This document shows positions 1 to 43,100 of a stretch of 43,100 bases of DNA, in pieces. Below the pieces are notes generated by a model. It was not told the origin of the DNA, did not search any database, and worked only from the letters and a program-made list of their open reading frames with translations. Positions within the stretch are counted from its first letter, which is position 1. Each line of letters opens with the position of its first letter. The translations under genes and the position numbers were made by a program. The stretch spans positions 1 through 43,100 of the forward strand of contig NZ_JABSOV010000029.1 in the NCBI RefSeq assembly GCF_013215345.1, given 5' to 3'. Source of the stretch: Colwellia sp. GTDB taxonomy: Bacteria > Pseudomonadota > Gammaproteobacteria > Enterobacterales > Alteromonadaceae.

Positions 1-262
1 GTCGCTACCTATCTCGCTAGAAATAAGTAACTATATTTATTTGCATGAACATCATTCATTAAGCGTTTTTGTTCTCCCCGAAAGGAAAACTAGGTAAAAC
101 AACATTAATGTGAGTGCTCACACAAATTGCATGATAACTAATTGTTAAAGAAAATATCTCGATTGAGATATCGATGAGAGTCGCATTCGCTCTTCACCGG
201 AGCAAGTTAAGTTGAACTTAATTTGCTTGGCTTCGTTGCTGTAGCCCCGAAGCAGGATGCGT
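1..262 (-). other. 5' leader of an rRNA operon (boxB-like hairpin, boxA, processing stems); 16S lies off the left edge
   Basis: Read on the minus strand, a hairpin (arms 154-160 and 165-171, loop GATT) precedes TTCTTTAACAAT (about 141-152), close to the rrn antitermination boxA consensus TGCTCTTTAACA. Just after it lies a perfect TGTGAG-TG-CTCACA stem (109-122), matching the GTGTG-GCACTC stretch that follows boxA in E. coli rrn leaders. A longer inverted repeat occupies about 200-228. The order promoters, boxB, boxA, leader is that of an rRNA transcript. By the E. coli boxA-to-16S distance the mature 16S 5' end should lie at or just beyond base 1. No mature rRNA sequence is seen in the window. 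Confidence 0.72.
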
Positions 263-290
263 ATAATACGCTTCCGAGTTTTGAAGTCAA
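263..290 (-). promoter_or_regulatory. rRNA operon promoter P2 (sigma-70)
   Basis: On the minus strand TTGACT (285-290) and TATTAT (263-268) are 16 nt apart, followed by ACGCATCC. Together with P1 about 150 bp upstream this reproduces the tandem P1/P2 arrangement of gammaproteobacterial rrn operons. The predicted start is near 256. Confidence 0.72.
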
Positions 291-416
291 CGTTTATTTT
301 AAATAAATTTAAAATCCTACGTTAAGTTAACTAATTTCGCTTAAAAGCAAGTAGATAACTTATCAAAACGCCCAGTTGGTAAAGGTTTTCGCCTGAACCC
401 CTTGGAACTGGAGCGC

Positions 417-444
417 ATTATAGAGAGCTTTAAGTTTTGGTCAA
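417..444 (-). promoter_or_regulatory. rRNA operon promoter P1 (sigma-70)
   Basis: On the minus strand TTGACC (439-444) and TATAAT (417-422) are separated by 16 nt and followed by the GC-rich discriminator GCGCTCC, typical of stringently controlled stable-RNA promoters. The predicted start is near 410. The transcript would run leftwards through the leader and out of the window. It is the upstream one of two tandem promoters. Confidence 0.8.
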
Positions 445-683
445 TAGCTTTTTAACATAAAATCCTAGTTATTTAATCGTTCGTTTAGTTAAGCGACATA
501 ATGATTATTTAAACAACTATTCTAGTAGGTATTCTTAGTGTTTGTGCTTTATTAGAAGATTAATTGCATAAATTTTGCACTTGATAGTTGCACATTATAA
601 AAAGCTGCGTAACATAGAATTGCTATTTGCATATATTCAAGCAGTTAAATTAGTTTATTAAAATAATAATTAGGTATCTTTAT

Positions 684-1178
684 ATGAAGTCTCCAACTTT
701 ACAAACAGTCATCATTGCTGTTGTTTTTGCCATCATCGCATACATCATCACATACATTGTCGCCCCTACCATGCCAGTTAGCTCTACTCTTGTAGCTGGT
801 CTAGTATTTATTAGTGCGTTTCTCGCACCTCTAGTTATTGGTAAGTCCTCAACTAGCTCTGGTTCATCTACAGACAGTAACACTAATGTTTCAGATGAAG
901 ATGTTAGAACACTCTATGTTGGTAACTTACCTTATAGAGCAAATGAAACCGCAGTAAGAGAACTTTTTTCCAATCATGGCGCGGTACTTTCTGTACGCTT
1001 AATGAAAGATAAGCATACCGGAAAACGTCGCGGTTTTGGTTTTGTTGAGATGGCTGCTGATGATTTAGATACTGCTATTTCAGCTTTAAATGATACAGAG
1101 TTTCAACAGCGTACACTTAAAGTAAGAGAAGCAAAAGAACGCCCTGAACGAACAGATGAAAATAATCTAGATGATTAA
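684..1178 (+). CDS. Membrane-anchored RRM-domain RNA-binding protein
   Basis: This 164-residue protein has two hydrophobic segments (about 8-27 and 34-53), a Ser/Thr/Asp-rich linker (54-72) and one RNA recognition motif (about 75-150). RNP2 is LYVGNLP (77-83) and RNP1 is RRGFGFVEM (115-123), with the aromatic residues that stack on RNA bases conserved (Y78, F118, F120). An acidic tail ends the protein. The layout suggests that a single-stranded-RNA-binding domain is held at the inner membrane facing the cytoplasm; this is inferred from the sequence. Similar short RRM proteins occur in Shewanella and Vibrio, mostly without a known role. It is a single-gene unit, divergent from the rRNA operon leader and followed by a strong terminator. 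The ATG follows a weak AGG about 8 nt upstream. Confidence 0.88.
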   Translation: MKSPTLQTVIIAVVFAIIAYIITYIVAPTMPVSSTLVAGLVFISAFLAPLVIGKSSTSSGSSTDSNTNVSDEDVRTLYVGNLPYRANETAVRELFSNHGAVLSVRLMKDKHTGKRRGFGFVEMAADDLDTAISALNDTEFQQRTLKVREAKERPERTDENNLDD

Positions 1179-1198
1179 TCTCTGATTGAGTAAAATAT

Positions 1199-1232
1199 AA
1201 AAGGCTACTAACGAAGGTTAGTGGCCTTTTTT
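1199..1232 (+). terminator. Rho-independent terminator of the RRM gene
   Basis: Twelve-bp arms AAGGCTACTAAC and GTTAGTGGCCTT (one G-U pair) enclose a GAAG tetraloop and run into a T tract. It starts about 20 nt after the RRM stop codon. Confidence 0.9.
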
Positions 1233-1679
1233 AATGACTTTTAGTTACCGCATTAACATTAACTGTTCTAACGAATTTCCTTTTTGCTAAAGCTTCAAGC
1301 AGCTTACCTCTCATATCAAGCAGCAATTAAAGCCTATAGTCATCCATTGTAATGCTCAACTCTGCTTTACTCGCTATTTTTTGTTAATAGCATCATCCAA
1401 GTAAAAACTTGCACTTACTTTAATGAAGACTGCTGAACGGCTTTGGCTTTTTATAGCTACAGGCATCTTAATATTCAAGGGGTTAGTTTAATTAACCATG
1501 ATACAAACCTTACCTTAGTCTTACAACATAGTTAATTATTGGCAAGATGCACTAAAAATTTAACTTTTTAGTTATACTTTGTTTATTAATTATATGAATT
1601 AAAGGCTAGACAAAAGCTAAGTCGATAGTAAAATCCGCGCTGTTATTCTTATCTCTATTTCTTTATACAAGGCACTTTT
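1233..1679. other. Intergenic region with no supported gene
   Basis: About 450 bp of AT-rich DNA between the RRM terminator and trmA. No long ORF, tRNA or strong inverted repeat was seen. The trmA promoter should lie in its last 130 bases, and AAGG about 8 nt before the trmA ATG is a plausible ribosome binding site. Confidence 0.5.
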
Positions 1680-2774
1680 ATGTTTAGTCACATTCATCCC
1701 GATAATTACGATGCGCAATTATCTAAAAAACAACAAGATATGGCTGAGTTATTTAGTGACTTTGCGTTACCACCTGCCGATTTATATCCATCTGCCCCCT
1801 TAAATTACCGTCAAAGAGCTGAATTTAGGGTTTGGCATGATGGTGATGATCTTTATTATATTATGTTTGATAGTAAAACTAAGGAAAAATTTAGAGTAGA
1901 CGACTTCCCTGTTGCCAGCGAATTAATTAATAAAGCGATGAAAGCTTTGTTAACTGCTATTAAAGGCCATAAGGAATTACGTTTCAAGCTATTCCAAGTA
2001 GATTTTTTATCGACATTAAGTGGCGAGCTATTAATAAGTATGTTGTACCACAAACCTTTGGAAGATAATTGGCAAATTGAAGCCGAAAAGTTAAAAGCTC
2101 AATTATCAACTATTGCTCCCGTTGATATTATTGGTAGAGCAAAAAAGCAAAAAATTATTGTTGATAAAGATTATGTGATGGAATCATTACAGGTTGGGGA
2201 AAAGACCTTTGTATATCAGCAAGTAGAAAATAGCTTTACCCAGCCCAATGCCGGCGTAAATGAGCAAATGCTGTTATGGGCTCAGCAAGCGACGATAAAT
2301 TCCAGTGGAGATTTAATTGAGCTGTACTGTGGTAATGGTAACTTTAGTATTGCACTTGCTGAAAACTTTGAGCGAGTACTAGGTACAGAGATATCTAAAA
2401 CATCGGTTCGTTCTGCCCAAATAAACATTAGTAAAAACAATATTGATAATATCGATATTGTTCGTATGTCGAGTGAAGAGTTTAGCCAGGCAATGAATGG
2501 CGAGCGTAAATTCAGACGCTTAGAAGGTTTCGATTTAACAGCATATAACTACGATACTGTGCTAGTTGATCCACCACGTGCTGGATTGGATAAAGATAGC
2601 GTTGAATTGGTAAGTCGCTTTAACAAAATTATCTACATATCTTGCAACCCAGAAACATTAAAAGATAACCTAGCTCTGCTAGTTAAAACCCATAAGATTG
2701 ATAAATTCGCTTTGTTTGATCAATTTCCTTACACCCATCATGTTGAAACAGGTGTAATACTAACAAGGAAGTAG
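1680..2774 (+). CDS. trmA: tRNA (uracil-5-)-methyltransferase TrmA
   Basis: TrmA makes ribothymidine at position 54 of the tRNA T-loop (m5U54), with S-adenosylmethionine as methyl donor. The protein is 364 residues, against 366 in E. coli. Visible motifs are the [11 protein letters not shown] segment, the SAM-binding [14 protein letters not shown], the DPPRAGLD motif, the catalytic cysteine in SCNPETL (C322) and the terminal glutamate in HHVETG (E356). The neighbour fabR and nearby sthA repeat the E. coli trmA-fabR-sthA neighbourhood. The stop codon lies 2 bp from the convergent fabR stop, and no terminator fits between them. Confidence 0.97.
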
Positions 2775-2776
2775 AA

Positions 2777-3409
2777 CTAGCGATTTCTTCTCAATTTTTT
2801 ACGGCGATCACTGAGCTCAAGTGCGCCGCGTGCAATGAAGCGTAGTTGCTGAATAGTTTGCTGGGCTAGTTGATCGCGCTCTGCTTTGTCTTCAATATCA
2901 AGCGCATCTGAGCCAGCACTAAAAACAATGGTTACCGCTGCATTGGCTTGCATATAAGCGACATCTGCGTCTAATTGGTTAGCTTTTTGTAAATAATCGC
3001 ACAACTCCATAGTAAAATAACGTATCTCTCGAATAACTGCGGCACGAAAAGCTGCAGAAGTCCCAGAACGCTCACGTAGTAAGAGTCTGAAAATATTACC
3101 ATTACTTTCAATTAACTCCATAAAGGTTTGCACTGATATTTGAATTACAGAGCCACCTTTAGCTATACGTTGTCGTGCTTGACGCATTAACTGTCTAAGC
3201 GTTAAACCCGCTTCATCTACCAGAGTTAAACCTAATTCGTCCATATCAGAAAAATGACGATAAAAAGAAGTTGGCGCCAATCCGGCTTCTTTTGCTACCT
3301 CGCGTAAACTTAAGCTAGAGAAACTGCGCTCGGCACTGAGTTGTTTTAAAGCCGCATTAATTAGTTGACGACGGGTCTTTTCTTTTTGCTGTGCTCTTAC
3401 ACCACTCAT
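2777..3409 (-). CDS. fabR: HTH-type transcriptional repressor FabR (TetR family)
   Basis: FabR is a TetR-family repressor that senses acyl thioesters and adjusts unsaturated fatty acid synthesis; in E. coli it represses fabB and fabA. The N-terminal HTH ([20 protein letters not shown]) and the following block with [18 protein letters not shown] and [19 protein letters not shown] are nearly identical to E. coli FabR, so the assignment is firm. The start at 3409 is preferred because AGAG lies 8 nt upstream and the product begins MSGVRAQQ, close to E. coli MGVRAQQ; an in-frame ATG two codons earlier (3415) is the alternative. It diverges from a desaturase gene with a FabR-type palindrome between them, which suggests direct control of that desaturase. 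Confidence 0.95.
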
Positions 3410-3518
3410 GCTCATTGCTCTTGTAAAAATACCGAATTATTTTCTATAGCTATCATACTGTAATAGCGAATAAATGTCAGTTTTGCCCAATAAGTATAAA
3501 GATATTTAATAAACATAC

Positions 3519-3546
3519 TTGACTGGTCGGATGATCTAGCTAAAAT
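3519..3546 (+). promoter_or_regulatory. Sigma-70 promoter of the desaturase gene
   Basis: TTGACT (3519-3524) and TAAAAT (3541-3546) are 16 nt apart, with a predicted start near 3553-3555. That is immediately beside the FabR-type operator and about 50 nt before the desaturase ATG. Confidence 0.6.
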
Positions 3547-3555
3547 AGTTATAAC

Positions 3556-3573
3556 AGCGTACACGTGTACGCT
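3556..3573. promoter_or_regulatory. FabR-type operator palindrome
   Basis: AGCGTACACGTGTACGCT is a perfect 18-bp palindrome. It closely matches the FabR recognition sequence known from E. coli fabA and fabB (AGCGTACA-NN-TGTTCGCT type). It overlaps or immediately follows the predicted desaturase transcription start, a position where bound FabR would block RNA polymerase. The same site could also autoregulate fabR. Confidence 0.85.
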
Positions 3574-3605
3574 TAAATTTATTTAATACTATTTTAGAGA
3601 AAGAA

Positions 3606-4724
3606 ATGAATAAACCCGCTGTCATTTGGCCTAATGTTACACTTTTTTTAGTTACCTTTTTAGTAGCCGCTATAGCTGTGCCTTATCGGGCATTAACTTA
3701 TGGTTTTGATAACACGGAAATAATCTTTGCATTGCTTTGTTTTATTTATTGTGGCATGTCAATTACAGCAGGTTATCATCGCCTCTGGTCACATAAAACC
3801 TATCAAGCGCATTGGAGTTTGCGTTTCATATTTGCACTTGGTGGTGCCTTTGCCTTACAAAATAGTATTCTACATTGGTCCTCAGACCATAGAATACATC
3901 ACAAGCATGTTGATAAAAATGATGTCGACCCCTATTCAGCTAAAATGGGATTTTGGTATTCTCATATAGGTTGGATGTGTAGGGAGTATCAAGCAAATCG
4001 ATACCATGATTACAAAAATGTTCGGGATTTACAGAAAGATGCCATCGTTATGTGGCAACACAAACATTATTTACTACTAATGCTATTAATGAACATAGGT
4101 ATTCCGGTTGCTTTTGGTTTATGGCATGGCAATGTAATTAATAGTTTATTATTGGTAGGATTCTTTCGTCTGGTAATGAGTCACCATACAACTTTCTTCA
4201 TCAACTCATTGGCACACATTTGGGGAAAACAGACTTATAGTGACAAAAATACCGCTCGAGATAATGGTTTATTAGCTTATCTAACTTTTGGTGAGGGCTA
4301 TCATAATTATCATCATATTTTTGAAAATGATTACCGTAATGGTATTCGATGGTGGCAATTTGACCCAACAAAATGGTTAATTAAAAGCTGTCAGTGGTTA
4401 GGTCTAACTCATCATTTACGTGTTAGCCCTGAAGATAAAATCGAAAAGATGCGTATTGCCATGACACTGAAACATACTAAAGCAAAGCTAATTAGTCACC
4501 CACATACTGAGCAAACTCTTATATACCTTCAACAAGAGTATGAATTACTGGTAAATAAGATTAACGAGTATTACATTATTCGTAAAAAAGTCTTGCAAGA
4601 AAAACGAGAACACCTACTGGTTGAGGTTGAAAAATCAGACTTGATGGCTCATTACCAAGAATTAAAGCAAAGATTAACGGAGCAACGTCGTAGCTGGCAG
4701 ACTTTAACGGAAAAACTCGGTTAA
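3606..4724 (+). CDS. Membrane acyl-CoA/acyl-lipid delta-9 fatty acid desaturase
   Basis: This is an integral membrane di-iron desaturase that introduces a cis double bond into saturated acyl chains, an aerobic route to fluid membranes in the cold. The three histidine boxes are HRLWSH (58-63), HRIHH (95-99) and HNYHH (233-237), in the order of the delta-9 acyl-CoA desaturase family. Hydrophobic pairs lie near 8-27, 38-55, 72-88 and 153-195. Residues after about 285 form a charged, probably coiled-coil tail without transmembrane segments. The gene diverges from fabR and has a FabR-type operator at its start, so repression by FabR is likely. It sits between fabR and sthA, which are closer neighbours in E. 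coli. The exact substrate (acyl-CoA or phospholipid) cannot be told from sequence. Confidence 0.93.
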   Translation: MNKPAVIWPNVTLFLVTFLVAAIAVPYRALTYGFDNTEIIFALLCFIYCGMSITAGYHRLWSHKTYQAHWSLRFIFALGGAFALQNSILHWSSDHRIHHKHVDKNDVDPYSAKMGFWYSHIGWMCREYQANRYHDYKNVRDLQKDAIVMWQHKHYLLLMLLMNIGIPVAFGLWHGNVINSLLLVGFFRLVMSHHTTFFINSLAHIWGKQTYSDKNTARDNGLLAYLTFGEGYHNYHHIFENDYRNGIRWWQFDPTKWLIKSCQWLGLTHHLRVSPEDKIEKMRIAMTLKHTKAKLISHPHTEQTLIYLQQEYELLVNKINEYYIIRKKVLQEKREHLLVEVEKSDLMAHYQELKQRLTEQRRSWQTLTEKLG

Positions 4725-4824
4725 CATCAATAAAATGGTCTAAAAACTGTATTACCATTTGCCTCAAATCCTGTTAAAATTTTTGCTTCAAATAAAATGA
4801 ATGAGCAAGGTTTGAGGACTTCTT

Positions 4825-6252
4825 TTGACTAAATCAAAAACAAGTAAAACTGAAGTAAAAAGTTTTGATTATGACGTAATTATTATAGGTACGGGCCCAG
4901 GAGGAGAAGGTGCGGCAATGAATCTTGCTAAGCGCCAAAAGAAAGTTGCCATTATTGAACGTTACCATCAAGTTGGCGGTGGTTGTACTCATTGGGGTAC
5001 CATTCCATCAAAAGCATTACGCCAATCAGTAAGTCGTTTGATTGAATACAACTCCAACCCATTGTTTAATCAAAACGATCAAGTAAAGCAATTAACCTTC
5101 CAAGATATATTAAGTCATGCCTCTTCGGTAATTCGTAAGCAAGTTAATTTACGTAGCGGTTTTTATAACCGTAATCGCGTAGAACATATATTTGGTGAAG
5201 CTTCTTTTATTGATGCCCATACTATACGTGTGTTGCATCCTGATGGTTCAGTAGAAAAAATATCCGCTAAACAAATAGTTATTGCTACCGGATCTCGACC
5301 TTACCAACCGGATAATATTGACTTTAATCATTCCCGAGTTTATGACTCCGATAGTATATTAAGCCTAAAACATGCTCCTAGACATATCATTATTTATGGT
5401 GCAGGTGTTATTGGTAGTGAGTATGCTTCTATATTTAGAGGCTTAGGGGTAAAAGTAGATTTAATCAATACCCGTGAGCGATTACTGTCGTTCTTAGATA
5501 CAGAAATGTCTGACTCACTCAGTTATCACTTATGGAATAACGGTGTAGTTATACGCCACGGTGAAGAGATTGAACGCGTAGAAGCTACCGATGATGCTGT
5601 AGTGGTACATTTGAAGTCAGGTAAAAAAATGCGCGCCGATTGTTTACTGTTTGCTAATGGACGCACAGGTAATACTGCAGATTTAAACCTTACAGCTGCT
5701 GGCTTAAAAGCAGATAGTCGCGGTCAGTTGAAAGTAAATGATTGTTATCAAACTGACGTAGATAATATTTATGCCGTAGGTGATGTTATCGGTTACCCAA
5801 GCCTAGCCAGTGCTGCTTTTGATCAAGGTCGAATCGCCGCTTTAGCTATGGTTGATAGTACGAGTAAAGCTAAGTTAATTGTTGATATACCCACAGGCAT
5901 ATACACTATTCCTGAAATAAGCTCTGTCGGTAAAACTGAACAGGAGCTCACCGCAGCCAAAATACCTTATGAAGTGGGTCGTGCTCAGTTTAAACACCTT
6001 GCTCGTGCACAAATTTCTAATAATCTGGTTGGCTCGTTGAAGATACTTTTTCACCGTGAGACTAAAGAAATCTTAGGCATTCATTGTTTTGGTGAAAATG
6101 CTGCTGAGATTATTCATATCGGACAAGCAATTATGCAGCAAAAAAATGGTGGCAACACCATAGAATACTTTGTTGAAACAACTTTCAATTATCCAACTAT
6201 GGCTGAAGCATTTCGTGTAGCTGCCTTAAATGGGTTAAACCGGTTGTTTTAA
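4825..6252 (+). CDS. sthA: Soluble pyridine nucleotide transhydrogenase SthA
   Basis: SthA is a flavoprotein that transfers reducing equivalents between NADPH and NAD+, generally lowering excess NADPH. The 475-residue protein has an N-terminal FAD-binding [12 protein letters not shown], the family signature [15 protein letters not shown], an NAD(P)-binding [14 protein letters not shown], the FAD-contact AVGDVIGYP and a C-terminal dimerisation domain. In GGGCTHWGT the second cysteine of the dihydrolipoamide-dehydrogenase disulfide is replaced by threonine, which separates SthA from true disulfide reductases. The start is TTG, with GAGGA 6 nt upstream, and gives [17 protein letters not shown]. 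No terminator is seen between the desaturase and sthA (100 bp), so read-through is possible; desaturases and transhydrogenase both bear on the NADPH economy of lipid synthesis. Confidence 0.96.
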
Positions 6253-6269
6253 TGATGGTATAGGCTTTA

Positions 6270-6312
6270 CGGTTCAGAGTGATAGTAAATACTTATCACT
6301 CTGAACCGCTCA
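6270..6312 (+). terminator. Perfect 15-bp inverted repeat after sthA (probable terminator)
   Basis: CGGTTCAGAGTGATA (6270-6284) is perfectly complementary to 6294-6308 across a 9-nt loop, 18 nt after the sthA stop. The following T run is interrupted (CACTTTTATTT), so termination is likely but not certain. Confidence 0.65.
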
Positions 6313-6347
6313 CTTTTATTTAAAGAAAATAATACAATAAAAGCTAT

Positions 6348-6851
6348 ATGATGAAAAAATTAACTTTAATGATTGCCAGTGCTTTATTATTGCAACCTTG
6401 CCTAGCGAGCGATAATTTTACTCTTTACCTAGTAAGACATGCTGAAAAACAGACTGACAGTAAAAACCCGCCATTAACTCAATGTGGTAAGGCAAGAGCA
6501 AAGCAGTTAGCCACTTTACTTAGCAATGCTGAGATAAAATCGGTTTACAGTACAAGCTACCAAAGAACCATGTCGACAGCTGCCCCGCTGGCTAAAAAGC
6601 AACACGTTGCAATCAAACATTATAATCCTAAACAGCTGGAGCAATTTGCTCTGCATTTAAAGCTGCAGAAAGAAAATACTCTCATTGTCGGCCATAGTAA
6701 TACTACTCCACAACTTACTCAGTTATTGAGCGGTAAAAAAGTAGCTGATTTAAGTGATAAGGATTATCAAAACTTGTATCAAGTTCAATTTATTGCAGGT
6801 AAAAGCCAGTTAACATTATTTAAACAACCCTTGGCATGCAAGCAGCCTTAA
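6348..6851 (+). CDS. Secreted histidine phosphatase (phosphoglycerate-mutase-like, SixA type)
   Basis: The 167-residue protein starts with a signal peptide (hydrophobic to about residue 20, CLA-S cleavage likely). It carries the branch-1 histidine phosphatase signature LVRHAEK (R30 and catalytic H31), the SYQRT helix, and the second catalytic histidine in VGHSNTTP (H116). It is a small, minimal-core member of the family, comparable to SixA in size but predicted to be periplasmic, so a substrate such as phosphohistidine proteins is unlikely and the true substrate is unknown. It ends in a 4-nt tail-to-tail overlap with the lipoprotein gene on the other strand. An alternative ATG is one codon downstream. 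Confidence 0.85.
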   Translation: MMKKLTLMIASALLLQPCLASDNFTLYLVRHAEKQTDSKNPPLTQCGKARAKQLATLLSNAEIKSVYSTSYQRTMSTAAPLAKKQHVAIKHYNPKQLEQFALHLKLQKENTLIVGHSNTTPQLTQLLSGKKVADLSDKDYQNLYQVQFIAGKSQLTLFKQPLACKQP

Positions 6852-7240
6852 TACTTGGCACCTGTGTTTTTGTCCTGCTTATTACCTAACTTAATTAACT
6901 CAACATCGTTAATTTTAAAGGGTTCTCCCCATTGTTGAATGGTCATCATATCTTTAATCAGCTGACCTTTCACTTTCAATTGTGTACCTTCCAATTGGTA
7001 CTCCTTGGCTAGGTTCATTGGTAAAAGTTTTTCACCTTTACTCGACACTAAACCGTAGAAACCACCTTCAAAGTTCAAGTACTTCACGGTAACTTGTTGC
7101 CAACTTTGTTTTGCTGATTTATCCATATCGCTCTCCCTTAGCTCAGTCACTTTATTTTCATTGTTTGATACATCATGTGCTTGTGAACAGCCAGCTACTA
7201 GTAAGGTCAATGTAACCGCTACGATTAAAGTTTTTTTCAT
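6848..7240 (-). CDS. Small lipoprotein of unknown function
   Basis: A 130-residue protein with a lipoprotein signal peptide (hydrophobic segment followed by LVAGC, lipid-modified cysteine at 18). The mature part has a charged spacer (20-45) and then a compact, probably beta-rich domain (VTVKYLNFEGGFYGLVSSKGEKLLPMNL... LKVKGQL... INDVELI), which may be an OB-like or similar small barrel. No family was recognised. The stop codon overlaps the convergent phosphatase stop by 4 nt. It lies downstream of the malic enzyme but is separated from it by a terminator, so it should have its own promoter. Confidence 0.75.
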   Translation of the reverse strand: MKKTLIVAVTLTLLVAGCSQAHDVSNNENKVTELRESDMDKSAKQSWQQVTVKYLNFEGGFYGLVSSKGEKLLPMNLAKEYQLEGTQLKVKGQLIKDMMTIQQWGEPFKINDVELIKLGNKQDKNTGAKY

Positions 7241-7252
7241 AATAATTATCCA

Positions 7253-7289
7253 ATAAAAAAGGCCAAGGTAATTTTTATACCATGACCTT
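7253..7289 (-). terminator. Rho-independent terminator of the malic enzyme gene
   Basis: On the minus strand a 12-bp stem (one G-U pair, one mismatch; arms 7259-7270 and 7278-7289) is followed by six T residues. It lies about 80 nt after the malic enzyme stop and just upstream of the lipoprotein ATG. Confidence 0.75.
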
Positions 7290-7368
7290 TATTTGTATTG
7301 TTGTCAAAACAATCAAGGACTAACGAAGGTAAAGTGACATTGCCCTCACATTCATTAGCCAATAACTA

Positions 7369-8610
7369 CTAAGCCATGTAGTTCTCAGGCATTTCTAGAG
7401 CGGCAACACCAGAGTCTACCGCAGCTTGGGCAACAGCCTTAGCAACGGCAGCACACAAACGAGAATCCATAGGTTTAGGAATAATGTAATCTTTACCAAA
7501 GGTCAGGGCTTTCACACCACTCGCTTTAAGTACTTCCTCTGGTACTGGCTCTTTGGCTAGCGCTCTAATGGCATGTACAGCTGCGATTTTCATAGCATCA
7601 TTGATAGTACTAGCGCGAACATCTAATGCTCCACGGAAAATAAATGGAAAGCACAGAACATTATTTACTTGATTTGGATAATCCGAACGGCCAGTAGCAA
7701 TAATTAAGTCATCACGCACAGCAAGGGCAAGCTCAGGTTTAATTTCTGGATCTGGGTTAGAACAAGCAAAAATTATAGGATTTTTCGCCATGGATTGTAC
7801 TTGCTCTTGAGATAGAAGATTTGGACCTGAAACACCGACAAAAACGTCAGCCCCTTCGATAGCATCATCAAGGGTACGTTTATCGGTATTGTTAGCAAAT
7901 AGTGTTTTATATTCATTTAGATCAGTACGACGAGTGTGTATTACACCCTTAGTATCTAGCATGTAAATTTTTTCACGCTGGGCACCACACTTAATCAATA
8001 ATTCCATACACGCTATTGCTGCAGCACCGGCACCTAAACAGACGATGTTAGCTTGTTTAATATCTTTACCCTGGATATCTAGCGCATTCATCATGCCTGC
8101 AGCTGTTACTATGGCTGTTCCGTGTTGATCATCATGAAACACCGGAATCGCACAACGTTCAATTAGCGCTTTTTCTATGGCGAAACATTCCGGCGCTTTA
8201 ATATCTTCAAGGTTAATACCACCAAAACTATCCGCAATACTGGCAACAGTATTGACGAACTCTTCAATCGTTTTATGTTTTACTTCGATATCAAAAGAGT
8301 CAATATTGGCAAAACGTTTGAAAAGTAACGACTTACCTTCCATAACTGGCTTTGACGCCATAGGTCCTAAATTACCTAAACCTAAAACCGCCGTGCCATT
8401 AGTAATAACCGCAACAGTATTGCCTTTAGCTGTGTATTTATAAACATCATCTGGGTTTTTAGCGATCTCACGACAAGGCTCAGCTACACCTGGGCTATAA
8501 GCGAGTGACAAGTCATAACTTGTTTCCGCTGATGTTGTCAATGCAACACTAATTTTACCTGGCGTAGGTAGGGAGTGGTAATCTAAAGCTTGCTGACGTA
8601 GATCTGTCAT
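7369..8610 (-). CDS. NAD(P)-dependent malic enzyme, short form
   Basis: The enzyme decarboxylates malate to pyruvate with reduction of NAD(P)+, linking the TCA cycle to pyruvate and supplying reducing power. Motifs seen are SLAYSPGVAEPC near residue 37-48, the GLGNLGPMASKPVMEGKS block, the metal-binding IKAPECFAIE, VFHDDQHGTAIV, the dinucleotide fold GAGAAAIACMELL, and ACSNPDPEI. The protein is 413 residues and stops after the malic enzyme fold. It therefore lacks the phosphotransacetylase-like C-terminal domain of the 750-residue E. coli MaeB and resembles the short MaeB-like enzymes of other bacteria. Cofactor preference cannot be assigned with confidence. It is a single-gene unit with its own terminator. 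Confidence 0.93.
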   Translation of the reverse strand: MTDLRQQALDYHSLPTPGKISVALTTSAETSYDLSLAYSPGVAEPCREIAKNPDDVYKYTAKGNTVAVITNGTAVLGLGNLGPMASKPVMEGKSLLFKRFANIDSFDIEVKHKTIEEFVNTVASIADSFGGINLEDIKAPECFAIEKALIERCAIPVFHDDQHGTAIVTAAGMMNALDIQGKDIKQANIVCLGAGAAAIACMELLIKCGAQREKIYMLDTKGVIHTRRTDLNEYKTLFANNTDKRTLDDAIEGADVFVGVSGPNLLSQEQVQSMAKNPIIFACSNPDPEIKPELALAVRDDLIIATGRSDYPNQVNNVLCFPFIFRGALDVRASTINDAMKIAAVHAIRALAKEPVPEEVLKASGVKALTFGKDYIIPKPMDSRLCAAVAKAVAQAAVDSGVAALEMPENYMA

Positions 8611-9032
8611 GATAATTCCTAATGCGTTATTGATAGTGTTAGTTTTTGTTGTTAGTGCAAGTATAGCTATATTTGTTTTTTCTTATTATTATCGTGATTA
8701 TTAATACTAGCTTTTACGTACTTATATGGTATTGCAATTAAATAGCTCAATACAAGTCTGTTTTGCTATATGACATTTATGTAAGCTATAACCAATAAGA
8801 CTCTAGCATACGATAAAATCATATCAATTTGATAAATATCGACTATATCGAATTAACTATTCAAGCAATAATCTAGCTTAGCTAAGCTGGAACAGGCTTA
8901 AAGCTATTTAAAAGACATTATCTATCCACATGCCATATATAGCGTACTATGATAACCGAAATGGATTAATCTAGACATCCGATCACTTACTCATACTTGG
9001 TAATTTAATCAAAAAATTTCCCAAAAAAAGTC
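8611..9032. other. Intergenic region with no supported gene
   Basis: About 420 bp upstream of the malic enzyme and downstream of the purA terminator, strongly AT-rich. It should hold the malic enzyme promoter (a TATACT element lies near 8660-8670 on the minus strand). No ORF, tRNA or clear repeat pair was seen. Confidence 0.45.
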
Positions 9033-9061
9033 AAAAAAAAGCCCAGCACTTAGCTAGACTT
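9033..9061 (-). terminator. Rho-independent terminator of purA
   Basis: On the minus strand AAGTCTAGC pairs with GCTGGGCTT (9 bp with two G-U pairs, 5-nt loop; arms 9053-9061 and 9039-9047), followed directly by eight T residues. It lies about 57 nt beyond the purA stop. Confidence 0.85.
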
Positions 9062-9117
9062 TTTATTAAGTAATTACCCTACCTTCTCTTTATTAGAGAA
9101 AAATAGCTAAAGTTATC

Positions 9118-10416
<1,299 letters not shown>

Positions 10417-10445
10417 TTACTATTTCGTAAGTAAATTAGGCGGGG

Positions 10446-10474
10446 ATTTTACCAAAGATCTATTTGTAGTCCAA
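10446..10474 (-). promoter_or_regulatory. Sigma-70 promoter of purA
   Basis: On the minus strand TTGGAC (10469-10474) and TAAAAT (10446-10451) are 17 nt apart, with a predicted start near 10439, about 26 nt before the purA ATG. It begins just after the terminator of the preceding gene, so purA appears to be an independent transcript. Confidence 0.7.
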
Positions 10475-10477
10475 GAG

Positions 10478-10504
10478 AAAAAAGCAGCTTTTTAGGCTGC
10501 TTTT
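10478..10504 (-). terminator. Rho-independent terminator of the secreted-protein gene
   Basis: AAAGCAGC and GCTGCTTT form an 8-bp stem with a 7-nt loop, followed on the minus strand by a T run. It lies about 37 nt after the stop of the gene ending at 10541, immediately before the purA promoter. Confidence 0.85.
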
Positions 10505-10540
10505 AAAATAACCTATTAAGTTAACAAGTTAGCTCAATAA

Positions 10541-11140
10541 TTATTCATAGCCCCAGGGCGTAATTGGCGTACTAATTGGCTTAGTTAAGTCAAAATCTAC
10601 TCTAAATTCTCTACCTTGACGGATCAACCGGTAAGTAAATTTTTCTGGATAGATATACATTTGCCAGGTATTACCAACAGATTGTGGTATGCCATTAGAG
10701 ACAAAAAGTTCTTTAGAGTATTGATCTGCAGGGAAAGATTGTACTTCGGCCCAACCAGCGTCATTAGTATGACCACCATACATAGTTGAATTGTCGTTGC
10801 TGCCATCTTTTTGTCTATGATCATGCTTTAGCGACAAACCTGAGCCAGTTTTAGTAATGATCCAAGTACGTGAAGCATCGTCACCAACATGGAAAGGGAC
10901 TTGTAATTGACTATCAGTACACTTGCGCACATGCATAACTAATTTTTTATTAGCAAAACTACCACCATCTGAATTATCAACAGTAACTTTACCCTCATAG
11001 GATTTACCACAGAGTTTACTGATATTATTAAAAAAGTCATCTTGGGTCTTAATGGAAACTAAAGGAGCTTCTGCCGCCATTAACGTTGTTGTCATTGGTA
11101 ACGATACGATTGCCGCGATAAGATATTTTCTTATTGTCAT
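10541..11140 (-). CDS. Conserved secreted protein of unknown function
   Basis: A 199-residue protein with a clear signal peptide (MTIRKYLIAAIVSLPMTTTLMAAEA, cleavage near residue 23). The mature part has two cysteines (LCGKSYEG near 43 and VRKCTD near 73) that could form a disulfide, and conserved-looking blocks such as HVGDDASRTWIITKT, LKHDHRQKDG, MYGG and FRVDFDLTKP. Similar proteins are recalled in Shewanella and related marine bacteria without an assigned function; no Pfam name is offered. It stands between hflC and purA, where E. coli has the unrelated small membrane protein yjeT. It is bounded by terminators on both sides and has its own promoter region. Confidence 0.82.
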   Translation of the reverse strand: MTIRKYLIAAIVSLPMTTTLMAAEAPLVSIKTQDDFFNNISKLCGKSYEGKVTVDNSDGGSFANKKLVMHVRKCTDSQLQVPFHVGDDASRTWIITKTGSGLSLKHDHRQKDGSNDNSTMYGGHTNDAGWAEVQSFPADQYSKELFVSNGIPQSVGNTWQMYIYPEKFTYRLIRQGREFRVDFDLTKPISTPITPWGYE

Positions 11141-11277
11141 TTTTTTACCTTTATTGAATGGGTACTCTACAGTCGCGCTTACTACTGCTATTTATCTATT
11201 ATTTAGAGTTAATCTCCTTGAATATAACAGAAGTTAAACGGGTTATTTGTTTCATAGTGTTCATTTGCATTAAGTAA

Positions 11278-11469
11278 CCTGAACTCGGCTTAACAAATGT
11301 TTCTCTAGCCGCTATTTTTACTTACTTCTGCGTTAAATTCACTTGCAATAGGCCAGCTATTGACGCGTAAATTAGCCTTGAATTAAGAAAAACTATCAAG
11401 CTAGAGGTAGCACTAAGTTATTTGGCTCATAGTTTCAATGAGTTAAATATATCTTAAACCGGGATCAGG
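11278..11469. mobile_element. MITE-like element with imperfect terminal inverted repeats and 8-bp target duplication
   Basis: The ends CCTGAACTCGGCTTAA (11278-11293) and TTAAACCGGGATCAGG (11454-11469) are inverted copies with three mismatches in 16. They are flanked by near-identical direct repeats TTAAGTAA (11270-11277) and TTAAGTAC (11470-11477), seven of eight bases the same. The 192-bp body has no ORF of note. This is the form of a non-autonomous transposon remnant; a transposase family is not assigned. It accounts for much of the 420-bp gap between the secreted protein gene and hflC. Confidence 0.65.
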
Positions 11470-11513
11470 TTAAGTACAGCTGATTCTGCATCAAGATATT
11501 TTGTATTAGGTAC

Positions 11514-11543
11514 AAAAAAGCCAGCAGATATGCTGGCTTTTTA
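11514..11543 (-). terminator. Rho-independent terminator of the hflK-hflC transcript
   Basis: A perfect 12-bp stem (AAAAAGCCAGCA / TGCTGGCTTTTT core, GATA loop on the plus strand; arms 11515-11526 and 11531-11542) with T tracts in either direction. It lies 18 nt after the hflC stop. Confidence 0.93.
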
Positions 11544-11560
11544 TAACACTAGAGTACTAA

Positions 11561-12448
11561 CTAGTTTTTAACTGCACTACCGCCTTTTAAATAACGGAAG
11601 AATTCGCTATCAGGTTGGACCACCATGATATCATTTTTACTGCTAAAGCTCTTTTCATACGCTTCAAGACTACGATAGAAGCTATAGAACTCGGCATCTT
11701 TGGTATAAGCATCGGCATAAACTTTCGCTGCAATAGCATCACCTTCACCACGTACGGTAAAAGAGTTCTTTTGTGCTTCAGCTAACATGATTGTTACTTT
11801 AGCATCAATAGTCGCACGGAGAATTTCTGCTTGCTCTTGACCTTGTGACCTATGCTCTTTAGCAACAGCCGTTCGCTCAGCACGCATACGCTCATAAATT
11901 GAATTACTTATCTCAGTAGGTAAGTTAATCGCTTTAATACGTACGTCTACTACTTCAATGCCTAAATCTTCCCGACTACTGGAAGCACTTTCTAAGGCTT
12001 TACTCATGATCGCAGAACGATCACCAGAAACGATTTCTTTAATGGTACGATTACCGAATTCGGTACGTAAACCGTTATTAACTTTCTGCTTAAGTAGTGC
12101 ACGAGCATTATCTACAGAGCCGCCAGTACGGAGGTAATAAGTAGAAAAATCAACGATGCGCCATTTAACAAATGAGTCGACCATTAAATCTTTTTTCTCT
12201 GATGTTACAAAACGATCTGCTGGTTCATCTAACGTTTGAATACGCGCATCTAATTTACGTACTGTCTCGATAAATGGAATCTTGAAATGTAAACCCGGCT
12301 CAAACACCATCATTTCATCAGTAGCACTATCACGTTTAATCTTTGAGAATTGGAATACGATGCCACGTTGGCCTTCGTAAATCACAAAAACTGACGATAC
12401 CGCAAGAATGAAAAGTAGCGATATTATCGCAATGATAAAATTTTTCAT
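11561..12448 (-). CDS. hflC: FtsH protease modulator HflC
   Basis: HflC pairs with HflK in a large membrane-bound periplasmic-facing complex around the FtsH protease and tunes its degradation of membrane proteins. The 295-residue protein has one N-terminal transmembrane segment (about 4-24) and a prohibitin/SPFH domain. E. coli-like blocks include EPGLHFKIPFIETVRKLDARIQT, ADRFVTSEKKDL, VDVRIKAINLPTE, YERMRAER and AYEKSFS. It is shorter than E. coli HflC (334), mainly through a shorter region before LGIEVVDVRI. Its start is 3 nt after the hflK stop, so the two are translationally close. Confidence 0.96.
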   Translation of the reverse strand: MKNFIIAIISLLFILAVSSVFVIYEGQRGIVFQFSKIKRDSATDEMMVFEPGLHFKIPFIETVRKLDARIQTLDEPADRFVTSEKKDLMVDSFVKWRIVDFSTYYLRTGGSVDNARALLKQKVNNGLRTEFGNRTIKEIVSGDRSAIMSKALESASSSREDLGIEVVDVRIKAINLPTEISNSIYERMRAERTAVAKEHRSQGQEQAEILRATIDAKVTIMLAEAQKNSFTVRGEGDAIAAKVYADAYTKDAEFYSFYRSLEAYEKSFSSKNDIMVVQPDSEFFRYLKGGSAVKN

Positions 12449-12451
12449 TGT

Positions 12452-13600
12452 TTAGTTTCTCCCGTTGCTGAATCTATCAGAGCGGTCTGACGATGACGAA
12501 GGTGATGTGTTTAGATTAGGTTCAGTTAATGGAGCATAAGAATTTTTATTACTGCGTTTACTGGTATTTTGCTGTTGAATAATTTTATCTAAAGGTAAGT
12601 ACATCATATTATTACTCCCTTCAACATCAATCATAACCTTACTAGTATTGCCATATACTTTTTCCATGGTGGCAATATATAAACGTTCACGTGTTACTTT
12701 CGGAGCAGCCTGATATTCGGGTAAGATTTTTTCGAAACGAGCTACCTCACCTTGTGCATCTAAGACTATTTGAGCTTTATAGGCAATGGCTTCTTGCTCC
12801 ATACGCTTAACTCGACCACGTGCACGAGGCTCTATACCACGAGCATAAGCTTCGGCTTCACGTAGGAAACGAACCTCATCTTCTTGTGCAGAAATTGCAT
12901 CATCAAAAGCATCTTTCACTTCATTTGGTGGACGAGCGTCTTTAAAGTTAACATCAACAATAATTAAGCCTAGGTTATAAGGGGCAATTATTTTTTCTAA
13001 CTCTTGCCATACCGATTGACGAATATCTTCACGTCCACGAGTTAGAATGTCATCCATATCGGCATGGCCAACAACATAACGAAGCGCACTATCAAGTGAT
13101 TGATTCAAGCTATCATCAGCATTAGTTACACTGAAAATATAGTTGCGGGGATCAACAACACGATACTGGATTTGCATCTCTACACGTACTACGTTTTCAT
13201 CTTTAGTTAGCATAAAGCCAGATGAAGGCATATCACGGGTACTTTGTATATCTACCGGAATAATGCGGTCAATAAAGGTCCACTTCCAGTTAATACCAGG
13301 TTCAACTGTACCTGAGTACTCACCAAATCTTAGTACAATACCTTGCTCAGCTTCCTTAATGGTGTAAAAACCACTAAAGGCATAAACAATTGAAGCGACG
13401 ATCAAAGCAATACTTAACCCAATGCTAGAAAAGCTTTTGCCTGAGCCAGAACCACCTTTAGTGGTTTTACCACCAAAAATCCCGGTAACTTTTTTACCAA
13501 GATCATTAAGAAGTTCATCTAAATCAGGTGGACCTTGATTCTTGCCACCTTTATTTTTCCAGGGGTCTTTATCATTATTCCCCGGTTCGTTCCAAGCCAT
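12452..13600 (-). CDS. hflK: FtsH protease modulator HflK
   Basis: HflK is the partner of HflC in the FtsH-regulating SPFH complex. The protein begins MAWNEPGNNDKDPW, matching E. coli MAWNQPGNN, and GGAGA lies 6 nt before this ATG. The start at 13600 is therefore chosen over an in-frame ATG eight codons upstream. A Gly/Lys-rich cytoplasmic region is followed by one transmembrane segment (about 65-85) and the SPFH domain (VLRFGEY, EPGINWKWTFIDRIIPV, VVDPRNYIFSV). The C-terminal tail (from about 345) is Ser/Asn-rich and low in complexity. hflX lies 63 nt upstream, and hflC follows directly. Confidence 0.96.
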   Translation of the reverse strand: MAWNEPGNNDKDPWKNKGGKNQGPPDLDELLNDLGKKVTGIFGGKTTKGGSGSGKSFSSIGLSIALIVASIVYAFSGFYTIKEAEQGIVLRFGEYSGTVEPGINWKWTFIDRIIPVDIQSTRDMPSSGFMLTKDENVVRVEMQIQYRVVDPRNYIFSVTNADDSLNQSLDSALRYVVGHADMDDILTRGREDIRQSVWQELEKIIAPYNLGLIIVDVNFKDARPPNEVKDAFDDAISAQEDEVRFLREAEAYARGIEPRARGRVKRMEQEAIAYKAQIVLDAQGEVARFEKILPEYQAAPKVTRERLYIATMEKVYGNTSKVMIDVEGSNNMMYLPLDKIIQQQNTSKRSNKNSYAPLTEPNLNTSPSSSSDRSDRFSNGRN

Positions 13601-13663
13601 ATTGTTCTCCACTAAAATCGGCAAAAAATAGAATTATCGCCGCTATAATTAAAATTATTTAAC

Positions 13664-14950
13664 TTAATGTTCGATATAATCGACTAATTCACTGTACTTA
13701 GTCGCAATTAATCTGTCCCATTCCCGCGATGGCATATTCACTTCAAGGTGACAATAACCTTGCTCATCAAAAGCCTCACTGGTAATGCAATTTAACTTGT
13801 ACAATTCACCACGTAATTTTCCTGCACTTGGCGGGATATTCAATTGGTGATTCACAACTTGTATGTCCAATCGTTCAGCAAGTGCTGTAAATAACAGCTC
13901 AACACCAATATTCGCTTGTGCCGAAAGCCAAACACGAATTGGAACACCTTGATCGTCTCTATCTATACGCGGTTCAATATCATCTAAGTTATCAATTTTA
14001 TTACAGATAACCAACTGAGGCACGTCGTGAGCTTCTATCTCTTTAAGTACATATTCTACTTGTTCGATATTTTCGCTACGCCTGTCATCTGAAATATCAA
14101 CCACATGCAATAACAACTCAGCTTCACGAGTTTCGGTCAACGTTGCTTTAAATGCCGCGACTAAATCATGAGGCAAATGACGAATAAAGCCTACCGTATC
14201 AGCTAATATAACCCGACCGACGCCTGGTAACTCCATTTTTCTTAATGTCGGATCTAAAGTCGCAAATAGTTGATCAGCCGTATAAACTTCTGACTGAGTT
14301 AGGGTATTAAATAAAGTTGATTTACCAGCATTGGTATAGCCCACTAGCGATAAAGTCGGTAATTCGGCTCTAGTTCTAGCTCTACGCCCTTGCTGTCTTT
14401 GTACTTCAACTTTCCCTAAACGCTTACGAATGTTAACCATGCGTTCACGCAATAACCGTCTATCTGTTTCTAGTTGTGTTTCACCTGGCCCTCGAAGGCC
14501 GATACCACCTTTTTGTCGTTCTAAATGCGTCCACCCACGAATCAAGCGACTACTCATATGACGTAGCTGTGCTAATTCGACTTGTAATTTACCTTCATGA
14601 GTTCGAGCTCGTTGGGCAAAAATATCTAGAATTAAAGTAGTGCGATCAACAACTCGGCATTCACATAATGCCTCAATATTTTTTTCTTGAGACGGTGTTA
14701 AGCTATGATTAAACAGAATAACATTAGCGCCAACTAAATGAACTGCGTCTCGTATTTCTTCAGCTTTACCTGAGCCAACAAAAAAACGAGCGTGTGGAGT
14801 ATTTCGCTTACCTGTTACCACGGTTAACGCTTGTACACCTGCTGAAGACACTAACATTTTAAATTCGTTTAGGTCTTCTCTACAGCTTTCATCTGGAAAG
14901 TCTAAATGAACAAGTACGGCTTGCTCACCCGCTTGATAACGTTCAAACAA
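13664..14950 (-). CDS. hflX: Ribosome-associated GTPase HflX
   Basis: HflX is a GTPase that binds the 50S subunit and splits or rescues stalled ribosomes under stress. The 428-residue protein begins MFERYQAGEQAVLVHLDF, matching E. coli MFDRYDAGEQAVLVH. The start is TTG: an in-frame TAA lies three codons upstream, and AGGA about 10 nt upstream is a possible ribosome binding site. The N-terminal HflX domain contains RARTHEGKLQVELAQL and the GGIGLRGPGETQLETDRR glycine-rich segment. The G domain has GYTNAGKST (G1), DPTLR, DTVGF (G3) and NKID (G4). It follows hfq by 54 nt with no terminator, as in the E. coli hfq-hflX unit. Confidence 0.96.
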   Translation of the reverse strand: MFERYQAGEQAVLVHLDFPDESCREDLNEFKMLVSSAGVQALTVVTGKRNTPHARFFVGSGKAEEIRDAVHLVGANVILFNHSLTPSQEKNIEALCECRVVDRTTLILDIFAQRARTHEGKLQVELAQLRHMSSRLIRGWTHLERQKGGIGLRGPGETQLETDRRLLRERMVNIRKRLGKVEVQRQQGRRARTRAELPTLSLVGYTNAGKSTLFNTLTQSEVYTADQLFATLDPTLRKMELPGVGRVILADTVGFIRHLPHDLVAAFKATLTETREAELLLHVVDISDDRRSENIEQVEYVLKEIEAHDVPQLVICNKIDNLDDIEPRIDRDDQGVPIRVWLSAQANIGVELLFTALAERLDIQVVNHQLNIPPSAGKLRGELYKLNCITSEAFDEQGYCHLEVNMPSREWDRLIATKYSELVDYIEH

Positions 14951-15004
14951 TAGCGTTAAATCCTAGTGCCATGATTGAATGTACTCAAAGAAAGATAAAA
15001 AGCT

Positions 15005-15286
<282 letters not shown>

Positions 15287-15418
15287 TTACTGGTAAAACT
15301 TGAAGAACAGTAACAAAGTTTCTGAAAAATTTACTATGAAAACAACACAACACAACGTCGTATTAAATAGCTAACAAATTAATTATACATCAATTTTCAA
15401 CTAATGCTTTATATTTGC

Positions 15419-16375
15419 TTATGCTTTTTTCTTGCTGTCAAGCAGTGATAAAACTTGTGCTAAGTTAGTGTTATCATCCGTTGTTAACCAGTGTAAATCG
15501 GGCCAATTGCGTAACCAAGTTAATTGCCTTTTAGCCAATTGCCTAGTTGCACAAACACCACGAAAAATCATTTCATCATGATCAAATTCACCATCAAGGT
15601 ATTGCCACATCTGCCTGTAGCCTACGCAGCGAATAGCAGGTAAATCTTGATGTAAATCACCTCGTGATTTTAACTTAATCACTTCTTGTTCAAAGCCCAT
15701 GGCAATCATTTGTTGATAACGTAAGGCAATTCGCTCATGTAGCGTACTTCGCTCTTGAGGCGTTATCGCTAATTGTAGAACATTGCCGCCGAGCTTAGCA
15801 CCTTTTATTTGAGTCAATTGTGTCAAAGTGTTACTTGTTAGCCTATACACTTCAAGGGCTCTGGTTAAGCGTTGTGGATCGTTTGGATGAATTCGTAAGG
15901 CAGAAACGGGGTCTATTTCCGCTAGCTGATCATGCATTGCTTGCCAGCCTTTTGCCAAAGCTTCACGCTCAATCGCTTGGCGTATTTCGGTATTTGCTGT
16001 CGGTAACGGCGAAATTCCTTCAATTAAGCTTTTGAAATACATCATAGTACCGCCGACCAATAATGGAATACGGTTATTACTTCTAATCTCAGCAATTTCA
16101 GCTAAGGCATCTCGACAAAAATCGGCTGCTGAGTAGCTCTCGCTAGCATCCCGTAAATCAATAAGTCGATGAGGATACTGAGCCAATTCTACTTTGGTTG
16201 GCTTAGCTGTACCTATATTCATATCTCGATAAATGAGCGCGGAGTCGACGCTGACTATATCGCAAGGCAACGCTTCTTGTAGTGCCATGGCCAAGGCGGT
16301 TTTACCCGATGCTGTTGGTCCCATTAAACAAATAACAGGTGGCTGATTTGACTCTGTGATACTTTCAACTGACAC
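15419..16375 (-). CDS. miaA: tRNA dimethylallyltransferase MiaA
   Basis: MiaA transfers a dimethylallyl group to N6 of A37 in tRNAs that read codons starting with U. The 318-residue protein has the P-loop [11 protein letters not shown] (residues 19-29), the substrate-binding [16 protein letters not shown], the [10 protein letters not shown] motif and the C-terminal [13 protein letters not shown] segment. It lies 34 nt after mutL, with the order mutL-miaA-hfq as in E. coli. Confidence 0.97.
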
Positions 16376-16409
16376 GAATACTGAACTCTATCTAAATTAA
16401 CTAAAGGAA

Positions 16410-18383
16410 TTAAAGCAACTGCTTAATATGAGATGTAAGGTCAAGGGCAATAGAATTCAAGAGCAATTGTTCACTAAGTTGTCCATTAAACAGTTTTCTT
16501 GACAGTTTTAATAAAATTTCTGCCTGTATTGCATCGTATTGCGTTAAAACCATTGCAAAGCCAATACTATGATAAAAACTATCTTCACTAAGTTGTTTAC
16601 CGTCATTAGTATTATGCTGTTGAATAAGATCATCAATAATGACGATAAAGGCACGACTTACATCTTGCTCACGCAATAGCGCCGGGAATTGCCTTATTTG
16701 TATTTTATTTCTTCCCTGCTCAACAAATATCACACCCGCTTTAGTCAGTTGTTCTTGTTCCGCTAAGGCCAGCTTTAATTGCTGGTCAGAAAGACTTACC
16801 ATCACGGGTAATAATAAAGGTTGACTGACTAAGCCGGCAATAGTGCTATCTGCTTGCTCTCTTGTTGTCTGCCAACTTTGCTCAACAAGTTTACTGTAAG
16901 TATTTGTTGCTAATTTAAACAGCGATAGAACTCTTACTTTATTATCGACTTCATAAAGTGCATACCCAGGTTGCTGTAAGCTTAGCAAGATGCTCTGATT
17001 TGATGAGTATTGCTGATTGCCTAACTCATGTTCGAGTTCAAACTCTTTATCCGATGCTATTGAAAGCGGCACTTCACTTACAACGTCAGTATAAGGCGTC
17101 ATTAATGCTTGATAGTTAGTCGCTGCCGCTGGAGAAACTCTATTACTCGTTGCTTGCCTGTCATTACCAATATAACCATAAGCCGATTGACGATGACTAG
17201 CATCATTTGCTGGCTGTAACGGTGTGACATAATCTGCCCGTGGGTAATTTACTGATGAGTCATTCGCGCTCGGCGACTGGCCAACTTGAGCTTCATTGAT
17301 ACCGATTCCATCTACAGAAGCATAGGACTGCTCTGGTGCTAGCGTAATATCACTATCAGGTGTAGTAAATAACTCCTCACCGGATAACGCTGACGTCAAC
17401 GCTTTATGACAAACAGAATAGATAAAATCATGTACATAGCGGCTTTGATGAAAGCGTACTTCATGTTTTGCTGGATGAACATTAACATCCACTTCTTTGT
17501 GATCAAGCTGCAAAAATAAGACAAAGGCTGGATAAGTATCTGGCGGCAATAAATCTGCATACGCTTGGCGTATGGCATGATTAATTAACTTATCACGCAT
17601 CATCCGACCATTAACATAGCTATAGCAAAGATCATTTTGACTGCGTGAGAAACTTGGTTTTGCTAACCAGCCAGATAGCTTCATATTGTCGTGGGGACAA
17701 TCGACTTCAACAGCATGTTCAATAAACTTTGGTCCACAGACACTAGCTACACGTTTCGTCTGTTGTGCATGCGTACTCGCCATACGGTATTGACGAACAG
17801 TTTTACCGTTATGCGTTAACATAAAGCTGACTTGAAAGTGGGCCAGTGCAATGCGACGTACTACTTCATCAATATGATTAAATTCTGTTTTTTCTGTACG
17901 TAAGAACTTCCGCCTAGCGGGCGTATTAAAGAACAGATCGAGTACTTCAATGCTGGTACCGTCGGGGTGAGCCGCAGGTTTAATATGCACCGACATATCT
18001 CGCCCTTCTGCGACGGCTTGCCATGCAGTAGCTTGAGTGTTCGGTTTGGAGGTTAAGGTTAACCGGGAAACTGAGCTGATACTGGCTAATGCTTCACCAC
18101 GAAACCCTAAGCTATCAATAGCTTCGAGATCATTTAAATCTTTGATCTTACTGGTTGCATGACGACTTAACGCCAAGGTTAATTCGTCTTTAACTATGCC
18201 ATGACCATTGTCAGTGATTTTTATCTTTTTGATGCCACCTTTATCAACATCAATGTGAATCGATGTAGCACCAGCATCTAAACTATTTTCAATCAGTTCT
18301 TTAATAACAGATGCAGGGCGCTCGACCACTTCGCCAGCAGCAATTTGGTTAGCCAAACGTGCCGGTAATATCGCAATAGTCAT
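16410..18383 (-). CDS. mutL: DNA mismatch repair protein MutL
   Basis: MutL couples mismatch recognition by MutS to strand incision. The 657-residue protein has the N-terminal GHKL ATPase with NQIAAGEVVERPASVIKELIENSLDAG, the DNGHGI motif, SRHATSKI and GFRGEALASI, then a transducer domain with VHPAKHEVRF. A long Ser/Ala/Asn-rich linker (about 345-465) leads to a C-terminal dimerisation domain. The DQHAxxERxxYE endonuclease motif is not seen, which fits the non-nicking MutL of species using MutH. The start is 5 nt after the amidase stop, so the two are probably co-transcribed. Confidence 0.97.
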   Translation of the reverse strand: MTIAILPARLANQIAAGEVVERPASVIKELIENSLDAGATSIHIDVDKGGIKKIKITDNGHGIVKDELTLALSRHATSKIKDLNDLEAIDSLGFRGEALASISSVSRLTLTSKPNTQATAWQAVAEGRDMSVHIKPAAHPDGTSIEVLDLFFNTPARRKFLRTEKTEFNHIDEVVRRIALAHFQVSFMLTHNGKTVRQYRMASTHAQQTKRVASVCGPKFIEHAVEVDCPHDNMKLSGWLAKPSFSRSQNDLCYSYVNGRMMRDKLINHAIRQAYADLLPPDTYPAFVLFLQLDHKEVDVNVHPAKHEVRFHQSRYVHDFIYSVCHKALTSALSGEELFTTPDSDITLAPEQSYASVDGIGINEAQVGQSPSANDSSVNYPRADYVTPLQPANDASHRQSAYGYIGNDRQATSNRVSPAAATNYQALMTPYTDVVSEVPLSIASDKEFELEHELGNQQYSSNQSILLSLQQPGYALYEVDNKVRVLSLFKLATNTYSKLVEQSWQTTREQADSTIAGLVSQPLLLPVMVSLSDQQLKLALAEQEQLTKAGVIFVEQGRNKIQIRQFPALLREQDVSRAFIVIIDDLIQQHNTNDGKQLSEDSFYHSIGFAMVLTQYDAIQAEILLKLSRKLFNGQLSEQLLLNSIALDLTSHIKQLL

Positions 18384-18388
18384 AGGGG

Positions 18389-19723
18389 TTATCCAGTACG
18401 GGGAATTTTTAAGGTTTGCCCAATACGTAAAGAATTAGACTTTAAGTTATTGACAGATTTTAATTTACTCATAGAGATATTGTAACGTTTAGCTAGTACC
18501 GATAATGATTCACCACTGCGTACTTTATGCTTTTTATAACCAACAGAAGCAAAGTATGAGCCGGTTAGAGGATAAGCAAGAAAGTGTGCTTTAATACCCG
18601 TATGAATTGCATTAGCTAACCGCTGCTGATGTTTAGGCCAAGTTAAATTTTTCTCTTCTCTATGATTAGAAATAAAACCTGTTTCGACCAGAATAGAGGG
18701 GATATCTGATGACTTTAACACAGCAAAATTACCATTTTGTGGCGTCTTTTTATGCATTTTAGTGATTTTTTTCATTTCTTTGATCACTTTATTAGCAACA
18801 CCAAAACTTACGCCAAGGGAGTGCTCTTTACTCATATCCGCTAAGGCCAGCGCTAAGTGGCTATCTGAAGTATTCTTGATTACCCCGCCGCCGCCGCCAA
18901 GCAATTCTGATTTTTTTTCTCTATTTGCTAACCACTTGGCCATCTCTGATTCGGCCCTACGTTTAGTCACAACCCAGACCGAGGCACCACTAGGTCCAGG
19001 GGTACGGAATGCATCTGCATGAATGGAGACTAAGAAATCAACATTTTTTTCTCGAGCTAAACTGGTGCGACGATTTAAATTAACATAATAATCACCGGTA
19101 CGGATCATTACCGCCTTCATACCTTTTTCTTTATTAATTAGCTTCTGCAATTTTTTAGCTATCGCTAAGGTTACATTTTTTTCATAGGTGCCTTTACTGC
19201 CAATTGAGCCAGGATCTTCACCACCATGACCAGCAACAACACCAATTATAATATCGCCTATATTTTTCCTGTCTTTAGCAGTGCTTTTCACTGTTGTTTT
19301 TTTATCATATAAATCAATAACTAAACGGTGACCATATTGGCCTGCTGGTGATAGCGGAAAAACAGTAAGTTGATAGGATTGGCTCAGCTCTAACACTAAG
19401 CGGGTTTTGCCTTTATTGATACTAGATCGAAAAAGCTTTACCCGAGGATCGTTGGCAGCAAGGTTTTTTAGCGGCACAGTATTTTTAGTGTTGGTAAAAT
19501 CGATGACCAAGCGGTTTGGATTACTTAAGGTAAAGTACTTGTAATCAGGTTTTTTCTTAACATCAAAAACTATACGAGTATTTTCTGGCGCCGGCCAGAC
19601 ACGAATGCCATCAATGCTATTAGCAGCAAAGCCACTTACCGAAAATAACATCGATAAGGCAAAAGCACATAATAAACTAAATGCGCGTAACTTTACTAGC
19701 GCTAGAAGAACCCTGTAATACAT
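18389..19723 (-). CDS. amiB: N-acetylmuramoyl-L-alanine amidase with AMIN and LysM domains (AmiB-like)
   Basis: This periplasmic zinc amidase cuts the peptide stem from muramic acid during septal peptidoglycan splitting. A long signal sequence (about 1-33) is followed by an AMIN domain (about 36-140; DGIRVWPAPENTRIVFDV, NRLVIDF) that targets the septum. The Amidase_3 catalytic domain (about 158-380) has zinc ligands in GHGGEDPG (H166) and YEKN (E181), SIHADAF, and the catalytic-site VETGFISN. One C-terminal LysM repeat (about 397-442) ends in LRIGQTLKIP. Its place between tsaE and mutL is that of E. coli amiB, which is the basis for the symbol; LytM-factor activation is expected by family. 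Confidence 0.94.
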   Translation of the reverse strand: MYYRVLLALVKLRAFSLLCAFALSMLFSVSGFAANSIDGIRVWPAPENTRIVFDVKKKPDYKYFTLSNPNRLVIDFTNTKNTVPLKNLAANDPRVKLFRSSINKGKTRLVLELSQSYQLTVFPLSPAGQYGHRLVIDLYDKKTTVKSTAKDRKNIGDIIIGVVAGHGGEDPGSIGSKGTYEKNVTLAIAKKLQKLINKEKGMKAVMIRTGDYYVNLNRRTSLAREKNVDFLVSIHADAFRTPGPSGASVWVVTKRRAESEMAKWLANREKKSELLGGGGGVIKNTSDSHLALALADMSKEHSLGVSFGVANKVIKEMKKITKMHKKTPQNGNFAVLKSSDIPSILVETGFISNHREEKNLTWPKHQQRLANAIHTGIKAHFLAYPLTGSYFASVGYKKHKVRSGESLSVLAKRYNISMSKLKSVNNLKSNSLRIGQTLKIPRTG

Positions 19724-19739
19724 CCAACTCCCCCAATTT

Positions 19740-20228
19740 TTATAACTTTATTATTTGTGCAAGTGCTGTCATCACTTGTTCGCCATGTATAGATTCAGCT
19801 TGCAGCTTGATGACTCTTTGTTCATCTTGATAAGCCATATTAATGATTAAATCTGCTTTAGCCAAGAGGCCGGTGCCTTTTTCTGGCCATTCAATAAAGC
19901 AGCAACAGTCATTATTAAAATAATCCCGTATGCCCATATATTCTAATTCTTCGGCATCAGCAAGGCGATACAAATCAAAGTGAAATACTCGCCAGTTTTC
20001 TAATTCATAAGGTTCAACTAGGGTATAAGTTGGGCTTTTTACATTACCTTGATGTCCCATACCTCGAACAAAACCGCGTGTAAGCGTGGTTTTACCCGCG
20101 CCTAAATCACCGTTAAGATAAACCACTAATAGTTGCTGATCGGCGGTACTTTTAAGTACTTTTGCCAGCCCTGTTCCAATGGCAATGGTGGCGGCTTCAT
20201 CAGCTAAAAAATATTCTAATTGTTTCAT
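19740..20228 (-). CDS. tsaE: tRNA threonylcarbamoyladenosine biosynthesis ATPase TsaE
   Basis: TsaE is the ATPase that, with TsaB, TsaC and TsaD, makes t6A37 in tRNAs decoding ANN codons. The 162-residue protein has the P-loop LNGDLGAGKTTLTRGFVRGMG (about 40-60), the switch-like SPTYTLVEPY, HFDLYRL, and the IEWPEKG motif, all diagnostic of the family. It lies 16 nt before the amidase and 42 nt after the nnr remnant, so the ancestral nnr-tsaE-amiB operon order can still be read. Confidence 0.96.
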   Translation of the reverse strand: MKQLEYFLADEAATIAIGTGLAKVLKSTADQQLLVVYLNGDLGAGKTTLTRGFVRGMGHQGNVKSPTYTLVEPYELENWRVFHFDLYRLADAEELEYMGIRDYFNNDCCCFIEWPEKGTGLLAKADLIINMAYQDEQRVIKLQAESIHGEQVMTALAQIIKL

Positions 20229-20270
20229 TTTGCTTTTCTATGTTTAATAAGGTCATTGCTGTGACTACTA

Positions 20271-20773
20271 TTATGACGGATTAGTCATTTTACCATTGAG
20301 CAATTGCTGCAAGGGTACAAATAAGTCACTGGCTAACAAACCCCGTTGACCATTGTTATTGGCTATAATATCAGCTGACGCGCCATGAATATAGGCTGCC
20401 AAGCATGTTGCGTAAAAAACATCATCACTTTGCATCACTAACGCACCAATAATGCCACTTAATACGTCTCCCATACCGCCCGATGCCAAGCCGAGAGCAT
20501 AATTAGCATCACTCAAACGCTCGGCTACAAAAAAACACCGGCAGAGCTCATGTTTTGCTATGCCAACAGTCCATCAGCTTTTAACGGGCTAAAAGCAAAG
20601 GTAAGTAAAACACTTACCTTTATCTTTGTTTGCTCGGCTAGTGTGACAATTATAAAACCATCGCCACCATTATTGCCTTTACCACACAGCACTAATATGT
20701 GCTTGGTATTAGGCCAGCTTTTCAATAGCTGGGTAAAAACGGCTGCACCGGCACTTTGCATAAGATCATACAT
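20271..20773 (-). pseudogene. nnr: Remnant of nnr (bifunctional NAD(P)HX epimerase/dehydratase), two out-of-frame fragments
   Basis: Nnr repairs hydrated NAD(P)H: the N-terminal YjeF_N domain epimerises NAD(P)HX and the C-terminal kinase-like domain dehydrates it; intact proteins are about 490-500 residues. Only two pieces remain. Fragment one (20558-20773) encodes YDLMQSAGAAVF and the epimerase motif CGKGNNGGDGF, then stops at TAG. Fragment two (20271-20516, reading on from about 20571 in the same frame) encodes the dehydratase active-site block ASGGMGDVLSGIIGALV and the C-terminal end. The fragments are in different frames, the roughly 300 residues between these motifs are missing, and the N-terminal start is also gone. 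The position between tsaE and queG is the usual nnr site, which supports decay of a once resident gene. Confidence 0.88.
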
Positions 20774-20940
20774 TGCTATGTGTTAACTTTGCGCAATCTT
20801 AGCTTCATTTTTCAATACCTGGTTAGCACATACATTGACGTCACTGGCGGCTTTTGTGATAAACTTAGCGATAATTTCAAGGTTAAAATTTTAACCACAA
20901 TCAATGGTTCAGCAAATGGACTAAAGCTAACTGTAATTGT

Positions 20941-22143
20941 ATGACAATGTCTCTTATTAACTATCAAGAATTGGCCGAAAAAATCAAGGGTTGGGGTAAA
21001 GAACTCGGTTTTTCTGATTTAGGCATCAGTGATATTGACCTAACGGCTCATGAAAGTGTACTCGAAGCTTGGTTAGCTAATAACTACCACGGCAATATGG
21101 ATTACATGGCACGCCATGGTTTGATGCGTGCGCGACCAGCAGAATTAGTGCCCGGTACCATAAGAGTCATTAGTGTACGTTTAGATTACCTGCCACAAAA
21201 TGCTCAATTTGCCCGCATACTAAAAGATAAAGACAAAGCTTATATTAGCCGTTATGCCCTTGGTCGTGATTATCATAAATTAATGCGCAAACGCTTACAG
21301 CAATTAGGCAAGAAAATTTCCGAGCACTGCAGCGATTTTAATTGCCGCCCCTTCGTTGATTCTGCCCCCGTAATGGAGAGGCCATTAGCAGAGAAAGCTG
21401 GCTTAGGTTGGGCGGGTAAACATACCTTATTAATCAATAAAGAAGCCGGTTCTTGGTTTTTTCTGGGTGAATTATTTGTTGATATACCGCTACCGGTAAG
21501 CAGCAATGAATATAGTGTCAATGCGAGTAAAGCCATTGAAACACAAAGCAAGATTAATGATTGCGGTAGCTGCGTCGCCTGTATCAAAATCTGCCCAACT
21601 AAGGCGATAGTAGCACCCTATACAGTTGATGCTAGGCGCTGCATTTCTTATTTCACCATTGAATCACCCGAAGCCATTCCTGAAGAATTACGGCCATTAA
21701 TGGGTAATCGAATTTATGGTTGTGATGATTGCCAATTAATTTGCCCATGGAACAAATACGCTAAGCTCAGTCTTGAGGATGACTTTCAAGCGAGAAACAA
21801 TCTCGATGACATCAGTTTATTGGAGTTATTCGCTTGGTCAGAAGAATACTTTCTTAACACATTACAAGGCTCTCCCATCAGGCGTATAGGCTTTGAAAGT
21901 TGGCTACGTAATATTGCTGTGGCATTAGGCAATGCCCCTTATAGCGACAACATTGTTAGCGCATTAACTAAAAAACAATCTGCGGTAAGTGAGTTGGTTG
22001 CAGAACATATTAGCTGGGCACTTACTCAGCAAAACAATAAAAAAATGTTGACCGCGAAAGTGGCTGCCGAGCAAGGGAAAAATCATAGATTAACACTGCG
22101 CTTAATCCGTTCAGTCGAGAAAGGCCTGAGTAGAGATGCTTAG
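20941..22143 (+). CDS. queG: Epoxyqueuosine reductase QueG
   Basis: QueG reduces epoxyqueuosine to queuosine in the wobble position of GUN-anticodon tRNAs, using cobalamin and two [4Fe-4S] clusters. The 400-residue protein has DSAPVMERPLAEKAGLGWAGKHT, with the acid residue of the active site, and two ferredoxin-like clusters: CGSCVACIKICPTKAI (about 214-229) and CDDCQLICPWNKY (about 262-274), ending in a HEAT-like helical tail. The start at 20941 has no clear ribosome binding site; an ATG two codons later is an alternative. It diverges from the nnr-tsaE-amiB-mutL unit exactly as in E. coli. Confidence 0.96.
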   Translation: MTMSLINYQELAEKIKGWGKELGFSDLGISDIDLTAHESVLEAWLANNYHGNMDYMARHGLMRARPAELVPGTIRVISVRLDYLPQNAQFARILKDKDKAYISRYALGRDYHKLMRKRLQQLGKKISEHCSDFNCRPFVDSAPVMERPLAEKAGLGWAGKHTLLINKEAGSWFFLGELFVDIPLPVSSNEYSVNASKAIETQSKINDCGSCVACIKICPTKAIVAPYTVDARRCISYFTIESPEAIPEELRPLMGNRIYGCDDCQLICPWNKYAKLSLEDDFQARNNLDDISLLELFAWSEEYFLNTLQGSPIRRIGFESWLRNIAVALGNAPYSDNIVSALTKKQSAVSELVAEHISWALTQQNNKKMLTAKVAAEQGKNHRLTLRLIRSVEKGLSRDA

Positions 22144-22209
22144 GCTTTTTAGCGTCCAACACTCCCATTAATTAACACTAGCTAGCGTCTTTATCCATAT
22201 TAGCCAAGG

Positions 22210-22731
22210 TTAACTAGCTTTGCTTTGATTTAACATATCGATATCTGCTCTTGCTTCATCTAATTCATGTTGCACACTTAATAACTTTTTAATGGCATCA
22301 TTTTTATCAGTGACTGCTTTTTTCTCACGTGCTCTAGTCTCAGCCAGTTGTTGTTGCGTTTTTGTTAGGGTAGCCATCAAATTCGCAATATCAGTATTTT
22401 TCGCAAACTTTTGATCATCTCTAACATTGACGAAATCATCATCAGCGGAATTTAACAACTCCTTAGATTTAAAGCTTAAATAATTCGCACCAAGACGAAC
22501 AATAAAGATTAAACCAGTAAGTAACAACACGACAATATATTGATTGTCTTCAATAGCGGATAACGCGGCTGACACTTTAGTAAAAAAATCACCCTGAGTA
22601 TTGATGAAATGGCTAAATAATTGATTGTGCCAGGCAAGCCAAGTAGCTATATAGATAACGATAAAACTAGGGCCAGGATGCTGGTTCTCACTAAAGGAGA
22701 GCATTGACTTGAGGGTTTTCTTATTAATCAC
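22210..22731 (-). CDS. Membrane protein with C-terminal coiled coil, unknown function
   Basis: No family was recognised in this 173-residue protein. Two hydrophobic stretches lie at about 22-42 and 66-84 with a short loop between them. After them comes a cytoplasmic acidic stretch (LLNSADDDFVNVRDDQKF). From about 112 to 170 a heptad-rich region (LMATLTKTQQQLAETRAREKKAV..., LLSVQHELDEARADIDML) predicts a coiled coil. It is convergent with queG (66 bp between stops) and lies upstream-adjacent to the DUF1289 gene on the same strand (85 bp gap). A structural or scaffold role is possible but not shown. Confidence 0.72.
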   Translation of the reverse strand: MINKKTLKSMLSFSENQHPGPSFIVIYIATWLAWHNQLFSHFINTQGDFFTKVSAALSAIEDNQYIVVLLLTGLIFIVRLGANYLSFKSKELLNSADDDFVNVRDDQKFAKNTDIANLMATLTKTQQQLAETRAREKKAVTDKNDAIKKLLSVQHELDEARADIDMLNQSKAS

Positions 22732-22816
22732 AAAAAGTCCTTTTAAAAATTCAATTATTTACTTAACTTGCTTGGGCACTTGGGCAGAAGCATGATAACT
22801 TACGTAACAAGTATTG

Positions 22817-23014
22817 CTAAGAGTTATCCTCACTGTTTTCTCGCCTTTGTTGGCACAACGTAACAATCTGCTGCTTATCTTGCTCAGAATAACTACGCCA
22901 CGCTACTATTTCATCGATGTGCCTAAAACATCCCAAACAGATATCATCGCCATCTAAGCAGCAATTTCTAACACATGGGCTGTTAATTAAGCTTATTTTC
23001 TTATCACTATTCAA
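22817..23014 (-). CDS. DUF1289 family small cysteine-rich protein
   Basis: A 65-residue protein with the DUF1289 pattern: PCVRNCCLDGDDICLGCFRHIDEIVAW, in which four or five cysteines are spaced like a metal- or cluster-binding knuckle, followed by a helical WRSYSEQDKQQIVTLC. The family is widespread in proteobacteria and its function is unknown; metal binding is an inference from the cysteines. It starts 53 nt after the stop of the large sensor-like gene on the same strand. Confidence 0.88.
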   Translation of the reverse strand: MNSDKKISLINSPCVRNCCLDGDDICLGCFRHIDEIVAWRSYSEQDKQQIVTLCQQRRENSEDNS

Positions 23015-23067
23015 GATACTCCCTATAAATTTATGTGAAGAACATTCATTACTACCATAAACTTAAA

Positions 23068-26016
23068 CTAAACGATGGCATCTGCATATTGACTGATCGC
23101 TTGCACCGCTTGTTTGGTTTTGCTTAAGAGAAGTACTTGTATTTGTTCACTGTTATCTAAGTTTTCATTATTTAGCAATTTTTGCCAATGCTGACATAAA
23201 TGCAGTAAGTTATTTGCCGCAAGTATTTTACCGTTAACCTGTAATGCTTTGATAGCACTATCAGCATTGTTAGCATCGTTTATGCTAAATGCTTGACTTA
23301 GCTGTGCCACTAATTCGATATTTTCAGTGGTATATTCTTCTATCATATAAAACGCTAACTCTGCTGAACCTTGATGTTGCAAATACTGTTCAAAATTAAA
23401 GCTTGGCGCATCTGCCATAGCTGCGGTTACAGAACTTTCATATTGAACGCCATTCACAGTAAGCGCTTTATCAGGCATAAGTTGTACTGTATTGTTCGAG
23501 CCGCACTCACTACTTACTTGCTCTTTGAGCCAAGGTTGCATTGCGGAAATTAATTCATCAACGCTACTGTTGGCATTTAACTCGCCCACCAGCCAGTGGG
23601 TATAGTCCTCGGACTTATTTGATAAATCTACTGAGCTCGCCAAGCTAAAAACACCTCTCTCTAGGGCGAATTCCACCGAAATTGTTTCATCTTCATCAAC
23701 CAGAAAAGTACTAAAAGCTAGGCAGTCGATGTCAGTCATCAAGACAGCAAAGCGACCAGTTTGCCAATTTTTTTCTAACATCAATTCACTGTTGACCAAG
23801 GTTGTTTGTAAGCCTATGCCTTGCAACAATTGTTTCAAGCGTTGATATTTAATCGGCTCTTGTACCGCTAGCAATATTTCTATCGGCATAGCCAAATATT
23901 TAGCGGCTAATGTTAGACAAGCTTTTTCGATATCCGCTTTACCCCCAGGTAATGACAACACCGAGTGATTTTTTTGCTGTGTATTTTTAGTAATAGCCAA
24001 CGGCAGTGTGAAACTGAACTGATAGCCTTGTTCAGCTAAGTTAGCGCTAACATTATCACCATGCTGGTAGCGCAATAATGTTTTAAAGTACTCGCTAAGC
24101 TCATTTTTTTCGGCCTCTTCATCAATAAAACTGTGTAGTACTTGCGGCAATTGCGCAATTTTATCGCCACCTTTTACCTGACCACTAAAACATATTTTTT
24201 GTTGACCATTATTTTTATCAACTAGACGTAAATTTAGCTCTAAGTGCCTATCAATCTGCTTAGACAATAGCAGCTGAATAAAAGCTGCAAACATTTCTGA
24301 AAAGAGCTCGGCATCGAGATTTACTTCGGCAATAATTTTTTTATCAATGTTCAATCGTAACTTATTTTTACCTCGGTATAACTGAGCATCTAGATTAAAT
24401 AAAATTGCTTGGATTTGACCAACAAGATTGACATCACTCAAGGTAAGTACGGCGTCACTACTTTGCAAGTAACGATAACAACTCGCTTGCCTTAACTTTA
24501 AAACTAAGTCTCGAGCATGAAGGTGAGCATAATGTAAATAATTCCCTGGATCACCTTCATGGCTAGTGCTAATACTCGTGGTAATAGCACTACGCCCTAA
24601 TAGCACTAGTTGCTTTATAGTGGCTAAGTAAAGTGCTTTACCTCGTTGTTGCTCAAGTAATAATTGTGTTTGATATTTTTTTGAGGCATTCAGTTTGATT
24701 CGCTCTAACTCGATATTTAATTTTTCTTGAACAGCATTATGGATAACGATTAGCCCTGCAAGCTGCTCGTTTTTATCACTCAGTGCTAGATACTCTTGCT
24801 CGCTATAATTACTGCCATTTGTTTTTACTATTTTATTTATCAGCTGCTCTGACTCCTCAGTATGAAAACTATGCTGATAAAATTGCATGAAAATGCTTTT
24901 ATCTTTTATGTTCAACTGGCTAAACTCGCCGTCTAAGGCACGACTAATACAATTAACACTGTATTGACTAGCAAGCTTAATCCTTACTCGCACTAACCAC
25001 AGCAAAACAAAAATGCTCGCCAAGCTAGTAACAAATATAAGCCATTGCCATATTGGTAATTGTTGAGCCGTTATAGTTTCTTTATCCGCTGCGACATAAG
25101 GATAAATTGTTGAGTTAGGGTCTTGGCTATTTTCTAATAGGTCAGCAAGAATACTACGCAATTTCTGTTGCTGATAGACCCTTTCTTGATGATAATCAGC
25201 CATCAATCGCAAATTCCCTTGCCACTTTGACAGTAAACCAGCGGTTAAAGTAAAATCTTCAAAGTGAATAAGGTCTCTAACAATATCTGCCGTACTCTGA
25301 CTTTCATGCTGCTGACTCGCTAACTTCTTAGTATAATCAGCAATAAACACTTCATCGATTTTCTGACGTAATTGCTCGAATGTCCCAAGCGAAGTTTGTA
25401 AACTTAGCGGGGTCAGCATAGTTACTATATTGGTTAATTTTCCATGTAATTCTGTTAATAGCTGTACTTTATTCGAGTCAATGTCTTGATTTTCTCCCTG
25501 GATAGCTAGGGCATCAAGTAAAGTATCGAGCTGAATTAAGGATTTATCTTTTAACTGTATATTTATTAACTGATTAGATTCAATGCGGGTAATAAGGCTC
25601 ATAGCAGCATTATTCTGAGTAAACCATTGTTGATAAGTGTTTTTATACTGAGATTGTAATAATGATAATTTTTTACTTTGCAAAGCCAGCTCTTGCTGTA
25701 AGGCTATAACGTCATTCGTATTGACGCTTTGTAATATTTCATCAATAGTTTTATTCGCTTTGCTCAGATAGCTTTGTTGTATAAGTTGCTTTTGTAAGGG
25801 TACTAGCTGTTCACTTATTAACGCTTGAGAGAGCTTAGCTTGCTGAGCAGAGAACCATAGTGCCGAAGATAATACTGCAACAACAATCAGGAAGATTGCC
25901 AGTAAATATCCGCTAAAGTATTGATACAATGGCTTACTAGCAATGTTACAAGGCGCTACAAGCACTTGCTTACTAGGCAAATTAGCAGCGTTTTTATCCG
26001 TTTTATTTGTAGTCAT
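23068..26016 (-). CDS. Large membrane protein with TorS-like layout: degenerate hybrid histidine kinase
   Basis: The 982-residue protein has transmembrane segments at about 34-56 and 323-346 that enclose a helical periplasmic domain. A linker with coiled coil (about 350-460) and four degenerate modules follow. At the DHp position YLATIKQLVLL (463-473) stands where FLATISHEIR is expected, so the phospho-histidine is Q469. The ATPase-like region (about 527-675) lacks recognisable N and G boxes. The receiver-like region (about 712-830) has T761 at the phospho-aspartate position (FAVLMTDID). The Hpt-like C-terminus (about 872-980) has K923 where AHxLKG carries histidine. The reading frame is intact over 2.9 kb. 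Module calls rest on manual alignment of short motifs. It may act as a phosphorylation-independent sensor or scaffold; its partner is unknown. Confidence 0.72.
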   Translation of the reverse strand: MTTNKTDKNAANLPSKQVLVAPCNIASKPLYQYFSGYLLAIFLIVVAVLSSALWFSAQQAKLSQALISEQLVPLQKQLIQQSYLSKANKTIDEILQSVNTNDVIALQQELALQSKKLSLLQSQYKNTYQQWFTQNNAAMSLITRIESNQLINIQLKDKSLIQLDTLLDALAIQGENQDIDSNKVQLLTELHGKLTNIVTMLTPLSLQTSLGTFEQLRQKIDEVFIADYTKKLASQQHESQSTADIVRDLIHFEDFTLTAGLLSKWQGNLRLMADYHQERVYQQQKLRSILADLLENSQDPNSTIYPYVAADKETITAQQLPIWQWLIFVTSLASIFVLLWLVRVRIKLASQYSVNCISRALDGEFSQLNIKDKSIFMQFYQHSFHTEESEQLINKIVKTNGSNYSEQEYLALSDKNEQLAGLIVIHNAVQEKLNIELERIKLNASKKYQTQLLLEQQRGKALYLATIKQLVLLGRSAITTSISTSHEGDPGNYLHYAHLHARDLVLKLRQASCYRYLQSSDAVLTLSDVNLVGQIQAILFNLDAQLYRGKNKLRLNIDKKIIAEVNLDAELFSEMFAAFIQLLLSKQIDRHLELNLRLVDKNNGQQKICFSGQVKGGDKIAQLPQVLHSFIDEEAEKNELSEYFKTLLRYQHGDNVSANLAEQGYQFSFTLPLAITKNTQQKNHSVLSLPGGKADIEKACLTLAAKYLAMPIEILLAVQEPIKYQRLKQLLQGIGLQTTLVNSELMLEKNWQTGRFAVLMTDIDCLAFSTFLVDEDETISVEFALERGVFSLASSVDLSNKSEDYTHWLVGELNANSSVDELISAMQPWLKEQVSSECGSNNTVQLMPDKALTVNGVQYESSVTAAMADAPSFNFEQYLQHQGSAELAFYMIEEYTTENIELVAQLSQAFSINDANNADSAIKALQVNGKILAANNLLHLCQHWQKLLNNENLDNSEQIQVLLLSKTKQAVQAISQYADAIV

Positions 26017-26060
26017 TACTCATCAACATAGTTCAGTTCCTTTGAACAATATTTTATACC

Positions 26061-26209
26061 ATATACCCGTTACCATTCAAGATACATGTTTCAGAGTGCT
26101 TGAGCAATTTCAATTCAAGGCATATCAATGTAGCCATGGTTATTCCATTTCAAATTGATGTAACGATGAAGTGATGTTGCTCAAGCACTTTGAATGGTAA
26201 CGGGTATAT
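26061..26209. mobile_element. 149-bp MITE-like palindromic element
   Basis: A perfect 20-bp terminal inverted repeat (26061-26080, beginning ATATACCCGTTACC, and 26190-26209) encloses a second inverted pair, AGTGCTTGAGCAA (26095-26107) and TTGCTCAAGCACT (26177-26189). The left arm carries 14 extra bases between the two pairs. There is no ORF of note. The size, ends and intergenic location fit a non-autonomous mobile element or long palindromic repeat of the kind scattered in Colwellia and relatives (recalled, not searched). The TATA at the ends may hide a TA target duplication. Confidence 0.75.
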
Positions 26210-26253
26210 AGGCAAGTAAGACATTAAGCTTTACAACTTTAGTTTGGTCTTTG

Positions 26254-26796
26254 TTAGTGCTTTTTTTTACCACTTTTTTTAGTTACCCATGCCCACTCCA
26301 TCTGACATTCTATCGGGGATTGCCCTGATTCATCTTCAATAGTTACTGGCACAAAGATACTACCTTTGTCTTCTTGCTCAATCAGTTTAATTTGTTCATC
26401 GGTTAACTGAGCTACAGCGCTTAAGCTCCCTTGCATGCGCCTTTGATAATTGACTTTCATAGACTTTAATAAGGGTAATTTTGAGTTAGGCACATTCATA
26501 CCAAAGACAATACCTGTTGCTGATTCTGCTAGCACAGCCGCAGCAATTGCATGTATGCCACCAATATGATTTTGCACCGATTTTTTATTCGCTAAAAACA
26601 ACTGTGTTTTATGGTTAGTTATCTCATTAATTTTAATACCGCTTGTGCCGGCAAATTTAACTTTACTGGTGAATAGCTTTGTTAATAAAAAAGAGCGGAG
26701 AAAGCTAGGTGCTGAATTGATCTTTGATACAATATTATTAAACTGATTAGCCATAAGTAACGTCTTTGATAAATTAATTGATGCTTGCATTGTCAT
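26254..26796 (-). CDS. DUF4442 / hotdog-fold thioesterase-like protein
   Basis: The 180-residue protein resembles the DUF4442 branch of the hotdog-fold superfamily (PaaI-like thioesterases). The segment NKKSVQNHIGGIHAIAAAVLAESATG has the N-x-x-G-x-x-H-A-x-A pattern of the hotdog helix and active-site region, and the later VNYQRRMQGSLSAVAQL and FVPVTIEDESGQ segments match its beta strands. An acyl-CoA or acyl-ACP thioesterase activity is possible but not proven. The start is uncertain: a second methionine at residue 15 (MANQFNN) is a good alternative. Confidence 0.78.
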   Translation of the reverse strand: MTMQASINLSKTLLMANQFNNIVSKINSAPSFLRSFLLTKLFTSKVKFAGTSGIKINEITNHKTQLFLANKKSVQNHIGGIHAIAAAVLAESATGIVFGMNVPNSKLPLLKSMKVNYQRRMQGSLSAVAQLTDEQIKLIEQEDKGSIFVPVTIEDESGQSPIECQMEWAWVTKKSGKKKH

Positions 26797-26947
26797 CCAT
26801 ACTGGTCAGACCTGCAAGTGGTTTTTTATTTCAGCGGTTTAAACGGACCAGTTCTGAAGCCAAGTTTACCCATTAAGTAAGCTCCTGCACTCATAGGCTT
26901 TGCTATCAATAGTATCACATCCAATTTAGACAGAATTAACTGCAAGC

Positions 26948-27427
26948 TTACTGGTCCAATAATAGCTCTAGCTGAGCAAGGGATAGCTCGGAAAACACTT
27001 TAATACCATGTTGACGCAGCAGTTTTGTCGTGATGCCCTCACCAACAATTATTTTTTGGCTAAATGAACCATCATAAATAGTATTGCTACCACAGGATGG
27101 ACTAGACTCTTTTAGTAAAGCAAAACGAATATCATGCCGTTGGCATAAACTTAAAGCCAGCTGAGCACCTTTTTTAAACTGTTGGCTAACATCAACGGAT
27201 TCAATAGTTAGCACTTGCTTGGTCTTGGGATTTATTTCAGCTGGCGGTCTTGGTACTGGTAAGCCTGACATAACCTCAGGACAAACAGAGATAAAACGAC
27301 CTTGCTGCTGCCATTGACTTATCAATTGACTGACTAAGCTTTTGACTACACCGTTATAGCGTACTCTTTCACCAAGAAAACAGGCACTGATCAAAATCTT
27401 ATCAAAGCATTGCTTGTTACTAGCCAT
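26948..27427 (-). CDS. DUF523 family protein
   Basis: A 159-residue cytosolic protein with the DUF523 signatures: ISACFLGERVRYNG near the N-terminus, CPEVMSGLPVPRPPAEI (about 49-65), LLKESSPSCGSNTIYDGSF and the closing GITTKLLRQHGIKVFSE. Three cysteines lie at conserved-looking positions (16, 49 and 112 approximately) and may bind metal or a cluster. The function is unknown. Its ATG overlaps the stop of the upstream DUF3630-like gene by 1 nt (TAATG), so the two are translationally coupled. Confidence 0.9.
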   Translation of the reverse strand: MASNKQCFDKILISACFLGERVRYNGVVKSLVSQLISQWQQQGRFISVCPEVMSGLPVPRPPAEINPKTKQVLTIESVDVSQQFKKGAQLALSLCQRHDIRFALLKESSPSCGSNTIYDGSFSQKIIVGEGITTKLLRQHGIKVFSELSLAQLELLLDQ

Positions 27428-27738
27428 TATTTTTCTAACTCCGCATATAAATTAGCTAAAGACTCAGTGCTTTTACTACCTCGCCCTTCTAACCAACAAG
27501 ATTGGCTATAATAATCAAAGTTCAACACAAAATAATGCTCTTGCCAAGAAAAGCGAATATTTTCTCGGTCTGCGCCAATTATATTTTCTTGCATAGTAAC
27601 CGGCATGATTGGCGAAAGTAGGAGCGTTATTAGTGCTGCAATATTTTCTTGGTACCAGTCATTTTCAAAATAAACGCTTAAATGGTCTGCTTGGTATGTG
27701 AGCGACTTAATACTCTGTGAGCTTGTTCCAGGGATCAT
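27427..27738 (-). CDS. Small DUF3630-like protein
   Basis: A 103-residue protein with no signal peptide or membrane segment. The closing part, ENIRFSWQEHYFVLNFDYYSQSCWLEGR, resembles the LxFexYSexxWLE pattern recalled for DUF3630 of Vibrio and Shewanella; the assignment is by memory and moderate. It is translationally coupled to the DUF523 gene by a 1-nt stop-start overlap, forming a two-gene operon. Confidence 0.65.
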   Translation of the reverse strand: MIPGTSSQSIKSLTYQADHLSVYFENDWYQENIAALITLLLSPIMPVTMQENIIGADRENIRFSWQEHYFVLNFDYYSQSCWLEGRGSKSTESLANLYAELEK

Positions 27739-27847
27739 AATGCACCATTTTATTATCTTATCGAATATGGCTAATTATACGATGAAAGTTTGATGTTAAT
27801 CAGGGCTTTTAACAAAAAAATCAACGACAAGTAAGTCTAATTTCCAT

Positions 27848-27885
27848 ATACTCAAGACAGGATTTTATCTTTGTAACTTGAGTAT
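27848..27885. repeat. Inverted repeat upstream of the cytochrome c gene
   Basis: ATACTCAAG (27848-27856) and CTTGAGTAT (27877-27885) are perfect 9-bp inverted copies separated by 20 nt, 56 nt before the cytochrome ATG. They could be paired operator half-sites or a weak hairpin. No T tract follows, so a terminator is unlikely. Confidence 0.45.
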
Positions 27886-27940
27886 CATGCTTGCATTTTA
27901 CCTTGGTTACAAATACCTTTGAACCAAAGAGAGTGAAACT

Positions 27941-28243
27941 ATGAATAAACTTATGCTTGCTGTGGCAACAGCAACAGTTATGATGGCATCGCCTGTATTT
28001 GCTGGTGACGCAGAAGCCGGTAAAGCAAAATCAATGATGTGTGCGGCTTGTCACGGTGCTGCCGGTATTTCAGCGGTGCCAACTTACCCTAACTTAGCTG
28101 GTCAAAAAGAAGCTTACCTTGTTAAGCAACTTACCGATTTTAAATCAGGCAAACGTAATGACCCTACTATGAAAGGTATGGTTATGGCGCTTACTCCTAC
28201 TGATATAGAGAACTTAGCGGCTTACTACGCTAACATGAAATAA
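27941..28243 (+). CDS. Periplasmic class I cytochrome c (c5/c553 type)
   Basis: A 100-residue protein with a signal peptide (cleavage after VFA, residue 21) and one covalent heme site, CAACH (34-38). A distal methionine ligand is likely in the MKGMVMALT stretch (about 77-83), and [10 protein letters not shown] is the usual C-terminal helix. It is a single-heme soluble electron carrier, probably feeding a terminal oxidase or reductase. GAGAG about 7 nt before the ATG serves as ribosome binding site. It is a single-gene unit closed by a strong terminator. Confidence 0.93.
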
Positions 28244-28281
28244 GCTTCCGCTTTTTCTGCCAGAATAAAATCAGTCCTGTC

Positions 28282-28318
28282 AAAAGCCCAGTTTAACTTA
28301 GTTAAACTGGGCTTTTTT
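28282..28318 (+). terminator. Strong terminator after the cytochrome c gene
   Basis: A perfect 16-bp stem (arms 28282-28297 and 28301-28316, both with the GCCCAGTTTAAC core, TTA loop) runs into a T tract. It could act in both directions. Confidence 0.95.
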
Positions 28319-28403
28319 ATCGGTGATTTTCAACCTAGCGTTGTTAGCTTTGTTGTCACCACTAGCTAAACACTTCATATGGTAATTGCTAAAGCTTAGA
28401 CAT

Positions 28404-28440
28404 AAAAAAACCTCACTTTGTTTATTTACAGTGAGGTTTT
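28404..28440 (-). terminator. Terminator of the PEP-CTERM protein gene
   Basis: On the minus strand AAAACCTCACT (28430-28440) pairs with AGTGAGGTTTT (28407-28417) across a 12-nt loop, followed by T residues. It lies about 55 nt beyond the stop of the gene ending at 28496. Confidence 0.85.
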
Positions 28441-28495
28441 AAATTTGCAATTAAACTGATAACTAGGTTACCAATTCATCAATATAACTTCAGCA

Positions 28496-29263
28496 TTAAG
28501 CTTTACGACGAGCTGCACCAGCTAAGCCTAAAAGACCTAAAGCAAAGATAGCTAAGCTAGTAGGCTCTGGAATAGAGTTACCATTCATAATAAATGTACC
28601 GGCATCAGTGCCTCCAGTACGAACAGAGCTATAAGCTAAGTCACTACCAAAAATCTGACCATTGGTATCAAAATTACTAGCAACTAAACCACCAATAACA
28701 TTAAAATATGCATTACCAAATGCACCATCCGTTACATTGCCTGCTACATCGATAGTAGAGCCGGCACCATCCCCTGCTAACGGATTAATCACAGCCTCTA
28801 ATTCTAACCACAGTAAATCATCTGATGCCGAAGCATAATCAGTAGGTAAACCACCAGTATCAGCATAAACCGCAGCACTACCACCAGAGAATATTGGTGA
28901 GCCTGTACCTGTTAGATTCACAAGTTCGAAGTCAGTAAAAGTGAAAGTTAAAAGCTGACAAGTCACACAATATTCGCCCTGATTTTGACCATTTAAACTA
29001 GTTAAAAAGCCATAACCTTGCAAAGTGTCTGCAAGAGTTACCAAACTAAAATCAGTTATTATATCACCTACATTAATACCATTTCGTGAAGTACCCGCAA
29101 CATAGTACTGTTTAAAAAAGCCATTCGAAGTAAAGTCACTAAAAAACCCATTATCAAAATCAGGATCCCAGGTAACACCACCAGAAGTTATTTGTGATGC
29201 ATTAGCACCAAAGCTTGCCAGAGCAATTACTGACGCTGCTGCAAGAGTTTTCAATAAGTTCAT
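28496..29263 (-). CDS. PEP-CTERM sorting-domain extracellular protein
   Basis: A 255-residue exported protein with an N-terminal signal peptide (to about residue 22, GANA-S). The C-terminus is a standard PEP-CTERM sorting tail: IPEPTSLAIF at 231-240, a hydrophobic helix and the basic end AARRKA. By family knowledge the tail is recognised by an exosortase (EpsH/XrtA), which cleaves it during export to the surface or exopolysaccharide matrix. The middle is Gly/Asn/Asp/Thr-rich and beta-rich, with one CxxC-like pair (YCVTCQL); no known fold was recognised. AAGGA lies 7 nt before the ATG. A sigma-54 promoter lies about 50 bp upstream, which is the known control mode for PEP-CTERM genes. Confidence 0.92.
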   Translation of the reverse strand: MNLLKTLAAASVIALASFGANASQITSGGVTWDPDFDNGFFSDFTSNGFFKQYYVAGTSRNGINVGDIITDFSLVTLADTLQGYGFLTSLNGQNQGEYCVTCQLLTFTFTDFELVNLTGTGSPIFSGGSAAVYADTGGLPTDYASASDDLLWLELEAVINPLAGDGAGSTIDVAGNVTDGAFGNAYFNVIGGLVASNFDTNGQIFGSDLAYSSVRTGGTDAGTFIMNGNSIPEPTSLAIFALGLLGLAGAARRKA

Positions 29264-29312
29264 AGAATTTCCTTATAGATATTCAAAGTTTTGTATAATA
29301 CTCCTCGTACTG

Positions 29313-29328
29313 AGCATTTTTTATGCCA
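29313..29328 (-). promoter_or_regulatory. Sigma-54 (RpoN) promoter of the PEP-CTERM gene
   Basis: On the minus strand TGGCATAAAAAATGCT matches the -24/-12 consensus TGGCAC-N5-TTGC with the GG and GC exactly 10 nt apart. The predicted start near 29301 leaves a leader of about 38 nt before the ATG. PEP-CTERM genes in several bacteria are controlled by RpoN with the PrsK/PrsR two-component system, which agrees with this element. Confidence 0.78.
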
Positions 29329-29354
29329 AAACGAAAACTTTCACCATTTCGTTT
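29329..29354. repeat. Inverted repeat AAACGAAA-N10-TTTCGTTT beside the sigma-54 promoter
   Basis: Perfect 8-bp half-sites (29329-29336 and 29347-29354) directly upstream of the -24 element. It has the form of a dimeric activator or repressor site, but it is closer to the promoter than usual enhancer sites for sigma-54 activators. Confidence 0.45.
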
Positions 29355-29453
29355 ATAAATCATAAGTTAAGCTAGTTGCTGCCTTATACAGCTATTAAGA
29401 AAGTCACAAACTTGTAAAATTTACTGACAGTGACTGCCACTTGCATAACTAAC

Positions 29454-32246
29454 TTAATATTGCTCTACCTCTTGTTTCAACTTAGCTATTTTTACATTTA
29501 ACTTACTATCATGGGCACTCAAACCAGATAAGACCTGCTTTGCTTGCTCATGCTGCTGCAAGGCGATATAGGCCTCAGCCAAGCTCACTTTAGCACTGAC
29601 ATCTATTGGGCCTTGCTTAATGACATTAACGAGCACTTCAATCGCCTCTTCATAACGCTTATTAGCGACTAAAATCACACCATAACTTTCTGCAATAGCA
29701 CTATTGTCAGGTGCTAAATACAAGGCTTTTTCGATATTCAGTTGCGCATTAACTAAATCATCACTCTGGTACTGCTGCCAAGCTAGGTTATTCAACGCAG
29801 CTAAATTATTAGGTTGATCTTTTATAATTCTTTGGTAGATAGTAATGATCTTGGCAGATTTATTATTATCGACATTGTTCATGCCATAAAGCTCTGCAAG
29901 TAACATTCTCACCCTATTATCGTTAACAATGTTAGTGAGGTAGTTTTCTAAAACCAATTCAGCTTCAGCGCCTTGCTTAGAGAACTGCAAGGCTCTTGCT
30001 AAGTTAATGGCACCAGTACTATTTGGTACTTGCTCATATAATTCACTATAAAGTTCAATTGCTAGATCATATTGTTTTTCTTGTATCGCAACCTTAGCTG
30101 TTGTCATGGTTATTATATTGTTAGAGACACCTTTATCTTTTAATACTTTTAATTGCTGCTTAGTGGCTTGAATATTATTGTTAGCTAGCTCTAAATAGGC
30201 TCGCATTGTCATCAAGTTATCATCGTCAGGGAAATCTATATTTGCCTTTTTAGTTAACGCTAAGGCCGGTGAAAATTGTTTTAGTTTTTCCAGTGTGCCA
30301 ATATGGCCAACACGAAGAATATAACTTTTACCGTGCTCTTTTAAACCCTGTTCATAGGTAGTTAACACGCGTTTAAACTGATGCATTTGTGTATAACTAG
30401 CCGCCAAGACTGCCCAATAACGTGGCGATAAGTTTTTTTCACTTTTGATCGATTCTAACAATGAAATGGCTGTAGGTACCTGCTTACTAATACGTAGGTT
30501 TTGAGCCAAACCCATAACTAAATTCTTATGGATAGGCTTACCATTGAGTTTACTTTGCTGATGTAACGCATTTAAAAATAAAATAGCCTCTGCAGAACGT
30601 CCCTGCCTTGTTTGCAAAACAGTATAGCGGCGAATAGCGTTATGATGATTAGGGCTAAGCTCGATGACCTCTTTAAAGCCAGCAATGGCCTTTGTCGCTT
30701 GTTTATGAAAAGCGGCAACGATTGCTAAATTATAAATGGCACTGATACTTTTAGGCGCTATTTTCAGAGCATTTAGAAAATATTTTTCCGCTGCAGTTAC
30801 CTTTTCTAACTTCATGGCAATAAGTCCGTTTAAGATATTGCCTGACACCTGATGACTGTCAGAGTCTAGCCACTTATTGGCAATAACTTGTGCCTTAGCG
30901 ACTTCATTACCTCGCAAATACTGACGAGCTAAAGCGAACTCGGTATCGTGTAAACTTGGGTCAATAGTTAGTGCTTGCTCTAACGACTTAATTCCGGATA
31001 AATCTCTTTGACTCAGTAATAGAGAGCCTTGCTGAACCTGTAAAGCCGCATTGTTTGGCGATACCTGTACAGCTTTATTTATTAATGTTTGCGCACTGGC
31101 ATAGTCCCCAGCCTTCATTAACTCAACACTGGTTATTTGTAATAAGTCGCTATCACTATTTTTTATTTCATTCAATTTAGCCTCCGACAGGGCTAAATCA
31201 TCGGTGTGACCTAGTTTTATTTTTATTGATAATAAAATAACATTGATAGGGTGTGTTGCTGGTAACAGACTCTCCAAAGCAATCAAATAACCGTAAGCTT
31301 GCTCCAATTCATCAAGCTTATAAGAGCTAACTCCAGCAATCATTTTGGCAATAACAAAAGTATCATTAAGACCAACAGCTTGACTCGCATACTCCCTAGC
31401 GGCCATATAATTGCCATGTTGAAAGGCAATTTGAGCTTTATATTGCAAGGCTAGTGGTGAATTTTCAAAGGCCTTTAACAAACTATCATTGAGCGTACTT
31501 GCTTGGGCGAACTTTTGCGCTTTAATTAAGGTGTTCACCTGAAAAAAACGAATGTTATTATCATAAGGGTAAGCGATTATATAGCGCGAAAAATCCTTGC
31601 TTGCTTGTTCAAAGTTATTTGAAGCAAAATTTAAATAGCCTTGTAACAGCAATGCCTCGAAAAAATCGCTATCTTCTGCTAGCAAGCTATTGCTCAGCTC
31701 TAGACCTGCCGCGAACTTTCTTTCACTGTAAAGTAAATAGGCACTCGCAAGTTGACTAAAAACGTTCTCTTGATTAATTGCAACCGCTTGAGAGAAATAA
31801 TATTGTGCTTTAGTCACTAACCCATCTGTTAGCGCATTCATGCCGGCATAGGTCAAGATCACAATATAGTCACTATCATTGAGGACTTCACTTGCTCTGA
31901 CCAATTGCTCAACTTCTTCAGATTTATTGAGACGAGTTTTTACCTGTGTTAATAGTGTTGCCGTTTGCGCAAAACTTGCGCCAAGGGCCACCGCTCTTTC
32001 TAATTCTTTCTCGGCACTAATATAGTTACCTTGGTTAAGGTATGCCCTGCCAAGCCAGAACCTAGCAGCAGAATTTTTCGGGTCTAATCTAACAGCGTTT
32101 TTATAATCGATAATAGCCGTAGCAAATTTACCCTGCTGGCTAAACACATTTGCACTTGCCATTAATTGTTCCGCAGTCTTTTGCTCGCTACAAGCACTCA
32201 AGGTAAGCGCCAAGATTATTGCTGATGTAATTATTATTTTATTCAT
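29454..32246 (-). CDS. PEP-CTERM system TPR-repeat lipoprotein, PrsT-like (copy 2)
   Basis: The 930-residue protein has a lipoprotein signal peptide ending LTLSAC (lipid on C19). It then consists almost entirely of tetratricopeptide-type helical pairs, such as AIIDYKNAVRLDPKNSAARFWLGRAYLNQGNYISAEKELE near the N-terminus and AALNNLAWQQYQSDDLVNAQLNIEKALYLAPDNSAI near residue 815. Length, lipobox and repeat content match the PrsT family of exosortase systems (around 900 residues), proposed to scaffold exopolysaccharide assembly in the periplasm. A paralogue lies directly upstream on the same strand. The 914-aa gene's terminator falls between them, so this copy has its own promoter. Confidence 0.88.
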   Translation of the reverse strand: MNKIIITSAIILALTLSACSEQKTAEQLMASANVFSQQGKFATAIIDYKNAVRLDPKNSAARFWLGRAYLNQGNYISAEKELERAVALGASFAQTATLLTQVKTRLNKSEEVEQLVRASEVLNDSDYIVILTYAGMNALTDGLVTKAQYYFSQAVAINQENVFSQLASAYLLYSERKFAAGLELSNSLLAEDSDFFEALLLQGYLNFASNNFEQASKDFSRYIIAYPYDNNIRFFQVNTLIKAQKFAQASTLNDSLLKAFENSPLALQYKAQIAFQHGNYMAAREYASQAVGLNDTFVIAKMIAGVSSYKLDELEQAYGYLIALESLLPATHPINVILLSIKIKLGHTDDLALSEAKLNEIKNSDSDLLQITSVELMKAGDYASAQTLINKAVQVSPNNAALQVQQGSLLLSQRDLSGIKSLEQALTIDPSLHDTEFALARQYLRGNEVAKAQVIANKWLDSDSHQVSGNILNGLIAMKLEKVTAAEKYFLNALKIAPKSISAIYNLAIVAAFHKQATKAIAGFKEVIELSPNHHNAIRRYTVLQTRQGRSAEAILFLNALHQQSKLNGKPIHKNLVMGLAQNLRISKQVPTAISLLESIKSEKNLSPRYWAVLAASYTQMHQFKRVLTTYEQGLKEHGKSYILRVGHIGTLEKLKQFSPALALTKKANIDFPDDDNLMTMRAYLELANNNIQATKQQLKVLKDKGVSNNIITMTTAKVAIQEKQYDLAIELYSELYEQVPNSTGAINLARALQFSKQGAEAELVLENYLTNIVNDNRVRMLLAELYGMNNVDNNKSAKIITIYQRIIKDQPNNLAALNNLAWQQYQSDDLVNAQLNIEKALYLAPDNSAIAESYGVILVANKRYEEAIEVLVNVIKQGPIDVSAKVSLAEAYIALQQHEQAKQVLSGLSAHDSKLNVKIAKLKQEVEQY

Positions 32247-32338
32247 GATAAATCCTTTATTGGCATTTAGAGCTGATTTTTTGAGTTAGGGCTAGGGTGA
32301 TAGTAACTTGACAAAATGAAGCCATATTCCTCACGACT

Positions 32339-32370
32339 ATAAAAAAGCGACTGTCGTAGCAGTCGCTTTT
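32339..32370 (-). terminator. Terminator of the upstream PrsT-like gene
   Basis: AAAAGCGACTG (32343-32353) and CAGTCGCTTTT (32360-32370) form a perfect 11-bp stem with a 6-nt loop; on the minus strand T residues follow. It lies 18 nt after the stop of the gene ending at 32388. Confidence 0.93.
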
Positions 32371-32387
32371 GTTGCCAGTTAACCTAA

Positions 32388-35132
32388 TTATAATTGTGCT
32401 TGTAATTGAGCTTTTTTCTCAGTTTGCTCATCTGTTTGCGGAGATGTTTTACTTAATAAGTCTTTTGCTTCATTTGCTCGACTATTGGCAATCAGAGCTT
32501 CAATATAATTAAGCTGGATATCAATATCCTGTCCTTGAGCTAAATCAGAGGCTTTAGTGGCATATTTTAATGCCGCCCTTTTATCACCCGACTTAAGCAG
32601 CACTTTACCGTAAGTATCGGCAATATTTGGAATGTGAGGCGCTAAGGCAAAAGCCTCTTTTGCATGTATTAATGCTTTATCGAGTTTACTCTGCTCTAAA
32701 TACAGCCAAGCTAAATTATTATGAGCAATAACATTTTTCGGTTGATTTTTAACTACGTCAGCATAAATAGCAATGGCTTTATTGGTATCGCCCTCTAAGT
32801 AAATACCCGCCAGCATAGTTTTAATACGGCTGTCATTAGGCTCTATAGTTAAATAATGCTCTAGTACTTTGACAGCTTTGTGCTCTTCTTTATTGCCCAT
32901 ATAAGCACCCGCTAAATATACGGCATTTTGACTACTTGGGTAAACTTGATAGAACTTGTTTAGTTTAGGTACTGCTTGACTATGCTTTTCTTCTAACAGT
33001 AGAATCCGCCCAAGAAAGCCTTGTTTTAGCGCATCGTTAATACCGGTAACAGCTAGTGTTTTATAGAGACTTTTAGCCGGTGTAATTTGTTGGCTATTAA
33101 GCAGCAATTGCATTTTTACCAGCTGTAACACCAAATTATCTTGATGATAATCTAAACCACGTTTCACTATATTCAAGGCACGCTCATTATTACCACGGTT
33201 AGCATGTAAATCGGCTAATAGCACTACAGGTTCTATATGGTATGGGCTAGCTTTTAACCAACTATCTAAAGCCGATTCCATTTTCTTACCGTCATGTTGT
33301 TTTCTATGGTTAAACACCACTAATTGCCAATAGCGTCTTGGTAATTTAGGTGTATCAGCAAAGTCAGTCAGTAAATTTTCGGCCTGCTTATATTGCGCTA
33401 AGCTCACCATAGCTTCAGCCACTAATATCGCTTTGTTAATATCCTTGTTATCCGCTTGGTAGGCTGCTTGTAATTTCTCTAATGCCATTTCATTGCGGTA
33501 GATGCCAAAGTAATGTCGCAAGACTTTATTATTGCTTGGCGCAAGTTTCATTAAATAATCAACGCGCTCTTTACTCAAAGTTTCATTTTTTTGTTGACGA
33601 GCCAACCTAAGCTGCTCAGTAAGTGCGAAAATATTATCAGGTTCTAACTTTAAGCTCAGCTTTAACGATTGCTCTGCTTTATCATATTTTTTTTCCTTAA
33701 TAGCAATACTTGCCATTAAATTATAACCACCCGGTTTTTCAGGATATTTGTCCTGCCATTTAATGGCTATCTCACGCGCTTGTTTAATATCATTATTTTG
33801 TAGCGCAGCATAAGCTAATGCTAACTCAGCCTCAATAAAGCTTGGATCTAGTTTAACCGCATCTTGCAAGTCCTGGATACCTGAGGGGTCATTCATCATC
33901 AACTTTAAAATACCCTGCCTAGCGTTATCTCCGGCATTAGTAGAAGTAGTCGCTGCACTTTGCTCAAGTAATTTTTTTGCTTCCGCCATTGCACCAAGTT
34001 CTAGTAGCTTATAGCTTAATGAAGAAAGAAATTGTGCATCACCCTCTCGGCTTGCCGAAAAATCACCTACCGTGGCACTTATTTCATCAACGAAACCCAG
34101 TTCTAACTGGGTAACAGCCAACATGCGCCTAGCTTGATGATCTTTCGGCAAGTATTTAACCACCATAGATAAATGACGATGGCTCTGTTGCCAGTTTTTT
34201 AGATAAAAGGCACTCGCACCCGCGACTAATCTTAAGTTAGCTTGGTTAAAATTCGCCGATAATGCCCTTTCCGCATGTGCACTGGCTTTATCAAATACTT
34301 TGCCATTAAAAGCAACCATGGCTTTTATATAATGGGCAAAAGGTTGGCTATCAATTCGGGCTAAGATGGCATCGGCATACTTTTCAGCTTCTTCATCTTG
34401 ACCGGACTTAAGTAACGCATCCGCTAACAATAATTGCACAATTCCTGAACGAGGCTGTAAATCTAAATATTCTTTAAAGCTTAGCGCTGCTTGCTCATAG
34501 TCCTTGGTTACCATTGATACTTGCCCTTGCAGCATAAGTGCATCGACTTGCTGCGCATCTATGGCTAAAATCCGTGAAATTAAGGTTTTCACTTCATCAT
34601 AGTTATTCTCTGCCAATTGCAGGTAGGCCATAGCCAACATGCTATATAAACTTTGATTGGCGATGGACTGCGCTACAGCGGCACTCTCTTTTGCCTGCTC
34701 AGGTTGCTTACTTCGCAATGCCGCTAGGGTTTTATAAGCTAAGTAATGGCTTTGTTCTTCATTAGCCAATTTTTCCGCCTCATCACTTAAGGCCAAAACA
34801 TCAGCATCGCTGTCCGTTAAAGTATATGCACGGGCAAGTAATGGCAGTACCTTATTAGCTGCATAGTCAAACTGATGGGCTCGTTCAAGTTCCTTTACTG
34901 CGGCAAGACCATCACCTAAATTCAAATAAATTTGACCCAGTAAAAATCGTGCTTCAGCATTTTTGCTATCGGCACGAATAGCATTTTTGAACTCAATAAT
35001 ACTTTCATTGATTTGCTTATTGCTGAGATAGCTTTTGGCATTTTCTAGATGAGATTCATCAGAGACTTGTTCACTACAGGCAGTAAGTGCCAACGCGATA
35101 CTTAAACAGAGGGAGGCTTTTACAAATTTCAT
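32388..35132 (-). CDS. PEP-CTERM system TPR-repeat lipoprotein, PrsT-like (copy 1)
   Basis: The 914-residue protein starts with a lipoprotein signal peptide ending LALTAC (C19) and carries TPR-type repeats throughout. The first (ESIIEFKNAIRADSKNAEARFLLGQIYLNLGDGLAAVKELERA) closely parallels the same region of the downstream copy, and the repeat near residue 803 (IAHNNLAWLYLEQSKLDKALIHAKEAFALAPHIPNIADTYG) parallels its C-terminal one. The two are thus tandem paralogues. The role is inferred from the PrsT family: an outer- or inner-membrane-anchored periplasmic scaffold for exopolysaccharide synthesis. GGAAA near the ATG is a possible ribosome binding site. It is downstream of a MITE-like element, and the promoter is not identified. 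Confidence 0.88.
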   Translation of the reverse strand: MKFVKASLCLSIALALTACSEQVSDESHLENAKSYLSNKQINESIIEFKNAIRADSKNAEARFLLGQIYLNLGDGLAAVKELERAHQFDYAANKVLPLLARAYTLTDSDADVLALSDEAEKLANEEQSHYLAYKTLAALRSKQPEQAKESAAVAQSIANQSLYSMLAMAYLQLAENNYDEVKTLISRILAIDAQQVDALMLQGQVSMVTKDYEQAALSFKEYLDLQPRSGIVQLLLADALLKSGQDEEAEKYADAILARIDSQPFAHYIKAMVAFNGKVFDKASAHAERALSANFNQANLRLVAGASAFYLKNWQQSHRHLSMVVKYLPKDHQARRMLAVTQLELGFVDEISATVGDFSASREGDAQFLSSLSYKLLELGAMAEAKKLLEQSAATTSTNAGDNARQGILKLMMNDPSGIQDLQDAVKLDPSFIEAELALAYAALQNNDIKQAREIAIKWQDKYPEKPGGYNLMASIAIKEKKYDKAEQSLKLSLKLEPDNIFALTEQLRLARQQKNETLSKERVDYLMKLAPSNNKVLRHYFGIYRNEMALEKLQAAYQADNKDINKAILVAEAMVSLAQYKQAENLLTDFADTPKLPRRYWQLVVFNHRKQHDGKKMESALDSWLKASPYHIEPVVLLADLHANRGNNERALNIVKRGLDYHQDNLVLQLVKMQLLLNSQQITPAKSLYKTLAVTGINDALKQGFLGRILLLEEKHSQAVPKLNKFYQVYPSSQNAVYLAGAYMGNKEEHKAVKVLEHYLTIEPNDSRIKTMLAGIYLEGDTNKAIAIYADVVKNQPKNVIAHNNLAWLYLEQSKLDKALIHAKEAFALAPHIPNIADTYGKVLLKSGDKRAALKYATKASDLAQGQDIDIQLNYIEALIANSRANEAKDLLSKTSPQTDEQTEKKAQLQAQL

Positions 35133-35211
35133 CTCGAATTTCCTTTTGCTATTCTAATTATTATTGAAGCTAATACCTTAACTATCGTATTGGCAAACTT
35201 TATCCATATTC

Positions 35212-35479
35212 TAGGGGCTGTTGATCTTTCGAGATTACTTTTGCAGCGTATTGTTAGGTATTTGTACAAGGCAGATCCTTTGTCATGTGGTTATTCCACA
35301 TAAAAAGGCGATAACGCAGTAAAAATGCCCAACAAACGCTGTCCGAAGGATTCGGCTAAAAGCGTTTTATTCTTTGTTGAGTAGTATTTGCTTAGAATGA
35401 CTAGGCTACACACTACTCGCCGCGACTAAAACGCTTTTATCTCGAACAAAATTTAACCCTGAAATATCAATAGCCCCTA
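35212..35479. mobile_element. 268-bp MITE-like element with nested hairpins
   Basis: TAGGGGCTGTTGAT (35212-35225) and ATCAATAGCCCCTA (35466-35479) are terminal inverted repeats with 13 of 14 bases matching, and TA lies at both ends. Inside are an inverted pair around AAAAGCGTTTTA / TAAAACGCTTTT (about 35358 and 35424-35438), an inner imperfect palindrome (about 35250-35342), and a perfect ATGTGG-TTATT-CCACAT hairpin (35285-35301). The last is of a REP-like type recalled from marine gammaproteobacteria. There is no ORF. The ends resemble those of IS5-type elements, but that is a weak comparison. Confidence 0.7.
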
Positions 35480-35488
35480 AGCTAGCAA

Positions 35489-35528
35489 AAAATAAAGCCC
35501 ATTAACAGCAAAGCTAATGGGCTATTTT
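35489..35528 (-). terminator. Terminator of the wecB-wecC fusion gene
   Basis: AGCCCATTA (35496-35504) and TAATGGGCT (35515-35523) form a 9-bp stem. On the minus strand a run of T with one interruption follows. It lies directly after the stop codon. Confidence 0.85.
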
Positions 35529-37810
35529 TATGCTCGAGTATTAAGCAGTGGCGTAGCTAACGCCAAATTGCCATAACACTCATGATCGGTAACCAAGATT
35601 AATACATCAGCCCAATCATCAATGGCGGTTAGCGACTCTTGACGCTCACAATGCCAGCTAGGCACGAAGGGATCATGATAATTCACTGCCACTCCTGCTT
35701 GGATAAAGTACTGATGAATGGCATCGGCAGGTGATTCACGGCAGTCATCAACATTGGCTTTATAAGCTACGCCCAAAATACCAATTCTTTTTCCTGCCAA
35801 TGAACTCGCTGATAGAGCCAATAAATCCAAGGCTTGCTGGGCAACGATACTTGGACGTTTGTCATTAATTGCGCGGGCTAAACGGACAAATTCACCTGCT
35901 TTGGTGTTTTCAACCAAGAACCAAGGGTCAATTGGGATACAATGTCCGCCGACACCTGGGCCTGGCGTTAAAACATTTACTCTTGGATGACGATTAGCGA
36001 GTCGAATGACTTCATAGACATCCACTTCAAGCTCTGCACAGATGTCAGATAACTCATTGGCAAAAGCAATACCAACATCCCGTGATGTATTTTCAACTAA
36101 CTTGATACATTCGGCAGTGGTTAAATCCGTTAAAAACACTTCGCCTTTAACAAAGCTTTGGTAAATCGTTTTAACTTTCTGTTGTGCTGCCGGGTTTGCT
36201 GCACCAATGATCCTGTCGTTGTGCACAAGCTCATGCAAGGTTTGTCCTGGAATAGCACGCTCTGGGCAATGAACTACATCAATAGTTAAACCGGCATCAG
36301 CAAAACGTTGCGCTACCGCTAAGCTTGTTTGTGGCGAGATAGTTGACTCAACAATAACGGTTTGACCATTTTTAGCCACTTTCGCAATAGCATCGACAGC
36401 ACTAAAAACATAACTGCGATCACAGCTGTTATCTTTATGAGGGGTCGGCACAGCAATTAAATAGGTTTCGCTTGAAGGTATTTCAATACTGGCTGTTAAG
36501 AAGCCTTGGGAAACAACCTTAGTAATAAGGTCAGGTAAACCGGCTTCATCAAAGGGGCATTGCGCCTTATTAATAGCGGTAACTTTATCGATATTTAAAT
36601 CAACACCAGTCACCTTATAACCGGCTTCGGCTAGTAGGCTAGCAATAGGTAAACCCATGTACCCCATACCGATAACACTCAGTGTTTCGTTTTTAGCAAT
36701 AATTTCAGCATCAAGGGTATTTGGCACTGAATTAGTAATAATATTTAAAATAGTTTCAGCAACATGACCATCACCAAAAGGATTATTCCAGTTAAAGTTA
36801 CCAGCATCATTGGCAAGCCATTTCTCTGCCGCAGCTAACGCTTTATCGGCATCACGGCCAACCAATACGTTAGCACCGACTTCAATTGACTCAGGACGCT
36901 CGGTATTTTCGCGTAAAGTAATACAGGGAACACCTAATAAACAGGCTTCTTCTTGTATTCCGCCAGAGTCGGTTAAAATAAGCCGAGCATGTTTTTGTAA
37001 TTGAATAAAGTCTAAGTAACCAACGGGAGGGATAAGCTGTAAATAGCTCGGCAATTCAATAGAAAATTCTTTCAGTTTAGCTTGGGTTCTTGGATGAATT
37101 GGCCAGACAATAGTTTGACTGTATTTTGCATGTAACTTATCAAATAATACCAACAGTTCTAATAGATTTGCCATTACATCAACATTGGCAGCACGATGGG
37201 CAGTCACTAAGAAAAACGCTCCTGACGACACCCCTAAGTCGGCCAGAATAGTACTGGTGCTGGCTGAAATATCTAAATGCTGAAATAAAGAATCAGAAAC
37301 GGTATTACCGACCGTGAATATTTTATCGCCATCAATACCTTCTTTTGCCAAAATAGCATGTTGATTAGGACCAACGGCAAATAAGTACTCACTCATATGA
37401 TCAGTCAATATGCGGTTAGTTTCTTCTGGCATAGTACGGTCATAACTTCGTAAACCAGCTTCAATATGACCGACCTTGATATCAAGCTTTGAAGCAGCCA
37501 ATGCGCCGGCAAGTACCGTATTGGTATCGCCTTGTACCAGCACTACATCAGGCTTTTCTTGCAATAAGATAGGCTCCATTTCAATCAATATATTACCGGT
37601 TTGATTACTATGTAAACCCGAACCAACACCTAAATTATAATCCGGTGCAGGTAATTCTAGTTCTTTAAAAAAGATACTATCCATCTCTTCAGAGTAATGT
37701 TGATTAGAATGGATAATAAAATAGGCAATACCGCGTTTTTTACATTCACGAATAACGGGCGCCATTTTGATTATTTCTGGCCGAGTGCCAACGATGATCC
37801 CTATTTTCAT
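35528..37810 (-). CDS. wecBC: WecB-WecC fusion: UDP-GlcNAc 2-epimerase / UDP-ManNAc dehydrogenase
   Basis: One 760-residue chain joins two normally separate enzymes. Residues 1-360 are a non-hydrolysing UDP-GlcNAc 2-epimerase (GTRPEIIKMAPVI, GDTNTVLA, HIEAGLRSYDRTMPEETNR, SGGIQEEACLLGVPCIT, ENTERPESIEVG). A linker of about 15 residues (361-375) leads to a UDP-N-acetylmannosamine dehydrogenase (376-760) with SVIGMGYMGLPIA, IAVPTP, IVESTISP, the catalytic cysteine in GGHCIPIDPW (C624) and ILGVAYKANVDDCRESP. The pair would turn UDP-GlcNAc into UDP-ManNAcA, a precursor for acidic surface polysaccharide. The C-terminus ends LLNTRA, slightly shorter than free dehydrogenases. It is a single-gene transcript with its own terminator, between the PrsT-like genes and the five-gene exosortase unit. 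Confidence 0.93.
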   Translation of the reverse strand: MKIGIIVGTRPEIIKMAPVIRECKKRGIAYFIIHSNQHYSEEMDSIFFKELELPAPDYNLGVGSGLHSNQTGNILIEMEPILLQEKPDVVLVQGDTNTVLAGALAASKLDIKVGHIEAGLRSYDRTMPEETNRILTDHMSEYLFAVGPNQHAILAKEGIDGDKIFTVGNTVSDSLFQHLDISASTSTILADLGVSSGAFFLVTAHRAANVDVMANLLELLVLFDKLHAKYSQTIVWPIHPRTQAKLKEFSIELPSYLQLIPPVGYLDFIQLQKHARLILTDSGGIQEEACLLGVPCITLRENTERPESIEVGANVLVGRDADKALAAAEKWLANDAGNFNWNNPFGDGHVAETILNIITNSVPNTLDAEIIAKNETLSVIGMGYMGLPIASLLAEAGYKVTGVDLNIDKVTAINKAQCPFDEAGLPDLITKVVSQGFLTASIEIPSSETYLIAVPTPHKDNSCDRSYVFSAVDAIAKVAKNGQTVIVESTISPQTSLAVAQRFADAGLTIDVVHCPERAIPGQTLHELVHNDRIIGAANPAAQQKVKTIYQSFVKGEVFLTDLTTAECIKLVENTSRDVGIAFANELSDICAELEVDVYEVIRLANRHPRVNVLTPGPGVGGHCIPIDPWFLVENTKAGEFVRLARAINDKRPSIVAQQALDLLALSASSLAGKRIGILGVAYKANVDDCRESPADAIHQYFIQAGVAVNYHDPFVPSWHCERQESLTAIDDWADVLILVTDHECYGNLALATPLLNTRA

Positions 37811-38131
37811 CTTGCTTCCTTAAAAGTTTCTAGATTTATTCTGCTGATTTTATCTACTTGGGTAATTGTAAAGCATTTACTAACACATGTAACAGAACTC
37901 AAGTGAATTTTTTAACCAACTGTTAACCAACCTGAGCTTTGGATAAGCAATATGGCATAACAAAGCTATTTTTACTGCTCTCAGCGTTATTTCTACTACC
38001 AATAGCCAACTATTAGGTAGGTAAAATGCCTTGATAACGGCTAAACTATCATCATTGTCTATAACGTGTAATTTACTATTAAAATTTCATAGCGTTATAA
38101 CATTCATTATCCAGAGTTCAGGTTAACTATT
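37811..38131. other. Intergenic region with no supported gene
   Basis: About 320 bp between the fusion gene and the hydrolase gene, very AT-rich. A possible sigma-70 promoter for the fusion gene (TTACAT-16-TACAAT, or TTGAGT upstream) lies on the minus strand at about 37865-37900. No terminator of quality was found after the hydrolase stop. No GG-N10-GC sigma-54 element was found. Confidence 0.4.
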
Positions 38132-38998
38132 TTACTTAATTAAAGTACTAACGGTAAATGCTATCAGTTGCTTTTTCTTATGCTGTTGCGAAAAAGTATG
38201 ATCTGCTTGGCTGATGACTTGCTGAGTTATAGTAGCGCTAGCCATTATCTGGCGCCAATGCTTATTACTTTTAACCAATAACTTAAATTCATCTGCGGTT
38301 AAATCATTACCACTAAGGATGACATGACTCTGACCAGTAAACTTGTCCAAGCCCTGTAGCATTTTAGTAACAAAATTGTCCTCAAGGTGAAGTTTATTAT
38401 TTACTTTACCTTGCTGATGGAATTGATTAATTTCAGTAAACGCTACTTGTGCTTTAACTTTCCCGCTAAATAGTTTCCGCCAAAAACCTCTACTCATCAA
38501 TCGTTTAATGTAATACGAGCGAAGATAGATTTGTGCTTGTGTCTCGGCTTGCCTGACCCAAGGATTGATCAAGAATAACTGCTTTATTTTCTCTTCTGCA
38601 GGGTGATCATTGAGATAAAGCAAAATGGCCGATGCTGCATCGCATAGCCCCCATAAAGCCAATTCAGTTATATCACTATGACGACTTTTAAAGGTTTGAA
38701 TGGCAGCATCAAGGTCATGTTGAATTTCAGTAAAACTACTCACCTCACCTTCGCTATCACCGGCACCACTATAATCAAAGCGAAATACTGTGATACCTTT
38801 TTTAGCTAGCGCTCGGGCCAAATAAACAAACAGTCGGTGACTACCTACACGGGTTTGTGGGCCGCCAACAACAATGATTAAACCTTTCTTAGGCTGTTGC
38901 TGATTACTGGCCACTGATGTTATTGCTGAGCTGGGCAAATGTTCAATGGCTATTAATTGTTTACCCTGACTATTAAAAATAACACCTTGCTCTATCAT
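38132..38998 (-). CDS. Exosortase A system-associated hydrolase 1 (alpha/beta hydrolase)
   Basis: A 288-residue alpha/beta hydrolase with an oxyanion-loop GGPQTRVGSHR (about 45-55), the FRFDYSGAGDSEG turn, and a nucleophile elbow GLCDAA in which C119 stands at the position usually held by serine. A C-terminal histidine lies in ADHTF. This matches exosortase A system-associated hydrolase 1 (TIGR03100), found with EpsH/XrtA polysaccharide clusters; the substrate is unknown. Its ATG overlaps the stop of hydrolase 2 by one base (TGATG), so translation is coupled. It is the last gene of the five-gene unit running from 42637. Confidence 0.88.
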   Translation of the reverse strand: MIEQGVIFNSQGKQLIAIEHLPSSAITSVASNQQQPKKGLIIVVGGPQTRVGSHRLFVYLARALAKKGITVFRFDYSGAGDSEGEVSSFTEIQHDLDAAIQTFKSRHSDITELALWGLCDAASAILLYLNDHPAEEKIKQLFLINPWVRQAETQAQIYLRSYYIKRLMSRGFWRKLFSGKVKAQVAFTEINQFHQQGKVNNKLHLEDNFVTKMLQGLDKFTGQSHVILSGNDLTADEFKLLVKSNKHWRQIMASATITQQVISQADHTFSQQHKKKQLIAFTVSTLIK

Positions 38999-39813
38999 CA
39001 GCTTATTGCCGCTGAGTGAGAGAGTAACTGGCTAAAAGCTATCTGCTCTTGCGCTAAAAACTCAGCACTAAGTTGTAATTCAGTTGCCTGCCAAAATTTC
39101 ACCGCTGCTACTTGCTGTACAATCAGCTTATTCGCTTTATTCGCTAGCGCTTGTTGCTGCTTTAGTCGTCCCGGGCTCAACTCATCTGTCTTGGCCAACC
39201 ATTCAAACCAATAGCAATCGACATTAAAACTAGTTAGCTGGGATAAATTCTGCCCTGCTAGCTGTTCGAGCAGCTTTTTATCTATGGTATAGCCGGCAAT
39301 CTCGAGGTTCTCTTGACCATTCATTTCAGTGGGGTTTTTCTTATCAGCTTGAGTTAACTTGGCTGCTAACGCTAGACGCTTAAACTGCTGAACAAAGCGT
39401 TTACCGTTAAAGTCTGGTTGCAAAAGTATTAAGCCATCAACAAGGCTTAACATTTCATCCGATAATAATAATACTGCCGATAAGGGTAAGGATAAATAAA
39501 TAGCTTTGGCTGAATTGGCTTTGATTTCTTCTATTTGGCGTTGAATATCTTGCTGCCACAAACTTAAGTTAGCTTCGACTAGTTCACCACCACTATCACC
39601 TGTGCCATAGTGATCATAAACGATAGTTTGCAAGCCTTGGTGATAGCCATTAATAGCTGAACGGGTGATATGGTGGCGGGTTTGATTAGCTTGCTCGAAC
39701 AAGGGAGCAATACATAGCAGATGAGCAAGTACGTGCTCTGGAGTACGAATTATTCGAAATAATGACCCTTTCGTGCCTTGATAAAATTCAACATGAGTCG
39801 ATATCATGGCCAA
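38998..39813 (-). CDS. Exosortase A system-associated hydrolase 2 (alpha/beta hydrolase-like)
   Basis: The 271-residue protein has an alpha/beta hydrolase core: HLLCIAPLFEQANQTRHHITRSA near 31-53 and DHYGTGDSGGEL near 67-78. These match exosortase A system-associated hydrolase 2 (TIGR03101). At the nucleophile-elbow position the sequence reads YLSLPLSAVLLL, with no G-x-S/C-x-G motif, so catalysis by the usual triad is doubtful. It follows the ACP gene by 5 nt and overlaps hydrolase 1 by 1 nt. A start two codons later (M3) is possible. Confidence 0.85.
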   Translation of the reverse strand: MAMISTHVEFYQGTKGSLFRIIRTPEHVLAHLLCIAPLFEQANQTRHHITRSAINGYHQGLQTIVYDHYGTGDSGGELVEANLSLWQQDIQRQIEEIKANSAKAIYLSLPLSAVLLLSDEMLSLVDGLILLQPDFNGKRFVQQFKRLALAAKLTQADKKNPTEMNGQENLEIAGYTIDKKLLEQLAGQNLSQLTSFNVDCYWFEWLAKTDELSPGRLKQQQALANKANKLIVQQVAAVKFWQATELQLSAEFLAQEQIAFSQLLSHSAAIS

Positions 39814-39818
39814 AGCGC

Positions 39819-40106
39819 TTAACTACGCTCTAGGACTAATTCAGTTAAACTAGCCACGGAAGCAAAATTCTCCGCACTGATGTCATCATCATCAAGACTT
39901 ATATCGAAAGACTCTTCTATTTCGCCGATCAAGGTGACTAAAGTCATTGAATCAAACTCAGCAATGGCGCCAAAAAGTTCGGTATCGACATGCCAGAAAC
40001 TTTCTTCATAGTTTGGAATAATAGCGATTAATAACTTAATCAGTTGCGCTGTGGTTTGTCCACTTTTTTGCTCGTTAGTTTTATCGGTAAATGGTGCAGA
40101 AGTCAT
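39819..40106 (-). CDS. Acyl carrier protein-like protein
   Basis: A 95-residue ACP-fold protein. S53 in EFDSMTLV is the site expected to carry 4'-phosphopantetheine, followed by helix II and the acidic IGEIEESFDISLDDDDI, with the usual helix III near the C-terminus. The N-terminal tail (about 18 residues) is Thr/Gln/Lys-rich. It is embedded between a GNAT-like transferase (3 nt upstream) and hydrolase 2 (5 nt downstream), which suggests a dedicated acyl-carrier function in the exosortase locus rather than fatty acid synthesis in general. Confidence 0.9.
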   Translation of the reverse strand: MTSAPFTDKTNEQKSGQTTAQLIKLLIAIIPNYEESFWHVDTELFGAIAEFDSMTLVTLIGEIEESFDISLDDDDISAENFASVASLTELVLERS

Positions 40107-40109
40107 TAT

Positions 40110-41216
40110 TTACTTACTTTTCCTTGTGAATATTTTAATTAGCCGCGGTAGCACTAGATGGCGAATAATAGCTAACTTACCATAGATACTATGCTGATTA
40201 AAAATTTGATAGCTTTGTCGTGTTTTTTTCGCGCTTAGCCAATCCTGTTTATAGGGCTCAGAGCCCATACCAAATTCAATAGCAGTGACTTGATCTTCAC
40301 TGATGACATGTTCAGATAAAGCTAACGATACAATAGAGCCGACCGAATACATTTGATATTTAGGTGCATAAGCTAACTTAAAAATAGAGGCCGTTACTTC
40401 AACAGCTCCGCTATCATTATGGCTAGTTTGTAAGAACCACAGCTGTGCTGCCGCTGGCTCATCATCGACAAACAATACCCCCAAACGTAATTTGTTTTCC
40501 TGTAACGCAGCTAGAGATACTTGCTCAATAAAATCGAAACTAAACTCATCACCTTTCCAGCTTTGTTGGTAAATGTTTTTATAAGCCGAAAACGCCGAGG
40601 AAAATCCGCTAAGTTCAGTAATTATTTCGATGCGGTATTGGTGCGCTTTACTCAGTTTTTTCTCACGCCTTTTTATAGTATTACGTAATTGACTGGGCCT
40701 TTGTTGATAATAGCTGACGTAATCACTGATACCCGATTGATAGACATTGTCCGTACTAGAAAAAATCCGCTGATAAGGAAAAGACTCAAATAGTGCTTGG
40801 CTGACTAGCCCTTCTTCAAAAGCACCGAGCTGCATACTATGCCACTGATGATGTTGCTGAATATAAGTGAGCAGTTGCGCCATACTTTCTTTACTTGGCG
40901 AGGTAAGAAATATGGGCTCGGCCACCGCAGAATAAAAGCTGGTTAGTGACGTTATCTTTTTCTCAGCTTGGTTGTGAACCAAAGGCCAAGCAATGCTTAA
41001 TACTGGCTCTCGTCCTTTGCTGACTTGAAATAGACAATGCACCAGCACTTGGCTATTTTCAGGGAGCATAAAGGCTGCAGTTGCCGTTAGCCAAGGCAAG
41101 GTTAGCTCAAATAACCTCGCTTTGGGCATACTGTTTTTATAGCGATGAGTAAACTCAGTAAATGAAAGCTCACGATAAGAGAGCTGAACATTCTGGTCTA
41201 TTAAGCTCCCTGTCAT
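40110..41216 (-). CDS. GNAT/FemAB-like acyltransferase (BioF2-like)
   Basis: The 368-residue protein has a C-terminal domain resembling the Acetyltransf_6/FemAB-like fold: LRNTIKRREKKLSKAHQYRIEI, AYKNIYQQSWKGDEFS, LRLGVLFVDDEPAAAQLWFL, and the closing IEFGMGSEPYKQDW that matches the D-F-G-x-G-x-x-x-Y-K pattern. The N-terminal part has no recognised domain. Exosortase-linked clusters often encode such a protein. It may act on an acyl-ACP made with the adjacent ACP, but donor and acceptor are unknown. It starts 8 nt after the mutase stop. Confidence 0.82.
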   Translation of the reverse strand: MTGSLIDQNVQLSYRELSFTEFTHRYKNSMPKARLFELTLPWLTATAAFMLPENSQVLVHCLFQVSKGREPVLSIAWPLVHNQAEKKITSLTSFYSAVAEPIFLTSPSKESMAQLLTYIQQHHQWHSMQLGAFEEGLVSQALFESFPYQRIFSSTDNVYQSGISDYVSYYQQRPSQLRNTIKRREKKLSKAHQYRIEIITELSGFSSAFSAYKNIYQQSWKGDEFSFDFIEQVSLAALQENKLRLGVLFVDDEPAAAQLWFLQTSHNDSGAVEVTASIFKLAYAPKYQMYSVGSIVSLALSEHVISEDQVTAIEFGMGSEPYKQDWLSAKKTRQSYQIFNQHSIYGKLAIIRHLVLPRLIKIFTRKSK

Positions 41217-41224
41217 AAAGAAGA

Positions 41225-42637
41225 CTACTCAGCTAGTAACAAAGCTAATACTTGCGCAGTTTTTTCCTGCATCAAGGCCTTATCGCCTTTAGACTCAACA
41301 TTTAACCGTACCACTGGCTCGGTATTACTGCTACGCAAATTAAAGCGCCAATTGCCAAATTCCATACTAATACCATCGGTTTTATCAATTACTTGCGCTT
41401 GGGGTTGATAAAAATCCAGTACACGAGCGATAGCAGACTTAGGGTCGACAATTTTATTATTAATTTCACCTGATGATGGGTAAGCCGCGATGCGCTCTTT
41501 CACTAAACTTGATAATGGCTGTTTACGTAAACAAAGTAACTCGGCAATTAATAACCAAGGAATCATACCGCTATCACAGTAGAAAAAATCGCGGAAATAA
41601 TGATGAGCACTCATTTCACCACCATAAATAGCATCTTCACTACGCATGCGCTCTTTGATAAAAGCATGGCCGGTTTTACTTTGAATAGCTTGTGCACCCG
41701 ATTTTTCGACAATATCGATGGTATTCCAAGTTAACCTTGGGTCATGAATGATTTTGGCTTGTGCTTTATCACCGTCAATTTTACTTAAAAAATTTTCTGC
41801 TAATAAACCAACAATATAATAACCTTCAATAAAGTCGCCATTTTCATCAAATAAGAAACAACGATCAAAATCACCATCCCAAGCAATGCCCATATCAGCG
41901 CCATGTTTAATGACAGCATCACGCGTCGCGGCACGATTTTCTACTAACAATGGATTTGGAATACCATTTGGGAAACTACCATCTGGCTCATGGTGTACTT
42001 TAATAAATTCAACAGGTACATTTAAGGCATTAAACGCGCTTTCTATGGCATCAAGCGCTGGACCTGCGGTGCCATTGCCGGCATTCACTACCAACTTTAA
42101 TGGCGTGATATTTTTGTTATCAATATAGGTTAACAAGTGCTCGGTATAAGGTTTGGTAATATCAATCGTTGTTAAAGTACCTTTATCAGCTACTTCAACA
42201 AAGTCATTTTGTTCCGCAAGGGCTTGAATATCAAACAAGCCAGTATCACCACTAATAGGTTTTGAGTTCTCACGTACTAACTTCATACCATTATAATCAA
42301 TAGGATTATGACTTGCGGTCACGACGATGCCGCCGTCACAATTTAAATGGCTAGTGGCAAAATAAATGTGTTCTGTGCCCGCTAAGCCTAAATCGATAAC
42401 ATTAGTGCCGCCCGCCATTAAGCCTTCAGACAGTGCCTGCTTTAATTCTTCACTGGTTAAACGAATATCACCACCAACCACTACCGTTTTTGCTTGGGTA
42501 TGTTGGGCAAAAGCACGACCGATGCGATAAGCAACATCAGTATTTAATTCTTCGCCTAATTTTCCGCGGATATCATAAGCTTTGAAACAGGTAATTGCAG
42601 AGGGGCCTGATGTTAAGGCGACTTTAGATGATGACAT
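41225..42637 (-). CDS. manB: Phosphomannomutase (CpsG/ManB type)
   Basis: The enzyme interconverts mannose 6-phosphate and mannose 1-phosphate on the way to GDP-mannose; family members may also act on glucose phosphates. The 470-residue protein parallels E. coli CpsG along its length. It has [15 protein letters not shown], the phosphoserine loop [14 protein letters not shown] (S109), the metal-binding [12 protein letters not shown], the sugar-binding [11 protein letters not shown] and the phosphate-binding [19 protein letters not shown]. It is the first gene of a tight minus-strand unit with the acyltransferase, ACP and two hydrolases, which suggests that its product feeds the exosortase-linked polysaccharide. 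The preceding gene is ubiK, 103 bp away. Confidence 0.95.
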
Positions 42638-42740
42638 GGAATAATCTCGTCCTTACTAATATTTGGCATGAATTTATGAGTGATTTAAAAAATCATAGGG
42701 CTAAACTTTAACGCTTGGTGATTAACTGACTATTTTTTTG

Positions 42741-42992
42741 CTAGCTTGCTGCTATTTTTTCTTCAAGTTCTACTAGCTTAGCTTCAAGTTCGGTTAATTT
42801 AGCACGTGTTTTGAGCAATACTTGTGTTTGCACATCAAACTCTTCGCGTGTGACCACGTCAAGTTGTGACAATTTATTTTGCAAAACAGTTTTGGCTTTA
42901 TCTTCAAATTCATTGGCCATATTTTTCAGGCTTGATGGGATAGCATCGGTGACTTGTTTAGCTATTTCTTCAATTTTTTTAGCATTGATCAT
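42741..42992 (-). CDS. ubiK: Ubiquinone biosynthesis accessory factor UbiK (BMFP domain)
   Basis: UbiK (YqiC) is a small helical, trimeric accessory factor that helps UbiJ and the aerobic ubiquinone biosynthesis enzymes. The 83-residue protein begins MINAKKIEEIAKQVTDAIPSSL, as the BMFP family does, then a helical stretch (FEDKAKTVLQNKLSQLDVVTREEFDVQTQVLLKTRAKLTELEAKLVELE) ending in a coiled coil. The ATG follows AGGAAA about 5 nt upstream. It is a single gene; its promoter should lie in 42993-43080. Confidence 0.94.
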   Translation of the reverse strand: MINAKKIEEIAKQVTDAIPSSLKNMANEFEDKAKTVLQNKLSQLDVVTREEFDVQTQVLLKTRAKLTELEAKLVELEEKIAAS

Positions 42993-43100
42993 AATAATTT
43001 CCTATTTTTTTACTTGTCTAGCATTGTAACTGTTTTGCCAATGACTAAAAACAGGTAAAATCATTGGTTCGACAGTTTATTTTCAATAGTGTAATAAAAG

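Follow-up and report, generated by a model that had tools for sequence, protein, structure and literature searches.

Pseudo-histidine kinases, proteins with a kinase fold that lack at least one catalytic function (as defined in PMC12632262), are already represented by RcsD, RetS and DivL, the last of which, from Caulobacter, is not known to have an Hpt domain. Described pseudo-kinases are not known to have lost every functional phosphotransfer step; at least one persists, whether in the protein itself or in a partner close to it. TorS of E. coli and Vibrio, arranged as sensor-DHp-ATPase-REC-Hpt, is catalytically active. Plant pseudo-HPt proteins, one of which inhibits cytokinin signalling, are soluble and eukaryotic and are not fused to a membrane sensor. 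RcsD, as PMC7418988 describes it, consists of a periplasmic domain, a PAS-like domain, an inactive HATPase, an ABL and an Hpt domain whose His842 is needed for activity. One survey (PMC12632262) found that 0.9% of HisKA domains, and also 0.9% of Hpt domains, lack the His.

The window (a 43,100-nucleotide stretch of a Colwellia sp. contig) contains an open frame of 982 codons at 23068-26016, which a first-pass annotation had reported with no strand and which lies on the minus strand. By sequence and predicted fold its product falls within the definition of a pseudo-histidine kinase: homology to active unorthodox hybrid kinases is present, and the H-box, the N- and G-boxes, the full receiver site and the Hpt His are lacking. 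The designation pseudo-hybrid kinase, with folds kept and active sites lost, is well supported by sequence comparison and modelling, the loss being common to other genera and the gene being under purifying selection. The features of the locus are:

23068..26016, minus strand: pseudo-hybrid histidine kinase, 982 aa, whole gene (open frame, genus-wide orthologues, AlphaFold2 model)
25852..25920, minus strand: TM helix 1, about residues 33-55, limits by eye (hydrophobic stretch; model helix 31-96)
25105..25806, minus strand: periplasmic helical sensor, about residues 71-304 (VIA-align to TorS, McpS and PilJ)
24991..25059, minus strand: TM helix 2, about residues 320-342, limits by eye (hydrophobic stretch; model helix 311-361)
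24463..24798, minus strand: DHp-like helix pair without H-box, residues 407-518 (GacS 7z8n match; forced alignment)
24640-24645, minus strand: Arg458/Gly459, approximate position of the DHp His (forced alignment)
23977..24459, minus strand: ATPase-like (CA) domain without N-box or G-boxes, residues 520-680 (hhalign column mapping; ETR1 4pl9)
23527..23886, minus strand: receiver-like domain, about residues 711-830 (hhalign with active kinases; ShkA match over 451-831)
23731..23733, minus strand: Asp762, receiver phospho-Asp column (profile alignment, script check, orthologue columns)
23071..23409, minus strand: Hpt-like domain, residues 870-982 (VIA-align to 3myf and BarA Hpt 3iqt)
23248..23250, minus strand: Lys923, Hpt His column (profile alignment, script check, orthologue columns)
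26254..26796, minus strand: DUF4442 protein, upstream-side neighbour (PF14539, E 1.4e-28; synteny)
20941..22143, plus strand: putative queG-like gene, neighbour on the other side (synteny)
22210..22731, minus strand: orf173, small membrane/coiled-coil protein (synteny)

The product of orf173 has no Pfam family above the cut-off, and the gene occurs only beside the window-type form of the pseudo-kinase. Promoter and terminator scans gave results no better than shuffles.

The AlphaFold2 model of the protein has a mean pLDDT of 79.8 and a pTM of 0.48, so that the arrangement of the domains is not fixed by the model. VIA-align comparisons of this model matched the kinase core to GacS 7z8n (Z 18.2 over residues 397-676), RetS 7n0e (Z 15.2) and DivL 4q20 (Z 13.4), the ATPase-like domain to the catalytic domain of ETR1 4pl9 (Z 16.6, rmsd 2.7, 147 aligned) and the Hpt-like domain to the Hpt 3myf (Z 15.6 over 869-982, rmsd 2.3, 111 aligned) and the BarA Hpt 3iqt (Z 14.4). 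The sensor matched TorS 3o1i (Z 14.7 over 71-302, rmsd 3.9, 222 aligned), McpS 2yfb (Z 14.3) and PilJ 8wdf (Z 13.6), and in the model of a 1193-aa relative PilJ (Z 15.6), TorS (Z 15.1) and McpS (Z 14.4). Because these scores are close and the domain is a helical bundle, the sensor fold is a weak discriminator, and the earlier description of the protein as TorS-shaped is fair for the fold of its sensor, with McpS and PilJ scoring nearly as high. Residues 451-831 matched ShkA 6qrj (Z 14.5), and in the modelled 1193-aa relative an extra receiver at 766-889 matched 9of7 (Z 12.7). Longer relatives have two receivers, and the receiver-like domain of the window protein corresponds to their second one. 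Matches to the kinase core take up the whole structure list of the window model, so that receivers are unranked in it, and the receiver assignment draws on hhalign with active kinases, on the ShkA match and on the structure matches of the 1193-aa relative. Structure prediction, one of the checks proposed with the first-pass annotation, recovered the helical sensor, kinase-core and Hpt folds, and the model, the VIA-align matches and profile alignment together uphold the layout sensor, DHp, ATPase, REC and Hpt.

The nearness of the kinase core to GacS, RetS and DivL also suits a modulator of the RetS/DivL type, in which the DHp-like and ATPase-like domains would pair with and switch an active histidine kinase, the Hpt-like domain being secondary. 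Such a mode of action has a precedent in RetS, which inhibits GacS through direct binding according to PMC12148439, and possible partner kinases abound, given the 37 HisKA matches in the window's genome. We return to this reading with the reduced orthologues, whose domain content bears on it.

Profile comparison by hhalign against six hybrid kinases retaining catalytic motifs gave a match over ATPase-REC-Hpt with probability 99.5 (E 1.2e-22, 560 columns); when the comparison was repeated locally, the genuine pair reached 98.5, and five column-shuffled controls and one reversed control gave 0.0-0.1. The alignment with TorS that had been suggested was weak for the E. coli sequence (probability 13 over 102 columns), and the single E. 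coli BarA sequence gave no significant match (probability 0.2). Residue replacements were read from the hhalign column mapping and then checked by script. The N-box residues Asn431/Asn435 of the active kinases correspond to Ala578/Leu582, the G1 Asp467 corresponds to Val614 and the G2 glycines lie opposite a deletion, in agreement with the reported absence of ATP-binding boxes. The receiver acid pair is replaced by Val718/Gln719 and the receiver Lys by Ala815, and the Hpt His913 of the active kinases is Lys923 here, as first read. Two other positions needed correction. The receiver phospho-Asp column, assigned earlier to Thr761, is one residue further on and is occupied by Asp762; thus the claim that every phosphotransfer site is replaced is overstated by this one residue. 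Asp762 is kept though the acid pair and the Lys that act on the receiver Asp are gone. As to the DHp, whose His had been equated with Gln469, unforced profiles leave the helix unaligned, and in a forced global alignment the His meets a gap flanked by Arg458 and Gly459, and the residue aligned with Gln469 is a Gly.

The replacements are shared by the orthologues. An Asn at either N-box column, the G1 Asp and a His at column 469 were each found in none of 61 aligned orthologues (alignment A3, which omits G004, G008, G011, G026, G092 and nine short forms). Among 77 orthologues (a set omitting G004, G008, G026 and the short forms, in which 14 are named records not already present) there was no DxGxG (G1) or G2-like motif, and a His stood at the Hpt His column in only one. 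The same 77 sequences, the exact His column being uncertain, contained no H-box in the DHp region, which supports a DHp devoid of this motif. The sole H-box pattern match among them (G030) is located in the sensor, and four Hpt-like pattern matches all lie outside the Hpt. The column of residue 404, where 35 of 61 rows have His, was considered as a shifted phospho-His and set aside, since it precedes the coil in a loop modelled with low confidence and, judged by eye, also precedes a PAS-like block in the long form.

Some form of residual or unusual phosphate chemistry, in which Asp762 (or the Glu of relatives) and individual His residues of the DHp remain active, could be supposed from the receiver phospho-Asp column, which holds Glu in 59 and Asp in 13 of the 77 orthologues (72 altogether), and from the presence of some His at columns 456-462 in 20 of them. 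These His, however, are spread over columns and belong to no H-box, and the acid pair, the receiver Lys, the N-box and the G-boxes are all gone, so that we regard this explanation as very unlikely. An intermediate like RcsD, a kinase-shaped protein with an Hpt that still relays phosphate, would agree with the general plan common to both proteins, as outlined in PMC7418988, but it is already contradicted by the missing Hpt His, and the single E. coli RcsD sequence gave no significant match in what is a low-power test (probability 0.3); we consider it extremely improbable.

The gene or a remnant of it was found in all 37 genomes of the window's genus that were searched, with full-length open frames diverging to as little as 23% identity, and orthologues in other genera sit near queG and/or the DUF4442 gene. 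When 394 genomes of the order were searched for an orthologue in this position that is still active, only weak generic matches (best E 8.8e-11) appeared outside the family, an absence that is soft because in this search, as in that for orthologues of other genera, scoring was limited to two candidates per genome. That the same chromosomal place is kept in marine Colwellia relatives despite the loss of almost all phosphate chemistry suggests signalling by protein contact instead of phosphate transfer. A REC-TPR protein with Ser/Ala at the phospho-Asp position of its receiver adjoins the pseudo-kinase in 13 of the 39 other-genus stretches and in 0 of the 37 from the window's genus; as it also occurs without the pseudo-kinase in G055, it was rejected as a universal partner.

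Purifying selection on the orthologues is indicated by dN/dS values of 0.245-0.367 (bootstrap intervals 0.202-0.469, below 1 in seven of seven pairs, which come from five genomes and are not independent). Constraint is nevertheless loose, given that these values are 1.6-2.8 times what the same pairs show for an active hybrid kinase and exceed those of seven neighbouring genes (0.043-0.169). Slow decay, in which a once-working kinase gene is now drifting away, would account for this looseness, as well as for the copies of G004, which is present only in broken form, and G008, which is split near the C-terminus. Decay seems unlikely to us, since full-length frames persist across the deep divergence just described, Trp265, Trp751, Trp829, Ala888 and Met891 are invariant, the bootstrap intervals stay below 1 and the neighbourhood is kept in other genera.

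Conservation is uneven along the protein. The receiver-like domain has the highest value among the full-length modules (0.499), from which the Hpt-like domain (0.483) may not be the sole output. The DHp helices score low (0.344 and 0.371), and the only parts at or under their level are TM2 (0.357) and the linker (0.232). Within the Hpt-like domain the His column is poorly conserved (0.25), and another helix motif is nearly invariant in 62 long forms; Gly883, Ser884, Glu886, Ala888, Met891, Tyr895, Ile931 and Ala934 are kept in ten of ten short forms. In a tree that omits G004, G008, G026 and G092, reduction to the sensor and the Hpt-like domain is seen in three lineages, namely G017 within a long-form clade (1.000), G099 with G138 (1.000) and g76 with G072 (0.999). 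The G017 reduction rests on one genome. Short forms matched the Hpt profile of active kinases moderately (probability 58, E 9.8e-5). The absence of the DHp-ATPase part from these lineages, together with the low conservation of the DHp helices, argues against the RetS/DivL-type modulator, which we hold to be possible but rather doubtful. The reduced orthologues point instead to the sensor and the Hpt-like domain, not the whole stack, as the functional core.

On balance, we lean towards the view that the protein derives from an unorthodox hybrid histidine kinase, has lost catalysis and acts as a phosphotransfer-free transmembrane signaller with the pseudo-Hpt as output. The elements of this view (folds, residue loss, a syntenic family, purifying selection and recurrent reduction) are strongly supported by the sequences and models, and the role of scaffold or signalling platform, already put forward in the first-pass annotation, is what we infer. 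The ancestor would have been of the type sensor-[PAS-like]-DHp-ATPase-REC-REC-Hpt. A periplasmic signal may bend or re-pair the helical sensor dimer, TM helix 2 and the coiled coil would transmit the change, and the Hpt-like domain, serving as a binding module that cannot be phosphorylated, would bind or release a putative partner in the cytoplasm, perhaps a receiver domain. In full-length forms the receiver-like domain may join it in partner binding, and the middle kinase shell would be a spacer or regulator at most. Tentatively, one could imagine a two-component pathway free of phosphate, in which the pseudo-Hpt acts by allostery on a pseudo-receiver, the REC-TPR protein being the likely partner in the 13 other-genus genomes and a different or unlinked partner serving in the window's genus.

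The window protein has no HisKA, HATPase_c, Response_reg or Hpt match above the curated cut-off in Pfam (best E 0.12), falls far short of the cut-off in NCBIfam (best E 0.016) and gave nothing credible against PADLOC and PDB sequences, nor did tblastn find a match on plasmids. Pfam scans were extended to relatives, covering P0001 and G017 within the window's genus. Of 29 longer relatives, 6 showed Hpt (best E 0.002) and 2 showed Response_reg (best E 0.0011); of 9 short relatives, 6 showed Hpt (best E 0.00081). Against PDB sequences, profile A2 found the Hpt protein 7c1i best (E 0.0096) and profile A3 nothing credible. No paper on this family was recognised in the open-access PMC literature by titles and abstract starts. 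Censuses by domain library would miss the family because the window protein is assigned to none of the two-component families of Pfam, and such systems may be undercounted. Judged by sequence, kinase, ATP site, receiver and Hpt are dead together in a chromosomal family with repeated trimming; this natural deletion experiment names the core and makes it directly testable, in marine bacteria that are harmless, whether these folds can signal by contact alone.

With TorS the protein may have in common the helical periplasmic sensor fold, but its sites are lost and the sequences match weakly, and with the plant pseudo-HPt proteins it has in common an Hpt fold without phospho-His. The sensor of RetS (Pseudomonas aeruginosa) differs from the sensor here, and the kinase core, similar in fold, is absent in three lineages of this family. 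RetS is likewise a membrane kinase relative, one that touches another kinase directly (PMC12148439). DivL offers, besides its fold match, the example of a kinase core repurposed as a binding platform, as described in PMC4211667, but its sensor and taxonomic range are unlike those of this family. Pseudo-receivers such as that of ShkA also have a receiver fold with a phospho-site that does not work, and there the fold serves contacts with proteins or ligands, whereas the kinase domain and the other receiver of ShkA are phosphorylated (both according to PMC12632262). RcsD comes close in being a membrane protein with a periplasmic domain, a PAS-like part, a kinase-like domain whose HATPase is inactive and a C-terminal Hpt (PMC7418988), but its activity depends on the Hpt His842, whereas here the Hpt His is lost. 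To speak of a possibly undescribed class was therefore too strong, RcsD, RetS and DivL being known; compared with these three, the protein is a more complete variant of the pseudo-histidine kinase.

The 982-residue pseudo-hybrid kinase is encoded by an open frame that the first-pass annotation had delimited correctly, without giving its strand. The features at this locus of the window are as follows.

22210-22731, minus strand: orf173, a small membrane/coiled-coil protein
23068-26016, minus strand: pseudo-kinase gene, 982 codons, ATG start
26061-26209: MITE-like palindromic element whose 20-base terminal inverted repeats match perfectly, between the DUF4442 gene and the pseudo-kinase start
26948-27738, minus strand: 2-thiouracil desulfurase-family (PF04463) and DUF3630 (PF12305) genes
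28496-35132, minus strand: a protein with a PEP-CTERM-like sorting signal at its end (by eye), then a pair of large genes for TPR lipoprotein-like products of 930 and 914 aa, resembling tandem paralogues

Single-sequence searches of the 982-aa protein gave no credible match in Pfam, NCBIfam, PADLOC or PDB sequences, and library-based annotation would therefore leave this frame blank. A 19-base terminus of the MITE-like element occurs 29 times in the genome (at most one mismatch), against none for the reversed control.

Columns were mapped, with a check by script, on six hybrid kinases whose catalytic motifs are intact. The family profile matched that of these active kinases with a probability of 99.5 (E 1.2e-22, 560 columns), and a local rerun of this pair gave 98.5, compared with 0.0-0.1 in five column-shuffled controls and one reversed. 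In the window protein, N-box residues Asn431 and Asn435 of the active kinases are replaced by Ala578 and Leu582, the G1 residue Asp467 by Val614, the receiver acid pair by Val718 and Gln719, and Lys809 by Ala815, while the G2 glycines fall in a deletion. No complete active site was recovered, though the column of phospho-Asp756 holds Asp762. The proposal that every phosphotransfer residue has been replaced is largely right, with two residues to be corrected: Lys923 indeed aligns with the Hpt His913, but Thr761, proposed for the receiver, lies one residue ahead of the phospho-Asp column, and Gln469, proposed for DHp, falls opposite Gly329, the His facing a gap that separates Arg458 from Gly459. 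The latter placement comes from a forced alignment, the only one in which the DHp helix was aligned (kinase part alone: probability 83, E 8.7e-6).

The replacements are shared by orthologues: across 61 aligned sequences, Asn is absent from both N-box columns, Asp from G1 and His from column 469, and no DxGxG or G2-like motif was detected in a set of 77. In this larger set the receiver phospho-Asp column holds Glu in 59, Asp in 13 and other residues in five, and a single orthologue (G206, with Gly at the receiver column) has His at the Hpt column. Some His lies within columns 456-462 in 20 of the 77, and the lone H-box pattern match sits in the sensor of one protein (G030). Judged from these alignments, inactivation is common to the sampled genera.

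The AF2 model of the window protein (50 sequences) reached a mean pLDDT of 79.8 and a pTM of 0.48, values that lend credence to the individual domains but not to the way they are arranged. With VIA-align the model matched the GacS core (Z 18.2, rmsd 7.0, 277 aligned, residues 397-676), the ETR1 catalytic domain (Z 16.6, rmsd 2.7, 147 aligned), the Hpt 3myf (Z 15.6, rmsd 2.3, 111 aligned), RetS 7n0e (Z 15.2), ShkA (Z 14.5 over 451-831) and the TorS sensor (Z 14.7, rmsd 3.9, 222 aligned), with McpS (14.3) and PilJ (13.6) near the latter. For a 1193-aa relative (pLDDT 82.4, pTM 0.51), the sensor at about 48-304 matched PilJ (Z 15.6) and TorS (Z 15.1), residues 766-889 matched the receiver 9of7 (Z 12.7) and residues 1076-1193 the Hpt 3myf (Z 15.0); its modelled block 424-507 looks PAS-like by strand and helix order.

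Of 61 genomes searched at the protein level, every one of the 37 from the window's genus has the gene or a remnant of it, and the 24 from other families of the order gave no match. With the profile, 106 of 395 genomes of the family, spanning 20 of 52 genera, matched at E <= 1e-8, absences being soft since at most two candidates were scored per genome. Named records of relatives (52 loci) bear the names Colwellia, Litorilituus, Thalassotalea, Thalassomonas, Cognaticolwellia and Pseudocolwellia; "genus" is here the tool's label, and some records outside the window's genus are still named Colwellia. When 394 genomes of the order were searched by profile, again with at most two candidates scored per genome, no intact, active orthologue was seen outside the family, where the matches were only weak (best E 8.8e-11).

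All but two (G298 and G232) of the 39 stretches read from other genera contain queG and/or a DUF4442 gene; one of these 37 is G068, where the contig ends within the pseudo-kinase gene and no frame is listed. The two genes are mostly direct neighbours, queG lying a few kilobases off in G145 and G111, and the common order is tsaE-(nnrD-like)-queG-[pseudo-kinase gene]-DUF4442, the neighbours being named provisionally except for DUF4442, DUF3630 and the 2-thiouracil desulfurase family. Given this shared neighbourhood and order, the genes form one syntenic orthologue group. Within the window's genus, 20 of the 22 genomes with the window-type form (including G004, where the copy is broken by several stops) have orf173 next to it, and none of the remaining 15 has it beside the locus; orf173 may only be a clade marker. 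The desulfurase-family and DUF3630 genes lie beside the locus only in genomes with the window-type form.

Purifying selection was evident, NG86 dN/dS being 0.245-0.367 (bootstrap intervals 0.202-0.469) in seven pairs from five genomes. Constraint is 1.6-2.8 times looser than on an active hybrid kinase, which gave 0.104-0.174 in the same pairs; seven neighbouring genes gave 0.043-0.169 in one pair. Along the gene, synonymous divergence in the closest pair ranges from 0.039 to 1.44 and dN/dS varies between modules, so that per-module estimates are rough. The G008 copy is interrupted close to its C-terminus, which may reflect a sequencing error, and that of G026 is divided between contigs.

Three length classes were found: about 1087-1251 aa; about 945-1018 aa, the window type, in which the first receiver is lost; and 525-611 aa, with sensor and Hpt-like domain only. 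In a FastTree phylogeny of sensor and Hpt columns (72 sequences, 462 columns; G004, G008, G026 and G092 left out), short forms occupy three positions: G017 nested in a same-genus clade of long forms (support 1.000), G099 and G138 grouped at 1.000 beside the 1087-aa G061 (0.992), and the g76 group with G072 (0.999). In G072 (L222:3313-4890, 525 aa) a hemY-like gene, named by eye, is the immediate upstream neighbour, queG keeping its place on the opposite flank. Gly883, Ser884, Glu886, Ala888, Met891, Tyr895, Ile931 and Ala934 are kept in all ten short forms; the Hpt phospho-His column is variable. The short-form sensor matches the full-length family with a profile probability of 100, and the short-form Hpt matches the active-kinase Hpt with 58. 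Among 62 long forms, module conservation was 0.499 for the receiver, 0.483 for Hpt, 0.445 for the ATPase, 0.390 for the sensor, 0.357 for TM2, 0.344 and 0.371 for the DHp helices and 0.232 for the linker. This pattern of reduction and conservation points to a core of sensor and Hpt-like domain, the receiver-like domain mattering where present.

A same-strand gene for a REC-TPR protein (545-565 aa) lies about 203-485 bp downstream of the pseudo-kinase in 13 of the 39 other-genus stretches and in none of the 37 of the window's genus.

L085:3559-5208 and 12 other loci: REC-TPR protein, Ser/Ala at the receiver phospho-Asp column

The receiver acid pair and Lys are kept, and at the phospho-Asp column all 13 proteins have Ser or Ala. 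The linked pseudo-kinases, together with G135, where a contig end cuts the downstream side, form one tree group with a support of only 0.43. A 59% identical REC-TPR relative in G055 also has Ala at this column, with no pseudo-kinase beside it or, by protein search, elsewhere in that genome. Pseudo-kinase and pseudo-receiver are therefore linked in some genera, and the pairing is not obligatory. Nine more distant relatives have Asp (six) or Gly or Glu (three), and the window's genus holds only distant ones (23% identity in the window's genome, on a different contig). Two of these, in G033 and G028 (L234 and L235), carry Gly, and perhaps represent, from sequence, a second pseudo-receiver lineage.

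Together, these data describe a pseudo-hybrid kinase that is conserved, keeps its syntenic place and has been reduced repeatedly, a stronger case than a single sequence could show; its mechanism is one that we infer. No published description of this family was found in the open-access literature searched, and pseudo-histidine kinases are already known as a kind, of which this family is a variant. A pseudo-receiver review mentions them, and reports that His is absent from 0.9% of HisKA domains and likewise from 0.9% of Hpt domains, and that 2.0% of receivers lack Asp (PMC12632262). RetS is reported to work through contact with GacS (PMC12148439), and in DivL a kinase has been repurposed (PMC4211667). 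The closest plan is that of RcsD, whose activity, however, needs the Hpt His842 (PMC7418988); the window protein has Lys923 at the Hpt His column.
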